Source of the DNA: Microcella flavibacter
Lineage (GTDB): Bacteria > Actinomycetota > Actinomycetes > Actinomycetales > Microbacteriaceae
DNA: 64,000 nucleotides
NCBI RefSeq assembly: GCF_012530535.1
Contig: NZ_CP051299.1
Coordinates: 1,798,001-1,862,000 of the forward strand
Direction of reading: 5' to 3'
This document shows, piece after piece, positions 1 through 64,000 of this stretch. Position 1 is the first letter of the stretch. Each line of letters opens with the position of its first letter. A program made the position numbers and the translations under genes. A model generated the notes under the pieces. It was not told where the DNA came from. It saw only the letters and a list, made by a program, of their open reading frames with translations, and did no database searches.

Positions 1-1313
1 TCGAGCGGCCCCGCCGTGAGGTCGGGGCGCTGCCCGGCCCAGGCGACCTGCGCGGCGAGCTGCTCGGCCGCCGCCGGGCGGCCCGCGACCGCGATCCGGC
101 CCTCGGCGGGCAGGGCGCCGCGGAGCGCCGCGAGCAGGCTCGACTTGCCGACGCCGCTCTCGCCGGTGACGGCGAGCAGGAGCCCCGCGGGCCAGGCGCC
201 CGAGAGGCCGTCGACGACGGGGCGCCCGGCGCGGCGCACGACGAGGTCGGTCAGGCGCAGGGCGGGCGGCGGGGCATCCCGCACCGGGTCGGCGTCGGCG
301 GGTGCCATGATCGCCGCCGGAGCGGACTCGGGCGAGGGCGCCAAGGCGGGCGCCGATGCGGGGGCGCGCTCGAGCAGCGCGAGCACCTCCTCCGCCGCCG
401 CGAGGCCCTCGGCCGCCGCGTGGTACTGCGCGCCGACCTGCCGCAGCGGCAGGTACGCCTCGGGCACGAGGACGAGCACGAAGAGCCCGAGCGCGAGGGC
501 GATGACGCCGTCGATGAGCCGCACGCCGACCGAGACGGCGACGATCGCGACGGAGAGGCTCGCGGCGAGCTCGAGCGCGAAGCTCGACAGGAACGACACC
601 CGCAGCACCCGCATCGTGCGGCGGCGGTACTGCTCGGTGACGGCCGCGATGCGCTCGGTCTGCCGGTGCTGCCGCCCGAAGATCATGAGCGTCGAGAGGC
701 CCTGCACGACCTCGAGGAACCCGCGCGAGAGCGTCGTGAGCGCCTGCCACTGCCGGCGCTGCACGGCCTGCGTCGCCCAGCCGATGAGCACCATGAACAG
801 CGGGATGAGCGGCAGCGTCAGCACGACCGCGATGCCCGTGGGTGCGTCCGCGATCAGCAGGGCGCCGACGACGACCGGGGTGGCGACGGCGGTGAGCACG
901 AGCTGCGGCAGGTACCGCCCGATGTAGCCGTCGAGCGCGTCGAGGCCCGGCCCGATGAGGGTGGCGATGTCGGCGCTCGGCCGGTCGCGGTCGCCGGATG
1001 CTCCGCGCGCGTCGACCGCGTCGAGCACCCGGCGCCGCAGCTGGCTCTTGACCCGCGCGGCCCCGCGCACCGCGAGCGCGTCGAGCGCGGCCTGGGTCAG
1101 CGCGCGGGCGAGCACGCTCGCGGCCGTGGCGATGACGGGCCCGCCCAGATCGTCGAGGCCGCGCCCCTCGACGAGCCCCGCGATGAGCTGCGCCGCCGAG
1201 AAGCAGAAGGCGACGATGGCGCCGACGTGCGCGAGCGCGACGAGGCCGCCGGCCGCCAGCAGCACGCGGGCGGCCGACGCCGCGCGCAGCAGTCGGGGGT
1301 CGAGGGGCTTCAG
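1..1313 (-). CDS. cydD: CydD, ABC transporter subunit for cytochrome bd assembly (truncated by window edge)
   Basis: One half of the CydDC inner-membrane exporter, needed to assemble cytochrome bd (described in the literature as a thiol exporter and more recently as a haem transporter). The 437 visible codons begin LKPLDPRLLRAAS, run through the hydrophobic type-1 exporter domain (with the loop FGRQHRQTERIAAVTEQYRRR) and reach a Walker A motif GESGVGKSS near the edge; the signature motif and Walker B lie outside. No ATG, GTG or TTG fits the expected N-terminus. CTG at 1313-1311 follows GGAGG by 7 bases, overlaps the cydB stop, and gives the N-terminus usual for CydD, so I take it as the start. 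It is co-transcribed with cydA and cydB. The identity is clear; the start is unusual. Confidence 0.88.
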   Translation of the reverse strand, partial: MKPLDPRLLRAASAARVLLAAGGLVALAHVGAIVAFCFSAAQLIAGLVEGRGLDDLGGPVIATAASVLARALTQAALDALAVRGAARVKSQLRRRVLDAVDARGASGDRDRPSADIATLIGPGLDALDGYIGRYLPQLVLTAVATPVVVGALLIADAPTGIAVVLTLPLIPLFMVLIGWATQAVQRRQWQALTTLSRGFLEVVQGLSTLMIFGRQHRQTERIAAVTEQYRRRTMRVLRVSFLSSFALELAASLSVAIVAVSVGVRLIDGVIALALGLFVLVLVPEAYLPLRQVGAQYHAAAEGLAAAEEVLALLERAPASAPALAPSPESAPAAIMAPADADPVRDAPPPALRLTDLVVRRAGRPVVDGLSGAWPAGLLLAVTGESGVGKSSLLAALRGALPAEGRIAVAGRPAAAEQLAAQVAWAGQRPDLTAGPL

Positions 1314-2332
1314 TGCGAGGCCTCCGCGAGCTCGATCGTCGACCGGGTGATGCGCTTGCGGAACACCCAGTACGTCCAGCCCTGGTAGAGCAGCACGAGC
1401 GGCACCATCACGAGCGCGACCCAGCTCATCACCTGCAGCGTGTAGTCGCTGCTCGAGGCGTTCTCGATTGTGAGGCTGAAGGCCGGGTCGGTGGTCGAGG
1501 GCATCACGTTCGGGAACAGCGCCGCGAGGATCGCGACCACGGCGAGCGCCGTGGTGAGCGCGGTGAGGCCGAAGGCCCAGCCGTCGTTGCCGGCCCGGTT
1601 GGCGAGCCAGGAGGCGATGAGCGCGACCGCGGCCCCGCCCGCCGCGGCGAGCAGCACGGGCAGGTGGGCGATGTCGAGGTGCTGCAGCACCGTCCAGACG
1701 AGGAAGGTCGCCGCGACGGCGATCGTCACGAGCCCCGCGCGCGTGGCGAGGGCGCGCGCCCGCTCGCGCAGCTCGCCGTCGGTCTTCAGGGCGACGAACT
1801 GCACCCCGTGAGTGAAGAACAGCAGCAGCGTCGTCGCCCCGCCGAGTAGTCCGTAGGGGTTGAGCAGCGTCAGCAGCGTGCCGGTGAACTCGAAGTCGGC
1901 GTCGATGGGCGTGCCCTGGATGATGTTCGCGAAGGCGACCCCCCAGAGGAAGGCGGGCACCGCGCTGCCGATGACGATCATCCGGTCGAAGGCGGCCGCC
2001 CACTCCGGGCTCCTCCCCTGGTGCCGGTACTCGAACGAGACCCCGCGCAGGATGAGCGCGATGAGGATGAGCAGCAGCGGCAGGTAGAAGCCGCTGAACA
2101 GCGTCGCGTACCACTCGGGGAAGGCCGCGAACATGGCCGCGCCCGCGACGATGAGCCAGGTCTCGTTGAGATCCCAGACCGGGCCGATCGTGTTGATGAG
2201 CTGCCGCCGGTCGGTGTTGTCGCGCCCGAGGAACGGCAGCGACATGCCGACGCCGAAGTCGAAGCCGTCGAGCACGAAGTACCCGATGAAGAAGAAGCCG
2301 ACGATGAAGAACCAGAGGTACGCGAGATCCAT
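1310..2332 (-). CDS. cydB: Cytochrome bd ubiquinol/menaquinol oxidase subunit II
   Basis: Integral-membrane subunit of the bd-type terminal oxidase, which reduces O2 with quinol at high oxygen affinity. The 340-residue product has the family's usual length and opens MDLAYLWFFIVGFFFIGYFV, with the family segment LDGFDFGVGM just after and GPVWDLNETWLI near residue 50. About eight or nine hydrophobic segments follow. It starts 20 bases after cydA ends and its stop overlaps the start of cydD, so cydABD form one leftward operon. The ATG at 2332 is the only start that gives the canonical N-terminus. Confidence 0.96.
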   Translation of the reverse strand: MDLAYLWFFIVGFFFIGYFVLDGFDFGVGMSLPFLGRDNTDRRQLINTIGPVWDLNETWLIVAGAAMFAAFPEWYATLFSGFYLPLLLILIALILRGVSFEYRHQGRSPEWAAAFDRMIVIGSAVPAFLWGVAFANIIQGTPIDADFEFTGTLLTLLNPYGLLGGATTLLLFFTHGVQFVALKTDGELRERARALATRAGLVTIAVAATFLVWTVLQHLDIAHLPVLLAAAGGAAVALIASWLANRAGNDGWAFGLTALTTALAVVAILAALFPNVMPSTTDPAFSLTIENASSSDYTLQVMSWVALVMVPLVLLYQGWTYWVFRKRITRSTIELAEASH

Positions 2333-2352
2333 GGGATGCCCTTCCTGCAGGC

Positions 2353-3759
2353 CTAGTAGACGGTGGCGAGCTTCTGCACGTCGACCTCGTCGGGGTCGTC
2401 GTGGGCGTCCCACTCGCGCGGGCCCTCGATGGCGGCCTTCCGGATGAGCCGGAACTCGACGACCGCGAGCGCGCCGTAGACGACGGTGAAGGCGAGGAGC
2501 GAGATGGCGACCTCGAGCCCGGTGACGCCGGGCGAGACGCCGTCCTCCGTCTTCATGAGCCCGAACACGAGCCAGGGCTGCCGGCCCATCTCGGTGAAGA
2601 TCCAGCCGACGAGGCTCGCGACGAGGGGCAGCGGGGCGCTCCAGATCGCGACGCGCCACGCCCAGTCCTTCGGGGTGCGCCCGCCGCGGGTCAGCCAGAG
2701 GCCGGCCACCGAGACGAGGGCGGCGAGCGAGCCGAGGCCGATCATCCAGCGGAAGGCCCAGTAGGTGACCCAGATGATCGGGGTGTAGTCGCCGGGGCCG
2801 AACTCGGCCGCGTACTGCGCCTGCAGATCGTTGATGCCCTCGACCTCGCCCGTGAGGGTTTGCGTCGACAGCAGCGAGAGCAGGTAGGGCACGCGGATGG
2901 AGAAGATCTCGCTCGAGCCGTCGGGCGTGCCCCAGCTGAAGATCGAGAAGCTCGCGGGCGCGCTCGTCGTGTACAGCGCCTCGGCCGCGGCCATCTTCAT
3001 GGGCTGCGTGTCGACCATGACGCGGCTCAGCTGGTCGCCGCTGAGGGCGACGCCGGCGAAGGCCACGAGGTTGACGACGAGGCCGAAGCGCAGGGCCGTG
3101 CGCATCGTCTCGTCGTACTGCCCGCGGCGCAGGTGCCAGGCGGCGACCGCGACGACGACGACCGCGGCGAACATGATCGAGGCGAGGATGGTGTGCGGGA
3201 ACGCGGCGAGCACGACGGGGTTCGTCAGAACCGCGCCGATGTCGGTGAGCTCGGCCCGCCCGAGATCCTCGTTGATGCGGAAGCCCACGGGGTTCTGCAT
3301 GAAGGCGTTCGCGGCGAGGATGAAGTAGGCCGACATGGCGGTCGAGATCGACAGCATCCAGATGCTCGCGAGGTGCAGCTTCGGCGGCAGCTTGTCCCAG
3401 CCGAAGATCCACAGGCCGATGAACGTCGCCTCGAGGAAGAAGGCGAGCAGCCCCTCCATCGCGAGCGGCGCCCCGAACACGTCGCCGACGAAGCGCGAGT
3501 AGTCGCTCCAGTTCATGCCGAACTGGAACTCCTGCACGATGCCCGTCACGACGCCCATCGCGAAGTTGATGAGGAAGATGCGCCCGAAGAGCCGCGTCAG
3601 GTGCAGGTACTTGAGCTTGCCCGTGCGCACCCACGCCGTCTGCAGGATGGCCACGAGGAAGGCCATGCCGATCGTGAGCGGCACGAAGAGGAAGTGGTAC
3701 AGGGTCGTCAGACCGAACTGCCACCGGGCGAGCGCGAGCGGGTCGAGCCAGTCGAGCAC
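2353..3759 (-). CDS. cydA: Cytochrome bd ubiquinol/menaquinol oxidase subunit I
   Basis: Catalytic haem-carrying subunit of the bd oxidase. The 468-residue product starts (GTG at 3759) with MLDWLDPLALARWQFGLTTL followed by YHFLFVPLTIGM, which carries the N-terminal haem-ligand histidine. It contains the family motif GRQPW near residue 390 and about nine membrane segments. The length suggests the short Q-loop form usual in actinobacteria and Bacillus. It heads the cydABD operon. A TACGCT hexamer at 3808-3803 (reverse strand) is a plausible -10, giving a leader of roughly 37 bases. No haem or redox regulator site could be recognised. Confidence 0.96.
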   Translation of the reverse strand: MLDWLDPLALARWQFGLTTLYHFLFVPLTIGMAFLVAILQTAWVRTGKLKYLHLTRLFGRIFLINFAMGVVTGIVQEFQFGMNWSDYSRFVGDVFGAPLAMEGLLAFFLEATFIGLWIFGWDKLPPKLHLASIWMLSISTAMSAYFILAANAFMQNPVGFRINEDLGRAELTDIGAVLTNPVVLAAFPHTILASIMFAAVVVVAVAAWHLRRGQYDETMRTALRFGLVVNLVAFAGVALSGDQLSRVMVDTQPMKMAAAEALYTTSAPASFSIFSWGTPDGSSEIFSIRVPYLLSLLSTQTLTGEVEGINDLQAQYAAEFGPGDYTPIIWVTYWAFRWMIGLGSLAALVSVAGLWLTRGGRTPKDWAWRVAIWSAPLPLVASLVGWIFTEMGRQPWLVFGLMKTEDGVSPGVTGLEVAISLLAFTVVYGALAVVEFRLIRKAAIEGPREWDAHDDPDEVDVQKLATVY

Positions 3760-3892
3760 GAGGGGTACCGCCTTGGGGTGAGGGGTGGATGCTTCTGCCT
3801 CCAGCGTAGGAATCCGCCACCACCGCGCACATGGGCCGAAGGTCCCGAATCCGCCCGCCGCGCGCGCCCAGCCGTCCCCCGCCCCGCGTCGC

Positions 3893-3898
3893 TAGGCT
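3893..3898 (+). promoter_or_regulatory. Leaderless -10 box of the DedA gene
   Basis: TAGGCT lies 7 bases before the GTG at 3906, with no ribosome binding site between. The transcript should begin at or next to the start codon. Confidence 0.6.
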
Positions 3899-3905
3899 CG
3901 CGCGC

Positions 3906-4577
3906 GTGAACGAATTCCTCGACGGACTGCTCGGCTGGGTGCAGGACGTCGACCCGGTGCTGCGCACCGTCATCGCCGGGCTGTTCATCATGCTCGAGAC
4001 GAGCGTGCTCATCGGCCTCGTCGTGCCGGGCGACAGCGTCGCGCTCGTCGCCTCGACCGCGGTCTCCTCCCCCGTGGAGTACTTCGCCCTCGCGCTGACC
4101 TGCATCGCCGGCGCCCTCCTCGGCGGCTCGATCGGCTTCTGGATCGGGCGCACCTTCGGCCCCTGGCTGCGGCGCTCGCGCGCCGGCCGGCTCATCGGCG
4201 AGAAGAACTGGCAGCGGGCGGAGAACTTCCTCGACCGCCGCGGCGGCATCGCCGTGTTCATCTCGCGGTTCCTGCCGGTGCTGCACTCGATCACGCCGCT
4301 CACCGTCGGCATGAGCACGCTGCGCTACCGCACCTTCATCGCCTGGCTCGCGCCGGCGAGCACGCTGTGGGCCTTCGCCTACGTCTCGGTCGGCTCGGCC
4401 GCCGCGGGCACCTACCGCGAGCTCAGCGATCAGCTCAGCTACGCGGCGTACATCTTCGTCGGCATCATCGTGGCCTTCCTCGTGCTCGTCTGGATCGGCA
4501 AGAAGGCCCTCGAGCGCTACGCCGCGCGGCACGGGGAGCACCCCGGCGACGGCGACGCCCGCACCGTCGAGGACTGA
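3906..4577 (+). CDS. DedA family membrane protein
   Basis: DedA/SNARE-associated family integral membrane protein; members are linked to lipid carrier flipping and membrane homeostasis. The 223-residue product contains the family's glycine-rich entry segment VVPGDSVALVASTAV, the GSIGFWIGRTFG segment and the conserved amphipathic motif FISRFLPVLHSITPLTVGM followed by further membrane helices. The reading frame is open upstream to 3831, but GTG at 3906 fits the family N-terminus and lies 7 bases after a TAGGCT -10 box. It is divergent from cydA and convergent with the osmoprotectant operon, sharing a bidirectional terminator. The substrate cannot be told from sequence. Confidence 0.9.
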   Translation: MNEFLDGLLGWVQDVDPVLRTVIAGLFIMLETSVLIGLVVPGDSVALVASTAVSSPVEYFALALTCIAGALLGGSIGFWIGRTFGPWLRRSRAGRLIGEKNWQRAENFLDRRGGIAVFISRFLPVLHSITPLTVGMSTLRYRTFIAWLAPASTLWAFAYVSVGSAAAGTYRELSDQLSYAAYIFVGIIVAFLVLVWIGKKALERYAARHGEHPGDGDARTVED

Positions 4578-4597
4578 GCGAGAAGCTGCACCGACGA

Positions 4598-4634
4598 CGA
4601 CGGGGCGGGATGCTCCGCGCATCCCGCCCCGTCG
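4598..4634. terminator. Bidirectional hairpin terminator
   Basis: Perfect 14-bp stem (4598-4611 with 4621-4634) and 9-base loop between two convergent genes that stop at 4577 and 4651. There is no U tract, as is common in high-GC actinobacteria. Confidence 0.75.
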
Positions 4635-4650
4635 GTACCAGCCGGTCGAT

Positions 4651-5562
4651 CTACTCGAGGAAGCCGTTGTCCGTCAGCCAGCGCTCGGCGATGACGGAGG
4701 CGGACTCCTCATCGACCGTGCTGCTCACGTTGAGGGCCACGAGGCCCTCGGGGGTGAGGGCGGCGCTGATCTCGTTGATGAGGTCGATCGCCTCCTGGGG
4801 GAGGTCGCTCGAGGCCACCGGCACGACGTTCGAGGCCAGGAACAGGCCCTCGGGGTCGCTCAGGGTCACGAGGTCGTTCTCGCCGATGCGCGGGTCGGCG
4901 CTGAAGACGTTCGCGATGTTGACGACGCCCTCCAGCAGCGACTCGACCGTGGTCTCGCCGGTGGCCTGGAAGGACACCTCGACGCCGTAGGTCTCGAGCA
5001 GGCCGGCGGGGCCGTAGGGGCGCTCCTCCAGCTCGGGGTTGCCGCCGAGCACGAGGTCGGCGACGCCTTCGAGGTCGGCGATCGACTCGAGGCCGTTGGC
5101 CTCGGCGAACTCGGCCGTCACGTTGTAGCTGTCCTGGTCGGTCGCGGGGCTCTGGTCGAGCACCTGCAGACCCTCGGGCAGGGCGCCCTGCAGCTCGGCG
5201 TAGACCTCCTCCGACTCGGTGGCGGTCGTGTCGGGCACGTAGTACTGCAGCAGGTTGCCGGTGTACTCGGGGAACACGTCGACCTCGCCCGCCTCGATGG
5301 CGGGGATGTAGGCGTCGCGCTGCCCGATGTTGAAGTTCTCCTCGACGTCGAACCCGGCGTTCTCGAGCGCCTGGGCGTAGATCGAGGCGATGATCTCGTT
5401 GGAGTAGTACGCCTGCGAGCCGACGACGATCGTGTCGCCGCCGCCCTCGGATTCCGTACCCGGGTCCAGCGGATCCCCGGTTGCGCACCCTGCCAGGGCC
5501 AATGACGCCCCGACCGCGGTCGCGACGAGCGCGAACCGGCCCTTGTTCCTTGCTGTGAACAT
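4651..5562 (-). CDS. Osmoprotectant ABC transporter substrate-binding lipoprotein (OpuAC/ProX type)
   Basis: Extracellular solute-binding lipoprotein for quaternary amines such as glycine betaine, choline or related compounds (family-level inference). The 303-residue product has a positively charged N-terminus, a hydrophobic core and a lipobox LALAGC with the acylated Cys at residue 26. The mature part matches the OpuAC domain: GSQAYYSNEIIASIYAQAL, EVDVFPEYTGNLLQYY and a C-terminal AERWLTDNGFLE tail. It is the last gene of a four-gene leftward operon (ATPase, two permeases, binding protein), 18 bases after the second permease gene. The ligand cannot be assigned from sequence. Confidence 0.92.
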   Translation of the reverse strand: MFTARNKGRFALVATAVGASLALAGCATGDPLDPGTESEGGGDTIVVGSQAYYSNEIIASIYAQALENAGFDVEENFNIGQRDAYIPAIEAGEVDVFPEYTGNLLQYYVPDTTATESEEVYAELQGALPEGLQVLDQSPATDQDSYNVTAEFAEANGLESIADLEGVADLVLGGNPELEERPYGPAGLLETYGVEVSFQATGETTVESLLEGVVNIANVFSADPRIGENDLVTLSDPEGLFLASNVVPVASSDLPQEAIDLINEISAALTPEGLVALNVSSTVDEESASVIAERWLTDNGFLE

Positions 5563-5580
5563 CGAACTCTCTTTTCTGTC

Positions 5581-6318
5581 TCAGGAGGTGGCGGAGGACT
5601 CCGCCGCCGCACGTCGCCGAGGTGAGGCGGTGCGGACGTCTGTGGCGCGCCCCGCGCGCACGCCGCGCGGCACGGCGTTGCGCTCGAGCAGCGCGAAGGC
5701 GGCGTCGAGCAGCAGGGCGAGGGCGATGATGAGCAGCGCGCTGCCGAGCATCTGGTCGTAGCGGCGCAGGCTGATGCCCTGCACGATGTCGTAGCCGAGG
5801 CCGCCGAGGTTGACGAAGGCCGCGAGCACGGCCGTCGCCACGACCTGGAGGACGCCGCTGCGCAGCCCGCCGAAGAGCAGGGGCAGCCCGAGCGGCACCT
5901 CGACCTTCCAGAGGATCTGCCACTCGGTCATGCCCATGGCGCGCGCGGAGTCGATGATGCGGCGGTCGATCGCCTCGAGGCCGGCGTAGGCGCCGGCGAG
6001 GATCGGCGGGATCGCGAGCAGCATGAGCACGACGACGGCGGCCGGGCCGCGCAGCAGCACCCCGACGAGCATCACGAACAGGAAGATCAGGCCGAAGGAG
6101 GGCAGCGCGCGCGCGGCGCCGGAGATGCCGACGGCGATCTCTCGCCCCTTGCCCGTGTGGCCGATGAGCCAGCCGAGCGGGATGGCGACGATCGAGGCGG
6201 CCGCGACCGCGATGACCGTGTAGAAGAGGTGCTCGCCGATGCGCAGCGGGATCGACCCGCCGCCGGTGTAGTTGTCGGGGTCGGTGAGCCAGGCGAAAGC
6301 CTCGAGGAAGAGGTTCAT
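5581..6318 (-). CDS. Osmoprotectant ABC transporter permease (OpuBB/OpuCD type)
   Basis: Inner-membrane permease of the osmoprotectant importer. The 245-residue product has about six membrane helices and the BPD_transp_1 coupling-loop signature (DSARAMGMTEWQILWKVEVP). Its ATG overlaps the stop of the preceding permease gene by 4 bases, indicating translational coupling. The C-terminal 30 residues are polar and Arg/Ala-rich and look dispensable. It works with the neighbouring permease as a heterodimer on the shared ATPase. Confidence 0.92.
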   Translation of the reverse strand: MNLFLEAFAWLTDPDNYTGGGSIPLRIGEHLFYTVIAVAAASIVAIPLGWLIGHTGKGREIAVGISGAARALPSFGLIFLFVMLVGVLLRGPAAVVVLMLLAIPPILAGAYAGLEAIDRRIIDSARAMGMTEWQILWKVEVPLGLPLLFGGLRSGVLQVVATAVLAAFVNLGGLGYDIVQGISLRRYDQMLGSALLIIALALLLDAAFALLERNAVPRGVRAGRATDVRTASPRRRAAAESSATS

Positions 6319-7043
6319 GCGCTCGCCTGCTGCACGCCGCGGCCGAAGGCCGTCGCGCCCTTCTCGATCTGCTGCTCGTTCTCGCGCGGGTCTCGGCGTC
6401 GGGGTCCGGCGCTCTTCCGCGTCCAGGGCATGAGCACCGCGCCGAGCATCGCGAGCAGGCGGTCGACGAGCAGCGCGATGATGACGGTCGCGACGACGCC
6501 GGTGACGACCGAGGCGAGGATGCCCCGCTGGTAGCCGTTCGTGAAGAAGTAGCCGAGGCTGTCCACGCCGACCACGACGCCCACGGTGAGCAGGCTGATC
6601 GTGCTCACCGCCACGACCCGGAGCCCGGCGAGCAGCACGGGGCCTGCGAGCGGGAAGTCGACCGTCCAGAAGCGGCGCCAGCTGGAGTACCCCATGGCCG
6701 TGGCCGCCTGGCGCACGTCGGGGTCGACGCTGTCGAGAGCATCCGCCGTCGATCGCGCCATGAGGGCCACCGCGTAGATGGTGAGGGCGATGAGCACGTT
6801 GCCGACGCTGAGGAAGGGCAGGCCGAGCAGCGGCGGCAGGATGACGAAGAGCGCGAGCGAGGGGATCGTGTAGAGCAGGCCGACGACGGTGAGCACGAGT
6901 CCCCGGGTGAGGCGGTAGCGGTGCGCCACCCAGCCGAGCGGGATGGCGAGCACGAAGCCCAGCACGATGGGCAGCAGGCTCAGCCGCAGATGCACGAGCG
7001 TCAGCTCGACGATCTGCTGCCAGTTGTTGGCTACCCAGGTCAC
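6315..7043 (-). CDS. Osmoprotectant ABC transporter permease (OpuCB type)
   Basis: First permease of the importer, 242 residues, about six membrane helices, with the coupling-loop segment VRQAATAMGYSSWRRFWTVDFP. Its start overlaps the ATPase stop by 4 bases (7040-7043) and its stop overlaps the next permease start by 4 bases. The two permeases are similar in length and layout, as in OpuCB/OpuCD pairs. Confidence 0.92.
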   Translation of the reverse strand: MTWVANNWQQIVELTLVHLRLSLLPIVLGFVLAIPLGWVAHRYRLTRGLVLTVVGLLYTIPSLALFVILPPLLGLPFLSVGNVLIALTIYAVALMARSTADALDSVDPDVRQAATAMGYSSWRRFWTVDFPLAGPVLLAGLRVVAVSTISLLTVGVVVGVDSLGYFFTNGYQRGILASVVTGVVATVIIALLVDRLLAMLGAVLMPWTRKSAGPRRRDPRENEQQIEKGATAFGRGVQQASA

Positions 7044-7864
7044 GACGTCGGATCCTCCACGAGGCGCCCGGCGACGGTGCCGTCGGCGTCGACGAGCACC
7101 CGGGCGCCGTCGACCTCGCGCACGCTCAGCGCGCGCTTGCCGCGGTCGGCGCCGATGAAGCTCGCCACGAAGTCGCTCGCCGGGTTCGCCAGGATCTCGT
7201 GCGGGGCGCCCTGCTGCGCGATGCGCGCCCCCTTCTCGAGGATGACGACCTGGTCGCCGAGCAGGAAGGCCTCGTCGATGTCGTGGGTGACGAAGACGAC
7301 GGTCTTGCCGAGCTCGCGCTGCAGGCGCAGCAGCTCCTGCTGCAGCTCGGCGCGCACGATCGGGTCGACGGCGCCGAAGGGCTCGTCCATGAGCAGGATG
7401 TTCGGGTCGACGGCGAGGCCGCGGGCGACGCCGACGCGCTGCTGCTGGCCGCCGGAGAGCTGCGAGGGGTAGCGCTCGGCCATCCCGCGGTCGAGCCCCA
7501 CGGTGTCCATGAGCTCGAGGGCGCGCGCGTGCGCCTCCTTCTTCGGCACGCCGTTGAGGCGCGGCACGGTGGCGATGTTGTCGATGACGGTGCGGTGCGG
7601 CAGCAGGCCCGAGTTCTGCATGACGTAGCCGATGCGGCGGCGCAGCTTCACGGCCTCGATCCGCGAGACGTTCGCGCCGTCGATCTCGAGATCGCCGGTC
7701 GAGGCGTCGACCATGCGGTTGATCATGCGCAGCAGCGTGGTCTTGCCGCAGCCCGAGGAGCCGACGAAGACGGTCGTCTGGTGCGAGGGGATGACGAGGC
7801 TGAAGTCCTCGACGGCGAGCGTGCCGTCGTCGAACCGCTTCGTGATGTTCCGGAACTCGATCAT
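7040..7864 (-). CDS. Osmoprotectant ABC transporter ATP-binding protein
   Basis: ATPase driving the osmoprotectant importer. The 274-residue product has Walker A GSSGCGKTT near residue 36, the Q-loop YVMQNSGLLPH, the signature LSGGQQQRVGVARGLA, Walker B ILLMDEP and the H-loop FVTHDIDEA. A region after residue 225 resembles a degenerate regulatory extension; full CBS domains as in OpuCA are not seen. It is the first gene of the operon. Confidence 0.93.
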   Translation of the reverse strand: MIEFRNITKRFDDGTLAVEDFSLVIPSHQTTVFVGSSGCGKTTLLRMINRMVDASTGDLEIDGANVSRIEAVKLRRRIGYVMQNSGLLPHRTVIDNIATVPRLNGVPKKEAHARALELMDTVGLDRGMAERYPSQLSGGQQQRVGVARGLAVDPNILLMDEPFGAVDPIVRAELQQELLRLQRELGKTVVFVTHDIDEAFLLGDQVVILEKGARIAQQGAPHEILANPASDFVASFIGADRGKRALSVREVDGARVLVDADGTVAGRLVEDPTS

Positions 7865-7998
7865 CTCTGCCGTCTCACTCCTGTGCCGTGGCCGGCGGCT
7901 GCGCCGCCCTCATGAGGCGGCCCGCACCGGCGTCTGCACCGAGCGCGCGCCCAGCACGCTCCCAGTCAAGCAGGGCCGTGCCGGCCGGTACGCCGATC

Positions 7999-8017
7999 GT
8001 GCCCTGATTCTGGGCAC
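7999..8017. promoter_or_regulatory. Inverted repeat upstream of the osmoprotectant operon
   Basis: GTGCCC, 7 bases, GGGCAC: 6-bp perfect arms about 135 bases upstream of the ATPase start. A TTGACT -35-like hexamer lies at 7969-7964 (reverse strand) without a convincing -10. It may be an operator, for example for the TetR protein encoded beyond it, but that is inference. Confidence 0.35.
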
Positions 8018-8064
8018 ATATCCAGCGCTTCGGGGCGGGATGCTCGGCCAGGGCCCGCGAACGG

Positions 8065-8098
8065 CGACGGCCCCCGGCGTGGGAGCCGGGGGCCGTCG
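8065..8098 (-). terminator. Strong hairpin terminator after the TetR gene
   Basis: Perfect 14-bp GC-rich stem (8065-8078 with 8085-8098), 6-base loop, about 55 bases beyond the TetR stop. It isolates that gene from the osmoprotectant operon. Confidence 0.8.
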
Positions 8099-8152
8099 GG
8101 GCCGCGCGTCGGGTGTCGCGGGGCCGGAGTATCGGCGTGCGGAGGAGAGAGG

Positions 8153-8788
8153 TCAGAGCGCCTCGGCGACGACGAGCCGCACGACGCGACGGGCCTCGTC
8201 GAGCAGAGCGGCATCGCCGCTGAGGTCGCGGGCGAAGGCGCGCGACACGAGCGCGTCGATGACGGCGATCGCCGTGCCGATCACGGTCGTGGCCGACTCG
8301 GGGGTGCCGAAGCGCTGGCCGAGGCCCGCGGTGACGGCGGTGGCGACGACGGCGTTGGCCGTGGCCTCCGAGCTCGCGGGCAGGAGGTCGAGCACGTCGC
8401 CCGTGCGCAGGGACTTGTAGCCCGGCTCGGTGCGGAACAGCTCGGCCGTGGCGTCGACGACGCCGAGGAGGGCATCCGTCGCGGTCGCGTGCTTCTCATC
8501 GGCCAGCTCGGTGGAGAGCGCGGCGAGCAGGCGCTCGGAGTTGCGGGCCGCCAGGCTCTGCAGCACGGCGATGCGGTCGGGGAAGTAGCGGTAGACGGTG
8601 CCGATCGAGGCGCCGGCGCGGTCGGCCACCATCGCGGTGGTCAGGCGCTCGTAGCCGATCTCGTCGATGACCGCCGCGGCGGAGTCGAGGAGGGCGGCGA
8701 GGCGCGCGGTGCTGCGGGCCTGCACGGGCTCGTTGCGGATGGGTGCCGCCGCAGCGAGGAGCGTGGTGCTCAGTTCGATAGTGGTCAC
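8153..8788 (-). CDS. TetR/AcrR family transcriptional regulator
   Basis: DNA-binding regulator of 211 residues. The N-terminal helix-turn-helix lies at about residues 28-75, with the recognition segment VADRAGASIGTVYRYFPDR; the C-terminal ligand domain is Ala-rich and not assignable. GTG at 8788 is used, with an AAGAAAGG ribosome site about 10 bases upstream. A perfect ATGCGAA/TTCGCAT inverted repeat separated by 15 bases lies in the intergenic region near 8858-8886 and could be its operator. It is divergent from the App1-type gene, a typical regulator-target arrangement, but the target is unknown. Confidence 0.9.
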   Translation of the reverse strand: MTTIELSTTLLAAAAPIRNEPVQARSTARLAALLDSAAAVIDEIGYERLTTAMVADRAGASIGTVYRYFPDRIAVLQSLAARNSERLLAALSTELADEKHATATDALLGVVDATAELFRTEPGYKSLRTGDVLDLLPASSEATANAVVATAVTAGLGQRFGTPESATTVIGTAIAVIDALVSRAFARDLSGDAALLDEARRVVRLVVAEAL

Positions 8789-8892
8789 GGGGTGGGTACC
8801 TTTCTTGCGGCCGATGGGCTGATGCTAGCGCGGACGTGAGCCTTCAGCGCCTTTGATGATGCGAAACTCCCCGCCGGTGGTTCGCATTCCGA

Positions 8893-8908
8893 ATACCCCG
8901 TGGGGTTT
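8893..8908. promoter_or_regulatory. CsoR/CstR-operator-like palindrome upstream of the App1-type gene
   Basis: ATACCCCGTGGGGTTT: two ACCCC/GGGGT arms around a 2-base centre. It matches 13 of 16 positions of the operator-like palindrome at 61442-61457 in front of the CstR-like system, and lies just upstream of the -10 box at 8919. Confidence 0.35.
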
Positions 8909-8918
8909 GCCGGGGTGA

Positions 8919-8924
8919 CAGACT
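8919..8924 (+). promoter_or_regulatory. Leaderless -10 box of the App1-type gene
   Basis: CAGACT, 7 bases before the ATG at 8932, with no ribosome binding site between. Confidence 0.45.
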
Positions 8925-8931
8925 GATCATC

Positions 8932-10041
8932 ATGCACGCCGCGCCTGAACCCGCGCACGACGCGCCCCGCTCGACCGGCCCGACGGGTGCGGAGGCGGCG
9001 GCGGAGCCCGCAGAGCCCGAATCCGCCTGGATCCGCCGGTTCGCCGAGGCCGAGGACAACTTCCACGGATGGCGCGAGCGCCGCGGCCGCAAGCGCGGGC
9101 TCCAGCCCGTCGTGCTGCCCTACAGCGGCTACGGCGGAGACGGCTGGGCGAGGGTGCTGTGCCGAGTGCTGCTCATCCGCGCAGGGCGCGATCTGCGCAA
9201 CCCCGAGAAGGCCGTGCGCGGCTGGCGCAGCTTCACGAGCATCCCCGTCGCCGAGGCCGTGGTGACGGTCACCGCCGGCGGCGTCGAGCACGTGCTGCAC
9301 GCCGACCGCGGCGGCGTCGTCGACGCCGACATCCCCGTCGACCTGCCGCCCGGGCGCCACACGATCACCATCCGGCCCGAGGGCGGCGAGGCCGTCGAGG
9401 CGCAGGTGACGATCATCGATCCGGATGCCCGCATCGGGCTGCTGAGCGACATCGACGACACGGTCATGGTCACGGCGCTCCCCCGGCCCTTCATCGCCGC
9501 GTGGAACACCTTCGTGCTGAACGAGCACGCGCGGCAGCCCGTGCCGGGCATGTCGGTGCTGTACGAGCGGCTCGTGCGGGAGCATCCCAACGGCCCCATC
9601 GTCTACCTCTCGACCGGCGCCTGGAACGTCGCGCCGACGCTCGACCGGTTCCTCGGCCGGCACCTCTACCCGGGCGGCACCCTGCTGCTGACCGACTGGG
9701 GGCCCACGCGCGAGCGGCTGTTCCGCAGCGGGCAGGACCACAAGAAGGCCAGCCTCGAGCGGCTCGCGCGCGAGTTCCCCGACCTCAAGTGGGTGCTCGT
9801 CGGCGATGACGGCCAGCACGACCCCGAGCTCTACCGCGCCTTCGCCGACGCGCACCCGCAGAACGTCGCGGCCGTCGCGATCCGGCAGCTCTCGCCGGGC
9901 GAGGCGGTGCTCGCGGGCGGCCGCACCCGCGAGGACGCCCCCATCGGGCCGGGCGCTCCCTGGGTGAAGGCGCCCGACGGCGCCGGGCTCGCCGAGGAGC
10001 TCGTGCGGGTCGGCGTGCTGAGCGGGCCCGCGCGCGACTGA
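8932..10041 (+). CDS. App1 family (DUF2183) phosphatase-like protein
   Basis: Member of the App1/DUF2183 family, whose yeast namesake is a phosphatidate phosphatase of the HAD superfamily; the bacterial role is not established. The 369-residue product has a variable N-terminus, a beta-rich domain at about 90-165, and the HAD catalytic motif DIDDTVM near residue 173. Later family segments are YLSTGAWN, LTDWGPT and KWVLVGDDGQHDPE, the last being the HAD acidic motif. No signal peptide is seen, so it should be cytosolic. The start at 8932 is supported by a CAGACT box 7 bases upstream. Confidence 0.87.
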   Translation: MHAAPEPAHDAPRSTGPTGAEAAAEPAEPESAWIRRFAEAEDNFHGWRERRGRKRGLQPVVLPYSGYGGDGWARVLCRVLLIRAGRDLRNPEKAVRGWRSFTSIPVAEAVVTVTAGGVEHVLHADRGGVVDADIPVDLPPGRHTITIRPEGGEAVEAQVTIIDPDARIGLLSDIDDTVMVTALPRPFIAAWNTFVLNEHARQPVPGMSVLYERLVREHPNGPIVYLSTGAWNVAPTLDRFLGRHLYPGGTLLLTDWGPTRERLFRSGQDHKKASLERLAREFPDLKWVLVGDDGQHDPELYRAFADAHPQNVAAVAIRQLSPGEAVLAGGRTREDAPIGPGAPWVKAPDGAGLAEELVRVGVLSGPARD

Positions 10042-10083
10042 GCCGGCGCCGCTCCGGGCCCGCTGGCTGGCCCGCGTATCGCG

Positions 10084-10104
10084 TAGGATCGAACACAGTT
10101 TCGA
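10084..10104 (+). promoter_or_regulatory. SOS (LexA) box overlapping a -10 element
   Basis: TCGAAC-ACAG-TTTCGA at 10089-10104 differs by one base from the actinobacterial LexA consensus TCGAAC-N4-GTTCGA. It overlaps the last base of a TAGGAT -10 box at 10084-10089, the position expected for a LexA-repressed promoter. Confidence 0.6.
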
Positions 10105-10125
10105 ACGGCGACGGCGGGAGGCGGC

Positions 10126-10602
10126 ATGGCGCGACGCCTCACGCGCGCGGCCGGGCCCGAGCATCCCCTGCTCTTCGCCGACGCCCGCGACATCCCGACC
10201 CCGCCCTCGCGGCCCGCGCCCCGCGCGGCCGACGCGCTCGACGGCTTCGCCGAGGTGGTGCGAGCCGCCGAGGCCGTGCCGCTCGACGAGCTCGGGCTGA
10301 TCGGCCGCGGTCGCGCGGTCGTCGTGGCGGGCGAGCGGGCGCCGGCGCCGGGCGACTGGCAGGCGAGCGGGATGCTCGACGACGGCCGCGCGGTCGTGCC
10401 CCTGCTGCTGCCCGACCGGGCCGCCGCGCGCCTGCGCACCGCCGCGGCCGCGCGGTTCCTGCTCGTGACGGGGATCACGCGCGAGCACCCCGCGGGCACC
10501 GCCGTCGAGATCGCCGAGGTCGCCGACCTGCGCGAGCTCGCGCGCACCTGGGCGGCGAGCGCCGCCTCCTCGGCCGGCGGGGGCGCATCCCGGCGGCGGT
10601 GA
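10126..10602 (+). CDS. Uncharacterised 158-residue protein, probably SOS-regulated
   Basis: Not recognised as a named family. The start is firm: GGGAGG lies 5 bases before the ATG. Residues 1-35 are basic and Pro-rich; residues 60-145 alternate short hydrophobic strands with charged turns (GRGRAVVVAG, RFLLVTGITR, GTAVEIAEVADL), which could be a small beta-barrel of the OB type seen at the C-terminus of some polymerase subunits. That fold guess is inference. The promoter carries a LexA-type box overlapping the -10, so a DNA-damage role is likely. The stop codon lies inside the palindrome that precedes the histidine kinase gene. Confidence 0.7.
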   Translation: MARRLTRAAGPEHPLLFADARDIPTPPSRPAPRAADALDGFAEVVRAAEAVPLDELGLIGRGRAVVVAGERAPAPGDWQASGMLDDGRAVVPLLLPDRAAARLRTAAAARFLLVTGITREHPAGTAVEIAEVADLRELARTWAASAASSAGGGASRRR

Positions 10603-10613
10603 GAGTCCTCTCA
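10600..10613. promoter_or_regulatory. Palindrome TGAGAGTCCTCTCA upstream of the kinase gene
   Basis: Perfect 6-bp arms around TC. It is centred about 37 bases upstream of the GATAAT -10 box of the kinase gene. The identical 14-mer recurs at 13455-13468 in front of a secreted-protein gene of the same locus. Candidate binding site for the adjacent response regulator. Confidence 0.5.
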
Positions 10614-10642
10614 TCCGGGCCGATCCGTGGACGGCGACTGGC

Positions 10643-10648
10643 GATAAT
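10643..10648 (+). promoter_or_regulatory. Leaderless -10 box of the histidine kinase gene
   Basis: GATAAT ends 6 bases before the ATG at 10655; no ribosome binding site fits. Confidence 0.55.
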
Positions 10649-10654
10649 GAAGCC

Positions 10655-12244
10655 ATGTCGCGCGTCGTCCCCCTCCCCCGGTGGTCGGTGCGCTCCCGCA
10701 TCCTCGCCGTCATCCTCGTCATCACGACGGTCGGCATGATCGTCGCGGGCGTCAGCTCCTACTTCGTGCAGCGCGACGCCGTCATCGCCGGCATCGACGA
10801 CGAGCTGCTGGGCGCCGTCGCCGCCGCCCGCACCGTCGTGCTCGAGGGGCCCGCCGCGACCGCCACCTCCACCGAGGAGCCCCCGGCCGACGCCGCCGCC
10901 GACCCCGGGGCGCCCGCCGAGCCCGCCGCCGCGCCGACCTGGACGAGCGCGCGCGAGGCGCTGGGCTCCGTCGTCGGGCGCATCATCCCCGGCCGGCACG
11001 AGAGCACGATCGGCGTCGTCGACGGCTCGACCGCCTGGCTGCCCTCGGTCGACGTGCTGTTCGCCCTGCAGGAGGAGGCCGGCTTCGTCGAGCGCGTCTG
11101 GGAGGAGACCCGCGGCGGGGAGGTCATCCTCGGCACGGCGCTGACCCCCGAGATCGAGGGCGTCGGCGCCATCCGCTACATCGCCGCCCCGCTCACCGTC
11201 GAGGGCGGCACCGACGAGGGCGTCTTCGTCACCGCCGTCGACGTGCAGCGCGAGGTCGACGAGGTGGGCGGTGCCTTCATCACCTTCGCCTGGATCGCCG
11301 CGATCACCGTCGTCGTGATCGCCGGGGTCGGCTGGTTCCTCGCCGGGCGCCTGCTCGCGCCGCTGCGGCGGCTGCGCGAGGCCGCCGAGCAGATCACCGG
11401 GTCGGACGTGAGCCAGCGCATCCCCGTCACCGGCAAGGACGACCTCGCGGCGCTCACCGAGACCGTCAACGACATGCTCGCCCGCCTCGACGGCACCCTC
11501 ACCGCGCAGCGGCAGCTGCTGGACGACGTGCGCCACGAGCTCAAGACGCCCATCACGATCGTGCGCGGGCACCTCGAGCTGCTCGACCCGAGGAGGCCGA
11601 CCGAGGTGCGGGCCGCGCGCGACATCGCCATCGAGGAGCTCGACCGCATGAGCGAGCTCGTCACCGACATCGACGCCCTCGCGCAGGCCGAGCGCGGGCG
11701 CGTGCTCACCGAGCCCGTCGACGTCGCCGACCTCACGCAGAGCGTCTTCGCCAAGGCGCAGGCCATCCCCGGCCACGAGTGGCGCCTCGAGCGCAGCGTC
11801 GCCGCCGTCGCCCCGCTCTCGCCCTCGCGCATCACCCAGGCCTGGCTGCAGCTCGCCGACAACGCGGCGAAGTACTCAGCCGAGGGGTCGACCATCCGCA
11901 TCGGCTCGAGCGCCTACCAGGGCGCCATCGAGCTGTGGGTGGCCGACGAGGGCCCGGGAATCCCGGCCGAGGCGCAGTCGCGCATCTTCGAGCGCTTCGG
12001 GCGCATCGACACCGGGCGCGGCGTGCAGGGATCGGGGCTCGGCCTGCCGATCGTCGCCGCGATCGCCCGCGCGCACGACGGCTACGTGAGCCTGTCGAGC
12101 TCGAGCGCCGGATCGCGGTTCGGCATCGTGATCCCCGTGCCGAGCGATGCGCCGCTGCCCCCGCCCGCCGCCGACCTGCCCGCGTCGACCGGCGCGCTGC
12201 TGACCACCCCGCCCGCGCGGCGCGCGGGCACCGAGGAGGACTGA
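10655..12244 (+). CDS. Two-component sensor histidine kinase
   Basis: Membrane sensor kinase of 529 residues. A membrane helix at about 14-35 and another at 208-232 enclose an extracytoplasmic sensor domain of about 170 residues with a Pro/Ala/Glu-rich insert (70-95). HAMP follows (233-285), then the H-box DDVRHELKTP with the phospho-acceptor His294. The ATPase domain carries the N-box QLADNAAKYS, G1 DEGPGIP and G2 GSGLGLPIV. The C-terminal 40 residues are Pro/Ala-rich. It is immediately followed by its response regulator gene. The signal sensed is unknown; the adjacent secreted proteins suggest an envelope role. Confidence 0.93.
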   Translation: MSRVVPLPRWSVRSRILAVILVITTVGMIVAGVSSYFVQRDAVIAGIDDELLGAVAAARTVVLEGPAATATSTEEPPADAAADPGAPAEPAAAPTWTSAREALGSVVGRIIPGRHESTIGVVDGSTAWLPSVDVLFALQEEAGFVERVWEETRGGEVILGTALTPEIEGVGAIRYIAAPLTVEGGTDEGVFVTAVDVQREVDEVGGAFITFAWIAAITVVVIAGVGWFLAGRLLAPLRRLREAAEQITGSDVSQRIPVTGKDDLAALTETVNDMLARLDGTLTAQRQLLDDVRHELKTPITIVRGHLELLDPRRPTEVRAARDIAIEELDRMSELVTDIDALAQAERGRVLTEPVDVADLTQSVFAKAQAIPGHEWRLERSVAAVAPLSPSRITQAWLQLADNAAKYSAEGSTIRIGSSAYQGAIELWVADEGPGIPAEAQSRIFERFGRIDTGRGVQGSGLGLPIVAAIARAHDGYVSLSSSSAGSRFGIVIPVPSDAPLPPPAADLPASTGALLTTPPARRAGTEED

Positions 12245-12907
12245 GTGTCGAGCATCCTGATCGTCGAGGACGAGGCACGCATCGCGACCTTCGTCGAGAA
12301 GGGGCTCGCCTCGGCCGGGTACTCCCCCACCGTCGTCGGCACCGGCACGGCCGCCGTCGACTACCTCGCGACCGGCTCGTTCGACCTCGTGCTGCTCGAC
12401 GTCGGGCTGCCCGGCATCGACGGCTTCGAGGTGCTGCGCCGCATCCGCGCCGCGGGCGACACGACGCCGGTCATCATGCTCACGGCGCGCTCGAGCGTCG
12501 AGGACACCGTGACGGGGCTCGACGGCGGCGCCAACGACTACCTGCCGAAGCCCTTCAAGTTCGACGAGCTGCTCGCGCGCATCCGGCTGCGGCTGCGCGA
12601 GTCGGGCCAGCTCGCCACGGCCGAGACGGCGCTGCAGCACGGCGACCTCTCGCTCGACCTGCGCAGCCGGCGGGCCACCGTCGGCACCACCACCGTCGAC
12701 CTCTCGGCGCGCGAGTTCGCGCTCGCCGAGCAGTTCCTGCGGCATCCCGACCAGGTGCTCTCGCGCGAGCAGCTGCTGAGCCGCGTCTGGGGCTTCGACT
12801 TCGACCCCGGGTCGAACGTCGTCGACGTCTACGTGCGCTACCTGCGCGGCAAGATCGGCGCCGACCGCATCGAGACGGTGCGCGGCATGGGGTACCGGCT
12901 GGTCTGA
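12245..12907 (+). CDS. OmpR/PhoB-type response regulator
   Basis: Response regulator of 220 residues. The receiver domain shows the acidic pair ED (8-9), the phospho-acceptor Asp52 in LVLLDVGLPG, the switch residue in IMLTARS, and Lys in DYLPKPF. A winged-helix output domain (about 125-220) ends in DVYVRYLRGKIG and ETVRGMGYRLV. GTG at 12245 directly follows the kinase stop, so the two are coupled. Its likely DNA targets include the 14-bp palindromes at 10600 and 13455 (inference). Confidence 0.95.
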   Translation: MSSILIVEDEARIATFVEKGLASAGYSPTVVGTGTAAVDYLATGSFDLVLLDVGLPGIDGFEVLRRIRAAGDTTPVIMLTARSSVEDTVTGLDGGANDYLPKPFKFDELLARIRLRLRESGQLATAETALQHGDLSLDLRSRRATVGTTTVDLSAREFALAEQFLRHPDQVLSREQLLSRVWGFDFDPGSNVVDVYVRYLRGKIGADRIETVRGMGYRLV

Positions 12908-12941
12908 TCGGCCGGCCGGCGCGGCGTCGCGGCGGCGGGAT

Positions 12942-12959
12942 GCTCGGCGCGGGCCGAGC
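12942..12959. terminator. Hairpin between convergent genes
   Basis: 7-bp perfect stem GCTCGGC/GCCGAGC with a 4-base loop, between the response regulator stop (12907) and the stop of the secreted-protein gene (12968). Confidence 0.5.
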
Positions 12960-12967
12960 GGACGGGA

Positions 12968-13357
12968 TCAGTCGTCGACGCTCGCGACGCTCGGCGCGTC
13001 CGACGAGTCCGCGGGCGCGACCGGCGCAGGGGCAGGCACCGGAGCGGGAGCCGGCGCCGGCGCGACGGGCTGCGGCGCGGGCGCCGGGGCCACCGGGGCG
13101 GGGGCGTCGCTCGCGCTCGGAGCCGGCGAGGTCGTCGGGGTCGGGGCCGGCGTCGAGGGCACGACCTCGAAGCTCACGTCGCCGCCGCCCAGCTGCTTCA
13201 CGTCCTCACCCGAGGAGGAGCTCAGCGGCGGCACCGAGGCGGCCGAGGCGCTGTCGACGAGGGGCATCGCCGAGGCGACGCCGATGGCGCCGCCCGCGAT
13301 CACGCCGATGCCGAGCACCGAGGCGGTGCCGGCGGCGATCCAGTTCTTCGACGCCAC
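12968..13357 (-). CDS. Small secreted Pro/Ala-rich protein (paralogue 1)
   Basis: 129 residues, no named family. The N-terminus has a hydrophobic segment (about 5-30, WIAAGTASVLGIGVIAGGAI) ending near ASAMPLV, which could be a signal peptide or anchor. A short globular part contains GGGDVSFEVV, followed by a low-complexity PAPAP-type tail (about 70-115) and a terminal SSDAPSVASVDD. The neighbouring 170-residue protein has the same order: similar signal segment with AMPIV, a DVTFDV strand, a Pro-rich tail and a closing ASVGSVD. Both point away from the adjacent two-component genes. A wall-associated role is inference. Confidence 0.75.
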   Translation of the reverse strand: MASKNWIAAGTASVLGIGVIAGGAIGVASAMPLVDSASAASVPPLSSSSGEDVKQLGGGDVSFEVVPSTPAPTPTTSPAPSASDAPAPVAPAPAPQPVAPAPAPAPVPAPAPVAPADSSDAPSVASVDD

Positions 13358-13444
13358 GGGCTGCTCCTCTCGCGTCGGCGGGTCGGGGTGGGGTGAGGCG
13401 GGGTAGGGCTTCCATCATCCCGCACGGGGGCGGGCGCACGACAG

Positions 13445-13478
13445 GGGGCGGGCATGAGAGTCCTCTCATCCCCGCCCC
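13445..13478. terminator. Hairpin containing the TGAGAGTCCTCTCA palindrome
   Basis: 8-bp GC stem (13445-13452 with 13471-13478), one C/C mismatch, then ATGAGAG/CTCTCAT arms. It lies after the 170-residue protein gene, where it could terminate transcription, and upstream of the 129-residue protein gene, where it could be a regulator site. The inner 14-mer is identical to 10600-10613. Confidence 0.55.
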
Positions 13479-13508
13479 CTCATCGGATGCGGTGCGCTGC
13501 GCGCGCGA

Positions 13509-14021
13509 TCAGTCGACGGAGCCGACGCTCGCGGCGCTCGGGGCCGAGGCGACCGAGGCGGGGCTCGCGGGCGAGTCGTACGCCGGGGCCGGGGCCGGAG
13601 CCGGAGCGGGGGCGGGGGCGGGCGGCGCGGGCGCCGGAGCCGGGGCGGGAGCGGGCGGCGCGGGGGCCGGCGCGGGCGCCGAGGCGGGGCTCTGCACCGA
13701 GACGGGGCTCTGCACCGACACGGGGCTTTGGACCGACACGGGGCTCTGGACCGACACGGGCGAGACGGGGCTCTGCGTCGACACGGGGCTGATCGGGCTC
13801 TGCGTCGACGCGGGCGACGGCGTGACGATGCTGTCGCTCGTGACGTCGAAGGTCACGTCGGCGCGGTCGTTCGAGCCGCGGTCGTCGACGGTCAGTCCGG
13901 GAACATCGACGCCGCCGCTGACGATCGGCATCGCGTTGGCGACGCTCACGGCGCCGGCGGCGAGGGTTCCGAGGCTCAGCGCCGATGCGGCGCCGATGGC
14001 GAGCCAGCTCTTCTTCTCCAT
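13509..14021 (-). CDS. Small secreted Pro/Ala-rich protein with SPVSVQ repeats (paralogue 2)
   Basis: 170 residues, no named family. A hydrophobic signal-like segment (about 6-30) ends in VANAMPIVSGG. A short domain carries DRADVTFDVTSDSIV. Then come about six copies of a six-residue SPVSVQ/SPVSTQ unit (18-bp DNA period, roughly 13684-13810), a PAPAP-type tail and the end SVASAPSAASVGSVD. It is paralogous to the 129-residue protein next to it. The repeats suggest an extended wall-spanning stalk. An imperfect version of the locus palindrome lies about 90 bases upstream (14113-14126). Confidence 0.75.
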   Translation of the reverse strand: MEKKSWLAIGAASALSLGTLAAGAVSVANAMPIVSGGVDVPGLTVDDRGSNDRADVTFDVTSDSIVTPSPASTQSPISPVSTQSPVSPVSVQSPVSVQSPVSVQSPVSVQSPASAPAPAPAPPAPAPAPAPAPPAPAPAPAPAPAPAYDSPASPASVASAPSAASVGSVD

Positions 14022-14094
14022 GATGGTCTCCCGGTGGTGAGGAGGGAGACTGCCGCTCCCTCGATGTCATCCAGACTCGAGGGCCGGCATGAGA

Positions 14095-15324
14095 TCACCA
14101 GGAGGCGGAGGTGAGGGGCTTCTCATCCGCCGCCGCGACGCGGTGGGCGCGCTCGATGAGCACGGCGGCGTCGTCGGAGCCCGCGGCGGAGCGGGCGAGG
14201 GCGTGGCCGAGCAGCTGCGTCGCGGCGATCGCGTGGGCGCGGTCGGCGAATCCGGCCTCGGCCCAGGCGAACCAGCGGCGGCGCCAGCCGTCGGCGAGCA
14301 CGGAGGCGCGGGCGGCGCGCACGGTGGCTCGACTGCCGCCGTCGTGCACGACCGTGGCGACGAGGTGGGCGTAGAGCGCGGCGGCGTCGTCGGCGGGGTC
14401 GCCCCAGCCGGAGGTGTCGATGTCGAGCACGCCCGTGATGGCGGTGGGCGCGGCGGGGTCGACGAGCAGCTGGGCGAGGTGCAGGTCGCCGTGCACGGTG
14501 CGGCTCGGCGGCGGGGCCCCTCCGGCGCGGAACCGGCGCGCGATCGCGCGCGAGGTCGACTCGATGAGGCCGTCGTAGGCGGGCAGCTGCTCGGTGAGCC
14601 GCTCCTCGTACCAGTCGAGGCGGCGCACGAGCGATGCGCGCGCGGGGGCCGTGGAGGGGACGAGGGCGACGCGCTGGATGAGGCGCACGATCTCGTCGAG
14701 CAGGGCATCCGGATCGGGAATGCGGTCGAGCACGCTGATGAGCTCGACGCCGCCGAGCGCCTCGAGGGCGACGAGGCCCTCCTCGCTCCAGCCGAGCACG
14801 GCGGGCACGGGAACGCCCTCGGTGCGCCACTGCGTGTGCTTCGCCTGCAGCGGCTCGGCCGCGGGCGGGCGCACGACCTTGAGGAAGTAGGCGGTGCGGG
14901 CGGTGTCGACGCGCACGACGGCCCGCTTGCCCGGGCGGTAGGCGGCGAGGCTGACCCGCAGATCCTCGACGGGCAGGCCGAGACGGCCGAGCACGATCGA
15001 GGCGGCCTCGGCGTAGACGGCGGTGCGCAGGGCGGGCAGCGCGGGGTCGGCCGGGTACACCCAGACGTCGACCCGCTCGCCGGTCTGCGGCTGCGTGAGC
15101 GTGAGCACGCCGGCGCGGCCGCTCTCGGGCGGCGAGGTCTCGACGAACACGGTGTGGTCGGCGAGGCCGCCCGCGTCGTCGCGCAGCGAGACCCGGTAGC
15201 CGTGCGTGAAGCCGTGGCCGGTGGGCTCGATCTGCAGGGCGTGCGCCTCGACGAGGGTCGCCCCCAGCGAGGTGGCGACGGCGGCCAGCACGTCGTGGTG
15301 CAGCACCCGGGCATGTGCGTTCAT
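14095..15324 (-). CDS. Phosphotransferase of the aminoglycoside/maltokinase-like superfamily
   Basis: Cytosolic kinase-fold enzyme of about 409 residues. Late in the protein it has the APH catalytic segment TVHGDLHLAQLLVD (Brenner motif HGDxxxxQ) and the metal-binding DIDTSGWGDPADDAA. An N-terminal domain of about 150 residues resembles the cap of maltokinase-type proteins. The substrate is unknown and antibiotic modification should not be assumed. The start is uncertain: ATG at 15324 gives MNAHARVLHHD, but ATGs at 15333 and 15336 are in frame with little between them. It is divergent from the UbiA-type gene. Confidence 0.82.
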   Translation of the reverse strand: MNAHARVLHHDVLAAVATSLGATLVEAHALQIEPTGHGFTHGYRVSLRDDAGGLADHTVFVETSPPESGRAGVLTLTQPQTGERVDVWVYPADPALPALRTAVYAEAASIVLGRLGLPVEDLRVSLAAYRPGKRAVVRVDTARTAYFLKVVRPPAAEPLQAKHTQWRTEGVPVPAVLGWSEEGLVALEALGGVELISVLDRIPDPDALLDEIVRLIQRVALVPSTAPARASLVRRLDWYEERLTEQLPAYDGLIESTSRAIARRFRAGGAPPPSRTVHGDLHLAQLLVDPAAPTAITGVLDIDTSGWGDPADDAAALYAHLVATVVHDGGSRATVRAARASVLADGWRRRWFAWAEAGFADRAHAIAATQLLGHALARSAAGSDDAAVLIERAHRVAAADEKPLTSASW

Positions 15325-15437
15325 CCCCCTCATCATGGATGCCCGCGGGCGCTGGGGCGAAATCCCGCGCCGATCGGGGCGAACATCGCCGGGCCGCCCG
15401 CCCCGCCGCCGCACGGCCGCGCCCGCCGACCGCCGCC

Positions 15438-15443
15438 TACGAT
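15438..15443 (+). promoter_or_regulatory. Leaderless -10 box of the UbiA-type gene
   Basis: TACGAT ends 6 bases before the GTG at 15450. Confidence 0.55.
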
Positions 15444-15449
15444 GACGTC

Positions 15450-16283
15450 GTGCCCCGACTGCTCGCGATCGTCGCCGCCGCGCACGCGGGGCCCGCCGCG
15501 GTCGTCGTGCTCGTGACTCTCGCGCTCACCGTCGCGGCCGGACTGCCGGCCGACCGGGTGGCGATCGTCACGGCGATGATCCTCGCCCAGCAGCTCTCGA
15601 TCGGCTGGTCGAACGACTGGCTCGACGCCGCCCGCGACCGCGAGGCCGGCCGCCGGGACAAGCCGGTCGCCCGCGGCGACGCCCCCGAGCGCCTCATCGC
15701 GGCACTCGCCGTCGCGGCCGCCCTGCTCGCCCTGGCGCTCTCGGCCGCGCTCGGCCCCGCGGCCGCGATCGCGCACGCGGTCTTCCTCGCCAGCGGGTGG
15801 CTCTACAACGCGGGGCTGAAGCGCACGCTCGCGGCGACCGCCTGCTACGCCGTGGGGTTCGGGATGCTGCCGGCCGTCGTGACGCTCGCGGACGATCCGG
15901 CGCGCGCGCCCGCGGGGTGGGCGCTCGCCATGGGCGCGCTGCTCGGCATCGCCGCGCACTTCGCCAACGTGCTCCCCGACCTCGACGAGGATGCGCGGCA
16001 CGGCATCCGCTCGCTGCCCCACCGGCTCGGGGCCCGCCCCTCCGGCGCGGCGGCGCTCGCGGCCCTCGCGCTCGCGTCGGCGCTCGGCGTCGTCGGACCG
16101 CTGCTCGACGGCGCCGCGCTCGGCGCCCTCAGCGTCGTCGGGGCGATCGCCGGTGCGCTTCTGCTGCTCGCCGGGATCGTCGTGCTCGTGCGGGCGCCGG
16201 CCTCGCGGGCGCTGTTCCGCATCATCATGGGGTCGGCGCTCGCGGCCGTCGTGACCCTGCTCGGCGCGGGCGCGGGGCTCTGA
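15450..16283 (+). CDS. UbiA family prenyltransferase-like membrane protein
   Basis: Integral membrane protein of 277 residues related to UbiA-type aromatic or lipid prenyltransferases. The first Asp-rich motif region is NDWLDAARDREAGRRDKP and the second is NVLPDLDEDARHGIRSLPHRLG, both in the usual places. About eight or nine membrane helices are visible. The frame is open from 15315, but GTG at 15450 with a TACGAT box 6 bases upstream is preferred. No neighbour points to a quinone or lipid pathway, so the acceptor is unknown. Confidence 0.85.
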   Translation: MPRLLAIVAAAHAGPAAVVVLVTLALTVAAGLPADRVAIVTAMILAQQLSIGWSNDWLDAARDREAGRRDKPVARGDAPERLIAALAVAAALLALALSAALGPAAAIAHAVFLASGWLYNAGLKRTLAATACYAVGFGMLPAVVTLADDPARAPAGWALAMGALLGIAAHFANVLPDLDEDARHGIRSLPHRLGARPSGAAALAALALASALGVVGPLLDGAALGALSVVGAIAGALLLLAGIVVLVRAPASRALFRIIMGSALAAVVTLLGAGAGL

Positions 16284-16387
16284 GGCGCGCCCCGCCCTCG
16301 CCCCGCTCCGCCCCGCTCCGCTCTGCGCTGCCCCGCTCTGGCTGGCTGGCTCCACGCTGCCGTACTCCCACCTGCCTCGCTCCGCCT

Positions 16388-16429
16388 CACCCAGCGACTC
16401 CTCCGCTGCACCCAGCGACTCCTCCGCTG
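16388..16429. repeat. 21-bp perfect tandem direct repeat, two copies
   Basis: Units 16388-16408 and 16409-16429 are identical and begin CACCCAGCGACTCC. They are followed by a short CAC-rich stretch. Confidence 0.9.
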
Positions 16430-16613
16430 CACCACCACGCCGAGTCGGGCGCCCCGCTCCGGAATGTTCCGCCGTATGCCGTCGCCATCCGACCGCGCGC
16501 CCCCGCGCTCCGCATTCGCGGTCCGCGGCCCGTCTAGCGCGATGCCGCGCCCGCGTCGCTCCGTCGCGCAGCAGCACGGGCCGGTCGGGAGGGGCGGAGC
16601 ATGTGCACCTCGC

Positions 16614-16676
16614 CTCCTTCCACTCTGCAGGAACTCGGCGAGCACCCCTCGGGAAAGTCCTGCAGAGTGGAAGGAG
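16614..16676. repeat. Dispersed palindromic element, copy 1
   Basis: A perfect 19-bp inverted repeat (left arm CTCCTTCCACTCTGCAGGA) encloses a 25-base loop. The second copy at 59385-59451 has the same arms with one mismatch and a loop of exactly the same length, which also begins ACTCG and ends AAG. It fits a REP/MITE-like or structured-RNA element. Confidence 0.9.
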
Positions 16677-16755
16677 CGTCAGCGGCAATATCGACCGCGA
16701 CGGAGATGGCGCAGGCGAGCGGGCAGGCAGGCGTCCGAGCGGCCGGGCAGGCAGG

Positions 16756-16836
16756 GGACGGCGGGGCGGCGGGGCAGACAGTGGACGGCGGGGCGGCCGG
16801 GCAGACAGCGGACGGCGGGGCGACCGGGCGAGCAGG
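16756..16836. repeat. 27-bp tandem repeat, three near-identical copies
   Basis: Units 16756-16782, 16783-16809 and 16810-16836 each start GGACGGCGGGGCG and differ by a few bases. It looks like a minisatellite rather than coding sequence. Confidence 0.85.
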
Positions 16837-16882
16837 CAGGCAGCACGGCGGCGGGCAGGCGGGGACGCGCGGCCGGCGCCCG

Positions 16883-18307
16883 CTACGGCCCGGCGGCGGG
16901 GTCGCGCGGGTCGGCGGTCTCGTCGGGCTCGCGCCGCGCATCCCGATTGGTGATGCCGACGGCGGAGATCAGCCCGCCGACGACGAGCAGACCCGCGGTG
17001 AGGAGGAGTCCGCGGTCGAGCCAGGCGCCGTCGATGCGCGTGCCGATGAGGGCGCCGAGGAGGGCGATGGCGACGAGTCCGGCGACGCGGGAGACGGCGT
17101 TGTTGATCGCCGAGGCGATGCCCGAGCGGCGCTCGTCGACGGCGCCCAGGATCGCCGCCGTGAGCGGGGCGACCGTCATCGTGAGCCCCAGACCGAGCAC
17201 GAGGATGCCGGCGAGGGCCTGCCCGACGTAGTCGAAGGGCTGCTCGATCGCGAGCAGCATCGCGAAGCCCGCCGCGGCGATGATCGGCCCCGCCGCCATG
17301 AACCAGCGGCTGCCGAAGCGGCCCGCGAGGGATCCGAACCACGACGACAGGGCGATGTTGAGCACCGTCACCGGCAGCAGCACGAGCCCCGCCTGGGTCG
17401 CGCTGAGCCCCGCCCCCTGCTGCAGGTATATCGGCACGACGAAGGTGCCGAGCGAGAGCGCCGCGTACACCGCGACCGTCGCCGCGTTGCCGGCCGCGAA
17501 GTTGCGCGAGCGGAACAGGCCCAGCGGCATCATCGGATGAGCGGTGCGGCGCTCGCGCACGATGAAGCCCGCCAGGCTCAGCACGCCGAGCGCGAGCGGC
17601 ACGAGCACGACCGGGCTGCCCCAGCCGAAGTTGGCCTGCTCGATGAGCGCGAAGACCACGCCGCCGAGGCCGACCGCGCCGAGCACGGCGCCCCACCAGT
17701 CCACCGGCGTCGAGCCGCGGGGCGCATCGGCGCGCAGGCCGCGCATGAGCACGAGGGTCACGGCGATCGGCACGACGTTGATCACGAAGACCCAGCGCCA
17801 GCTCGCCAGGTCGGTCAGCAGCCCGCCGATGACGGGGCCGGCGATGAAGGCGGCCGAGGTCCACGCCGTCCACACGCCGATCGCCGTCGCCTGCGCGCGG
17901 CCGCGGTGGGCGGCCGTGATGAGCGCGAGCGAGCTCGGCACGAGCAGCGCCCCCGCGACGCCCTGCAGGGCGCGGGCGACGATGAGGAACTCGGCCGTGG
18001 GCGCCAGCCCGCACAGCAGCGAGGTGACCGCGAAGCCGAGCAGCCCCAGCCGCAGCACGAGCAGCCGGCCCCACAGGTCGGAGAGCGAGCCGGCGAGCAG
18101 GATGAGCGCGCCGAGGGTGATGAGGTACGCGTCGACCACCCACTGCTGCACCGGCAGCCCGCCGCCGAGCTCGGCGCTGATCGCGGGCAGGGCGACCGTG
18201 ATCACCGTGCCGTCGAGGAAGGCCACGAAGGCGGCGAGGATCGCGACCGCGAGCACCCGCCGGTCGAGCGTGCTCGAGGCGGGCGCGGGGCCGCTGGTGA
18301 CCGTCAT
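16883..18307 (-). CDS. DHA2-type MFS drug/metabolite exporter
   Basis: Proton-driven exporter of the DHA2 (EmrB/QacA) group, 474 residues and about 14 membrane helices. The first helix carries the group motif FLDGTVITVALPAI; motif A is LAGSLSDLWGRLLVL; motif C-like GPVIGGLLTDLASWRWVF follows. The ATG at 18307 (MTVTSGPAP) is the sensible start: the much longer open frame upstream runs antisense through two real genes. No regulator is adjacent. The substrate is unknown. Confidence 0.9.
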   Translation of the reverse strand: MTVTSGPAPASSTLDRRVLAVAILAAFVAFLDGTVITVALPAISAELGGGLPVQQWVVDAYLITLGALILLAGSLSDLWGRLLVLRLGLLGFAVTSLLCGLAPTAEFLIVARALQGVAGALLVPSSLALITAAHRGRAQATAIGVWTAWTSAAFIAGPVIGGLLTDLASWRWVFVINVVPIAVTLVLMRGLRADAPRGSTPVDWWGAVLGAVGLGGVVFALIEQANFGWGSPVVLVPLALGVLSLAGFIVRERRTAHPMMPLGLFRSRNFAAGNAATVAVYAALSLGTFVVPIYLQQGAGLSATQAGLVLLPVTVLNIALSSWFGSLAGRFGSRWFMAAGPIIAAAGFAMLLAIEQPFDYVGQALAGILVLGLGLTMTVAPLTAAILGAVDERRSGIASAINNAVSRVAGLVAIALLGALIGTRIDGAWLDRGLLLTAGLLVVGGLISAVGITNRDARREPDETADPRDPAAGP

Positions 18308-18339
18308 GCGCCGAGTCAACCACCGCGGCGAGCGCCGAG

Positions 18340-18345
18340 TACAGT
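18340..18345 (+). promoter_or_regulatory. Leaderless -10 box of the KhtT-like gene
   Basis: TACAGT ends 7 bases before the GTG at 18353. Confidence 0.5.
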
Positions 18346-18352
18346 GAGCCGC

Positions 18353-18853
18353 GTGGGCGTGCGCATCGAGAAGGTCGACCTGCCGGGCATCGGCACCCGG
18401 CACGACGTCGTCACCGAGCAGGGCCGGCGCATCGGGGTGGTCTCGCACCGCTCCGGCGAGCGGCAGCTGGCCGTGTACGACGAGCGCGATCCCGACGCCT
18501 GCCGCGACTCGATCCGGCTCTCGGAGGACGAGGCCGTCGCCCTCGCCGACGTGCTGGGGGCATCCGTCATGCTGGGCCGGCTCGCCGGGATCCGCGAGCA
18601 GGCCGCGGGGCTGTTCACCGAGCAGCTGCTGCTGCCGGCCTCGTCGCCCTTCGTCGGCGGAACCCTCGGCGACACCCGCGCCCGCACGCTGACCGGCACC
18701 TCGATCGTCGCGATCGTGCGGGACGACGTCGTCATCCCCTCCCCCACCCCCGCGGTCGGGCTCGAGGCCGGCGACACGCTCGTCGTCGTCGGCGAGCGCC
18801 CCGCACTCGAGAGCCTCGCGCGGCTGCTCGCCGACGGCGCCCTGCCGGGCTGA
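18353..18853 (+). CDS. TrkA-C domain regulatory subunit of a K+/H+ antiporter (KhtT-like)
   Basis: Cytosolic regulator of 166 residues. The N-terminal half (VRIEKVDLPGIGTRHDVVTE) is typical of KhtT-like proteins and the C-terminal half is an RCK_C (TrkA-C) domain with GTSIVAIVRDDVVIPSP and GDTLVVVGE. Family members bind nucleotide ligands and gate the partner antiporter. Its gene ends 3 bases before the antiporter gene. The start is GTG, 7 bases after a TACAGT box. Confidence 0.88.
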   Translation: MGVRIEKVDLPGIGTRHDVVTEQGRRIGVVSHRSGERQLAVYDERDPDACRDSIRLSEDEAVALADVLGASVMLGRLAGIREQAAGLFTEQLLLPASSPFVGGTLGDTRARTLTGTSIVAIVRDDVVIPSPTPAVGLEAGDTLVVVGERPALESLARLLADGALPG

Positions 18854-18856
18854 TCG

Positions 18857-20050
18857 GTGCACGAGACGACGCTGCTCCTCATCGAGGTCGGCGCGCTCCT
18901 GCTCGCCCTCGGGCTCCTCTCGCGCCTCGCCGACCGCATCGGCGTCTCCCCCATCCCGCTGTACCTGCTCATCGGGCTGGCGCTCGGCGAGGGCGGCATC
19001 GTGCCGCTGCAGGAGAGCGAGGAGTTCTTCGCCATCGGCAGCGAGATCGGCGTCATCCTGCTGCTGCTCATGCTCGGCCTCGAGTACACGGCGGTCGAGC
19101 TCGTCGCGAGCCTGAAGCGGTCGCGGCGGGCGGGGCTCATGGATGCCCTGCTCAACGCCGTCCCCGGTGCGGCGATGGCCCTCATCCTCGGGTGGGGCCC
19201 GGTCGCGGCGGTCGCCCTCGCGGGCGTCACCTGGGTGTCGTCCTCCGGCGTCGTGGCGAAGATCATCCGCGACCTCGGCCGCCTCAGCAACCGCGAGACG
19301 CCGACGATCCTGTCGATCCTCGTCATCGAGGACCTCGCGATGGCGTTCTACCTGCCCGTGCTCTCGGCGCTCGTCATCGGGGCGGGCCTCCTCGCCGGCG
19401 CGACGGCCCTCGTCATCGCGGTCGCCGTCGCCTCGCTCATCCTGTTCCTCGCCCTCCGTCACGGGCGCATCGTGTCGGCGCTGTTCTCGCCGCACCACGG
19501 GGAGTCGCTCGTGCTCGGCGTGCTCGGCCTCACCATGCTCGTCGCGGGCATCGCCCAGCAGGTCAACGTCTCGGCCGCGGTCGGCGCCTTCCTCGTCGGC
19601 ATCGCGATCTCGGGCCAGGTGGCGCACTCGGCCGAACGGGTGCTCACGCCGCTGCGCGACCTCTTCGCGGCGGTGTTCTTCGTCTTCTTCGGCATCGCCA
19701 CCGACCCGGCCGACATCGTGCCGGTGCTGCTTCCGGCCGCGGTGCTCGCCGTTCTGACCATGGCGACGAAGACGGCCACGGGATGGCTGGCCGCGCGCGA
19801 GGCCGGCATCGCGGTGCCCGGCCGGTGGCGCACGGGCCTCACCCTGACGCCGCGCGGCGAGTTCTCGATCGTCATCGCGACCCTCGCCGTCGCCGCGGGC
19901 GTCGAGCCGCAGCTCGCGCCGCTCGCCACGGCCTACGTGCTGCTGACGATCGTCGGAGGGTCGCTGCTCGCCCGGGTGCCCGACACGGCCTGGTTCCGGG
20001 AGCGGACGACGCCGGTCCGACCGGCGGCGTCCGCGCCCGCTGCGCCCTAG
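18857..20050 (+). CDS. CPA2-family cation:proton antiporter (KhtU-like)
   Basis: Membrane antiporter of 397 residues with about 12 helices, moving K+ (or Na+) against H+. Family segments include LYLLIGLALGEGGIVPL, GVTWVSSSGVVAKIIRDLG, ILVIEDLAMAFYLPVL (the ED ion-site region) and a late LTPRGEFSIVIA. It lacks its own C-terminal RCK domain because the partner gene just upstream supplies it. GTG at 18857. Its stop overlaps the stop of the convergent LLM gene within the sequence CTAG. Confidence 0.92.
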   Translation: MHETTLLLIEVGALLLALGLLSRLADRIGVSPIPLYLLIGLALGEGGIVPLQESEEFFAIGSEIGVILLLLMLGLEYTAVELVASLKRSRRAGLMDALLNAVPGAAMALILGWGPVAAVALAGVTWVSSSGVVAKIIRDLGRLSNRETPTILSILVIEDLAMAFYLPVLSALVIGAGLLAGATALVIAVAVASLILFLALRHGRIVSALFSPHHGESLVLGVLGLTMLVAGIAQQVNVSAAVGAFLVGIAISGQVAHSAERVLTPLRDLFAAVFFVFFGIATDPADIVPVLLPAAVLAVLTMATKTATGWLAAREAGIAVPGRWRTGLTLTPRGEFSIVIATLAVAAGVEPQLAPLATAYVLLTIVGGSLLARVPDTAWFRERTTPVRPAASAPAAP

Positions 20051-21108
20051 CGGGCGGGGACGGCCTCGGCGACGAGCTCGCGCACCATCGGGATGACGCG
20101 CTCGCCGTAGAGCTCGATCGCGTGCAGCAGGTCGGCGTGCGGCGTCGGGCCGGTCGCGTACTTGAGGTCGAAGCGCTGCAGGCCGAGGGTCGTGACGGTG
20201 GTCGCGATCTTGCGCGCGACCGTCTCGGGCGAGCCCACGTAGAGCGAGCCGTGCTCGATCTCCTCCAGGTAGTGCGCGTGCGTCGTCGGGCCCCAGCCGC
20301 GCTCGCGGCCGATGCGCGAGAACGCCTGCTCGTAGTTCGGCCAGAACTCCTCGCGGGCCTGCTCGTCGGTGTCGGCGATGAAGCCGGGCGAGTGCACGCC
20401 CACCGGCTGGCGCGGCATCTCGAGCTGGTCGAGCGCGCGGCCGAACAGGTCGACGTAGGGCGCGAAGCGGGCGGGGTCGCCGCCGATGATGGCGAGCATC
20501 ATGGGCATGCCGTAGCGCGCCGTGCGCACGACCGACTCGGGGCTGCCGCCGACGCCGACCCAGGTGCGGATGCCGTTCTCGGTCTTCGGGTAGATCTCGA
20601 CGCCGTCGAGCGGCGGGCGGATGCTGCCGGCCCACGTCACCGGCCCCTCCTTGAGCGCCTCGGCCAGCAGGTTGAGCTTCTCCTCGAAGAGCACCTGGTA
20701 GTCGCTGAGCTCGAGGCCGAACAGCGGGAACGACTCGGTGAACGAGCCGCGCCCGACGATGATCTCGGCCCGGCCGTTCGAGATGGCGTCGATGGTCGCG
20801 AAGCGCTGGAACACGCGGATGGGGTCGTCCGAGCTCAGCACCGTGACGGCGGAGGAGACGGTGATGCGCTCGGTGCGTGCGGCGATCGCCGAGAGGATGA
20901 CGTCGGGGGCCGAGACGGAGTAGTCGTCGCGGTGGTGCTCGCCGATGGCGAAGGCGTCGATGCCGACCTGGTCGGCGCGCACGCCCTCCTCGACGACGTC
21001 GCGGATGACCTGCGGGTAGCTCACGGGGCGCCCCTCGGCGTCGTGGCTGACGTCGCCGAAGGTGTTGAGCCCGAACTGCAGCTCGGAAGGGTTCACGATC
21101 TCGGTCAT
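20047..21108 (-). CDS. LLM class flavin-dependent oxidoreductase
   Basis: Luciferase-like flavin oxidoreductase of 353 residues with an (alpha/beta)8 barrel. The N-terminus QFGLNTFGDVSHDAEG and the segments FAIGEHHRDDYSVSAPD and IVGRGSFTESFPLFG fit the group. Such enzymes use FMN or F420; which one cannot be told here. No pathway neighbour is visible. Its unusually AT-rich promoter on the same strand reads TTCGAT, 17 bases, TAGAAA (21163-21135). Confidence 0.9.
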   Translation of the reverse strand: MTEIVNPSELQFGLNTFGDVSHDAEGRPVSYPQVIRDVVEEGVRADQVGIDAFAIGEHHRDDYSVSAPDVILSAIAARTERITVSSAVTVLSSDDPIRVFQRFATIDAISNGRAEIIVGRGSFTESFPLFGLELSDYQVLFEEKLNLLAEALKEGPVTWAGSIRPPLDGVEIYPKTENGIRTWVGVGGSPESVVRTARYGMPMMLAIIGGDPARFAPYVDLFGRALDQLEMPRQPVGVHSPGFIADTDEQAREEFWPNYEQAFSRIGRERGWGPTTHAHYLEEIEHGSLYVGSPETVARKIATTVTTLGLQRFDLKYATGPTPHADLLHAIELYGERVIPMVRELVAEAVPAR

Positions 21109-21134
21109 GGGGGGGCATCCGTCCTCTCGCGTGC

Positions 21135-21163
21135 TTTCTATGCAAACGTATCAAACTATCGAA
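21135..21163 (-). promoter_or_regulatory. Promoter of the LLM oxidoreductase gene
   Basis: -35 TTCGAT (21163-21158), 17-base spacer, -10 TAGAAA (21140-21135). The spacer holds two near-repeats, GTTTGATA and GTTTGCATA, in an AT-rich patch that may bind a regulator. Confidence 0.5.
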
Positions 21164-21164
21164 C

Positions 21165-21191
21165 CGCGGGATGCTCCGCCCTATTCCCGCG
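21165..21191 (-). terminator. Hairpin after pdxH
   Basis: 7-bp perfect stem CGCGGGA/TCCCGCG with a 13-base loop, about 20 bases past the pdxH stop. Confidence 0.5.
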
Positions 21192-21211
21192 CGCCGACCG
21201 CGCCTTCCCGG

Positions 21212-21883
21212 CTACGGCTGGATGCGCTCCCGCCGCCACTCGCCGCCCTCGGTGCGGGTGTACACGAGCCGGTCGTGCAGGCGCGAGGTGCGCCCCTGCC
21301 AGAACTCGATGCGGTGCGGCACGATGCGGAACCCGCCCCAGCGCTCCGGCCGCGGCACCGTCTCCTCGCCCTCGAAGCGCTCCTCGGTGTCGCGCACCTT
21401 CTGCTCGAGGGCGTCGCGCGAGTCGATCGGCTGCGACTGGTCGCTCGACCAGGCGGCGATCTGCGCGCCCCGCGGACGGGCGGAGAAGTAGGCGTCGGAG
21501 TCCTCCTGCGCCACCTGCCGGGCCTCGCCGGCGATGATCACCTGGCGGTGCAGCGAGTACCAGGGGATGACCGCGGAGACCGTCGGGTGGGCGAGCAGGG
21601 CGCGGCCCTTGCGGGAGGTGTAGTCGGTGTAGAAGGCGAAGCCCCGGGCATCCGCCCCGCGCAGCAGCACGGTGCGGATGGAGGGAGCGCCGTCGGGATC
21701 GATCGTGCCGAGCACCATGGCGTTCGGCTCGTAGACCTTACGCTCGGCCGCCTCGGTCATCCAGGCGAGGAACTGCTCGAGCGGGTCGGCCGCGGCGTCC
21801 GACTCCTCGAGCGCCTCCGATCCGTAGTCGGTGTGCGTGCGCAGCGCGGAGTCGAGGGGGTCGGGGACGGCGTCGTGGCTCAT
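21212..21883 (-). CDS. pdxH: Pyridoxamine 5'-phosphate oxidase
   Basis: FMN enzyme that oxidises pyridoxine/pyridoxamine phosphate to pyridoxal phosphate. 223 residues. Family segments are NAMVLGTIDPDGAPSIRTVL, FAFYTDYTSRKGRAL, YSLHRQVIIAGEARQV and the C-terminal FWQGRTSRLHDRLVYTR. The ATG at 21883 is preferred over the in-frame GTG two codons earlier because a TACGCT box ends exactly 6 bases before it. The next gene upstream encodes a PLP-dependent decarboxylase, a fitting neighbour. Confidence 0.95.
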   Translation of the reverse strand: MSHDAVPDPLDSALRTHTDYGSEALEESDAAADPLEQFLAWMTEAAERKVYEPNAMVLGTIDPDGAPSIRTVLLRGADARGFAFYTDYTSRKGRALLAHPTVSAVIPWYSLHRQVIIAGEARQVAQEDSDAYFSARPRGAQIAAWSSDQSQPIDSRDALEQKVRDTEERFEGEETVPRPERWGGFRIVPHRIEFWQGRTSRLHDRLVYTRTEGGEWRRERIQP

Positions 21884-21889
21884 GGCCAC

Positions 21890-21895
21890 AGCGTA
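21890..21895 (-). promoter_or_regulatory. Leaderless -10 box of pdxH
   Basis: TACGCT (reverse strand), 6 bases before the ATG at 21883. Confidence 0.55.
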
Positions 21896-21973
21896 GGCGC
21901 GCCGTGCCGCGAAGCCGCCGAGATCCCGCTCCGCATCGGCTCCGCCGTCGAGCGGGGGATGCCGCGCCCGCGA

Positions 21974-23398
21974 TCAGGCCATCGAATCGAGGATGCCCGT
22001 CAGATCGTCGAGCGTCGTCAGCGGGTTCACGATCGCGAAGCGGGCGTTCGTGCGCCCGGCGTGCGAGCTCGGAACGACGAAGGCCCGCTGCTCCTCCAGC
22101 AGCCCGGCCGACCACGCGGCGTAGTCCGCGGGCTCCCAGCCCACCCGCTCGAACACGACGACGGAGAGCTGCGGGGCGCGGACGAGCCGCAGGTACGGCC
22201 GTTCGGCGATGTCGGCGGCGGCGGCGTGCGCGAGTTCGATCGAGGCGCCGATCGCCGCCCGGTACGCGGCGGCGCCGAAGGTCGCGAGCGAGAACCACAG
22301 CGGCAGCCCGCGCGCGCGACGGGTGAGCTGCACCGAGAAGTCGCTCGGGTTCCACTCGCTCGCGCCGGTGAGCGCGTCGAGGTACTCGGCGTGCTGCGTG
22401 TGCGCGAGGCGCGCGATCTCGGGATCCCGGTAAATCAGAGCGCAGGAGTCGAAGGGGGTGAAGAGCCACTTGTGCGGGTCGACGATGAGCGAGTCGGCGG
22501 CCTCGACGCCGGCGAAGCGGTGCCGGGCCTCGGGGGCGAGCGCGGCCGCGAGCCCGTAGGCCCCGTCGACGTGCAGCCAGAAGTCGTGATCGGCCTTGAG
22601 CGCGGCGATCGAGGCGATGTCGTCGACGATGCCGAAGTTGGTGGAGCCGCCCGTCGCGACGACCGCGATGACGGCCTCGCCGTGCTGCTCGAGCACGGGC
22701 CGCACCTGCTCGCCCGTGAGCATGCCCGTCTCGCCGACCGGCACGGCGACGACGTCGACGTCCATGACCCGCGCCGCGGACGCGATCGAGGAGTGCGCCT
22801 CGGCGCTGCCGACGATGATCCAGCGGGCCGGGCGCGGGCGGCCCGCGGCCGCGAGCGCGCGGGCGCGGTGGTCGCGCGCGGCGACGAGGGCGGAGAGGTT
22901 GCCGATCGTGCCGCCCTGCACGAACACGCCGCCCGAGCCCGTCGGCAGCCCGAGCTCGCGCCCGAGCCAGTCGAGCACCTCGTTCTCGGCGAACACGGCG
23001 CCCGAGCCCTCCATCCACGATCCGCCGTACACGGCGGTCGCCGAGACGATGAGGTCGAAGGCCGTCGCCGCCTTGGTCGGCGCCGAGGGGATGAACGAGA
23101 GGTAGCGCGGGTGGTCGGTCGTGATGCAGGCGGGCGCGAGCACGTTCTCGAACAACGCGAGCGCGCGGCGGCCGCCGATGCCCTCCTCGCCGATGCTGCC
23201 CGAGGCGAGCCGGCGCAGCTCGACGGGCGTCATCGGCTTGTCGAGCGGGCTCTGCTCGCCCAGGATGCGGCGCTGCGCGTAGTCGAGCACCATGTCGACG
23301 AGCGCGGTGGTCTCCGCGGTGACGGCGTGCATGCGGGTCGCATCCGGGCCCGCGGGGGCAGGAGCGGGGCGGGCGGAGCGCGGCTCGGAGCGGGTCAC
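21974..23398 (-). CDS. Group II PLP-dependent decarboxylase
   Basis: Aromatic- or acidic-amino-acid-type decarboxylase of 474 residues. The PLP lysine sits in DSLIVDPHKWLFTPFDSC; other family segments are GGVFVQGGTIGNLSAL and FWLHVDGAYG. GTG at 23398 is chosen because GAGAGG lies 8 bases upstream; ATG at 23332 (MHAVTAET) is an alternative. The substrate cannot be read from sequence; tyrosine, tryptophan, DOPA or 2,4-diaminobutyrate are all possible for the fold. A second, divergent group II decarboxylase is at 57761-59167. Confidence 0.88.
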   Translation of the reverse strand: MTRSEPRSARPAPAPAGPDATRMHAVTAETTALVDMVLDYAQRRILGEQSPLDKPMTPVELRRLASGSIGEEGIGGRRALALFENVLAPACITTDHPRYLSFIPSAPTKAATAFDLIVSATAVYGGSWMEGSGAVFAENEVLDWLGRELGLPTGSGGVFVQGGTIGNLSALVAARDHRARALAAAGRPRPARWIIVGSAEAHSSIASAARVMDVDVVAVPVGETGMLTGEQVRPVLEQHGEAVIAVVATGGSTNFGIVDDIASIAALKADHDFWLHVDGAYGLAAALAPEARHRFAGVEAADSLIVDPHKWLFTPFDSCALIYRDPEIARLAHTQHAEYLDALTGASEWNPSDFSVQLTRRARGLPLWFSLATFGAAAYRAAIGASIELAHAAAADIAERPYLRLVRAPQLSVVVFERVGWEPADYAAWSAGLLEEQRAFVVPSSHAGRTNARFAIVNPLTTLDDLTGILDSMA

Positions 23399-23524
23399 GG
23401 CGCTGTCCTCTCGGACGGGGCGGGGTCGCATCGACCGCCGCCGCGGCGCGCCGCCCCGCGGATCGGGACAGCGGGCGCCGGATACGACGAAACCCCGGCC
23501 GGAACCGGGGCTCGCATCGCATCG

Positions 23525-23600
23525 TGGTGGACCTGAGGGGATTCGAACCCCTGACCCCCTGCATGCCATGCAGGTGCGCTACCAGCTGCGCCACAGGCCC
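23525..23600 (-). tRNA. tRNA-Ala (anticodon GGC)
   Basis: Complete 76-base cloverleaf with CCA encoded. The anticodon loop is ATGGCAT, giving GGC. The acceptor stem GGGCCTG/CAGGTCC contains the G3-U70 wobble pair, the classic alanine identity element. Confidence 0.97.
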
Positions 23601-23712
23601 GCAGCCGGCGCATTCCTGCGCCGACAACTCCCTCAGCGTAGTACATCGGTGCGGCCCGCTCCAATTCGAGCGGTGCGTCGCGATCGCCGATGCGCGGCGA
23701 GGGGATGCCCGC

Positions 23713-24108
23713 TCAGTCGAACAGCTCGCTGAGCCAGTTCTTGCGGCGATTGTGCGGGTAGCCCTGCTGCCCGTACCCCTGCTGGCCGTAGCCCTGCTGC
23801 CCGTAGCCCTGGCCGTACCGCGGAGCGGAGCCCGGCGAGTTCGAGCCCCAGCGCTGCGGGTAGCCCGGCTGCGCGTAGCCCGCGGGCGGGAAGCCGCCCG
23901 GCTGCTGCGGCGGCACGTTCTGCGGCAGGTCGACCCGCGGCGCGGCCGGGGCTGCGGCGGCCGGCGGCGCGATGGCCCCGGCGCGCTCGATGATCTTGTC
24001 GAGCTCACCGCGGTCGAGCCACACCCCGCGGCACTGGGGGCAGTAGTCGATCTCGATGCCGTTGCGGTCGCTCATGACGAGCGTGGAGTCGTCGGTGGGG
24101 CATTTCAT
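23713..24108 (-). CDS. Zinc-ribbon (zf-TFIIB) protein with GYGQQ repeats
   Basis: 131 residues. An N-terminal zinc ribbon has MKCPTDDSTL and DYCPQCRGVWLDRGELDKII, where three of the ligands (Cys, Cys, Cys) are clear. A Pro/Ala/Gly linker follows, then three tandem GYGQQ units and a basic end HNRRKNWLSELFD. The tail DNA has a 15-bp period. The ATG at 24108 places the ribbon at residue 1. The function of this common small protein is not known. Confidence 0.85.
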   Translation of the reverse strand: MKCPTDDSTLVMSDRNGIEIDYCPQCRGVWLDRGELDKIIERAGAIAPPAAAAPAAPRVDLPQNVPPQQPGGFPPAGYAQPGYPQRWGSNSPGSAPRYGQGYGQQGYGQQGYGQQGYPHNRRKNWLSELFD

Positions 24109-24200
24109 GGCTCGAGCATCCCCCGCCGCGCTAAGCGCCGGCTGTGGGCGAGCTGGACGGCGACGACGGTCGGACGGCGATGACGGCGAGCCGGGCGCGG

Positions 24201-24206
24201 CAGGAT
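24201..24206 (+). promoter_or_regulatory. Leaderless -10-like box (CAGGAT)
   Basis: CAGGAT ends 6 bases before the GTG at 24213. It differs from TAGGAT only at the first base. Confidence 0.4.
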
Positions 24207-24212
24207 GGTCGA

Positions 24213-24788
24213 GTGCAGCCATCCCCCGTCACCGTCTCGATCACCCGCACCGTGCCGCCCGACCGCGCCCGCGAGTTCGCCGCCTGGGCCCGCGCGGGCG
24301 AGGAGCTCATGAGCCAGAGCCCCGGCTACCTCGGCTCGGGCTGGGTGCGCCCCGACCCCGCCTCGGAGGAGTGGCACATGCTGTTCCGCTTCGTCGACGC
24401 CGAGAGCCTCGCGCTGTGGCAGGCCTCGAGCGAGCGCGCCTGGTGGATCGGGGCCGTCTCGGGGCTCGCCGAGAAGGCGCGCGAGGAGTCGCGCACCGGC
24501 ATCGAGGGCTGGTTCGACGAGCCCTCGACGGTCGAGGTCGTCACCGCTCCCCCGACGCCGCCGCGGTGGAAGCAGATGATCGCGATCTTCCTGGTCTTCT
24601 ACCCGCTGAGCTTCGGCGCGAACGCCGCGCTCGCCCCGCTGGTCGGCGACTGGCCGCTCGCCCTGCGCGTGCTCGTCACCGTCGTCGCGGTGACGCCGGT
24701 CATGACCTACCTGGCGCTGCCGTGGATCACCCGGCTGCTGCGCCCCTGGCTCACGCGGGGTCTGTCGCGGGGTCTGCGGGCGCGCTGA
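24213..24788 (+). CDS. ABM-domain protein with C-terminal membrane helices
   Basis: 191 residues. Residues 1-105 form an antibiotic-biosynthesis-monooxygenase (ferredoxin-like dimeric) domain: VTVSITRTVPPDRAREFAAW, MSQSPGYLGSGWVRP, MLFRFVDAESLALWQASSE. Two hydrophobic helices follow (about 125-145 and 150-170: IAIFLVFYPLSFGANAAL, LVTVVAVTPVMTYLALP). Such ABM-membrane fusions are widespread and uncharacterised. The last 38 bases overlap the end of rsfS on the other strand. Confidence 0.82.
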   Translation: MQPSPVTVSITRTVPPDRAREFAAWARAGEELMSQSPGYLGSGWVRPDPASEEWHMLFRFVDAESLALWQASSERAWWIGAVSGLAEKAREESRTGIEGWFDEPSTVEVVTAPPTPPRWKQMIAIFLVFYPLSFGANAALAPLVGDWPLALRVLVTVVAVTPVMTYLALPWITRLLRPWLTRGLSRGLRAR

Positions 24789-25140
24789 GCTCGATCGGGA
24801 TGACGGGGCAGTCCTTCCAGAGGCGCTCGAGCGAGTAGAACAGCCGCTCCTCCTCGTGGAAGACGTGCACGACGACGTCGCCGAAGTCGAGCAGGATCCA
24901 GCGGCCCTCGGCGCGGCCCTCGCGGCGCAGCGTGCGGGCGCCGGCCTCGAGCATCTTCTCCTCGACCTCGCCCGCGATGGCCTGCACGTTGCGCTCGTTG
25001 CGCCCCGTCACGAGCACGAAGGCGTCGGTGAGGGGCAGCGGCCCCGACACGTCGAGAGCGACGATGTCCTCGCCCTGCTTGGAGTCGGCGGCCTGCGCGG
25101 CGGCCTGCACGAGTTCGATGGCGCGGGGTGTGGCGGTCAC
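24751..25140 (-). CDS. rsfS: Ribosome silencing factor RsfS
   Basis: Binds ribosomal protein uL14 and blocks subunit joining in stationary phase. 129 residues with the family core IVALDVSGPLPLTDAFVLVTGRN, GRWILLDFGDVVVHVFHEEER and FYSLERLWKDCP. GTG at 25140 has AAGGA 5 bases upstream. It is the last gene of the rplU-rpmA-obgE-proBA-nadD cluster. Its 3' end overlaps the convergent ABM gene by 38 bases. Confidence 0.95.
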   Translation of the reverse strand: MTATPRAIELVQAAAQAADSKQGEDIVALDVSGPLPLTDAFVLVTGRNERNVQAIAGEVEEKMLEAGARTLRREGRAEGRWILLDFGDVVVHVFHEEERLFYSLERLWKDCPVIPIELSAPADPATDPA

Positions 25141-25172
25141 GGATTCCTTCAGGATGGGGAGCGCTCGCGCGC

Positions 25173-26441
25173 TCAGAACAGGCCGTTCGCGGCGGCGACG
25201 ACGAAGACGGTGACCGCGGCGACGGCCATGACGACGGTGGATGCCACGAGCGCGGTCGTGACGGTGTTGCCGCGGGGCTTGCGGCCGCCCATGACGGCGC
25301 GCGTGGCGGTGTGCCCGCTCACGGCGTTGATCGCGCTGACGGGCGTCGACTCGGTGCTCGGCACCTCGCGCTCTCCGGCCTCGAAGAGGTCGTCGATGTC
25401 GGGGCTCTCGTGCACGGCCGAGATCGACCCGGTCGACGACATGCTCTTCGGCACGTCGATCATGCCCGTGATGATGATCTCGCCCGTGCCGGGCACGGGG
25501 CCCGTGAGCCCCGCCATCGGCATCTCGGGCAGCACGAGCACGTTGGGGGAGGCCGAGGCCGAGCCCACCTGACGGCTGAAGGTGTTCTCGAAGGGGTCGT
25601 CGTCGCTCGCCTGCGCGCCGACGGACCAGTGCGAGCCCGTCGCGGTGGAGGGCTGCGGGGCCGCGGAGTCGCCGGGGAGAACGACGGGCGGGTCGACGAG
25701 CGCGAGCGGCGGCGCCGCGACGGGACCGCCTGCGGGGGCCGCGGGCGCGGGCGCCCCGGTCTGCGCCGCGGGGGCCTCCGCCTCCGGCGTCTCGCCCGCG
25801 GCGCGACGGGCTCGCAGCTCGCGCCGGCTCATCGTGCGCTCCTCGACGGGCGCATCGGCGGGCGGCGCGCCATCGGCGACGACCTCGTGCTCGGCGGGGC
25901 TCGGGTCGGCGGCGGCCGAGGGAGTGGGGGGCATCGGGGGCAGGACGGGCATCCACACCGGGGCCTCGGGCGCCGCGGCCGACGGCGCGGGCGCGGAGAC
26001 CGCGGACGGGGAGGCCGCCGAGGAGACGGGCACTGAGGAGACGGGCGCCGAGGACACGGGCGCCGAGTGGGCGCTCGCCGACGGGGTGCGCTGCGCGGTG
26101 CGGTACTCGAGCGGCTGGTCGTCGGGCTGCACGGCGGCGAAGCTCGGCGGGCTCGTCACGGCGCGCTCGCGCTCGGCCGGCGGGCGGAAGTCGCGGGCGC
26201 GGAATCGGCCCTCGGCCGGAGCCGGCGCGCTCGGGGGCAGCGGAGCGGAGGGCGCGGCGGCGGAGTGCGCGGACGCGGAGTGCGCGGACGCTGCGCTGTC
26301 GTGCGCATCGCCGGGCGCGGCGGGCCGCGCGGCGTCGGCGGAGCCGGGCTCCACGAGGCTCTCGAGGCTCGAGGCGGCAGCCTGCTGCGCGGCGAGGCGC
26401 GCCTCGCGACGGCTCATCGGCGGTTGCTGCGAGGTGCTCAT
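25173..26441 (-). CDS. Disordered Pro/Ala/Ser-rich protein with one C-terminal membrane helix
   Basis: 422 residues between nadD and rsfS; no named family. Residues 1-330 are low-complexity (Ala, Pro, Ser, acidic) with two repeats of a basic motif: [12 protein letters not shown] at 9 and [13 protein letters not shown] near 225. A short patterned stretch [20 protein letters not shown], then [16 protein letters not shown], precedes a C-terminal helix (about 398-418, [19 protein letters not shown]). It therefore looks like a tail-anchored cytosolic protein. ATG at 26441 has GGAGAA 7 bases upstream and overlaps the nadD stop by 4 bases. Confidence 0.8.
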
Positions 26442-27004
26442 GCTGAGGTTCTCCGGTACAGACGGTGCTTGGCGATGTACTGGACGACGCCATCCGGAAC
26501 GAGGTACCACACGGGCGAACCGCGTTCGACCCGTTCGCGGCAGTCGGTGGACGAGATCGCGAGGGCGGGGATCTCCACCCAGCTTACGTCGCCCTCCGGC
26601 AGGACGCCGACGGCTCGCGGGTGGCCGGGGCGGCTGACCGCGACGAACTGCGCGAGCGCGCCGAGCTCGGTCGCGTCCTTCCAGTCGAGGATCTGCGCGA
26701 TGGCGTCGGCCCCCGAGATGAAGAACAGGTCGGCATCGGGATGCTCGGCCCGCATGTCGCGCAGGGTGTCGATCGTGTAGGTGGGGCCGTCGCGATCGAT
26801 GTCGATGCGGCTCACCGAGAAGCTCGGGTTCGAGGCCGTGGCGATGACCGTCATGAGGTAGCGGTGCTCGCTCGCCGTGGCCTCGGGCTTGAGGTACGGG
26901 GTGCCGGTCGGCACGAAGACGACCTCGTCGAGGTCGAAGTGGTCGGCGACCTCGCTCGCGGCGACGAGGTGGCCGTGGTGCACCGGGTCGAAGGTGCCGC
27001 CCAT
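26438..27004 (-). CDS. nadD: Nicotinate-nucleotide adenylyltransferase
   Basis: Makes deamido-NAD from nicotinate mononucleotide and ATP. The active-site motif [12 protein letters not shown] is at the very start and [10 protein letters not shown] near the end (the ISST motif). Starting at the ATG at 27004 the protein lacks the first beta strand of the nucleotide-binding fold. The in-frame codons just upstream read RARIGI, exactly the missing strand, but no ATG, GTG or TTG opens them; CTG at 27040 is one candidate. The true N-terminus therefore probably lies upstream of 27004. Confidence 0.9.
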
Positions 27005-27068
27005 GATGCCGATCCGCGCCCGACGGGCGGCGGACGGCAGGAGCGGGGCGTCGGCGATGGGGCGGGGC

Positions 27069-27278
27069 CTAGTGCTGGACGCCGTCGTGGGTGCCGGTGG
27101 TCTGACCGGAGTTGCCGCGCTTCTGCGCCTGGCGGTTCGAGACGTCGCGGTAGGCGAAGGTGACGAGGCCCATCATGAGGAACGCGAGGGCGGCGACGCC
27201 GGCGATCACGGGCGCGGGCGCGATGAGCGGAGCGAGCTCGTGCTCAGCGGAGGCGATGAGCATGCTGGTCAGCATCAT
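27069..27278 (-). CDS. Small single-pass membrane protein
   Basis: 69 residues: [14 protein letters not shown], a hydrophobic helix (about 22-43, [20 protein letters not shown]), and a polar tail ending THDGVQH. It sits between proA and nadD in the same direction. No named family; the position in a core cluster suggests it is real. A ribosome-site-like GGGAGGGACC precedes the ATG. Confidence 0.7.
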
Positions 27279-27327
27279 GAAGGTCCCTCCCGGGGTCGGT
27301 GCGTGCAGTGCAGCAGTCTACCGGGCC

Positions 27328-28581
27328 TCAGCCGCGAACCTGCCCGGCGCCGCGCACGATCCACTTGGTGCTCGTGAGCTCGGGCAGGCCCATGGGCCCG
27401 CGCGCGTGCAGCTTCTGCGTCGAGATGCCGACCTCCGCTCCGAACCCGAACTCGCCGCCGTCGCTGAACCTCGTCGAGGCGTTGACCATGACGACGGCCG
27501 AGTCGACCTCGGCGAGGAACCGCTCGGCCGCGGCCATGTCGGCCGTGATGATCGACTCGGTGTGCTTCGTGCTGAAGCGGCGGATGTGCGCGAGCGCGGC
27601 ATCCAGGTCGTCGACGACGCCGATCGACAGCTCGAGGGCCATGTGCTCGGTGGCGAAGTCCTCGTCCGTGGCGGGCTCGAGCGCGGCGTCGATGCCGCGG
27701 GCGCGCGCGTCGCCGCGCATGATCACGCCCTCCTCGCGCAGGGCCGTCAGCAGCGGCGGCAGCAGGCGCTCGGCGGCGTTGCGGTGCACGAGCACGGTCT
27801 CGACCGCGTTGCAGACGCTCGGGCGCTGCACCTTCGCGTTGCGCACGATGTCGACCGCCATCGCCTCGTCGGCCGTCGCATCGAGCACGATGTGCACGAC
27901 CCCGGCGCCCGTCTCGATGACCGGCACGGTCGACTCGCGCACGACCGTCTGGATGAGGTCGGCGCTGCCGCGCGGGATGAGCACGTCGACGAGGCCCCGG
28001 GCCCGCATGAGCTCGGTCGCGCCCTCGCGGCCGAAGGCGTCGATGGTCTGCACGGCGTCGGCCGGCAGGGCGGCGCTCTCGAGCGCGGTGCGGATGACCG
28101 CCACGAGCCGCTCGTTGCTGCGCAGCGCCGCGCTGCCGCCCCGCAGCACGCTCGCGTTGCCGCTCTTGAGCGCGAGGGCGGCGATGTCGACCGTCACGTT
28201 GGGGCGCGCCTCGTAGATGGCGCCGACGACGCCGAAGGGCACGCGCACCTGGCTGAGCCCGACGCCGTTCGGCAGGGTCGACCCCCGCACGACGACGCCC
28301 ACCGGGTCGGGCAGCGCGATGACGTCGCGCACGGCGCGGGCGAGCGCGGCGACGCGGCCCTCGTCGAGCCGCAGGCGGTCGAGCAGGCCTGCGGCGAGCC
28401 CCGACTCGGCTCCGGCCTCGAGGTCGCGGGCGTTGGCGGCGATGATGCTCGGCGCCTCGGCCTCGAGCGCGGCGGCGACGGCCTCGAGCGCGGCGTCCTT
28501 CTGCGCGGAGGTGAGGGTGGCGAGCGCGCGGGAGGCGGTCTGCGCGGCCTCGAGGGTCTCGGGGAGGGTGCGGGCGGGCAT
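27328..28581 (-). CDS. proA: Glutamate-5-semialdehyde dehydrogenase
   Basis: NADPH-dependent second step of proline synthesis. 417 residues of aldehyde dehydrogenase fold. The catalytic Cys is in [16 protein letters not shown]; other segments are [16 protein letters not shown] and [21 protein letters not shown]. It lies 39 bases after proB, but has its own TAGAAT box exactly 6 bases before the ATG, so it can be expressed independently. Confidence 0.96.
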
Positions 28582-28587
28582 CCCCCG

Positions 28588-28593
28588 ATTCTA
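28588..28593 (-). promoter_or_regulatory. Leaderless -10 box of proA
   Basis: TAGAAT (reverse strand), 6 bases before the ATG at 28581, inside the proB-proA gap. Confidence 0.6.
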
Positions 28594-28620
28594 GGCGGCG
28601 TCGCTGAGGCGGGGTCCGGC

Positions 28621-29412
28621 TCAGACGCGGGGCGCGGCCTCGAACCAGGTGCCGACGGCCTCGCCGCGCAGGGCTGCGCCGACGTTGCCCGTCGAGGTGA
28701 GCACGACGGGCGTGCCGTGGGCGACCGCGTAGCGGGCGGCGGCGATCTTGGTGCCCGCTCCCCCGGTGCCGACGCCGGCCGCCCCGATGTCGCCGAGCTC
28801 GACGCGCTCGAGGGCGTCGTCCCAGGCCACGTGCGCGATGCGCTCGGCCCCGGGCTCGTGCGGCGGGCGGGTGTAGAGCGCGTCGACGTCGCTCAGCAGG
28901 ACGAGCAGGTCGGCGTGCACGAGCTCGCCCACGAGGGCCGCGAGCCGGTCGTTGTCGCCGAACCGGATCTCCTGCGTCGCCACGGTGTCGTTCTCGTTGA
29001 CGATCGGCAGCACCCGCAGGCCCAGCAGGCGCTCCATGGCGCGCTGCGCGTTCGACCGGGGCGTGGCGTGCTCGAGGTCGCCCGCCGTCAGCAGGATCTG
29101 CCCGGCGACGAGGCCGTGGCGGTCGAGCTGCTCCTGGTAGCGCACCATGAGCACGTTCTGCCCGACGGCGGCCGCGGCCTGCTGCGTCGCGAGATCGGTG
29201 GGCCGGCCGTCGAGGGCCAGGAACGGGATGCCCGTCGCGATGGCGCCCGACGACACCAGCACGACCTCCGCGCCCCGGGAGTGCAGCTGCGCGAGCGCGT
29301 CGACGAGCGGGCCGATCTGCGCGGCGTTCGCTCCGCTGATCGAGGAGGAGCCGACCTTGACGACGACGCGGCGCGCCGAGGTGACGGCCGTGCGGACGAC
29401 CTCCGCGGTCAT
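28621..29412 (-). CDS. proB: Glutamate 5-kinase
   Basis: First step of proline synthesis. 263 residues of amino acid kinase fold: [10 protein letters not shown] at the N-terminus, [11 protein letters not shown], and [26 protein letters not shown]. The C-terminal PUA domain found in many ProB proteins is absent, so this is the short form. Its ATG overlaps the obgE stop (ATGA). Confidence 0.95.
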
Positions 29413-30923
29413 CCCTCGTCGTCCTCCGCCGCCCAGATGCCGGCCGCGCGCTCGCGCTCGAGCTCGGCGCGGGCCTCGGTCTTGGCGTCCATGCGCTCCT
29501 TGTACGTCTGCCGGCGCTGGCTCGTGGTCGGGCGGTTGAGCGCGTCGAGCCGCGGGTCGCTGCCGCGCGGCGCGGTGAGCAGCTCGGCGGCGCTCGTGAG
29601 CGTGGGCTCCCAGTCGAAGACCATGCCGTTCTTCGCGCCGATGACGACGGTGGCGCCGGCGACGGCACCCTTGGCGAAGAGCTCGGTCTCGACGCCGAGC
29701 TTCGCGAGGCGATCGGCGAGGTAGCCGACGGCCTCGTCGTTCGCGAAGTCGGTCTGCTGCACCCAGCGCTCGGGCTTGGCGCCCAGCACGTAGTAGATGT
29801 TGCCCTCGTGGCTGCCCTCGACGCGCACCTCGAAGTCCTTGACGTCGACGGCGCGGGGGCGGATGACGACGCGCGGGCGCGCCTGCGCCTCGGCGGCGCG
29901 CGCGGCGCGGTCGGCCTCGACGAGCTCGGCCATGGCGAAGGTCAGCGGGCGCAGGCCCTCGTGGCTGACCGCGCTGATCTCGAACACGCGGTAGCCGCGC
30001 TTCTCGAGCTCGGGGCGGATGAACGCGGCGAGCTCGCGCCCGTCGGGCACGTCGACCTTGTTGAGGGCGACGAGCTGCGGGCGCTCGAGCAGGGGCACCT
30101 GGCCCTCGGGCACCGGGTAGGCGGCGAGCTCGGCGAGGATGATGTCGAGGTCGCTGAGCGGGTCGCGACCGGGCTCGAGCGTGCCGCAGTCGAGCACGTG
30201 CAGCAGGGCGCTGCAGCGCTCCACGTGGCGCAGGAACTCGAGGCCGAGGCCCTTGCCCTCGCTCGCGCCCTCGATGAGGCCGGGCACGTCGGCGACGGTG
30301 TAGCGGGTCTCGCCCGACTCGACGACGCCGAGGTTCGGGTGGAGGGTAGTGAAAGGGTAGTCGGCGATCTTCGGCTTGGCGGAGGAGATCGCCGCGATGA
30401 GGCTCGACTTGCCGGCGCTCGGGTAGCCCACGAGCGCGACGTCGGCGACCACCTTGAGCTCGAGGATGATGTCGAGCTCCTCGCCGTCGGTGCCGAGCAG
30501 CGCGAACCCGGGCGCCTTGCGCTTCGTCGTCGACAGGGCGTTGTTGCCGAGGCCGCCCTGCCCGCCGGGGGCGACGACGATGCGCATGCCCTCCTCGGTG
30601 AGGTCGGCGAGCTCGGTGCCGTCGGCGTCGCGCACGACCGTGCCGATCGGCACGGGCAGCTCGAGATCCTGGCCCTGGAAGCCGGCGCGGTTGTCGCCCA
30701 TGCCGGGGCCGCCGTTGTCGCTCGTGCGGTGCGGTCGACGGTGGTACGGCAGCAGGGTGGTCTCCTGCGTGCTCGCGACGAGGATGATGTCGCCGCCGTC
30801 GCCGCCGTTGCCGCCGTCGGGCCCGGCGAGGGGCTTGAACTTCTCGCGGCGCACCGAGACGCAGCCGTGCCCGCCGTGACCGGCCTTGAGGTGGAGGGTG
30901 ACGCGGTCGACGAATGTCGCCAT
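29409..30923 (-). CDS. obgE: GTPase ObgE/CgtA
   Basis: Essential ribosome-associated GTPase. 504 residues in three domains: the glycine-rich Obg fold (1-160, [18 protein letters not shown]), the G domain with P-loop GYPSAGKSS and NKVD, and a C-terminal OCT domain ending about residue 445. A polar tail follows. A textbook AGGAGG ribosome site lies ahead of the ATG at 30923. Confidence 0.97.
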
Positions 30924-30985
30924 GGCGCTATTCCTCCTGGTGCTCGGTGCTGCTGCTGCGCACGGGCGACTGCCCGGTGAACGAC

Positions 30986-31013
30986 GGATGGGCGGGCCGA
31001 GGCCCGCCCATCC
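30986..31013 (-). terminator. Hairpin between rpmA and obgE
   Basis: 13-bp perfect complement (30986-30998 with 31001-31013) closed by a minimal loop. It should end or attenuate the rplU-rpmA transcript so that obgE is transcribed less or separately. Confidence 0.7.
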
Positions 31014-31063
31014 GGTGAAGCTGGTGCGCCGCCGCGCCGAGCGCGGGGGCGTCGATCAGAGGA

Positions 31064-31318
31064 TCAGACGCCGGCGACGATGTTGACGACCTTGCGGCCG
31101 CCCTTGCTGCCGAACTCCACGGAGCCGGCCGACAGCGCGAACAGCGTGTCGTCCCCGCCGCGGCCCACGTTGGCGCCGGGGTGGAAGTGGGTGCCGCGCT
31201 GGCGGACGATGATCTCGCCGGCCTTGACGACCTGGCCGCCGAAGCGCTTCACACCCAGGTACTGGGGGTTGGAGTCGCGGCCGTTACGAGTGGACGATGC
31301 GCCCTTCTTGTGTGCCAT
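31064..31318 (-). CDS. rpmA: 50S ribosomal protein L27
   Basis: 84 residues, beginning [20 protein letters not shown], with [20 protein letters not shown] and [18 protein letters not shown], all characteristic of bL27. The N-terminus lacks the cleavable Firmicutes extension. It lies 15 bases after rplU. Confidence 0.98.
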
Positions 31319-31333
31319 GGTTCGCGCCCCTTC

Positions 31334-31642
31334 TTACTTGATGCCGGTGATCTTGACGCGGGTGAGCTCCGAGCGGTGGCCCTGGCGCTTCTTGTACCCG
31401 GTTTTGTTCTTGAACTTCTGGATGATGATCTTCGGGCCGCGGAGATCGGTGATGATCTCGGCGGTCACGGTGATCTTCGCCAGCTTCTTGGCGTCGGTGG
31501 TGATGGTGTCACCGTCGACGTGGAGCACGGGGACGAGCTGGATCGTGCCATCCTCCGTCGCCTTGACACGGTCGAGGACGACGACCGTGCCGACCTCCAC
31601 CTTCTCCTGCCGCCCACCGGCGCGCACTACTGCGTAGACCAC
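31334..31642 (-). CDS. rplU: 50S ribosomal protein L21
   Basis: 102 residues: [20 protein letters not shown] at the N-terminus and [19 protein letters not shown] at the C-terminus, as in bL21. GTG at 31642 with AAGG upstream. First gene of the cluster after its own strong promoter and a structured leader. Confidence 0.98.
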
Positions 31643-31780
31643 GATTCACCCTTACGTCGGATTGAAAGAAAAAACTCGGCGTCCGGCGCGGACACGGTCT
31701 TCAGCAGACCGTGGTTCTCAACGGAACCAGTCCAGCGCACGCCAACGGTCGAGCATACCCGATACGGGATGCCCGGTCAA
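31643..31780 (-). promoter_or_regulatory. rplU promoter and structured 5' leader
   Basis: -35 TTGACC (31780-31775), exactly 17 bases, -10 TATGCT (31757-31752): one of the best sigma-70-type promoters in the window. The transcript has a leader of about 100 bases with an 8-bp hairpin CACGGTCT/AGACCGTG (31693-31713, 5-base loop) and a T-rich stretch near 31670. It may be an autoregulatory leader for bL21, as ribosomal operons often have. Confidence 0.65.
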
Positions 31781-31816
31781 AAGCCCCGGCGGGGGCTTCG
31801 AGCCGTGACCCCAGCC

Positions 31817-31822
31817 TACAAT
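31817..31822 (+). promoter_or_regulatory. Leaderless -10 box of the DUF4031 gene
   Basis: TACAAT ends 7 bases before the ATG at 31830. Confidence 0.6.
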
Positions 31823-31829
31823 CCTTCGC

Positions 31830-32102
31830 ATGGCCGTGCTGATCGACGCCCCCGTCTGGCCCGCGCACGGCCGGCTGTGGGGGCACCTCGTGAGCGACCG
31901 CTCGCTCGAGGAGCTGCACGCCTTCGCGCGCGAGGCGGGCATCCCGGAGCGCGGATTCGATCACGACCACTACGACTACCCGGAGAGCCGCTACGACGAG
32001 CTCGTGGCGCAGGGGGCCGAGCCCGTCAGCGGCAAGGAGCTCGTGGCGCGGCTCAGCGCCTCGGGCCTGCGGGTCGCCCAGCGCGACAAGCGGCCGCGCT
32101 GA
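31830..32102 (+). CDS. DUF4031 domain protein
   Basis: 90-residue small protein of the DUF4031 family: MAVLIDAPVWPAHGRLWGHL, LHAFAREAGIPERGFDHDHYDYPESRYD, and a basic end RDKRPR. The conserved His/Asp-rich HDHYDYPE segment could bind a metal (inference). The function is unknown. It is a monocistronic rightward gene inside the leftward core cluster. Confidence 0.85.
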   Translation: MAVLIDAPVWPAHGRLWGHLVSDRSLEELHAFAREAGIPERGFDHDHYDYPESRYDELVAQGAEPVSGKELVARLSASGLRVAQRDKRPR

Positions 32103-32130
32103 GGCAGCGCCGCCGACGCGGCCGCGCGGG

Positions 32131-33579
32131 TCACCAGGCCGGGGCGAAGCCCTCGAGCGTGCGCACCACGGCGCCCGTGGCGACGTCGATGATCGCGATC
32201 GTCACCGATGTGGGCTGCGGGTCGACGATGCGCTCGTCGCTCACGGCCTCGTCGAGCACCGGCGTCACTTCGATCGCGACGTACTGGTCGTTCGGCGCGA
32301 GGGCGACGTCGCCCAGACTGCCGCGGTCGTCGATCGTGCGCGCGAGCAGCCGCGAGGCCCCGCTGCCGTCGTCGGCGACGAGCAGCGTCGTGAAGCTGCC
32401 GTCGAGGCCCGCGACGGCGACCTTCTGCACGCGCAGCCCCTGCGCCGTCACGAGGGTCTCGCCCGCGAAGACCACGTCGCCCTCGAAGAGCGAGGGGTTC
32501 ACCCGCTCCTCCTCGCCCGTGGCGAGGTCGAGCAGCACGCCCCCGAAGTCGTCGGCCGCCGAGAGCGAGGCCCCGTCGCTCGAGGGGCCGTAGACCTCGC
32601 GGTAGTCGCCCAGCGGCAGCGGCGGCGTGCCGGCCTCGGGGTCGACCTGCACGAGCACGCCGTCGAGGGTGTGCACGAGCATCCCGGTGCCGGAGCCCGG
32701 GAACCAGGCCTCGCGCACCCGCAGCACCTCGCCGTCGAGACCCGCCACCGGCTGCACCTCGCGGGCGCCGCCGAGGTCGAGGGTGACGAGCGACTGCTGG
32801 TACTCCCCCTCCCCCGCCGCGACGCCGGCGCTCGTGAGCACGAGCGCCGCGGTCGTGCCGGCCGGGGAGGCGGTCATCGACTCGACGCGCACCGCCGACG
32901 GCAGCCGCACCTCCTCGGTGCGCCCCGAGTCGAGGTTCACGATCTCGATGACGCTCGCGCCCTCGCCCGAGCCGCCGTCGGGGGCGTCGCGGGCGACGAG
33001 CAGGGCGTTCTCGACGAGGGCGAACCGCTGGATGCCCGGCGCCGAGTACAGCACCTCCCCGGGGCCCGCGCCCTCGATGCCGGCGCGCAGCACCTCGTCG
33101 ACCTCCTCGCCGCGGTCGAGGTAGAGCAGCGAGCCGTCGGGCGTGGCGAAGCGGTGCTCCATCGTGCCGGCGACCGATCGCCCGGGGGCCGTGACCCCCT
33201 CGACGCGCACCGTGTACTCGGTGCCCCACTGCAGGCGGTCGACGAACTGCACGCTGATGAGCTCGTTCTGCACGGTGACGGCGACCTCGGCCGCCGGCTC
33301 GACGCTCACCTGCGCGGCGTCGACCTCGTCCACGGGCTGGTTGGCGAACAGCCGCAGCTGCTGGCCGGGCTGCTCGGTGGCGCGCGCCGCGTCGACCTGC
33401 GCGGTCGAGAGCTTCGGGCCCTGGAACGCGCCGAGGACGAGGAAGACGGCGCTGATGAGCGCCAGGCCCGCGACGAGCATCCAGAACCGCGTGCGGAACC
33501 GCCGCTCGGCGCGATCCTCGCGCAGGCGCCGGCTGTGCTCGGCGACGCGCTCGAGCTTCTCAGAAGAGGTACGGCTCAC
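32131..33579 (-). CDS. Membrane-anchored extracytoplasmic protein, probably beta-propeller
   Basis: 482 residues, no named family. A basic cytosolic N-terminus (1-30), one membrane helix (about 32-52, FWMLVAGLALISAVFLVLGA), then about 430 residues outside. The outside part begins with an Ig/Big-like region (ANQPVDEVDAAQVSVEPAAEVAV) and continues with repeated blade-like strands ending in acidic turns (SLLYLDRGEEVDEVL, VIEIVNLDSGRTEEV, IAIIDVATGAVVRTLEGFAP). GTG at 33579 overlaps the TIGR03943 gene by 20 bases, so the two are coupled. Confidence 0.78.
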   Translation of the reverse strand: MSRTSSEKLERVAEHSRRLREDRAERRFRTRFWMLVAGLALISAVFLVLGAFQGPKLSTAQVDAARATEQPGQQLRLFANQPVDEVDAAQVSVEPAAEVAVTVQNELISVQFVDRLQWGTEYTVRVEGVTAPGRSVAGTMEHRFATPDGSLLYLDRGEEVDEVLRAGIEGAGPGEVLYSAPGIQRFALVENALLVARDAPDGGSGEGASVIEIVNLDSGRTEEVRLPSAVRVESMTASPAGTTAALVLTSAGVAAGEGEYQQSLVTLDLGGAREVQPVAGLDGEVLRVREAWFPGSGTGMLVHTLDGVLVQVDPEAGTPPLPLGDYREVYGPSSDGASLSAADDFGGVLLDLATGEEERVNPSLFEGDVVFAGETLVTAQGLRVQKVAVAGLDGSFTTLLVADDGSGASRLLARTIDDRGSLGDVALAPNDQYVAIEVTPVLDEAVSDERIVDPQPTSVTIAIIDVATGAVVRTLEGFAPAW

Positions 33580-34393
33580 GCGGCTGCTCCACCGCCTCGA
33601 CGCCGGTGGGCTCGATGACGATCGGCTGGCGGCTCTGCGCGCTCGGGTTCGCGACGAAGTCGCCCGAGACCTCGACCCAGCTGTCGATCGGGAATCGCTC
33701 CTGCCAGCCGGGCAGGTGCACGGGAACGCCGAGCGGCTGCGCGTCGACGGCGCAGCAGGTGATCGAGAATCGCGAGACGTAGAAGACGTTCTCGGGGTCG
33801 TCGCCGTCGGGCGAGACGAAGCCGAGCAGGCCGGTGACGGGCTTGTCGGCGAAGAAGCCCAGATCGGTCGTCTGGCGCAGGATGCCCGCCCACTCCCGCA
33901 CGGTGAACCGGGCCACCGCGGCCGCGTCGGCGCTCTGCGCCTCGTCGAGGGCCTGCACGTCGGCGGCCGTCGCGTTGATCTCGCGCTGCTCGGCCGTCGC
34001 CGTGCTCAGGGTCGCGGGCGGCAGGACGACCATGCCGATGACGAAGAGCCCGGCGATGCCGGCGGCCGTGAGACCGAGGGCGCGCTCCCGACGACGCGGC
34101 AGCGGCTCGTGGTCGTGGTGGTCGTGCGCATGGTCGCGGCCGTCGACGGGGGCGGCGAGGAGGTCGACGGTGCCGCTCGGGCGCCGCACGGCATCCCGCC
34201 GCTGGCCGACGGCGCGGGCGGCGATGGCGGCGACGACGAGCACGAGGGCGATGACCGCCATGGCGACGGTGAAGAGCACGTACCGCGGGTGGATGTACAG
34301 CACGAGCTGCCCCGAGGCCGCGAGCCAGAGGGCGACCGCCGAGATCGCCCCGATGAGCGCGATGCCGCGCCAGGCCTGCACGCTACGCCACAT
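33560..34393 (-). CDS. TIGR03943 family membrane protein
   Basis: 277 residues. Two N-terminal membrane helices (10-30, 38-60), a His-rich loop HAHDHHDHE, a third helix (about 108-127), and an extracytoplasmic domain with VFYVSRFSITCCAVDAQPLGV. The paired cysteines CC are a hallmark of the family. TIGR03943 proteins are encoded with YraQ-type (DUF318) permeases, as here, and overlap them by 11 bases. The His- and Cys-rich parts suggest metal handling (inference). Confidence 0.85.
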   Translation of the reverse strand: MWRSVQAWRGIALIGAISAVALWLAASGQLVLYIHPRYVLFTVAMAVIALVLVVAAIAARAVGQRRDAVRRPSGTVDLLAAPVDGRDHAHDHHDHEPLPRRRERALGLTAAGIAGLFVIGMVVLPPATLSTATAEQREINATAADVQALDEAQSADAAAVARFTVREWAGILRQTTDLGFFADKPVTGLLGFVSPDGDDPENVFYVSRFSITCCAVDAQPLGVPVHLPGWQERFPIDSWVEVSGDFVANPSAQSRQPIVIEPTGVEAVEQPREPYLF

Positions 34394-35423
34394 AGTTCAC
34401 CACCAGTCCGAGGGCCGCGCTCAGCAGGCCGACCACCGCCGTCAGCTGCACGAGCGTGCGCGTCGAGTAGGTCGTGCGCATGAGCGCGAGCATCTTGATG
34501 TCGATGATCGGACCGAAGACGAGGAAGGTCACGATCGAGCCGGGCAGGAAGGTCGACGCGAACGGCAGGATGAAGAAGGCGTCGACGTTCGAGCAGACCG
34601 AGATGACGAAGGCGAGCACCATCATCGCCAGCACGCTGAACAGCGGGTCGCTGCCGAGGGCGACGAGCACGTCGCGCGGCACGGCCACCTGGATGGCGCC
34701 GGCGACGACCGCGCCGATGACGAGCGCCGGCATGAGGATGCTCGTCTCGCGCACGAAGAGGTCGAGCGTCTGCGCGGCCCGGGTGCGCGGCGCGGCGGCG
34801 TCGTCGACGCGGCACTCCGCGGCGAAGCGCTCGGTGAGCAGCGACTCGGGCTCGGGGTGCTGGGAGAACAGCCAGCCGAGCACGTTGGCGATGAGGAACC
34901 CGCCGAGCAGGCGCGCGACGAGGATGCCGTCGTCGAAGCCGAAGGCCGCGTGCGTCGTGAGGATGGTGACGGGGTTGAGGATGGGCGCCGCGAGCAGGAA
35001 CACCATGCTCTCGGGCACCGTGAAGCCCTTGCGCACGAGCCCGCGGGCGAGCGGCACGTTGCCGCACTCGCAGACCGGCAGGAACATGCCGAACAGCGAG
35101 ATGACCGCGCGGCGCCCCCAGGGGTTCCTCGGCAGGATGCGCAGCAGCCAGTCCTCGGGGATCCACACCTGCACGAGGATCGAGAGCGCGATGCCGAGCA
35201 CGATGAACGGCAGCGACTCGATGATGACGCTCGTGGCGAGCGTGATGAGATCCTGCGCCGCATCGGGCAGGGGGGCGTCGCCGCCCTCCGCCGTGACGGC
35301 CCGCAGGCCGATGATCGCGAGGATGCCCAGCACGCCGAGCGACGCCGCGACGACGTGACGCGGCCCCCAGCGGCGCCCCGCCGCAGCGGAGCGTCGCGAG
35401 GGGGCCTCGGCAGCGCGCGTCAG
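34383..35423 (-). CDS. YraQ/DUF318 family permease
   Basis: Integral membrane permease of about 346 residues. The family's cysteine-bearing signature is FGMFLPVCECGNVPLARGL, followed by AAPILNPVTILTT and, in the second half, VISVCSNVDAFFILPFASTF. About eight to ten helices. The start is uncertain: the frame is open back into rne, and the only near-standard starts are CTG at 35423, 11 bases after the rne stop, or GTG at 35333, which would cut into the first helix. The substrate is unknown. Confidence 0.85.
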   Translation of the reverse strand: MTRAAEAPSRRSAAAGRRWGPRHVVAASLGVLGILAIIGLRAVTAEGGDAPLPDAAQDLITLATSVIIESLPFIVLGIALSILVQVWIPEDWLLRILPRNPWGRRAVISLFGMFLPVCECGNVPLARGLVRKGFTVPESMVFLLAAPILNPVTILTTHAAFGFDDGILVARLLGGFLIANVLGWLFSQHPEPESLLTERFAAECRVDDAAAPRTRAAQTLDLFVRETSILMPALVIGAVVAGAIQVAVPRDVLVALGSDPLFSVLAMMVLAFVISVCSNVDAFFILPFASTFLPGSIVTFLVFGPIIDIKMLALMRTTYSTRTLVQLTAVVGLLSAALGLVVNYVA

Positions 35424-35433
35424 GACGGTCGGA

Positions 35434-38214
35434 TCAGCTCCGCTGCTCGCCCGCGGCGGCGTTGATCGTGCCGCTCGACACCCGGCGCGACGCGCGCTTG
35501 CGCGTGCCGGGGGCGGGCGGCTCGGGCAGCGCCTCGAGCACCGAGCCGAGCAGCTGCTCGGCGTCGACGGGGTCGAGCTTCTGCCGCGAGCGCGCGGCGG
35601 GGGGCACGGGGATGTCGAGGATCGCGACGTCGTCGGCCGTCGGGCCCGCGGTGGTCGCGGGCGCCTGCTCGGCGGACGGCGCGGTCGCCGCGCCGTCGGG
35701 GGCGTCGGCGCGCGTCGTGCCGGCCTGCGAGCGGCGACCGCCGCGACGGCCGCCGCGGCCCGAGCGGGGCTGCTCGGCGGGGGCGGACTGCTCGGCGGGA
35801 GCATCCCCCTGCTCGGTGGCCTCGGCCGCGGGCGCCGCGGTCGTCAGCTGCTCGGGCGCGGTCTGCTCGGGCGCAGCCGACGCGGCCTCGGTCGACACGG
35901 CCTCGGTCGACACCGCGGCCGGCTGGTCATGGTGCACGGTCTTCGCGGCGATGCTCGCGAGGGCCTTGCTGACGTCCTCCGTGATGGCGTGGGTGCCCGT
36001 GTGCGTCGACGGCGAGGTGCGCCCGCCGTTCTGGCCGCGCTGCTGGCCGCCGCCGGTGGAGCCGGAGCGCTCGCCACCGCGGCCGCCGCGACCACCGCCG
36101 CGCGAGGATCCGCCGCCGTTCGACTCGCCGCCGCGGTGCTTGGTGACGGGGTCGTGGTGCACGATGACGCCGCGGCCCGCGCAGACGTCGCAGTTCTCGC
36201 TGAAGGTCTCGAGCAGGCCGAGACCCAGGCGCTTGCGCGTCATCTGCACGAGGCCGAGGCTCGTGACCTCGGCGACCTGGTGCTTCGTGCGGTCGCGGCT
36301 GAGGCACTCGACGAGACGGCGCAGCACGAGGTCGCGGTTCGACTCGAGCACCATGTCGATGAAGTCGACGACGATGATGCCGCCGATGTCGCGCAGCCGC
36401 AGCTGGCGCACGATCTCCTCCGCGGCCTCGAGGTTGTTCTTCGTGACCGTCTCCTCGAGGTTGCCGCCCGAGCCGACGAACTTGCCCGTGTTGACGTCGA
36501 CGACGGTCATCGCCTCGGTGCGGTCGATGACGAGCGAGCCGCCCGAGGGCAGCCAGACCTTGCGCTCGAGCGCCTTCTCGATCTGCTCGGAGATGCGGTA
36601 CTCGTCGAAGGGGTCGTGGTCGCCCTCGTGCTTCTGCACGCGGTCGAGCAGGTCGGGGGCGACGCCGCGCAGGTAGCTCTCGATCGTCTGCTGCGCGTCG
36701 GTGCCCTGGATCACCATCGAGCGGAAGTCCTCGTTGAAGACGTCGCGCACGATCTTGACGAGCAGGTCGGGCTCGCTGTGCAGCAGCGCGGGGGCGTTGG
36801 AGTTCGACGCCTCGACCTGGCGCGAGATCTCGGCCCACTGGCTCGTGAGGCGCTGCACGTCGAGCGTCAGCTGCTCCTCGGTGGCGCCCTCGGCGGCGGT
36901 GCGCACGATCACGCCCACGTTCTCGGGCAGCACCTCCTTGAGGATCTTCTTCAGGCGGGCGCGCTCGGTGTCGGGAAGCTTGCGGCTGATGCCGCTCATC
37001 GAGCCGTTCGGCACGTACACGAGGTAGCGGCCGGGCAGGCTGACCTGGCTGGTGAGGCGGGCGCCCTTGTGGCCGATCGGATCCTTCGTGACCTGCACGA
37101 GCACCCGGTCGCCCGGCTTGAGGGCGAGCTCGATGCGGCGGGGCTGGTTCTTCTCGCCGTCGGCCTGCGCGGCCTCCCAGTCGACCTCGCCGGAGTACAG
37201 CACGGCGTTTCGGCCGCGGCCGATGTCGACGAAGGCGGCCTCCATGCTCGGCAGCACGTTCTGCACGCGGCCGAGGTAGACGTTGCCGATGAGGCTCGAC
37301 TCGCTCGAGCGGGCGACGTAGTGCTCGACGAGCACGCCGTCCTCGAGCACGCCGATCTGGATGCGCGCATCCTTCGAGCGCACGACCATGACGCGGTCGA
37401 CGCTCTCCCGGCGGGCGAGGAACTCGGCCTCGGTGACGACGGGGCGACGGCGGCCGGCGTCGCGACCGTCGCGGCGGCGCTGCTTCTTCGCCTCGAGGCG
37501 GGTCGAGCCCTTGATGCGCTGCGGCTCGGTGATCGGCTCGGGGGCGCGGCGCTCGCGCGGCTCGCGGGGTTCGCGGGGTTCGCGGGGTTCGCGGGGCTGA
37601 CGGCGCTCGGAGATGCGCTCCGCGCGCTCCGCCCGCTGGTCGTCGCGGCCCTCGCCGTCGGCGCCGCCGCGGGTGCGGCGGGAACGCGAGCGGCGACGGC
37701 TCGTGCCGGTGCCGCCGTCCTCGGCGTCGTCGTCATCGCGGTCGTCGCGGTCGTCGAACGACCGGGAGGGGCCCGAGCCGGGCAGCGGCGCGAGGTACTC
37801 CGCCGGGGGCGCGTAGAACAGCAGCGAGGTCGTGCTCGCGGGCTTGAGCGTCGGGAACGGGCTCGCGGCGGGCTCCTCGGGCTGCGGCTCGGCGGCGGGC
37901 TCGCTCGCGGACTGCTCGGCGACGGGCTCATCCGCGGCCGGCGCGGCCTCGGGCTCGCGGTCGGCGGGCTGCTCGGCCGTCGGCTCCGGCTGCTCGGCCG
38001 CGGGGGCCGCGGTCTCGGGCGCGGGGGCCTGGTCGGGCGCCGGCTCGACGGCGTGCTGCTCGGCGGGCGCGGGGGCCTCGGCAGCGGCATCCATCACCGG
38101 CGCCGCCTCGACGGGCTGCTCGGGCGCCGCGGGGGCGTCGGCCTTGCGGCGGGAGCGCCCCTTGAAGATGCGGGTGCGCTTGGGCTGTCCTTTTTCGGTG
38201 TCGTCCTTCACCAT
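35434..38214 (-). CDS. rne: Ribonuclease E/G family protein (Rne)
   Basis: Main endoribonuclease for RNA decay and rRNA/tRNA maturation. 926 residues. Residues 1-280 are a disordered Ala/Pro/Glu- then Arg-rich arm with a REP tandem repeat. The catalytic core (about 290-690) has an S1 domain (SSLIGNVYLGRVQNVLPSMEAAFVDIG), the 5' sensor/RNase H region and the metal-site segment VVDFIDMVLESNR. The Zn-link CDVCAGRG follows, then a Gly/Arg-rich and acidic C-terminal tail. ATG at 38214 has GAGGAG 10 bases upstream; TTG at 38232 is an alternative. It has a long leader. Confidence 0.95.
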   Translation of the reverse strand: MVKDDTEKGQPKRTRIFKGRSRRKADAPAAPEQPVEAAPVMDAAAEAPAPAEQHAVEPAPDQAPAPETAAPAAEQPEPTAEQPADREPEAAPAADEPVAEQSASEPAAEPQPEEPAASPFPTLKPASTTSLLFYAPPAEYLAPLPGSGPSRSFDDRDDRDDDDAEDGGTGTSRRRSRSRRTRGGADGEGRDDQRAERAERISERRQPREPREPREPREPRERRAPEPITEPQRIKGSTRLEAKKQRRRDGRDAGRRRPVVTEAEFLARRESVDRVMVVRSKDARIQIGVLEDGVLVEHYVARSSESSLIGNVYLGRVQNVLPSMEAAFVDIGRGRNAVLYSGEVDWEAAQADGEKNQPRRIELALKPGDRVLVQVTKDPIGHKGARLTSQVSLPGRYLVYVPNGSMSGISRKLPDTERARLKKILKEVLPENVGVIVRTAAEGATEEQLTLDVQRLTSQWAEISRQVEASNSNAPALLHSEPDLLVKIVRDVFNEDFRSMVIQGTDAQQTIESYLRGVAPDLLDRVQKHEGDHDPFDEYRISEQIEKALERKVWLPSGGSLVIDRTEAMTVVDVNTGKFVGSGGNLEETVTKNNLEAAEEIVRQLRLRDIGGIIVVDFIDMVLESNRDLVLRRLVECLSRDRTKHQVAEVTSLGLVQMTRKRLGLGLLETFSENCDVCAGRGVIVHHDPVTKHRGGESNGGGSSRGGGRGGRGGERSGSTGGGQQRGQNGGRTSPSTHTGTHAITEDVSKALASIAAKTVHHDQPAAVSTEAVSTEAASAAPEQTAPEQLTTAAPAAEATEQGDAPAEQSAPAEQPRSGRGGRRGGRRSQAGTTRADAPDGAATAPSAEQAPATTAGPTADDVAILDIPVPPAARSRQKLDPVDAEQLLGSVLEALPEPPAPGTRKRASRRVSSGTINAAAGEQRS
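37562..37600. repeat. 9-bp in-frame tandem repeat inside rne
   Basis: About four copies of a GCGGGGTTC-type 9-mer encode a run of Arg-Glu-Pro units in the N-terminal disordered arm. Copy-number change would keep the frame. Confidence 0.8.
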
Positions 38215-38489
38215 CGCTGGTGCACTCCTCAACCGCCCGGGCCGCGCCCGGTGCGGGAATTCTCCGGCGTCGGAGCGCGAGGCGCTCGTCGGCGAAACTC
38301 TTCGGTTGTCGGGTCGCGGCCCCCCGGTTCGGGTCGGGCGCGGGCCCTATCGCGCTCTGTCACAGCGCCTGCTCGGAACTGGCTATCCGACGATCGCGAC
38401 CTGGTGCCGCGGTGCTGGCCCGGTATGCCCGGAAAGCTTCTTCGGCGATCGTCGTGAGCGCGGCTGACGACGACTGCTGCTCGATTATC
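38215..38489 (-). promoter_or_regulatory. rne promoter and long 5' leader
   Basis: GATAAT at 38489-38484 (reverse strand) is the best -10 upstream of rne, giving a leader of roughly 260 bases with no open frame of its own. The leader can form several hairpins. Long leaders are used for RNase E autoregulation in E. coli; the same is inferred here. The region 38490-38600 contains nothing I can name. Confidence 0.5.
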
Positions 38490-38603
38490 GCACGGCGGGC
38501 GTCGCACGGCCTCGCGATCGCGCCCGCGCGCCCCCGCCCGAGCGCTCCCGCAGCGTCCGCGCGGGGGATGCGCGACCTCGCTGCCCGGGGATCAGGACCC
38601 CTT

Positions 38604-38638
38604 CGGCGTGTCGCCGGGATCGGCGCACCGACACGCCG
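38604..38638 (-). terminator. Hairpin after ndk
   Basis: 10-bp perfect stem CGGCGTGTCG/CGACACGCCG with a 15-base loop, about 80 bases past the ndk stop. It separates the ileS-ndk transcript from rne. Confidence 0.6.
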
Positions 38639-38719
38639 CCGTGCCGTCGACCATTCCTGATCGCGGGCGCCGAGGACGGGAGACGCGGATCGTGCGACGC
38701 ACGCCGCGCGGCGGTGAGC

Positions 38720-39142
38720 TCAGCCGAACCAGAGGCCGAGCTCGCGCGCGGCCGACTCGGGCGAGTCGCTGCCGTGCACGAGGTTCTGCTGCACCTTCAG
38801 GCCCCAGTCGCGGCCGAGGTCGCCGCGGATGGTGCCGGGGGCCGCGGTCGTCGGGTCGGTGGTGCCGGCGAGCGAGCGGAAGCCCTCGATGACGCGGTGC
38901 CCGGCGACGCGCGCGGCGACGACCGGGCCCGACTCCATGAACTCGACGAGCGGCTCGTAGAAGGGCTTGCCCTCGTGCTCGGCGTAGTGCTGCGCGAGGA
39001 GCGCGCGGTCGGCCTGCACCATGCGCAGGTCGACGATCTGGTAGCCCTTGGCCTCGATGCGGGCGAGGATCTGGCCCGTGAGGTTGCGGGCGACCCCGTC
39101 GGGCTTGATGAGGACGAGGGTCTCTTCGACGGACGTGGTCAT
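38720..39142 (-). CDS. ndk: Nucleoside diphosphate kinase
   Basis: Balances NTP pools by phosphate transfer through a histidine. 140 residues with the active-site segment [20 protein letters not shown] and the N-terminal [20 protein letters not shown]. It lies 66 bases after the DUF4233 gene in the ileS-folC-DUF4233-ndk order usual in actinobacteria. Confidence 0.98.
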
Positions 39143-39208
39143 GGGTGCCTCCCGGCGTGTTCGGTGATGTATGCGGTTCGGGGAATGGAGGGAGTCAGGG
39201 GGTGGTGG

Positions 39209-39583
39209 TCAGGACGGGTGCTTCGCCGCATCGAGCTGGCGGCCCTTGACGAGGGCCCAGATCCAGAAGCCGACGAAGATCGCCGCGGCGACCCCCGCGA
39301 GGATCTCGAGGAATGCCGTCGCGAGCAGGACGAGCTGCAGCGCGTGCCCGACCCACTGGCCCCACGGATACCGCACGATGCGCGTCGCGGCGATGAGCAG
39401 CAGGATGAGCACGGCGCCGCCCGTGAACGCGACGGCGGGCTCCACGACCCGCAGGCCGAAGATCACGAGCATGCCGAAGACGACGACGATCGCCTCGAGC
39501 ACGAGCACGACGCTGAGGAGCGACTCGGTGGCGGTGCGCTCACGGCGCGGCGGGCGGGCGGGCGAGGCGGCGGAGGCGGTCAC
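39209..39583 (-). CDS. DUF4233 family membrane protein
   Basis: 124 residues with four hydrophobic segments (SLLSVVLVLEAIVVVFGMLV, VVEPAVAFTGGAVLILLLIA, WVGHALQLVLLATAFLEILA, AAAIFVGFWIWALVKG). GTG at 39583 overlaps the folC stop as GTGA, with GAGGAGG 10 bases upstream. DUF4233 genes nearly always follow folC in actinobacteria; the function is unknown. Confidence 0.88.
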   Translation of the reverse strand: MTASAASPARPPRRERTATESLLSVVLVLEAIVVVFGMLVIFGLRVVEPAVAFTGGAVLILLLIAATRIVRYPWGQWVGHALQLVLLATAFLEILAGVAAAIFVGFWIWALVKGRQLDAAKHPS

Positions 39584-40998
39584 AGCGCCCAATCCTCCTC
39601 GCGCGCGATGCGCATCGCCTGACCGACCAGCGTGATCGAGCCCGTCACCACGATCGCGTCGCGCGGGCCGAGCTCGTCGCGCAGCTCGGCGAGGGCCACG
39701 TCGAGCTCGGGCTCGATGCGCACCCGGTCGGGCCCGGCGACGCGCGTGACGAGCTCGGCGAGCTCGTCGGCGGGCAGTGCGCGATCGGAGTCGGACTGCG
39801 TGACGACGAAGCGGTCGACGATCGGATCGAGCGCCTCGATGATGCCCCGCTCGTCCTTGTCGGCGAGGATGCCGACGACGGCGGTGATCGACTCGAAGGC
39901 GAAGGATCCCATGAGGGCGCGCCCGAGGGCCTCGGCCCCGTGCGGGTTGTGGGCGGCGTCGACGATCACGCTCGGCTCGATGCCGATGAGCTGCAGGCGC
40001 CCGGGACTCGTGACCGTGGCGAAGCCCTCGGCGAGCACGTCGAGCGCGAGCGGCTGCGCTCCGGCGCCGAGGAAGGACTCGACGGCCGCGACGGCCACCG
40101 CGGCGTTCTGCGCCTGGTGCTCGCCGAAGAGGGGGAGGAAGAGATCGGGGTACTCGCCCGCGCGGCCGCGGATGCTCACCATCTGGCCGCCGACCGCGAG
40201 CCGGGCATCCCGCACCTGGAAGGCGACGCCCTCGGCGATCACCTCGGCCTCGTCGTGCTCGGCCGCGCGCAGCAGCTCGTCCATCGCCTCGGCCGACTGC
40301 AGGGCGGTGACGACCTGCGCGGCGGGCTTGATGATGCCGGCCTTGGTGCGGGCGATCTCGGCGACCGTGCGGCCGAGCCGGTTCTCGTGGTCGAGCGCGA
40401 TGGGGGTGAAGACCGCCACGTCGCCGTCGGCCACGTTCGTCGAATCCCACTCGCCGCCCATGCCCACCTCGAGCACGAGCACGTCGACGGGCGCGTCGGC
40501 GAAGCTCGCGAAGGCGAGCACGGTGAGCGCCTCGAAGTAGGTGAGCGGCAGCTCGCCGTTCGCCGTCAGCTCGGCGTCGACCATGAGCAGGTAGGGCTGG
40601 ATGTCGGCCCAGTTGTCGGCGAGCGCGCGATCGGTGATCGGCTCGCCGTCGATCATGATGCGCTCGTTGACGCGGTCGAGATGCGGGCTCGTCATGAGGC
40701 CGGTGCGCAGCCCGTAGGCGCGCAGGATGCTCTCGGCGATGCGGCTCGTCGAGGTCTTGCCGTTGGTGCCGGTGATGTGGATGACCGCGTACGAGCGCTG
40801 CGGATCGCCCAGCAGCTCGACCGCGCGCCGCGTGGGCTCGAGCCGCGGCTGCGGGTTCGCCTCGCCGAGGCGGGCGAGCAGCTCGGCGTAGACCGCCTCG
40901 GCCGCCTCGCGGTCGGCGAGCTCCTCGGGGCTCGGCGGGCGCGGCTGCTCGCGCCGCGACCCGCGCTCCCGCGCGTCGTCGTTCGCCTCGTCGCTCAT
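39580..40998 (-). CDS. folC: Bifunctional dihydrofolate/folylpolyglutamate synthase
   Basis: Adds glutamate to dihydropteroate and folates. 472 residues of Mur-ligase fold with the P-loop [14 protein letters not shown], the omega-loop region [33 protein letters not shown], and the C-terminal [14 protein letters not shown] charged N-terminal extension of about 25 residues is not conserved. Its ATG overlaps the ileS stop as ATGA. Confidence 0.96.
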
Positions 40999-43900
40999 GA
41001 GCGCACCACCTCGATCGTCACGGCGCCGCCCGATCCGACCGGGACGCCGCCGGACCCAGCGTCGACCACGGCGAGCGCCGTGGCAAGGGTCTCCGCCGCG
41101 ATGAGCGCACGGTGGTGCTCGATCGCGGCCGCCGTCGCGGGTGAATCGGCGCCGAGCGAGAGGGCGATGCGGTCGCTGACCGCGAGCCCCGCGTCCTTGC
41201 GCGCCTGCTGCACGGCGCGCACGACGTCGCGCGCGAGGCCCTCGGCCTCGAGCTCGGGCGTCATGGCCGTGTCGAGCACGACGAAGCCGCCGTCGGGCAG
41301 GAACGAGACCGCGGCGGCCGGGTCGGCGAGCTGCAGCTCGAGCGTGAACTCCCCCGCCACGAGCGGCACGCCGCCGACGACGACGCCGTCGCCCTCGACG
41401 TTCCAGTCGCCCGCCTTCGCCGCGCCGATGACCTGCTGCACCTGCTTGCCGATGCGCGGGCCGGCCGCGCGGGCGTTGACCTGCAGGCGGCGGCTGATGC
41501 CGAAGCCGGCGAGGCTGCCCTCGTCGAGCTGCTCGAGCACGACCTGCTTGACGTTGAGCTCGTCGCGCAGGATGGCCGCGTAGGGCTCCAGGGCCGGGGC
41601 GTCGGCGGCGACGACCGTGATGCGGGCGAGCGGCAGGCGCACCCGGAGGCTCTGGGCCTTGCGCAGGGCGAGGCCGGCGCTCGCGATCGCGCGCACGGCA
41701 TCCATCGCGCTCACGAGGGCCGGATCGGCCGGGAACTCCTCGGCGCTCGGCCAGTCGGCCAGGTGCACGCTCTCACCGCCGGTGAGGCCGCGCCAGACCT
41801 CCTCGGTGACGAGCGGCGCGAGCGGGGCCGCCACGCGGGCGAGCGTCTCGAGCACCGTGTGGAGGGTGTCGAACGCGTCGCGGTCGTCGCCCGCCCAGAA
41901 CCGCTCGCGGCTGCGGCGCACGTACCAGTTGGTGAGCACGTCGGCGAAGTCGCGCACCGCGGCGGCCGCGAGCGGGCTGTCGAGCGCCTCGAGCTGCGCC
42001 TGCACCTCGGTGACGAGATCGCGCGTCTTGGCGAGGATGTAGCGGTCGAGCACGTTCGTCGAGTCGGTGCGGCGCCGCGCGTCGTCGAGCCCCGCGGCGT
42101 TCGCGTAGAGGCCGAAGAAGTAGTACGTGCTCCACAGCGGCAGCAGGAACTGCCGCACGCCCTCGCGGATGCCCTCCTCGGTGACGACGAGGTTGCCGCC
42201 GCGGATCACCGAGCTCGACATGAGGAACCAGCGCATCGCGTCGGCGCCGTCGCGCTCGAAGACCTCGCCCACGTCGGGGTAGTTGCGCAGGCTCTTCGAC
42301 ATCTTCTGGCCGTCGTTGCCGAGCACGATGCCGTGGCTGATCACCTGGCGGTACGCGGGCCGGTCGAAGAGCGCCGTCGCGAGCACGTGCATCGTGTAGA
42401 ACCAGCCGCGGGTCTGCCCGATGTACTCGACGATGAAGTCGCTGGGGTTGTGGCTGTCGAACCACTCGGCGTTCTCGAAGGGGTAGTGCACCTGCGCGAA
42501 GGGCATCGAGCCCGAGTCGAACCAGACGTCGAAGACGTCCTCGATGCGGCGCATCGTCGAGCGGCCCGTCGGGTCGTCGGGGTTCGGCCGGGTGAGCGAG
42601 TCGATGAACGGCCGGTGCAGGTCGACGTCGCCCTCGGCGTTGCGGGGCAGCGCGCCGAAGTCGGCCTCGAGCTCGGCGAGCGAGCCGTAGACGTCGATGC
42701 GCGGGTGCTCGGGGTCGTCGCTGCGCCACACCGGGATGGGGCTGCCCCAGTAGCGGTTGCGGCTGATCGACCAGTCGCGGGCGCCCTCGAGCCACTTGCC
42801 GAACTGCCCCGAGCCCACGTTCTCGGGAACCCAGGTGATCTGCTCGTTGAGCTCGAGCATCCGGTCGCGGATCTCGGTGACGCGCACGAACCAGCTCGAG
42901 ACGGCCTTGTAGATGAGCGGGTTGCGGCAGCGCCAGCAGTGCGGGTAGCTGTGCTCGTAGCTGCGCACCTGCAGCAGGCGGCCCTGCTCGCGCAGCATGC
43001 CCGTCAGGGTCTTGTTCGCCTCGAAGACCTGCAGGCCCGCGACCTCGGCCACCTGGGGCAGGAACCGGCCGCCCTCGTCGACGGAGATGATGATCGGGAT
43101 GCCCGCTGCCGCGCACGTCGTCTGGTCGTCCTCGCCGTAGGCCGGCGCCTGGTGCACGATGCCCGTGCCCTCGCCCGTGGCCACGTACTCGGCGACGAGG
43201 ATCTGCCACGCGCGCTCCGTGCCCCAGACCTCGGTGTCGGCGTAGTAGTCCCAGATGCGGTCGTAGTGCACGCCGCCGAGCTCGCTGCCCTCGAGGGTGC
43301 GGGTGACGGCGGCCTGGGCATCCTGCGCCGATGCGTAGCCGAGCTCCTTGAAGTACGCGGCGACGGTGTCGGCGGCGAGCAGGTACTGGCTCTCGCCCGC
43401 CACAGCGTCCTGCGCCCCGGCGGCCGCGCGGTCGTCGGCGGCGCCGTTCGGGCCGGCCGGCAGCACCGCGTAGGCGATGGCGGGGCCGACCGCGAGCGCC
43501 ATGTTGGTCGGCAGGGTCCACGGGGTGGTCGTCCAGGCCAGCGCCTTGACGCCCGTGAGGCCGAGCGCCTCGGCCCGGGGCCCGACGAGGGGGAAGGTGA
43601 CCGTCACCGACTGGTCCTGGCGCATCTGGTAGACGTCGTCGTCCATGCGCAGCTCGTGGTTCGACAGCGGGGTCTCGTCGCGCCAGCAGTAGGGCAGCAC
43701 GCGGTAGCCCTCGTAGGCGAGGCCCTTGTCGTAGAGGGTCTTGAAGGCCCACAGCACGCTCTCCATGAACGAGGTGTCGAGGGTCTTGTAGTCGTTCTCG
43801 AAGTCGACCCAGCGCGCCTGGCGGGTGACGTACCTCTGCCACTCGTCGGTGTAGGCGAGCACGCTCTCGCGCGCCTTGGCGTTGAACGCCTCGATGCCCA

Positions 43901-44252
43901 TCTGCTCGATCTGGGCCTTCTCGGTGATGCCGAGCTGCTTCATCGCCTCGAGCTCGGCGGGCAGGCCGTGGGTGTCCCAGCCGAAGCGGCGGTGCACCTG
44001 CTTGCCGCGCATGGTCTGGAACCGCGGGAACAGGTCCTTCGCGTAGCCGGTGAGCAGGTGGCCGTAGTGCGGCAGACCGTTGGCGAACGGGGGGCCGTCG
44101 TAGAAGACCCACTCCTCGCAGCCCTCGCGCTGGGCGATGGAGCGGCGGAAGGTGTCGTGCGTCGCCCAGTACTCGAGCACCTCGTGCTCGAGGGCGGGGA
44201 AGCTCGGGGAGGCGGCGACGGCGCTCTCGTCGCGGTGCAGGGGGTAGCCCAT
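40995..44252 (-). CDS. ileS: Isoleucyl-tRNA synthetase
   Basis: Charges tRNA-Ile. 1085 residues, class I. The HIGH motif is HYGH in [15 protein letters not shown], the KMSKS motif is in [13 protein letters not shown], and a large editing domain lies between. The sequence around HIGH ([28 protein letters not shown]) is that of the eukaryote-like type 2 enzyme, which is usually less sensitive to mupirocin. ATG at 44252 has GGAG 6 bases upstream. Expression is controlled by the T-box in its leader. Confidence 0.97.
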
Positions 44253-44284
44253 GGGGTCTCCGGTCGGGGTCGACGGCTCTTCAC

Positions 44285-44467
44285 CACGAGGACGACGGCC
44301 CCGTCGTTGCCGGGACCACCGCGGTACCACCCCGCTTGCGGGGCATCCGAACGATGGATGCTCCGCCTCTCTCCTGCGGCTGTGACGGGCCTGCCCCGCT
44401 CGGGTCTACTGCCCGCCCGAGGGAGGGGTTCTTCCGAGTGCTCCCCGGTGATGGCCGGATCGATGCG
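44285..44467 (-). promoter_or_regulatory. ileS T-box riboswitch (ultrashort stem I, translational type)
   Basis: Senses uncharged tRNA-Ile. In the transcript an ATC (Ile) specifier codon (44452-44450) sits in a loop closed by CCGG/CCGG, followed by GGGGAGC and CGGAAGAAC, as in known actinobacterial ileS T-boxes. The conserved T-box core GGGTGGTACCGCGG lies at about 44332-44319 and its TGGT pairs with the tRNA acceptor end. GGTCCCGG just after the core can pair with CCGGAGACC, which holds the ribosome site of ileS, consistent with control of translation rather than termination. No U tract is seen. Confidence 0.92.
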
Positions 44468-44473
44468 CGCCCG

Positions 44474-44479
44474 ATTCTA
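44474..44479 (-). promoter_or_regulatory. -10 box of the ileS operon
   Basis: TAGAAT (reverse strand), placing the transcript start near 44467 and giving a leader of about 215 bases that holds the T-box. Confidence 0.65.
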
Positions 44480-44551
44480 CCCGGCTCGCGGGCCGGGCGC
44501 GCGCACGCCGGAGGCACCGCCGGCGCCTCGGTGAAGCCGCAGTGGAACGCC

Positions 44552-44605
44552 TTGACCACCCCCGTTCGCGGGGGTTACGGTGTCGACGCGGGAAAACGCT
44601 ATCCC
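44552..44605 (+). promoter_or_regulatory. Promoter and LacI-like operator of the rhamnogalacturonan lyase gene
   Basis: -35 TTGACC (44552-44557), 18-base spacer containing a CCCCC/GGGGG inverted repeat, -10 TACGGT (44576-44581). Just downstream, GGGAAAACGCTATCCC (44590-44605) is an imperfect palindrome with a central CG, as in LacI-family operators. Sugar-responsive repression is inferred. GGAGG lies 8 bases before the ATG at 44626. Confidence 0.5.
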
Positions 44606-44625
44606 ACCCCACCGGAGGATTCAAC

Positions 44626-47133
44626 GATGAATCGAACGTCCCCCCTGCTCACCGCGGGCTGCGCCCTGGGCCTCGGCCTCGCGCTGCTCGCCCCCACCGT
44701 CGCCGTGGCCGAGGAGGGCGGCCCCGCCGCCGCCTCGACGGCCCCGCAGCTCGAGCTGCTCGACCGCGGGCTCGTCGCCGTCGGCACCCCCGGCGGCATC
44801 CACCTCAGCTGGCGCCTGCTCGCCGAGGAGACCACGGGCGCCGGCGAGAGCGGCATGCTCGGCGCCGACTTCCAGGTGCACCGCGACGGCGAGCTCATCG
44901 CCACCGTCACCGACAGCACCAACCACCTCGACGCCGGCGGCACCGCGGCATCGAGCTACACCGTCACCCCCGTGCTCGAGGGCGCGGTCGGCAGCGCCTC
45001 CGAGCCCGCGACGCCACTCGCCCAGCCCTACGCGAGCCTGCCGCTGCAGAAGCCCGCCGACGGGGTAACCCCGCTCGGCGAGGACTACACCTACTCCGCG
45101 AACGACATGAGCGTCGGCGACATGGACGGCGACGGGCGGTACGAGTACGTCGTCAAGTGGGATCCTCCAACGCCAAGGACGTCTCGCAGCGCGGCTACAC
45201 CGGCAGCACCTACGTCGACACGTACACCGCGGAGGGCGAGCTGCTGCACCGCATCGACCTCGGCGTGAACATCCGCTCGGGGGCGCACTACACGCAGGTC
45301 ATGGTCTTCGACTTCGACGGCGACGGCCGCGCCGAGATCATGATGAAGACGGCGCCCGGCACGAAGACCGTGGTGGGCGGCGAGGAGTCGTTCATCACGC
45401 TGCCGCAGCGCGACGTCGACGCCGGGGTGACCCACGCCGACGACTACCGCCTCAGCGCGGCGCAGTACGCCGAGCGGCTCGCGGGGGTCTTCGCGGGCTG
45501 GAGCGAGCATCCCGAGGTCGTGAACGGCGACTGGCCCGCCACGATCGAGGCGGCCCTCGGCATCGAGAACCGCTACGAGTACCCGCTGTCGGACGCGGAC
45601 GCCGCCGAGCTCGTCGACTACTTCATCGACGTCTACGCGCCCTCGCGCAGCGGCAACAACCGCCTGCGCGAGTTCGACGGCTTCATCCTCGACGGGCCCG
45701 AGTACCTCACGGTGTTCGACGGCCTGACCGGCGCCGAGCTCGCCACGGAGGACTACGAGCCCGGCCGCGGCGACGACGGCCTCGAGTGGGGCGACTACGC
45801 CTACAGCCGCATCGAGCCCGGCAACCGGGTCGACCGGTTCCTCGCCGGTGTCGGCTACCTGAACGGCTCCACCCCCTCGGCGATCTTCGCCCGCGGCTAC
45901 TACACCCGCACGACGATCGCCGCGTACGACTGGGACGGCGAGGAGCTCAGCCAGCGCTGGTTCGTCGACAGCGGCCACACGCCGATGTCGAACCCCTTCA
46001 ACGACGCCCCGCACGGTCGCGCGGGCTCCGACCCGGAGTTCGGCTCGCTCAACACGCAGGGCTTCCACTCGCTCAGCGTCGCCGACGTCGACGCCGACGG
46101 CCGCCAGGAGCTCGTCTACGGCGCCTCGACGATCGACGACGACGGCTCGCTGCTCTACAGCTCGGCCGACGTGCTGCCCGCGGGCAGCGCCTCCCCCGGC
46201 ACGCTCGCCGGGCTCGGCCACGGCGACGCCATGCACGTGACCGACATCGACCCCAACCGTCCGGGCCTCGAGATCTTCACCGTGCACGAGGGCGGCGCCG
46301 GCGCCCCCTACGGCTACGCGCTGCGCGACGCGGCCACGGGCGAGGTCATCTACGGCGAGTACACCGGCCGCGACACCGGGCGCGGCATGATCGGCGACGT
46401 CGACGTCTCGCAGCCGGGCCTCGAGACCTGGGCCACGCGCCTGCGCGCCGCCGACGGCACCGACCTCGGGTCGCGGCTGCCCGGCACGAACCAGAGCATC
46501 CGCTGGTCGGCCGACATGACGACGCAGATCGTCGGCGGCAGCGGGAACGGCGACGCCGTGATCGACGACTGGACGCGCGGACGCCTGCTCACCGCGACGG
46601 GCACCCGCACGAACAACGGCACGAAGGGCAACCCCGGCCTCGTCGCCGACGTGCTCGGCGACTGGCGCGAGGAGCTGCTCGTGCGCAGCGCCGACTCGAG
46701 CGAGATCCGCATCTACATCAGCACCGAGGTCACCGACCGCAAGCTCACGACCCTCATGCACGAGCCGCAGTACCGGGCCGAGGTCGCGCGGCAGAACACC
46801 ACCTACAACCAGCCCTCGTACACCTCGTACCTGCTGGCGAGCGACACCCGCTGGGAGGACGTGCCGGTCTACACGACCGTCGTGACCCCGGCCGAGGTCG
46901 AGATCGTCGACCGGCCGGGCGTCGGGCAGGACCGCTACACGATCCCCGCGGTCGACGGCGCGGTCTACCGCGTCGACGGCGAGGTCGTCGAGCCGGGCAC
47001 GTACCGGCCCGGCAATGCCGAAGTCGAGGTGACGGCGGAGGCCGCCGACCGCTGGAGCGTCATCGCCGAGGGCTCGACCACCGCGTGGAGCTACGACTTC
47101 TTCCCGGGGAAGGGCGGACCGACGAAGGGCTGA
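44626..47133 (+). pseudogene. Rhamnogalacturonan lyase, PL11 family, with a single-base frameshift
   Basis: Secreted enzyme that cleaves the rhamnogalacturonan I backbone of pectin. A signal peptide (residues 1-28, ending TVAVAEE) and the domain start DMSVGDMDGDGRYEYVVKWD are in one frame; the rest, SNAKDVSQRGYTGSTYVDTY onward to the stop at 47131, is in another. Family members read KWDPSN without a break, so one base (a C in the run at about 45163-45167) is missing. Downstream of the shift about 650 codons are intact, including the FDFDGDGRAEIMMKTA calcium-site segment. This is a recent mutation, a sequencing error, or programmed slippage. Confidence 0.85.
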
Positions 47134-47184
47134 TCGACCGGATCGACGTCGAAGGGCGCTCGGGGCTGCGGCCGCGGGCGCCCT

Positions 47185-47218
47185 CCGCGCGTGATCATCC
47201 GCGCGTGATCATCCGCGG
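47185..47218. repeat. 14-bp direct repeat with TGATCA core
   Basis: Units 47185-47198 and 47199-47212 (CCGCGCGTGATCAT) are identical, followed by a partial third (CCGCG). They lie about 40 bases upstream of the TACGCT box of the next gene and may be operators. Confidence 0.7.
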
Positions 47219-47266
47219 CAGCGCACGGGCGGGAATAGCGCGGCGCGCGACTACGCTTACCGACTT

Positions 47267-48625
47267 GTGACTACTGAACAGCGTGGCAAAGCGCCCACCA
47301 CGCAGGCCTCCTCCGCGACCCTGCCCGCCCCCTCCGATCCCCGCATCGCACGTCGTGCGCGATGGGCCTCCCTCGTGGGGACCTCCCTGGAGTCGTACGA
47401 CTTCTACCTCTTCGCCTACTTCTCGGCCTTCTTCGCCGGCCCGCTCTTCTTCTCCGGCTTCGGCGAGGTCGGGGAGGACATCGCGGCGCTGCTGACGATC
47501 GGCGTCGCCTTCGTGATCCGCCCCATCGGCGCGATCATCTTCGGCCACCTCGGCGACCGCCTCGGGCGCCGGCGCACGCTCATCGTGACGATCACGATGA
47601 TGGGCGTCGCGACGGGCCTCATCGGCGTGCTACCCACCTACGACCAGGTCGGCTGGCTCGCGGCCGCGCTGCTCATCCTGCTGCGCCTCGTGCAGGGCAT
47701 CTCGCTCGGCGGCGAGTGGGGCGGGGCGATCCTCATCGCCACCGAGCACGAGAGCCGCGCCAAGCGCGCCTTCGCCGCCGCGATGCCGCAGCTGGGCTCC
47801 CCCATCGGCTCGATCCTCTCCGCCGTCGCCTTCATCTGGCTGACGCTGTCGCTCACCTCGGCCGAGATCACCGAGTGGGCCTGGCGCATCCCGTTCCTCA
47901 CCGCCATCCCGCTGCTCGCCGTCTCGCTGTACCTGCGGCTCGCCGTGACTGAGACCCCGGTGTTCGAGAGCGTCAAGAAGGCGCAGCGCCGCCCGAAGGT
48001 GCCCATCGCGGCCCTGCTGCGCGCGCAGCCGACCGCGGTCGTCGTCGCCATCGGCGTGGCCCTGCTCGGCATCGGCTCGTACTCGCTCATGAACACCTAC
48101 ACGCTGAACTACGGCAACGCGGTGCTCGGCTTCGACTACTACCAGCTGCTCATCGCGACGACGATCGGCGGGCTGCTGCAGCTCGTCACCATCCCGCTGT
48201 TCGGGGCGTGGGCGACGCGCATCGGATCGGGCATGGTCGTCGCCATCGGCGCGCTCGGCACCCTGCTCGTCGCGTTCCCGCTCTACTACTTCCTGCAGTT
48301 CGCCGACTTCGGCGTGCTCGTGGCGATGATGGTGATCGGCGGCATCCTGCCGACGATGAGCTGGGCGGCCCTCGGCGGCATCTTCACCGAGCTCTTCGAC
48401 GAGCGCTACCGCTACTCGGCGCTGAGCTTCGCCTACGCGCTGTCGGCCGCGGTCGCGGGCTTCGTGCCCGGGCTCACGGCGGTGCTCGGCGAGCAGACCG
48501 GCAACGCCTGGTGGCACCCCGGCATCGTGCTCGCCGCGATGTCGCTCATCACGCTCGTCGCCTCGCTCGTGGCGATCCGCATGCGCGTCGACAAGGACGA
48601 GGACGCGGGCGTGCCGCTCGACTGA
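47267..48625 (+). CDS. MHS-family MFS metabolite:H+ symporter
   Basis: Importer of the metabolite:H+ symporter group (relatives of ShiA and ProP). 452 residues and 12 membrane helices. The first helix has SLVGTSLESYDFYLFAYFSA, with the acidic and aromatic residues typical of the group; motif A is GHLGDRLGRRRTL and EWGGAILIATEH follows. GTG at 47267; TACGCT at 47252-47257 ends 9 bases before it. The substrate (an organic acid or osmolyte) is unknown. Confidence 0.9.
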   Translation: MTTEQRGKAPTTQASSATLPAPSDPRIARRARWASLVGTSLESYDFYLFAYFSAFFAGPLFFSGFGEVGEDIAALLTIGVAFVIRPIGAIIFGHLGDRLGRRRTLIVTITMMGVATGLIGVLPTYDQVGWLAAALLILLRLVQGISLGGEWGGAILIATEHESRAKRAFAAAMPQLGSPIGSILSAVAFIWLTLSLTSAEITEWAWRIPFLTAIPLLAVSLYLRLAVTETPVFESVKKAQRRPKVPIAALLRAQPTAVVVAIGVALLGIGSYSLMNTYTLNYGNAVLGFDYYQLLIATTIGGLLQLVTIPLFGAWATRIGSGMVVAIGALGTLLVAFPLYYFLQFADFGVLVAMMVIGGILPTMSWAALGGIFTELFDERYRYSALSFAYALSAAVAGFVPGLTAVLGEQTGNAWWHPGIVLAAMSLITLVASLVAIRMRVDKDEDAGVPLD

Positions 48626-48633
48626 GCCGCGCC

Positions 48634-48670
48634 CCGGGCGGGCCGCTCCCCCGCGGAGCGGCCCGCCCGG
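48634..48670 (+). terminator. Very strong hairpin terminator after the MHS symporter gene
   Basis: Perfect 16-bp stem (48634-48649 with 48655-48670) and a 5-base loop, starting 9 bases after the stop codon. Confidence 0.85.
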
Positions 48671-48676
48671 CGCCGG

Positions 48677-48682
48677 TACGAT
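48677..48682 (+). promoter_or_regulatory. Probable -10 box of valS
   Basis: TACGAT, giving a leader of about 67 bases. No T-box motif is present in this leader, unlike ileS. Confidence 0.45.
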
Positions 48683-48755
48683 GGCAGGGCATCCCACACT
48701 CAGGCACCCCTTCCGCTGACACGGTGCCGCACATAGCGAGAGTCGAGCCCCGCCC

Positions 48756-51344
48756 ATGAGCCACGCCATCCCCGAGAAGCCCGCCCTCGAGGGCCTCGAG
48801 ACCGTCTGGGGCTCCCGCTGGGAGCAGCAGGGCACCTACCGCTTCGATCGGGATGCCGCGCTCGCGGCAGGCGCCGACTGCGTCTACGCGATCGACACCC
48901 CGCCCCCGACGGCGTCCGGTTCGCTGCACATCGGGCACGTGTTCAGCTACACCCACATGGATCTCGCCGCGCGGTTCCAGCGCATGCGCGGGCAGCACAT
49001 CTTCTACCCCATGGGGTGGGACGACAACGGGCTGCCGACCGAGCGCCGGGTGCAGAACTACTACGGCGTGCGCTGCGACCCCTCGCTGCCCTACGACCCC
49101 GACTTCACCCCGCCCTTCGAGGGCGGCGACAACCGCTCGGCGAAGGCCGCCGACCAGATCCCGGTGAGCCGGCGCACGTTCATCGAGCTGTGCGAGAAGC
49201 TCACCGTCGAGGACGAGAAGCAGTTCGAGGATCTCTGGCGCACCCTCGGCCTCAGCGTCGACTGGACCCAGACCTACCGCACCATCGGCGACGACGCCCA
49301 GCGCGCCGCCCAGCGCGCGTTCCTGCGCAACCTCGGCCGCGGCGAGGCCTACCGCGCCGACGCGCCGACGCTGTGGGACGTCACGTTCCGCACGGCCGTC
49401 GCGCAGGCCGAGCTCGAGGACAAGGAGATGCCCGGGGCCTACCACCGGGTGAGCTTCCACCGCCCCGAGGGCGGCACGATCGACATCGAGACGACGCGCC
49501 CCGAGCTGCTCGCGGCCTGCGTGGCCCTCGTGGCGCATCCCGATGACGAGCGCTACCAGCCCTTCTTCGGCACCACGGTGCGCACACCCCTGTTCGGCGT
49601 CGAGGTGCCCGTGGTCGCCCACCACCTCGCGCAGAAGGACAAGGGCTCGGGCATCGCCATGGTCTGCACCTTCGGCGACGTCACCGACGTCGTCTGGTGG
49701 CGCGAGCTCGACCTGCCGACCCGCCCCATCCTCGGCAAGGACGGCCGCATCCTCGCCGAGGCGCCGGAGGGCATCGAGGGCGAGGCGCTCGCCGTCTACG
49801 CCGAGCTCGCCGGCAAGACCGTGTTCAGCGCGAAGGCCCGCACGGTCGAGCTGCTGCGCGAGTCGGGCGACCTCATCGGCGAGCCGCGCGCCATCACGCA
49901 CCCGGTGAAGTTCTTCGAGAAGGGCGACAAGCCGCTCGAGATCGTCACCACCCGCCAGTGGTACATCAGCAACGGCGCCCGCGACGGCGGGCTGCGCGAG
50001 CGCCTGCTCGAGCGCGGCCGCGAGGTGGCGTTCCACCCCGACTTCATGCGCGTGCGGTACGAGAACTGGGTCGGGGGCCTCAGCGGCGACTGGCTCATCT
50101 CGCGCCAGCGCTTCTTCGGCGTGCCCATCCCGGTCTGGTACCGCCTCGACGAGCACGGCGAGCAGACGGGCGAGCCGATCGTGCCCGACGAGAGCATGCT
50201 GCCGGTCGACCCCGCCTCGATGCCGGCGCCGGGCTTCGACGAGGCCCAGCGCGGTCAGCCCGGCGGCTTCGTCGGCGAGGTCGACATCATGGACACCTGG
50301 GCGACCTCGAGCCTCACCCCGCAGATCGCCGGCAAGTGGGAGGACGACCCCGAGCTGTTCGGCCTGGTCTTCCCGTACTCGCTGCGCAGCCAGGGTCAGG
50401 ACATCATCCGCACCTGGCTCTTCTCGACGGTGCTGCGCGCCGAGCTCGAGCACGGCAGCGTTCCGTGGACGAACGCCGGCGTCTCGGGCTTCATCGTCGA
50501 CCCCGACCGCAAGAAGATGTCGAAGTCGAAGGGCAACGTCGTCACGCCCGCCGCCATGCTCGAGACCCACGGCTCGGACGCGGTGCGCTACTGGGCGGCC
50601 TCCTCGCGCCTCGGCACCGATGCCGCCTTCGACCCGCAGAACCCGAAGCAGATGAAGATCGGCCGCCGCCTCGCCATCAAGGTGCTCAATGCGGCGAAGT
50701 TCGTCTACTCGTTCCCCGAGGCGGGCGAGGGCGCGACCGTCACCGACCCGCTCGACCGCGACATGCTCGCGACGCTCGCCGACGTCGTGCGCCAGGCCAC
50801 CCGCGCCTACGAGGAGTACGACCACGCCCGCGCCCTCGAGGTGACCGAGCAGTTCTTCTGGACCTTCTGCGACGACTACCTCGAGCTCGTCAAGGAGCGC
50901 GCGTACGGCTCCACCCAGGGCGACGCGGGGGATGCCGAGGGCGGCCAGGCGAGCGCGGTCACCGCCCTGCGGCGGGCGATCGATGTCATGCTGCGGCTGC
51001 TCGCGCCGGTCATCCCCTTCGCGACGGAGGAGGTCTGGAGCTGGACCCACGCCGGCAGCGTGCACACCGCCGCGTGGCCGACGGTCGAGGAGCTCGGCTC
51101 CGACTCCCCCACGGGGCTGCTGCCGCTCGTCTCGCAGGCGCTCATCGGAATCCGCCGCGCGAAGACCGACGCGAAGGCCTCGCAGAAGACCCCCGTGGCG
51201 CGCGCCGTCGTGGCCGGCCCGATGCTGCTCGCCGAGGCGGCGAGCGACCTCAAGGCCGTCGGGCGCATCGAGGTGCTCGACGTCGTCGAGGCCGAGAGCG
51301 TCTCGGTGCTCGAGATCGAGCTGGCGGAGCAGCCGGAGGGCTGA
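48756..51344 (+). CDS. valS: Valyl-tRNA synthetase
   Basis: Charges tRNA-Val. 862 residues, class I. HIGH is in ASGSLHIGHVFSYTHMD, KMSKS in DRKKMSKSKGNVVTP, and GWDDNGLPTERRVQ identifies ValS. The C-terminal coiled-coil arm of most bacterial ValS proteins is reduced or missing: the protein ends soon after the anticodon-binding domain (VIPFATEEVWSW, then about 95 residues). The start codon ATG at 48756 gives MSHAIPEKPALEGLE. Confidence 0.96.
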   Translation: MSHAIPEKPALEGLETVWGSRWEQQGTYRFDRDAALAAGADCVYAIDTPPPTASGSLHIGHVFSYTHMDLAARFQRMRGQHIFYPMGWDDNGLPTERRVQNYYGVRCDPSLPYDPDFTPPFEGGDNRSAKAADQIPVSRRTFIELCEKLTVEDEKQFEDLWRTLGLSVDWTQTYRTIGDDAQRAAQRAFLRNLGRGEAYRADAPTLWDVTFRTAVAQAELEDKEMPGAYHRVSFHRPEGGTIDIETTRPELLAACVALVAHPDDERYQPFFGTTVRTPLFGVEVPVVAHHLAQKDKGSGIAMVCTFGDVTDVVWWRELDLPTRPILGKDGRILAEAPEGIEGEALAVYAELAGKTVFSAKARTVELLRESGDLIGEPRAITHPVKFFEKGDKPLEIVTTRQWYISNGARDGGLRERLLERGREVAFHPDFMRVRYENWVGGLSGDWLISRQRFFGVPIPVWYRLDEHGEQTGEPIVPDESMLPVDPASMPAPGFDEAQRGQPGGFVGEVDIMDTWATSSLTPQIAGKWEDDPELFGLVFPYSLRSQGQDIIRTWLFSTVLRAELEHGSVPWTNAGVSGFIVDPDRKKMSKSKGNVVTPAAMLETHGSDAVRYWAASSRLGTDAAFDPQNPKQMKIGRRLAIKVLNAAKFVYSFPEAGEGATVTDPLDRDMLATLADVVRQATRAYEEYDHARALEVTEQFFWTFCDDYLELVKERAYGSTQGDAGDAEGGQASAVTALRRAIDVMLRLLAPVIPFATEEVWSWTHAGSVHTAAWPTVEELGSDSPTGLLPLVSQALIGIRRAKTDAKASQKTPVARAVVAGPMLLAEAASDLKAVGRIEVLDVVEAESVSVLEIELAEQPEG

Positions 51345-51364
51345 GCGGGTCGGGGCCCGTGCGG

Positions 51365-51370
51365 CAGACT
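51365..51370 (+). promoter_or_regulatory. Leaderless -10-like box of the GNAT gene
   Basis: CAGACT ends 6 bases before the ATG at 51377. Confidence 0.4.
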
Positions 51371-51376
51371 GTGCGC

Positions 51377-51853
51377 ATGAGCGAGAGCACGCCGACGACG
51401 AGCGCGACCGGGGCACCGACGGTGCGCCCGATCGCGCCGGAGGACCGCGCCGACTGGCAGCGGCTTTTCCTCGCCTACGGCGCGTTCTACGAGACGGCTT
51501 TCGCCCCCGAGGTGCTCGACGGCGTCTGGGCGTGGCTGATGGATGCCCGGCACCCGCAGCGCGCGCTCGTCGCGGTGCTCGGCGCCGAGGTCGTCGGGTT
51601 CGCCCACTTCCGCGCGCAGCCCGACACCTTCACGGCCCACCCCGGCTGGTTCCTCGACGACCTCTACACCGACCCGGCGCATCGCGGCGCGGGCGCGGCG
51701 ACGGCGCTCGTCGAGGCGGTCGCCGCGGAGGCCGGGTCGGCCGGCGGCGGAACCCTGCGGTGGATCACCGCCGACGACAACGACCGCGCGCAGCGCGTCT
51801 ACGACCGCATCGCGACCCGCACCCGCTGGGTCACCTACGAGAGGGAGTGCTGA
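51377..51853 (+). CDS. GNAT family N-acetyltransferase
   Basis: 158-residue acetyltransferase. The acetyl-CoA site is in FLDDLYTDPAHRGAGAATALVEAV (motif A, R/Q-x-x-G-x-G/A form), followed by LRWITADDNDRAQRVYDRIA. A Ser/Thr-rich start (1-15) is probably disordered. The substrate is unknown. The gene ends 3 bases before a small gene transcribed in the same direction. Confidence 0.88.
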   Translation: MSESTPTTSATGAPTVRPIAPEDRADWQRLFLAYGAFYETAFAPEVLDGVWAWLMDARHPQRALVAVLGAEVVGFAHFRAQPDTFTAHPGWFLDDLYTDPAHRGAGAATALVEAVAAEAGSAGGGTLRWITADDNDRAQRVYDRIATRTRWVTYEREC

Positions 51854-51856
51854 ACC

Positions 51857-52108
51857 ATGCAGATCGGAACCCGCTGGGCCGTCGGCGCCGAGCCGCCCGC
51901 ACGCCTCGACAGCGCCGTGCACGCCGCCATCCGCCAGGTGGAGGGCGAGCTGCTGGGGCGCGATACGACCCAGTGGCGCTGGACCCTCAGCTGGCTGGAG
52001 GGCCGCCCGGTCGTCGAGCTCGACGACGGCACGGTCATCCGCACCGGGCACGACGGCACGGTCGCGATCGCGAACCTCGACGACGAGGACGCCGCGGCGC
52101 ACCACTGA
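51857..52108 (+). CDS. Uncharacterised 83-residue protein
   Basis: No named family. MQIGTRWAVGAEPPARLDSA, then a helix-like stretch (AIRQVEGELLGRD) and beta-like segments (WRWTLSWLEGRPVVELDDGT), ending DDEDAAAHH. GGGAG lies upstream of the ATG and the gene follows the GNAT gene by 3 bases, so it is probably real and co-transcribed. Confidence 0.7.
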   Translation: MQIGTRWAVGAEPPARLDSAVHAAIRQVEGELLGRDTTQWRWTLSWLEGRPVVELDDGTVIRTGHDGTVAIANLDDEDAAAHH

Positions 52109-52134
52109 GCGCCGCGCGCGCCTCGTCGCCGCCG

Positions 52135-52356
52135 CTACTGGGTGTATCCGTAGCGGATGACGCTCCGCGCGCGCTCGGTCGCGCGCTGAGCGGCGAGCGC
52201 CCGCTGCTGGTCGGCGTGGGCGCCGGAGGTCGCGTCGACGGCCGCCGCGCGCGACCAGCGCACGAGCGCGATGCCGACGGCGAGGGCGAGACGGCGGCCG
52301 AGCGGCCGGACGATGGACCGGCGGGTCGCCGGCAGGGTGATGGTGAGGGTGGTCAT
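52135..52356 (-). CDS. Small protein coupled to the ArsR-like regulator
   Basis: 73 residues, no named family. MTTLTITLPATRRSIVRPLG, a weak hydrophobic stretch LALAVGIALVRW, then a polar Arg/Ala-rich helix ending VIRYGYTQ. It may be peripheral to the membrane. Its ATG overlaps the regulator's stop by 4 bases, so both share one transcript and the operator array at 52997-53059. Confidence 0.7.
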   Translation of the reverse strand: MTTLTITLPATRRSIVRPLGRRLALAVGIALVRWSRAAAVDATSGAHADQQRALAAQRATERARSVIRYGYTQ

Positions 52357-52994
52357 GCGCGGGGCTCCTCGGCGGAGGGGTCGGACTGATCGGAGGGATC
52401 GGCAGGCGGCACCTCGTCCCCGTCGAGGACGGGGAAGCCGAAGTACTGCAGCTGCACGGGGCGCGATCCGGGGATGCGCTGGCCGCGGTGCGCGGTGGCG
52501 AACTCGGTGATGAGTCGGTTGATGCTCTCGTTGAAGGCGGAGAGCTGCTCGGCGGTGACGTGCACGCTCGCCGATTCGAGCGCGAGGGCATCGGCCCATT
52601 CGGCGCTCAGCACGTCCGTGCCACGCTCGATGACGTCGCGCACGGCCGCCTCGCGGTGGTGCAGCCACTCGCGCATGATGAGCCGGGAGGCCTGCTTGCC
52701 CGCCTCCGAGTCGTCCGTGCCGGGACCGCCGAGGTGGATCGGCCCGGGTCGGCGCTCCCACCAGCGCTCGCGGCCGGTGCCGCGATCGGCGACCTCGCGC
52801 ACGTACTCGTGCTTCTCGAGCTGGCGCAGGTGGTAGCTCGTCGCCCCGCTCGACTCGCCGAGCCGCGCGGCCAGGCCGCTCGCGGTGTGCGGCCCGTAGG
52901 TCGACAGCGCCTCGATGATCTGCACGCGCAGCGGGTGGGCGAGGGCCTTGAGGCCGTCGAGGTCGGGCGCGTGCGACTCGGGGTTCGGGGACAT
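52353..52994 (-). CDS. ArsR-like winged-helix transcriptional regulator
   Basis: 213 residues. The N-terminal winged helix (about 10-75) reads LKALAHPLRVQIIEALSTYG, TASGLAARLGESSGATSYHL and RQLEKHEYVREVADRGTGRE, as in ArsR/HTH_20 regulators. The C-terminal half (85-180) is helical and resembles the ligand domain of YjbR/PadR-like proteins only vaguely. No metal-binding Cys motif (CxC) is present. The intergenic region holds five phased TTGCAA-type sites, suggesting strong autoregulation and possibly control of the divergent peptidase gene. Confidence 0.87.
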   Translation of the reverse strand: MSPNPESHAPDLDGLKALAHPLRVQIIEALSTYGPHTASGLAARLGESSGATSYHLRQLEKHEYVREVADRGTGRERWWERRPGPIHLGGPGTDDSEAGKQASRLIMREWLHHREAAVRDVIERGTDVLSAEWADALALESASVHVTAEQLSAFNESINRLITEFATAHRGQRIPGSRPVQLQYFGFPVLDGDEVPPADPSDQSDPSAEEPRA

Positions 52995-52996
52995 GA

Positions 52997-53059
52997 TGCA
53001 AAGGTATCTCTGCAAAGATTTCTTTGCAAGCATTATTTTGCAACGTGCTCTTTGCAAAG
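52997..53059. promoter_or_regulatory. Phased array of TTTGCAAA-type operators
   Basis: Five related sites: TGCAAAG at 52997 and 53011, CTTTGCAAG at 53022, TTTTGCAAC at 53036 and the full palindrome CTTTGCAAAG at 53050. Their centres are spaced 13-14 bases apart. On the reverse strand TTGCAA (53057-53052), 16 bases, TAATGC forms a plausible promoter for the ArsR-like gene, so bound protein would cover it. Confidence 0.65.
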
Positions 53060-53099
53060 ACTCCTGTGCATCGCCCGGCCCCGCGTCGGCCGCCCGGCC

Positions 53100-53105
53100 T
53101 AGGCT
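53100..53105 (+). promoter_or_regulatory. Leaderless -10 box of the M3 peptidase gene
   Basis: TAGGCT ends 6 bases before the ATG at 53112. Confidence 0.6.
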
Positions 53106-53111
53106 GGCCGC

Positions 53112-55142
53112 ATGAGCAACCCCTTCCTCTCCCCCAGCACCCTCCCGTACCAGCTGCCGCCGTTCGCCGACATCGCCGTCGAGCACTACGCCCCTGCGAT
53201 CACGCAGGGCATGGCCGAGCAGCGCGCCGAGATCGACGCGATCACCGCCGACCCCGCCGAGGCCACCTTCGAGAACACGATGGTGCCGCTCGAGCGCAGC
53301 GGGCAGACCCTCATGCGCGTGCTGCGCGTCTTCTTCAACCAGTCCTCCGCCGACTCGACCGACGCCGTCGCCGCCATCGAGGAGGAGTTCGCTCCGCAGC
53401 TCGCCGGCCACGAGGACGCGATCGAGCTGGATGGCGCGCTGTACGCGCGCATCCGCCACCTGCACGAGCACCTCGACGAGCTGGGTCTCGACGACGAGCA
53501 GCGCTACCTGGTCGAGCGGCGCTTCACGCGCATGACCCTCGCCGGCGCCAGCCTCGACGAGATGGAGAAGGCGCGCCTCACCGAGCTCAACCAGCGCCTC
53601 TCGGTGCTGCAGACCAAGTTCGAGAAGAACCTGCTCGCCGACACGAACGACCTCGCCGTCGTCATCGACTCGGTCGACGAGCTCGACGGCCTCAGCGAGG
53701 GCGAGATCTCGGCCGCCGCCCAGGCGGCATCCGACCGCGGGCTCGAGGGCAAGCACCTCATCACGCTCGTGCTGCCCACCGGGCACCCCGTTCTGGAGAG
53801 CCTGACGAACCGGGAGGTGCGCGAGCGCATCATGCGGGCATCCCGTCAGCGGGCGGCGCGCGGCAACGCCCACGACAACGGCGACGTGCTGCTCGAGATC
53901 GTGCGGCTGCGGGCCCGCCGAGCCGAGCTGCTCGGCTTCGCCAGCCACGCCGACTTCATCACCGCCGACCAGACGGCGAGGACGCCGCAGCGCGTCGCCG
54001 CGATGCTCGAGCCGCTCGCGCAGGCCGCCGCCCGCAACGCCCGCGCCGAGAAGCAGAAGCTCGAGCAGCTGGCCGGCCACCCCATCGAGGCGCACGACTG
54101 GGCCTTCTACAGCGAGAAGGTGCGCAAGGCCGAGTTCGACGTCGACACCAGCGAGCTCAAGCCCTACTTCGAGGCCGAGCGGGTGCTGCAGCAGGGCGTC
54201 TTCGCCGCCGCGACCAAGGTCTACGGCATCACCTTCAGCGAGCGCCGCGACCTGCAGGGGTACACCGAGGGCGTGCGCGTCTTCGAGGTGCGCAACGAGG
54301 ACGGCTCAGAGCTCGGCCTCTACCTGCTCGACCTCTACACGCGCGACACGAAGCGCGGCGGCGCCTGGATGAACGAGCTCATCGGCCAGAACGAGCTGCT
54401 CGACCACCCCACGATCGTCGTCAACAACCTCAACGTCTCGAAGCCCGCCGCGGGCGAGCCGACTCTGCTGACCTTCGACGAGGTGAACACCTTCTTCCAC
54501 GAATTCGGCCACGCCCTGCACGGCCTCTTCGCCCGCGTCGTCTACCCGAGCTTCACGGGCACGAACGTGTACCGCGACTTCGTCGAGTTCCCCAGCCAGG
54601 TCAACGAGATGTGGATGCTCTGGCCCGAGATCGTCAACGACTACGCCGTGCACCACCGCACCGGCGAGCCCATCGACGCGGGCATCATCGACCGCATCCG
54701 CGCCTCGCAGACCTGGGGCGAGGGCTTCGCGACGAGCGAGTACCTCGCCGCGGCGCTGCTCGACCAGGCCTGGCACCGGCTCTCGTCGGCCGAGGCGGAC
54801 GCCGTGACCGACGTCGCCGCCTTCGAGCGCGACGCGCTCGCCGCTGTCGGGCTCGACGACCCGGCGGTGCCGACCCGGTACTCGAGCTGCTACTTCGCCC
54901 ACACCTTCTCGGGCGGCTACTCGGCCGGCTACTACTCGTACATCTGGAGCGAGGTTCTCGACGCCGACACCGTGCAGTGGTTCGAGCAGAACGGCGGGCT
55001 CACCCGGGCCAACGGCGATCGGTTCCGGCAGTACGTGCTCGGCATCGGCGGCAAGCAGGACCCGCTCGAGGCCTACCGGGCGTTCCGCGGGCGCGACGCG
55101 GTGATCGAGCCGCTGCTCGAGCGGCGCGGCCTCGCGGCCTGA
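53112..55142 (+). CDS. M3 family zinc metallopeptidase (Dcp/oligopeptidase A type)
   Basis: Cytosolic peptidase that trims short peptides. 676 residues. The zinc site is FFHEFGHALHGLFA (HExxH) with the third ligand Glu about 26 residues later (RDFVEFPSQVNEMWM). SSCYFAHTFSGGYSAGYYSYIWSE is the typical C-terminal segment of Dcp and OpdA. No signal peptide is seen. Whether it is a dipeptidyl carboxypeptidase or an endo-oligopeptidase cannot be decided here. Confidence 0.95.
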   Translation: MSNPFLSPSTLPYQLPPFADIAVEHYAPAITQGMAEQRAEIDAITADPAEATFENTMVPLERSGQTLMRVLRVFFNQSSADSTDAVAAIEEEFAPQLAGHEDAIELDGALYARIRHLHEHLDELGLDDEQRYLVERRFTRMTLAGASLDEMEKARLTELNQRLSVLQTKFEKNLLADTNDLAVVIDSVDELDGLSEGEISAAAQAASDRGLEGKHLITLVLPTGHPVLESLTNREVRERIMRASRQRAARGNAHDNGDVLLEIVRLRARRAELLGFASHADFITADQTARTPQRVAAMLEPLAQAAARNARAEKQKLEQLAGHPIEAHDWAFYSEKVRKAEFDVDTSELKPYFEAERVLQQGVFAAATKVYGITFSERRDLQGYTEGVRVFEVRNEDGSELGLYLLDLYTRDTKRGGAWMNELIGQNELLDHPTIVVNNLNVSKPAAGEPTLLTFDEVNTFFHEFGHALHGLFARVVYPSFTGTNVYRDFVEFPSQVNEMWMLWPEIVNDYAVHHRTGEPIDAGIIDRIRASQTWGEGFATSEYLAAALLDQAWHRLSSAEADAVTDVAAFERDALAAVGLDDPAVPTRYSSCYFAHTFSGGYSAGYYSYIWSEVLDADTVQWFEQNGGLTRANGDRFRQYVLGIGGKQDPLEAYRAFRGRDAVIEPLLERRGLAA

Positions 55143-55162
55143 GCCGGGCGCGGGGCGCCGGG

Positions 55163-55182
55163 GCCGGGGGCGCTCCCCCGGC
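55163..55182. terminator. Bidirectional hairpin between convergent genes
   Basis: 8-bp perfect stem GCCGGGGG/CCCCCGGC with a 4-base loop, between stops at 55142 and 55200. Confidence 0.65.
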
Positions 55183-55199
55183 GCCGGCGCGGCGCGCGA

Positions 55200-56498
55200 C
55201 TAGAACCAGAAGCTGAGGCGCGGGGCGAGCGGCGTCACGGCGAGGGCGTGCAGGCGCTCCAGTGCCTCCGGGGCGCCCGACGCGCGCCCGGCGGCCGCGA
55301 GCGTCAGCGGGCTCGTGCCGCCAAGGTGCACGGCGGCGAGGGCGCCCGCGTCGAGGGCCACCTCGGCGGGAGCATCCGTCGTCGTCACCGTCGCGCGCCC
55401 CGCCTCGTCGACCGCCAGCCGGAACCGGCCCGCGGCGAAGCCCAGCGGGTCGCTCACCTCGAGAACGATCTCACCCGCCGTCTGCCAGGTGCGGCCCTCG
55501 AGGGCGACGGCGACGTCGAGGATGCGCGTCCAGAGGTGATCGGACTGCGCCCGGGTGCGCACGGCCCGCGGGTCGGCGACCATCCAGCGCAGGGGCTCGT
55601 CGACGCTGCGCAGCCCCACCGCGATCTCGTGCACGAGATCGAGCTCGAGCAGGTACCGCCAGAGGCCCGCGTAGGCGTCGGTCGTGGCGGCGACGAGGTC
55701 GACGACCTCGATCGTGTGGCGCGAGAAGTCGTGGCCGGCTTCCTTCACCCGGTACAGGGCGAAGCCCTGCGGCTCGCCGTGCTCGTCGTCGTAGCGCACG
55801 GCCCGCACGTCGGCCGCCTTCTTCGCCTGCGAGGCGCGCAGGCCCAGCAGGCGGTCCCAGTAGCCGGGCCAGCGGTCGACGTCGCCGGCGACGCGGGCGC
55901 GCTGCTCGATGCCGGGGGCGAGCGGGCGCAGAGCATCCCGCTGCACGAAGTGCACGCGACCGGCCGCCTGCGGGCCCGTCCAGACCGCGCGGCGGGTGTC
56001 GATCACGAGGTCGACGGCCGAGGCCGCGGGGGCGAAGCCGAAGCGGCCGTAGATCGTCGCCTCCGAGACGGTGAGCGCGGCGATCGGCAGACGCAGCGCC
56101 CGGGCCGTGCGCAGCTCGCCCTCGAGCAGGGCGCGGGCGATGCCGCGACGGCGGTGCGTCGGCGCGACGGTCACGGCGCTGATCGCCCAGGCCGGAAGGC
56201 TGCCGCCGCCCGGCACCGTCAGCGGGGTGGGCCAGCTGTCGACCGTCGCGACCGGCGTCTCGGGCTCGACGGCGGTCGCGTCCCAGACGGCGGTCGTGCG
56301 GCGGTCCGCGAAGCCCTCGCGCGCCTCGTAGAGCTCCTCGGCCTCGGCGATCGCGCTGTAGAAGCCGCGGTTCACCGCCTGCGAGAAGGCGTCGCGCTCG
56401 TCCGGGTCGGTGCCGACCACCTCGTAGCGCAGGCCCCGCGCGGCGAGGGCCTCGCGGGAGTCGGTGTCGGCGGGCAGCGTGCGGAAGAGCTCGTCCAT
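55200..56498 (-). CDS. Eis-like GNAT acetyltransferase
   Basis: 432 residues with the three-part layout of Eis proteins: an N-terminal GNAT domain with AISAVTVAPTHRRRGIARALL and ALTVSEATIYGRFGFAPA, a degenerate central GNAT domain, and a C-terminal sterol-carrier-like domain ending in the free aromatic carboxylate SFWF, which in Eis supplies the catalytic carboxylate. Eis enzymes acetylate amines including aminoglycosides; the natural substrate here is unknown. A TAGCCT box lies 6 bases before the ATG. Confidence 0.9.
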   Translation of the reverse strand: MDELFRTLPADTDSREALAARGLRYEVVGTDPDERDAFSQAVNRGFYSAIAEAEELYEAREGFADRRTTAVWDATAVEPETPVATVDSWPTPLTVPGGGSLPAWAISAVTVAPTHRRRGIARALLEGELRTARALRLPIAALTVSEATIYGRFGFAPAASAVDLVIDTRRAVWTGPQAAGRVHFVQRDALRPLAPGIEQRARVAGDVDRWPGYWDRLLGLRASQAKKAADVRAVRYDDEHGEPQGFALYRVKEAGHDFSRHTIEVVDLVAATTDAYAGLWRYLLELDLVHEIAVGLRSVDEPLRWMVADPRAVRTRAQSDHLWTRILDVAVALEGRTWQTAGEIVLEVSDPLGFAAGRFRLAVDEAGRATVTTTDAPAEVALDAGALAAVHLGGTSPLTLAAAGRASGAPEALERLHALAVTPLAPRLSFWF

Positions 56499-56504
56499 GC
56501 CGCC

Positions 56505-56510
56505 AGGCTA
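56505..56510 (-). promoter_or_regulatory. Leaderless -10 box of the Eis-like gene
   Basis: TAGCCT (reverse strand), 6 bases before the ATG at 56498. Confidence 0.55.
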
Positions 56511-57731
56511 TCGAGCCGGAGCCTCGGCGTCTCCGGTGCTGCGCGGCCGGCGGGCTCGGGTGACGAGCAGCACGACGGCCCCCACGAGCAGCCCCCAGAA
56601 GGCGCTGCCGACGCCCGCGACGACGACGCCCGAGGCGACGACGACGAGCGTGACGGCCGCGGTGAGGCGCGTCTCGGGGGCCTCGAAGGCCGCGACGAGG
56701 CCGGTCGTCAGGGCGCCGAGCAGGGCGAGCCCGGCGACGGCGATGATGAGGATGGGCGGGGCCGCCGTGACGAGCGCCGTCGCCGCGCCCGCGCTCAGGC
56801 CGAGCAGCACGTAGACGACGCCGCCCGCGACGGGCGCGATCCAGCGGCGGTCGCGGTCGGGATGCGCGTCGGGACCGGCCATGAGCGCCGCCGTGAGCGC
56901 CGCCAGGTTGACGGCGAACCCGCCGAGCGGGGCTCCGATCGCGGTGACGAGACCGCTCGAGACGAGCACCGCCCGCGCCGGAGCCGGCGGGTACCCGAGC
57001 GTCGTGAGCACCGCGAAGCCGGGCACGTTCTGGCCCGCCATCGTGACGATGAAGAGCGGCAGCCCGAGCGAGGCGATGACGAGCGGATCGAGGGCCGGCA
57101 GCGTCAGGGTGAGGGCGGGCGCGAGGGAGGCGGCGGGCATCCCGGAGCCGTCGGCGAGCGCGCCGGCCGAGGCTGCTTCGAAGCCGCCGTTCGCCTGGAT
57201 CACGATGCCGATGCCGGCGACGAGCATCGCCGCGGGCACCGCCCAGCGCGGGGCGAGGCGCACGAGCGCCAGCCAGACCAGCACGACGGGCACGGCGAGC
57301 AGGGGCTGCTCGACGACGGCGGTGACGGGGGCGATGCAGATGGGCAGCAGGATGCCGGCGAGCATGGCCCCGGCGAGCGGCATCGGGATGCGCGTCATCG
57401 CCCGGCCGAGCGGGCGGATGAGCCCGGTGATGACGATGAGCAGGCCGCAGACGATGAAGGCGCCGATGGCGGCGCGGTAGTCGCCGACCGCTCCCTCGGC
57501 GGCGACGAGCAGCGCGGCGCCGGGCGTCGACCAGGCGAAGGAGAGCGGCAGGCGGAAGGCCGCGCTCAGCGCGATCGCGAGGCCGGCCTGGCCGAGGCAG
57601 AGCACGAGCAGGCCCGAGGCGGCCTCGGCGGGGGTCGCGCCGACGGCGAGCAGCCCCGCGATGACGAGGGCGAAGGAGCTGGCGAAGCCGGTGAGCGCCC
57701 CGACGATGCCGGCGACGATGGGCTGCAGCAT
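56508..57731 (-). CDS. BenE-family benzoate/H+ symporter-like protein
   Basis: 407 residues, about 12 membrane helices. Family segments: GFASSFALVIAGLLAVGATPAEA, SLPLSFAWSTPGAALL-like FRLPLSFAWSTPGAALL, and LFIVTMAGQNVPGFAVL. BenE proteins take up benzoate in some bacteria. No benzoate degradation genes are in the window, so the substrate is open. A TAGGCT box lies 6 bases before the ATG. The gene ends 9 bases before the Eis-like gene starts. Confidence 0.88.
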   Translation of the reverse strand: MLQPIVAGIVGALTGFASSFALVIAGLLAVGATPAEAASGLLVLCLGQAGLAIALSAAFRLPLSFAWSTPGAALLVAAEGAVGDYRAAIGAFIVCGLLIVITGLIRPLGRAMTRIPMPLAGAMLAGILLPICIAPVTAVVEQPLLAVPVVLVWLALVRLAPRWAVPAAMLVAGIGIVIQANGGFEAASAGALADGSGMPAASLAPALTLTLPALDPLVIASLGLPLFIVTMAGQNVPGFAVLTTLGYPPAPARAVLVSSGLVTAIGAPLGGFAVNLAALTAALMAGPDAHPDRDRRWIAPVAGGVVYVLLGLSAGAATALVTAAPPILIIAVAGLALLGALTTGLVAAFEAPETRLTAAVTLVVVASGVVVAGVGSAFWGLLVGAVVLLVTRARRPRSTGDAEAPAR

Positions 57732-57737
57732 GAGCCG

Positions 57738-57743
57738 AGCCTA
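57738..57743 (-). promoter_or_regulatory. Leaderless -10 box of the BenE-like gene
   Basis: TAGGCT (reverse strand), 6 bases before the ATG at 57731. Confidence 0.6.
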
Positions 57744-57760
57744 GGGCGCGCCGGATGCCC

Positions 57761-59167
57761 TCAGTGCGTCGCGGCGTAGGCCCGGCGCGACCACATCGCG
57801 ACGTGGTGGTGCAGCTCGGGCACGAGCGGCTCGTGCTCGGGCTTCATGAGCACGCTGCGCATGATGCGGGCGTGGTCGGCGTCGCGCTCGAGCTCGATGC
57901 CGCGGGCGGCGAGCGGCTCGGGGCCGACGACGTAGGTGGCGAGGTGGGTCTGCTGCGGCCGGGTCGTGTCGGCGGCCATCTCGAAGATGGCGTGGCTGAC
58001 GCGGTCGAGCTCGCTCATGCTCCGCACCCGCGGCAGGTAGGTGATGATGTCGAGCTCGGGGCGCTGGTAGGGCTGCAGGATGTCGCAGTCGGCGAGCAGG
58101 CCGTGCCAGGTCTGCGCGGCCCGGTAGCCGGGCAGCACGATGCCGCCGAGGCCCTGCTCGGTGAGCGGGAAGACCTTGAGCGTCGCCCACAGCGCGGCGG
58201 CCGCGGCGCCCGCGCGCGAGCATTCGAGCTGGATCTCGCCGAAGTGCCGCTCGGTGCTGGCGAAGTAGGTGTACGGCGACTCGTGGTGGTAGTACCGCAG
58301 GATCGACTGGTCGTTGAAGAGCACGGCGCCGCAGCCGTAGGGCTGGAGGCCGTGCTTGTGCGGGTCGACGACGACGGAGTCGGCGTCGCGGATGGCGCGG
58401 AAGTGCCGCGCCGTCTCGGGGTCGAGGTGGTCGGCGATGATCGAGAAGAACCCGCCGTAGGCCGTGTCGACGTGCACCCGCGCTCCGTACCGGCGGGCGA
58501 GCGGCACGATGTCGGCCAGCGGATCGACGGCGCCGAGCCCCGTGGTGCCGAGGGTGGCGACGACGACGCCGACGGTGCCGGTCTGCAGCTCGCGCTCGAG
58601 GGCGTCGAGGTCCATGCGCCCGCGGGCGTCGGTGGGGATGCCCGTCGTCGGCATGCCGAGCACCTCGCCCATGCGGGAGTGCGTGTAGTGGGCATCCGCG
58701 CTGTGCAGGATGCTGCTGCCGGGCCGGATCTCGCGACTCACCCAGAGCGCCTCGAGGTTCGCGGTCGTGCCGCTCGTAGTGAGGTGCCCCATGTAGTCGA
58801 TGCCGTTTTCCGGCGTGTACCCGAACATGGCGGCGAGCTGGTCGAGCACCTCGTGCTCCATGGCGGTGGTGGCGCGGCTGGCGTCGATGGAGTGATTGTT
58901 GGGGTTGAGCTGCATCGTCGCGAGGTAGGCGGCGACGGCGACCGGGTGCGGGGGCTTCAGCATCTGCCCGGCGTACTGCGGGTGGAAGTAGGGGTAGTTG
59001 TCGTCGAGCCGCTCGACGAGCTCGGCGAGCACGGACTGCACCTGCTCGGGGTCGGCGTGCGTCGACTCGTGCACGGGCCAGTCGCCGTAGGTGGCCTTGA
59101 GATCGCCGATGCCCGTCATGACGGTCGGCAGCAGCTCGGTCAGGTCGATGGCACGCTTCGCGCTCAC
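57761..59167 (-). CDS. Group II PLP-dependent decarboxylase (tyrosine-decarboxylase-like)
   Basis: 468 residues. The PLP lysine is in DSVVVDPHKHGLQPYGCGAV; other segments are NPNNHSIDASRATTAMEHEV, YMGHLTTSGTTANLEALWV and RVHVDTAYGGFFSI. The DPHKHG and YGCG forms resemble bacterial tyrosine-type decarboxylases more than the enzyme at 21974-23398. GTG at 59167 has GAAGGAG 7 bases upstream. Substrate unproven. No amine antiporter gene is adjacent. Confidence 0.88.
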   Translation of the reverse strand: MSAKRAIDLTELLPTVMTGIGDLKATYGDWPVHESTHADPEQVQSVLAELVERLDDNYPYFHPQYAGQMLKPPHPVAVAAYLATMQLNPNNHSIDASRATTAMEHEVLDQLAAMFGYTPENGIDYMGHLTTSGTTANLEALWVSREIRPGSSILHSADAHYTHSRMGEVLGMPTTGIPTDARGRMDLDALERELQTGTVGVVVATLGTTGLGAVDPLADIVPLARRYGARVHVDTAYGGFFSIIADHLDPETARHFRAIRDADSVVVDPHKHGLQPYGCGAVLFNDQSILRYYHHESPYTYFASTERHFGEIQLECSRAGAAAAALWATLKVFPLTEQGLGGIVLPGYRAAQTWHGLLADCDILQPYQRPELDIITYLPRVRSMSELDRVSHAIFEMAADTTRPQQTHLATYVVGPEPLAARGIELERDADHARIMRSVLMKPEHEPLVPELHHHVAMWSRRAYAATH

Positions 59168-59384
59168 AGCCGCACTCCTTCGTGGGGGTGTCCGCCCTCG
59201 CGCGCGGGATGTGCGGCGACGGCGATGTCGCTCGCGAGTCTAGGCGATCTCCGTTCGGGGGCGAACGATCGGGATGCGCGGCGCGGGCCGCGCGGTCGGC
59301 CGCGGTCGCGCGCGCGGCGGGTTCCGCGGCCGTGGGGCGATGCGCGGCGGACGGCGCGCCTGCGGGGTGGCGGAACGATGCTCG
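59168..59384. other. Intergenic stretch without a gene
   Basis: Holds the leader of the decarboxylase gene; TAGACT near 59240 (reverse strand) is a possible -10. The rest is GC-rich with no feature I can support. Confidence 0.5.
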
Positions 59385-59451
59385 CGCTCCTTCCACTCTG
59401 CAGGAACTCGCCGAGGATCGATCACTGAAGTCCTGCACAGTGGAAGGAGCG
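59385..59451. repeat. Dispersed palindromic element, copy 2
   Basis: 21-bp inverted repeat with one mismatch (59385-59405 with 59431-59451) around a 25-base loop. Arms and loop length match the copy at 16614-16676. It ends 10 bases before the tRNA-derived tandem array. Confidence 0.9.
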
Positions 59452-59461
59452 CAGGTGCGGA

Positions 59462-59771
59462 TGGTGCCCCCGACCGGAATCGAACCTGTGACCAAGAGAT
59501 GAGAAGCACCACGAGAACCGTTCTGGTGCCCCCGACAGGAATCGAACCTGTGACCAAGAGATGAGAAGCACCACGAGAACCGTTCTGGTGCCCCCGACAG
59601 GAATCGAACCTGTGACCAAGAGATGAGAAGCACCACGAGAACCGTTCTGGTGCCCCCGACAGGAATCGAACCTGTGACCAAGAGATGAGAAGCACCACGA
59701 GAACCGTTCTGGTGCCCCCGACAGGAATCGAACCTGTGACCAAGAGATGAGAAGCACCACGAGAACCGTTC
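59462..59771 (-). repeat. Five tandem 62-bp copies of the tRNA-Arg 3' part
   Basis: Copies begin at 59462, 59524, 59586, 59648 and 59710, and the intact tRNA follows at 59772, all exactly 62 bases apart. Read on the reverse strand, each unit is 45 bases of tRNA-Arg from the anticodon loop (position 32) through the variable loop, T arm, 3' acceptor strand and CCA, followed by a 17-base linker. All carry C instead of A at position 37. The most distal copy has one further change in the T stem (59475). The copies lack the 5' half and cannot be tRNAs. Confidence 0.95.
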
Positions 59772-59847
59772 TGGTGCCCCCGACAGGAATCGAACCTGTG
59801 ACCAAGAGATTAGAAGGCTCCTGCTCTATCCGCTGAGCTACGGGGGC
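59772..59847 (-). tRNA. tRNA-Arg (anticodon TCT)
   Basis: Complete 76 bases with CCA encoded. Acceptor stem GCCCCCG/CGGGGGC, D arm GCTC/GAGC, anticodon loop CTTCTAA, T arm ACAGG-TTCGATT-CCTGT. The anticodon stem has a C31/U39 mismatch and a G27-U43 wobble. It decodes AGA, a rare codon in this GC-rich genome. It is followed at once by five tandem copies of its own 3' part. Confidence 0.95.
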
Positions 59848-59872
59848 GAGGCGCCTCCAGGCTACCGGAGCC

Positions 59873-60136
59873 CTACCCTTTCGCCTCGGCGAGCGCCGTC
59901 AGCAGCCGGGGCAGGGTCGGCACGCCCTCCGCGGTGACGAGGATCGAGTCGTCGGCCCGGCGCACGACGATCGTCGGCGTCGAGGTGACGCCGTGGGCGA
60001 GGGCGCGCTCCTGGTGGGCGGCGACGTCGAGCTCCTCGACGACGAGCTCGGGCACGAGGCGCTGTGCCTCGGCCACCACCTCGCGCGCTCGGTGGCACGG
60101 GTCGCAGAAGGCCGAGGTGAAGAGTTCGATGCGCAC
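59873..60136 (-). CDS. Thioredoxin-fold/glutaredoxin-like protein
   Basis: 87 residues of thioredoxin fold: IELFTSAFCDPCHRAREVV with a CDPC redox motif, the cis-Pro loop TSTPTIVV, and a short C-terminal helix. A small cytosolic disulfide oxidoreductase; partner unknown. GTG at 60136 lies exactly 6 bases after a TAGCCT box. Confidence 0.88.
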   Translation of the reverse strand: MRIELFTSAFCDPCHRAREVVAEAQRLVPELVVEELDVAAHQERALAHGVTSTPTIVVRRADDSILVTAEGVPTLPRLLTALAEAKG

Positions 60137-60142
60137 CGCCCC

Positions 60143-60148
60143 AGGCTA
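60143..60148 (-). promoter_or_regulatory. Leaderless -10 box of the thioredoxin-like gene
   Basis: TAGCCT (reverse strand), 6 bases before the GTG at 60136. Confidence 0.55.
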
Positions 60149-60202
60149 CGCGCGCCGCCTGCGTGCACGTCCGCCCCGACCGGGGCCGTCGGAGGCGCCG
60201 GA

Positions 60203-60208
60203 TAGGGT
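60203..60208 (+). promoter_or_regulatory. Leaderless -10 box of orn
   Basis: TAGGGT ends 6 bases before the GTG at 60215. Confidence 0.6.
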
Positions 60209-60214
60209 GGTGCC

Positions 60215-60835
60215 GTGAATTCAACGACCGAGCGCCTCGTCTGGATCGACTGCGAGATGACGGGGCTCGACCTGACGAAGGACGAGCTCGTCGAGGTCGC
60301 GGTGGTCATCACCGACTACGAGCTCGAGCCCGTGCATCCCGGATTCTCGATCGTCATCGCCCCCAGCGCCGCCGCCCTCGAGGGCATGGGCGACTTCGTG
60401 CGCCAGATGCACACCACCAGCGGTCTGCTCGACGAGCTCGCCGACGGCGTCAGCCTCGCCGACGCCGAGGAGGCCGTGCTCGCCTACATCGCCGCGCACG
60501 TCCCCACCGCCGGCCAGGCGCCCCTCGCCGGCAACACCATCGGCACCGACCGCTCCTTCATCGCCCGCGACATGCCCCGGGTGGATGCCCATCTGCACTA
60601 CCGCTCCGTCGACGTCTCCTCGATCAAGGAGCTCGTGCGCCGCTGGTTCCCTCGCGTGTACTTCAACGCCCCTGCCAAGAACGGCGGGCACCGGGCCCTC
60701 GCCGACATCCTCGAGTCCATCCGCGAGCTCGAGTACTACCGACGCATCGGCTTCACGACCGAACCCGGACCGACGAGCGAGGCCGCTCAGCAGGTCGCCG
60801 CCGAGGTCGTGGAGAAGTGGAGCCCCCGTCTGTAA
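60215..60835 (+). CDS. orn: Oligoribonuclease
   Basis: 3'-5' exonuclease that finishes RNA decay by degrading 2-5-mers (and pGpG). 206 residues with all DEDDh motifs: VWIDCEMTGLD, LAGNTIGTDRSFIARDMP, YRSVDVSSIKEL and KNGGHRALADILESI. A variable tail of about 25 residues follows the core. It is transcribed toward tRNA-His. Confidence 0.97.
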   Translation: MNSTTERLVWIDCEMTGLDLTKDELVEVAVVITDYELEPVHPGFSIVIAPSAAALEGMGDFVRQMHTTSGLLDELADGVSLADAEEAVLAYIAAHVPTAGQAPLAGNTIGTDRSFIARDMPRVDAHLHYRSVDVSSIKELVRRWFPRVYFNAPAKNGGHRALADILESIRELEYYRRIGFTTEPGPTSEAAQQVAAEVVEKWSPRL

Positions 60836-60870
60836 TAGACTTCTCGGGTTCCGCTCCACGAGCGGCGCAT

Positions 60871-60944
60871 GGTGGGTATAGCTCAGTCGGTAGAGCACCT
60901 GGTTGTGGTCCAGGGGGCCGCGGGTTCAAGTCCCGTTACTCACC
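60871..60944 (+). tRNA. tRNA-His (anticodon GTG)
   Basis: Cloverleaf with the extra 5' G (position -1, 60871) opposite discriminator C73 (60944), the hallmark of tRNA-His. Acceptor stem GTGGGTA/TACTCAC, anticodon loop TTGTGGT. The genomic sequence after C73 is CAC, so the 3' CCA is not encoded, unlike in the Ala and Arg tRNAs here. Confidence 0.95.
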
Positions 60945-60951
60945 CACAGAC

Positions 60952-61020
60952 GGGTCAGGTGTGAACTTTCGACCAAGGGACCACCCTTGGAGGAAGTTCG
61001 CACCTGGCCCTATTTCTTTG
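60952..61020 (+). terminator. Long hairpin terminator after tRNA-His with T-rich tail
   Basis: Outer arms GGGTCAGGTG and CACCTGGCCC plus GAACTT/AAGTTC pair with few wobbles, an inner CCAAGGG/CCCTTGG hairpin caps the structure, and TATTTCTTTG follows. It is the only classical U-tailed terminator seen in the window. Confidence 0.85.
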
Positions 61021-61106
61021 CCTCGGCGGCCCACCAGGGAAAAGCATGGCGAGGGCCACACTTGCTCGGCGTGCTTACCGAGGCACGGAGACGCCCGCCG
61101 GAATCT

Positions 61107-61391
61107 CTAAGCGAGCGAGAGGAAGAGCTTCTCCAGCTCGTCGATGCGCTCGCCGTCGCCCGGCTCCTCGGCTAGGCACTCCTTCAGGGCACCGGCGACC
61201 ACCAGGAAGCCAGCCCGGTCGACGGCCTTCGACACTGCGGAGAGCTGCTGCACGACGTCGCGGCAGTGGGCCTCGTCCTCGACCGCAGCGATGACGGCTG
61301 CCAGCTGGCCGTGCGCGCGCCGCAGCCGATTCACGATCTTGCGCTTCGCCTCCGGGTCGTGCGCCGCGACGATGTCTGGGCTGATGCTCAT
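61107..61391 (-). CDS. cstR: CsoR/FrmR-family repressor, CstR-like persulfide sensor
   Basis: All-helical repressor of 94 residues. Cys43 and Cys72 are 29 residues apart, as in CsoR and CstR. The histidine that copper-binding CsoR has four residues before the second Cys is Ala68 here, and the residue before the first Cys is His42, so it should not bind Cu(I) like CsoR. The dithiol is retained, as in the persulfide sensor CstR. The divergent genes encode a persulfide dioxygenase and a sulfur-anion exporter. Two ATACCCC-type palindromes lie between. Function assigned by residues and context. Confidence 0.85.
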   Translation of the reverse strand: MSISPDIVAAHDPEAKRKIVNRLRRAHGQLAAVIAAVEDEAHCRDVVQQLSAVSKAVDRAGFLVVAGALKECLAEEPGDGERIDELEKLFLSLA

Positions 61392-61406
61392 CGGATTCCT
61401 CCTGGG

Positions 61407-61457
61407 TTGACATCCACCATACTCCCCAGGGTATAGTTTGGATACCCCCCGGGGTAT
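61407..61457. promoter_or_regulatory. Sulfur operon promoter with two CstR-type operators
   Basis: TTGACA (61407-61412), 19-base spacer, TATAGT (61432-61437) drives the rightward genes. Operator 1, ATACTCCCCAGGGTAT (61419-61434), lies between the two boxes and touches the -10. Operator 2, ATACCCCCCGGGGTAT (61442-61457), with perfect 7-bp arms, lies over the transcript start. Both should also cover the repressor's own promoter. Confidence 0.8.
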
Positions 61458-61489
61458 TCAACCTTCATCGACACCGCCAGGAGGGCGAG

Positions 61490-61675
61490 ATGTGCAGAGC
61501 CGCGAAGTGCAACATCTGCGGGAAGACGACCTGGGCTGGCTGCGGCCAGCACGTGAACGACGTGCGCCGCACGGTCCCGGCATCCGACTGGTGCCCCGGC
61601 CGGCACACGCAGCGCGACATCGATGAGGCGAAGGCCTCGCGACCCGGCTTCCTCGCGCGCCTGTTCGGCCGCTGA
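61490..61675 (+). CDS. Small Cys-rich protein 1 (CxxCGKxxWAGCGQHV)
   Basis: 61 residues, not a family I can name. Cysteines at 2, 7, 10, 18 and 35. Core MCRAAKCNICGKTTWAGCGQ, then HVNDVRRTVPASDWC, and a tail of about 25 residues ending RPGFLARLFGR that the second copy lacks. The CxxC plus C/H pattern suggests a zinc knuckle or a persulfide/sulfane sulfur carrier (inference). AGGAGG lies 6 bases before the ATG. First gene of the sulfur operon. Confidence 0.8.
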   Translation: MCRAAKCNICGKTTWAGCGQHVNDVRRTVPASDWCPGRHTQRDIDEAKASRPGFLARLFGR

Positions 61676-61698
61676 TCCACTGACGAGAGGACATCACC

Positions 61699-61812
61699 AT
61701 GTGCGCACGCATCACCTGCGACCGCTGCGGCAAGCCGAGCTGGGCCGGATGCGGCCAGCACGTCGAGGAGGCCCTCGGGGGCGTCCCGGCGGCCGACCGC
61801 TGCCACTGCTGA
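61699..61812 (+). CDS. Small Cys-rich protein 2 (CxxCGKxxWAGCGQHV), 37 residues
   Basis: Very short gene: MCARITCDRCGKPSWAGCGQ, then HVEEALGGVPAADRCHC and stop. It is a paralogue of the protein just upstream, sharing MC, CxxCGK, WAGCGQHV, VPA and the following D-x-C. Cysteines at 2, 7, 10, 18, 35 and 37. GAGAGG lies 8 bases before the ATG. It is 23 bases after the first copy and 38 bases before the dioxygenase gene. The conserved pattern and good ribosome site make it a real gene. Confidence 0.78.
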   Translation: MCARITCDRCGKPSWAGCGQHVEEALGGVPAADRCHC

Positions 61813-61850
61813 CGACTACAACGACGACGACGACGAACAAGGAGAGCATC

Positions 61851-63263
61851 ATGCTGCTGGAGCGCATCTACGACGAGGACCTCGCACAGGCGAGTTACGT
61901 CATCGGTTGCCAGGCGACCGGCGAGGCGATCGTGATCGACCCCCGCCGCGACGTCGACGAGTACATGCGACTGGCCGACAAGCACGGCCTGCGCATCGCG
62001 CACGTCACCGAGACCCATATCCACGCCGACTACCTCTCAGGCACCCGCGAGTTCGCGGCGCGCACCGGTGCCCGCATGCACGTCTCCGACGAGGGCGGAC
62101 CCGACTGGACCTACGGCACCGGCTTCGACGACGCCGACCGGATGCACGACGGCGACGAGATCGTCGTCGGCAACGTGACGCTGCGAGCGGTGCACACCCC
62201 CGGCCACACGCCCGAACACCTGTCGTTCCTCGTGACCGACGGCGCGCAGGCCCAGGAGTCGGGCTTCATGCTCACCGGCGACTTCGTGTTCGTCGGCGAC
62301 GTCGGCCGACCGGACCTGCTCGACGAGGCGGCCGGCGGCGTCGACACCCGCTTCGAGGGCGCTCACCAACTCTTCGCGAGCCTGCGCGACCGCTTCCTGA
62401 CACTGCCCGACTACGTCCAGGTGCTGCCAGCGCACGGTGCCGGCAGCGCGTGCGGCAAGTCGCTCGGCGCGATCGCGGCGACGACCGTCGGCTACGAGCG
62501 CGCCTTCTCGTGGTGGGCTCCCTACCTCGCCGCCGACGACGAGCAAGGCTTCGTCGACGAGCTACTCTCCGGCCAGCCCGACGCCCACGCGTACTTCGCC
62601 CGAATGAAGTCCCAGAACCGCACCGGCCCCGCGGTGCTCCACCCCCGCGCACCGCTCCCCGAGCGGTCCACTGCGGAGGTGCAGCACCTCCTGGAGCGCG
62701 ACCTCGCGATCCTGGTGGACACTCGGGACCGCCGGCAGGTGCACGACGGCACCGTGGTCGGTTCCCTCAACATCCCGGGCGCAGCGAAGGCCGCGACCTA
62801 CGGGGCGTGGGTCTACGATCCGGAGGCGGAGCACCGGCCGCTCGTTCTCCTCGCGGACGACCGCGAGGAGGCGGAGCGGATGCGCGACCACCTCGTGCGG
62901 GTCGGCATCGACGCCGTCGACGGTTTCATCCGCTCCCTCGACGGGCTCGAGCTGGTGCAGCCCCGACTGCTGCAGCCGGAGGAGCTCGACGGCCTCGCCG
63001 ACGTGAACCTGGTCGACGTGCGCGGCAGCTCCGAGCACGCCGACGGGCACATCCCCGGCTCCGCGCACCTCAGCGGCGGCCGCGCGCTGTGGCACCTCGA
63101 CGAGTTGCCCGCGGACGGCACCGTCGTGACGTACTGCCAGAGCGGCGTGCGCAACAGCGTCGTCGCCAGCGCACTGCGCCGGGCCGGCGTCGACGTCGTC
63201 GAGCTCGACGGCTCCTACCTCGGGTGGCTCCAGACAACCGGGCGCGAGCCGGCGACCAGCTGA
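61851..63263 (+). CDS. CstB-like persulfide dioxygenase-rhodanese fusion
   Basis: Oxidises persulfides and transfers sulfur. 470 residues in three domains. An ETHE1-type metallo-beta-lactamase domain (1-245) carries THIHADYLSG, HTPGHTPEHLSF and LTGDFVFVGDVGRPDL. A first rhodanese domain (about 270-355) has no Cys at the active loop (LLADDREEA), so it is inactive. A second one (about 370-465) has the active-site YCQSGVRNS. This PDO, pseudo-rhodanese, rhodanese order is that of CstB. ATG at 61851 has AAGGAG upstream; the frame open from 61623 is not used. Confidence 0.92.
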   Translation: MLLERIYDEDLAQASYVIGCQATGEAIVIDPRRDVDEYMRLADKHGLRIAHVTETHIHADYLSGTREFAARTGARMHVSDEGGPDWTYGTGFDDADRMHDGDEIVVGNVTLRAVHTPGHTPEHLSFLVTDGAQAQESGFMLTGDFVFVGDVGRPDLLDEAAGGVDTRFEGAHQLFASLRDRFLTLPDYVQVLPAHGAGSACGKSLGAIAATTVGYERAFSWWAPYLAADDEQGFVDELLSGQPDAHAYFARMKSQNRTGPAVLHPRAPLPERSTAEVQHLLERDLAILVDTRDRRQVHDGTVVGSLNIPGAAKAATYGAWVYDPEAEHRPLVLLADDREEAERMRDHLVRVGIDAVDGFIRSLDGLELVQPRLLQPEELDGLADVNLVDVRGSSEHADGHIPGSAHLSGGRALWHLDELPADGTVVTYCQSGVRNSVVASALRRAGVDVVELDGSYLGWLQTTGREPATS

Positions 63264-63285
63264 CCGCCGAGGATCGAGGCGCCCG

Positions 63286-64000
63286 ATGACGCCGACCGCC
63301 ACCATCGCCGTTCTTGCGCTCGCCCTGCTGGTCGGCATCAGCCTCGGCCTGCTGGGCGGCGGCGGCTCGATCCTCGCCGTGCCCATCCTGACCGCCGTCG
63401 GCGGCGTGGAGCCGCGAGCCGCCATCGCGTCGTCACTGCTCATCGTCGGCACGACGAGCGCCCTCGGACTGCTGCAGCACGCTCGCGCGGGCCGCGTGCG
63501 CTGGCGTGTCGGCGTAGTCTTCGGGGCGGCCGGTGTTGTCGGCGCGCTCGTCGGCGGGCTGCTCGGCCGCACGCTGCCCCCAGGCGTGCTCATGGTGCTG
63601 CTCGCCGGCACGATGATCGCCGCCGCGGTGGCGATGCTTCGCCGGCGCCCGCGTCACGACCGGGCGGAGCCCGCTCGGCCGCGCATCGCCCTCGTCCTCG
63701 TGCTCGGAACGGTTGTCGGCTCACTCGCCGGGCTGGTCGGCGCGGGGGGCGGCTTCCTCATCGTCCCCGCGCTGATCCTGCTCGCCGGCCTGCCCGCGTC
63801 GGCCGCGATCGGCACATCCTTGCTCGTCATCGCGATGCAATCGCTCGCCGGGCTCGCGGCCCAACCAGCACTCCCCGACATCCCCTGGGCGCTGGTGCTG
63901 CCGTTCACCGCAATCGCCGTGGCGGGCTCCTTCCTCGGCTCGGCGCTCACCGGCCGCATCCCCGAACGGGCACTGCGCACCGGATTCGCGGTGCTCGTGC
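63286..64000 (+). CDS. TauE/SafE family sulfite/sulfur-anion exporter (cut by window edge)
   Basis: Membrane exporter, 238 codons visible. It has the internally repeated family motif GISLGLLGGGGSILAVPIL near the N-terminus and GSLAGLVGAGGGFLIVPALI in the second half, and about seven helices so far. It probably exports sulfite or thiosulfate formed by the dioxygenase. ATG at 63286, 22 bases after the CstB-like gene. The right edge of the window removes the C-terminus. Confidence 0.9.
   Translation, partial: MTPTATIAVLALALLVGISLGLLGGGGSILAVPILTAVGGVEPRAAIASSLLIVGTTSALGLLQHARAGRVRWRVGVVFGAAGVVGALVGGLLGRTLPPGVLMVLLAGTMIAAAVAMLRRRPRHDRAEPARPRIALVLVLGTVVGSLAGLVGAGGGFLIVPALILLAGLPASAAIGTSLLVIAMQSLAGLAAQPALPDIPWALVLPFTAIAVAGSFLGSALTGRIPERALRTGFAVLV

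Follow-up and report, generated by a model that had tools for sequence, protein, structure and literature searches.

The tRNA-Arg(UCU) gene and the array behind it

The window, a stretch of 64,000 nucleotides from the genome of Microcella flavibacter, carries an intact tRNA-Arg gene with the anticodon UCU. On the minus strand, this gene is followed by five tandem units, each composed of a 17-nt linker and a 45-nt tRNA part (Table 1). The 62-bp unit can be written as GAACGGTTCTCGTGGTG plus a copy of tRNA positions 32–76. The five-unit array behind tRNA-Arg(UCU) is confirmed as real. TRF reports it as a period-62 array at 59462–59816, with 5.7 copies, 99% matches and a score of 696; the next-best row in the window scores 146.

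Table 1. Positions of the features of the tRNA-Arg(UCU) locus, numbered from the first letter of the window
Feature	Position	Strand	Basis
Intact tRNA-Arg, anticodon UCU	59772–59847	minus	ARAGORN (tct); RF00005, 66.4 bits
Unit 1, nearest the tRNA	59710–59771 (linker 59755–59771, tRNA part 59710–59754)	minus	strand reading, TRF
Unit 2	59648–59709 (linker 59693–59709, tRNA part 59648–59692)	minus	strand reading, TRF
Unit 3	59586–59647 (linker 59631–59647, tRNA part 59586–59630)	minus	strand reading, TRF
Unit 4	59524–59585 (linker 59569–59585, tRNA part 59524–59568)	minus	strand reading, TRF
Unit 5, distal	59462–59523 (linker 59507–59523, tRNA part 59462–59506)	minus	strand reading, TRF
Block CGTGGTG-CTTCTC, unit 1	59749–59761	minus	column counts, identity comparison
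Block, other units	59687–59699, 59625–59637, 59563–59575, 59501–59513	minus	
Inverted repeat behind the array	59384–59452 (arms 59384–59405, 59431–59452)		two 22-nt arms, 95% complementary, 25 nt apart

An earlier note on this DNA had described near-identical copies containing precisely tRNA positions 32–76. The near-identity is evident from the TRF figures, and the five 62-bp units and their 17-nt linkers are as described, but the word 'precisely' has to be given up: position 37 is C in all five units and A in the tRNA (CTTCTCATCTC in the units versus CTTCTAATCTC in the tRNA), so exact identity of the tRNA part is limited to positions 38–76. In the unit-to-host comparison, unit 1 has no mismatches to its own tRNA across positions 38–74. 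Unit 5 has an additional substitution in the T-stem (CCTGT to CCGGT), and no linker follows it.

The genome consists of one contig of 2.62 Mb. Of the 49 matches of an RF00005 search of this genome, 45 are tRNA genes above the cut-off and three are array units that fall short of it; the last is a 20-nt match elsewhere, and the search revealed no second array. The units reported have 20.3 bits, the cut-off being 29 bits, and are thus not scored as tRNA.

The inverted repeat behind the array is a possible transcript end, and beyond it lies a gene for a pyridoxal-dependent decarboxylase on the same strand. A hairpin of −27.2 kcal/mol begins 19 nt behind the array. The eight proteins around the array all belong to ordinary families and include no recombinase, in line with the earlier statement that no integrase or island accompanies the copies. 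The inverted repeat is also a member of a dispersed palindromic family (CTCCTTCCACTCTGCAGGA...) with at least four other places in the same genome, including window positions ~16627–16678 (L003) and L004, L005 and L006. A piece similar to this family is also found behind the array of another Microcella genome, G018.

Related arrays in Microbacteriaceae and their variation

The earlier note had proposed a look for similar units beside tRNA-Arg(UCU) in other Microbacteriaceae and a comparison of copy number across relatives. Related arrays of one to seven units stand behind tRNA-Arg(UCU) in 37 genomes of eight genera of the family. The first relatives emerged when the tRNA and array of the window were used as queries, which gave tandem halves in other Microcella genomes among the matches listed. 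In Microcella, the locus was read in 24 of 26 genomes, and arrays are present in six: five units in G000, two in G018, one each in G019 and G014, at least two across a contig break in G001 and one behind an inserted element in G006. G021 has only the trailing linker and G013 a partial linker. A 24-base pattern, used alone, was found in 3 of the 26 genomes.

Across the family, a strict pattern was found in 12 of 398 genomes and a relaxed pattern in 23, belonging to 8 of 85 genera; since 375 of the 398 genomes have no relaxed-pattern match, the array is dispensable. An order-level pattern search matched one of 396 genomes, the window's own, and none of the 362 outside the family. By genus, the pattern searches gave 5 of 5 genomes of g93, 11 of 16 of Frigoribacterium and 10 of 28 of a Leifsonia-like genus, where one of the two places in G240 probably matches by chance. 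Scanning genome_contigs yielded 11 stretches, including Leifsonia aquatica, Frigoribacterium faeni, Salinibacterium sedimenticola, Compostimonas suwonensis and a Mycetocola MAG; there was also one chance match, in Natrinema, that lacks a tRNA half. The arrays read all lie behind tRNA-Arg(UCU), with the attR of an element intervening in G006 and G331; in G205, N masks part of the tRNA, and in G343 one contig starts within the array. Assemblies are split inside the array in G001 (L009, L063) and G343 (L080, L083). In the open-licence PMC literature, covered by queries several of which were narrow, no description of such arrays in Microbacteriaceae was found.

Seventy-four units were parsed from the 37 genomes. 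One unit is present in 17 arrays, two in 14, three in four, five in two and seven in one, in a tally that counts G343 as two contigs and uses a parser requiring the C37 context. The tRNA parts mirror the variants of the host tRNA (TCACAGG/CCTGT, GGCCGCAGG, GATCCC and GAATCC). In multi-unit arrays, 15 of 20 distal units diverge from the host tRNA versus 11 of 35 others (Fisher p = 0.0024), G343 being counted twice as two contigs, G205 left out and the distal number of G212 inflated; the parsing of divergence misreads G014, whose single unit stands outside this test. Five Frigoribacterium genomes share a unit with a longer insert in place of the T-loop, and in G787 and G789 this insert is confined to the distal unit, the near units resembling tRNA. 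In the Frigoribacterium units with such an insert (L094, L095, L141, L143, L145; for example, CGGTGTTGATGACGCTGG), the outer T-stem, the acceptor strand and the block described below are retained.

In G291, two linkers alternate and form a higher-order repeat, a pattern typical of unequal crossing-over, and nested partial duplications are present in G357, G331 and G789. A Mantel test links linker distances to flank distances in the Leifsonia-like genus (n = 10, r = 0.51, p = 0.002) and in Frigoribacterium (n = 11, r = 0.34, p = 0.0005). The link is weak in g93 (n = 4, r = 0.49, p = 0.04), and the five Microcella genomes compared do not show it (r = −0.67). Judged from the linkers, the array type is old enough to track descent in two genera. 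The very recent amplification invoked in the earlier note fits the copies of the window but not the array type as a whole. It is fairly well supported that the arrays are mostly inherited vertically, grow by unequal crossing-over and are refreshed from the tRNA side.

A conserved 13-nt block and predicted folds

Every unit of the window contains a 13-nt block (Table 1), the general form of which is CGYGGTG-CTTCTC. The columns CG[CT]GGTGCTTCTCATC are 90–100% constant, save for the C/T column, across 40 distinct units (30 sources), in which the 5′ part of the linker is variable. Over 32 genomes, the mean ungapped identity of the block between genera is 0.89, and it is also 0.89 within genera, a conservation overstated to some degree, since the block is part of the patterns used outside Microcella and the parser depends on the C37 context. 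The between-genera identity of the 13 nt preceding the block is 0.38 in the same 32 genomes, and that of other 13-mers is 0.30 for two taken behind the array and 0.29 and 0.32 for two upstream of the tRNA.

The six Microcella arrays were found via similarity to the tRNA and array, and all have C37 and the block or a close variant, CGTGGGC in G014 and G006. A block-blind check for extra halves at 68 tRNA-Arg(UCU)-like loci, a set that includes other tRNA-Arg alleles and short loci and in which two further loci were not recognised, gave five positives, all of them known Microcella arrays. In the relaxed family search and the Leifsonia-like search, mismatches to the search pattern cluster at 0–1, the permitted limit being 3. 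The Frigoribacterium units with an altered T-loop still carry the block. At two mismatches, the window's own genome has six non-array places for the block, versus four for a reversed control. The earlier remark that selection may be needed is judged right.

Seven genomes (G414, G438, G388, G787, G789, G340 and G441) have hairpins of −33 kcal/mol or lower that begin 17–31 nt behind the array, in a survey where 10 of 34 array genomes yielded no parsed unit and the tRNA of G205 was not located. Strong hairpins also occur behind the tRNA in some array-less genomes, and in several genomes hairpins formed by the units themselves sit within the array. The predicted hairpins behind arrays suggest that tRNA and array may belong to one transcript.

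Of the 16 hosts folded, 15 are predicted to form a tRNA-like fold in which the block pairs with the acceptor 3′ strand; the fold is interrupted in G014 and absent in G392. Compared with random 7-mers, p ranges from 0.005 to 0.2 in the 15 hosts. In G006, G014, G001, G018 and G805, the genome's own block variants fit the fold better than the consensus does, and 23 deviant units set against the consensus comprise 10 better, 3 equal and 10 worse (p = 0.11 for 14 distinct blocks); the variants show neither clear maintenance nor clear loss of the fold. The mascRNA model gives 14.2 bits on the units, which is not significant at its cut-off of 42.5.

Two other candidates were rejected. A hairpin within the linker, which single folds had suggested, gave no clear signal against shuffles of the variable part, either over 55 linkers (median p 0.40, Fisher p 0.054) or with one value for each of 37 sources (Fisher p 0.16); the two Salinibacterium linkers and the two of G331 fell below 0.04. 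A minigene on the opposite strand, where C37 gives GAG-ATG-AGA, fails because periods of 62, 64, 71, 82 and 91 break the frame, G001 has an extra base and G438 has a stop after five codons.

Attachment sites, known systems and possible origins

As the earlier note had supposed, the boundary near the anticodon loop coincides with the start of attachment cores. In Rhodococcus phage Mbo4, the annotated attP agrees with the unit from tRNA position 39 onward. Elements integrated at tRNA-Arg(UCU) were read in G006 (~35 kb, with a gene for a tyrosine integrase, PF00589, beside attR), in G022 (~38 kb) and, on the attR side only, in G331. Their attR sites have TAATCTC and A37, with left arms unrelated to the block. 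In both G006 and G331, the array stands behind the element's attR, so the point of entry was the tRNA gene and not a unit. The left arm of the unit (CGYGGTG with C37) was found at none of the three element ends read, and scans of viral_contigs gave no match of the block. No place covering 80% of the consensus unit was found in 22 plasmid records or in the best 30 of 107 phage records with partial matches. The exact attR-type pattern is present in one of the 398 family genomes, compared with 23 for arrays. The suggestion that the array consists of stacked attachment sites is not supported by these sequence comparisons; one old attachment event is possible as the origin of the first unit.

In anatomy, the closest analogue is the tyrTV/rttR locus of E. 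coli. Behind tyrV in strain K-12 there are three repeats, spaced 178 bp apart and overlapping rttR, each of which contains the exact last 19 nt of tRNA-Tyr. RtT is described in PMC4986893 as an RNA liberated from the tRNA transcript, and PMC2658671 lists the RtT locus with a 175-bp VNTR in Salmonella. Both systems have tandem repeats directly behind a tRNA gene, each bearing an exact copy of the tRNA 3′ end. The Microcella units, however, hold 45 nt of tRNA in a 62-bp period, involve another tRNA and another phylum and have a fixed C37 and a conserved block. In the region 59200–60000, RtT is absent among 17 Rfam matches up to an E of 10; the array resembles RtT in anatomy but, as judged by the Rfam model, is not a member of that family.

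Two further systems are partly comparable. The island PYG1 is flanked by a 44-bp tRNA repeat with a 1-bp difference (PMC9897764). The attL/attR pairs of this type share with the array a tRNA 3′ copy of about 45 nt, the 1-bp difference and a boundary near the anticodon loop. The array differs in being tandem, with no element between the copies, in having a left arm conserved across genera and in being inherited with the host in two genera. 3′ETS-leuZ is a tRNA trailer that acts as an sRNA sponge (PMC7154689), and the likeness is that the trailer of a tRNA transcript could serve as an RNA decoy. The putative trailer behind tRNA-Arg(UCU) would consist of repeats of the tRNA itself, whereas 3′ETS-leuZ is not known to be a repeat.

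The explanation that we tentatively favour, at a probability slightly below even, is that the arrays are a tRNA-anchored satellite composed of tandem, degenerate 3′ parts of tRNA-Arg(UCU), each headed by the conserved block, and shaped in four steps. A single old event would have created the first unit, through either partial duplication of the tRNA or a decayed attachment site, with C37 marking the end of homology to the tRNA. The number of copies would then shift by unequal crossing-over between the 45-nt halves, and exchange with the neighbouring tRNA gene would keep the near units matched as the far end decays. Array and tRNA would presumably be transcribed together up to the following hairpin. 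The weakest step is that purifying selection may keep the 13-nt block. The likeliest ground for this would be some function of the trailer RNA, which might serve as a decoy or sponge or help in the 3′ processing of the tRNA.

It is somewhat unlikely that the units are instead scars of a site-specific integrative element, each unit being attR-like and joining the element's left arm (block and C37) to the host tRNA half. One element family would have visited many lineages and been lost, the scars duplicating afterwards. Such an origin would account for the boundary near the anticodon loop and for the host-type half, which integration leaves at the far site; the PYG1 repeat (PMC9897764) is comparable, real elements do use tRNA-Arg(UCU) and the block is as alike between genera as within them. 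Yet the spacer from the tRNA end to the next half is only about 9 to 60 nt in the arrays read (17 nt in the window), with no decayed island, the block is missing from the element ends, viral_contigs, plasmids and phages searched, and the linkers track descent in two genera. An unlikely alternative is a functionless satellite produced by slippage and unequal crossing-over of a chance duplication, the conservation of the block being only apparent and due to the search patterns and common descent. Against this speak the block or its close variant in the six Microcella arrays found by tRNA and array similarity, the clustering of pattern mismatches well inside the permitted limit and the far greater variability of the linker beside the block, even though the higher-order repeats and nested partial duplications, the decay of distal units, the lack of the array in most genomes and the ascertainment bias of the patterns all favour a neutral origin.

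That the units are decoys, which bind tRNA-Arg integrases without recombining and so shield the tRNA locus, is highly improbable. The right part of the target would be kept, with C37 in or near the region of exchange; indeed, C37 is found in every unit of the six Microcella arrays and A37 in the attR sites of the elements read, and the G006 and G331 elements entered the tRNA gene. However, these two elements reside in genomes with arrays, which thus did not keep them out, and the rarity of the attR-type pattern makes the pressure seem low. As for an assembly artefact, exact repeats are prone to mis-assembly and the G001 assembly is broken within its array, but the window's genome is a single contig, its distal unit has a substitution of its own and related but different arrays are present in many other assemblies; for the first and last of these reasons, an artefact is very unlikely, with a chance close to negligible. 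Possible, though doubtful, is a broader proposal in which the satellite would be a family-wide, selected trailer element. It would use the tRNA gene as the template for renewing its units while keeping the 13-nt block and C37 to itself, and it would work either as a trailer RNA with several sites and small tRNA-like domains or as a set of decoys that titrate tRNA-Arg integrases and do not recombine.

The arrays offer a view, across many species, of partial tRNA copies multiplying, being refreshed and decaying behind a tRNA gene, and they draw attention to a short conserved sequence that goes unreported in tRNA annotation. Should the block have a function, it would represent an undescribed regulatory or defensive element in the tRNA trailers of these high-GC Gram-positive bacteria; if it has no function, the arrays would be a clean natural case of concerted evolution in bacteria.

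Near attR, the elements of G006 (L057, ~4270–4360) and G022 (L059, ~4015–4110) have a second tRNA-Arg(UCU) allele, with the anticodon stem ..TCCGGTGG. The same second allele occupies the locus in G002, G023, G024 and G008 (L196–L199), and three of these four genomes share the flank found behind the array of G019, as if the host gene had been replaced.
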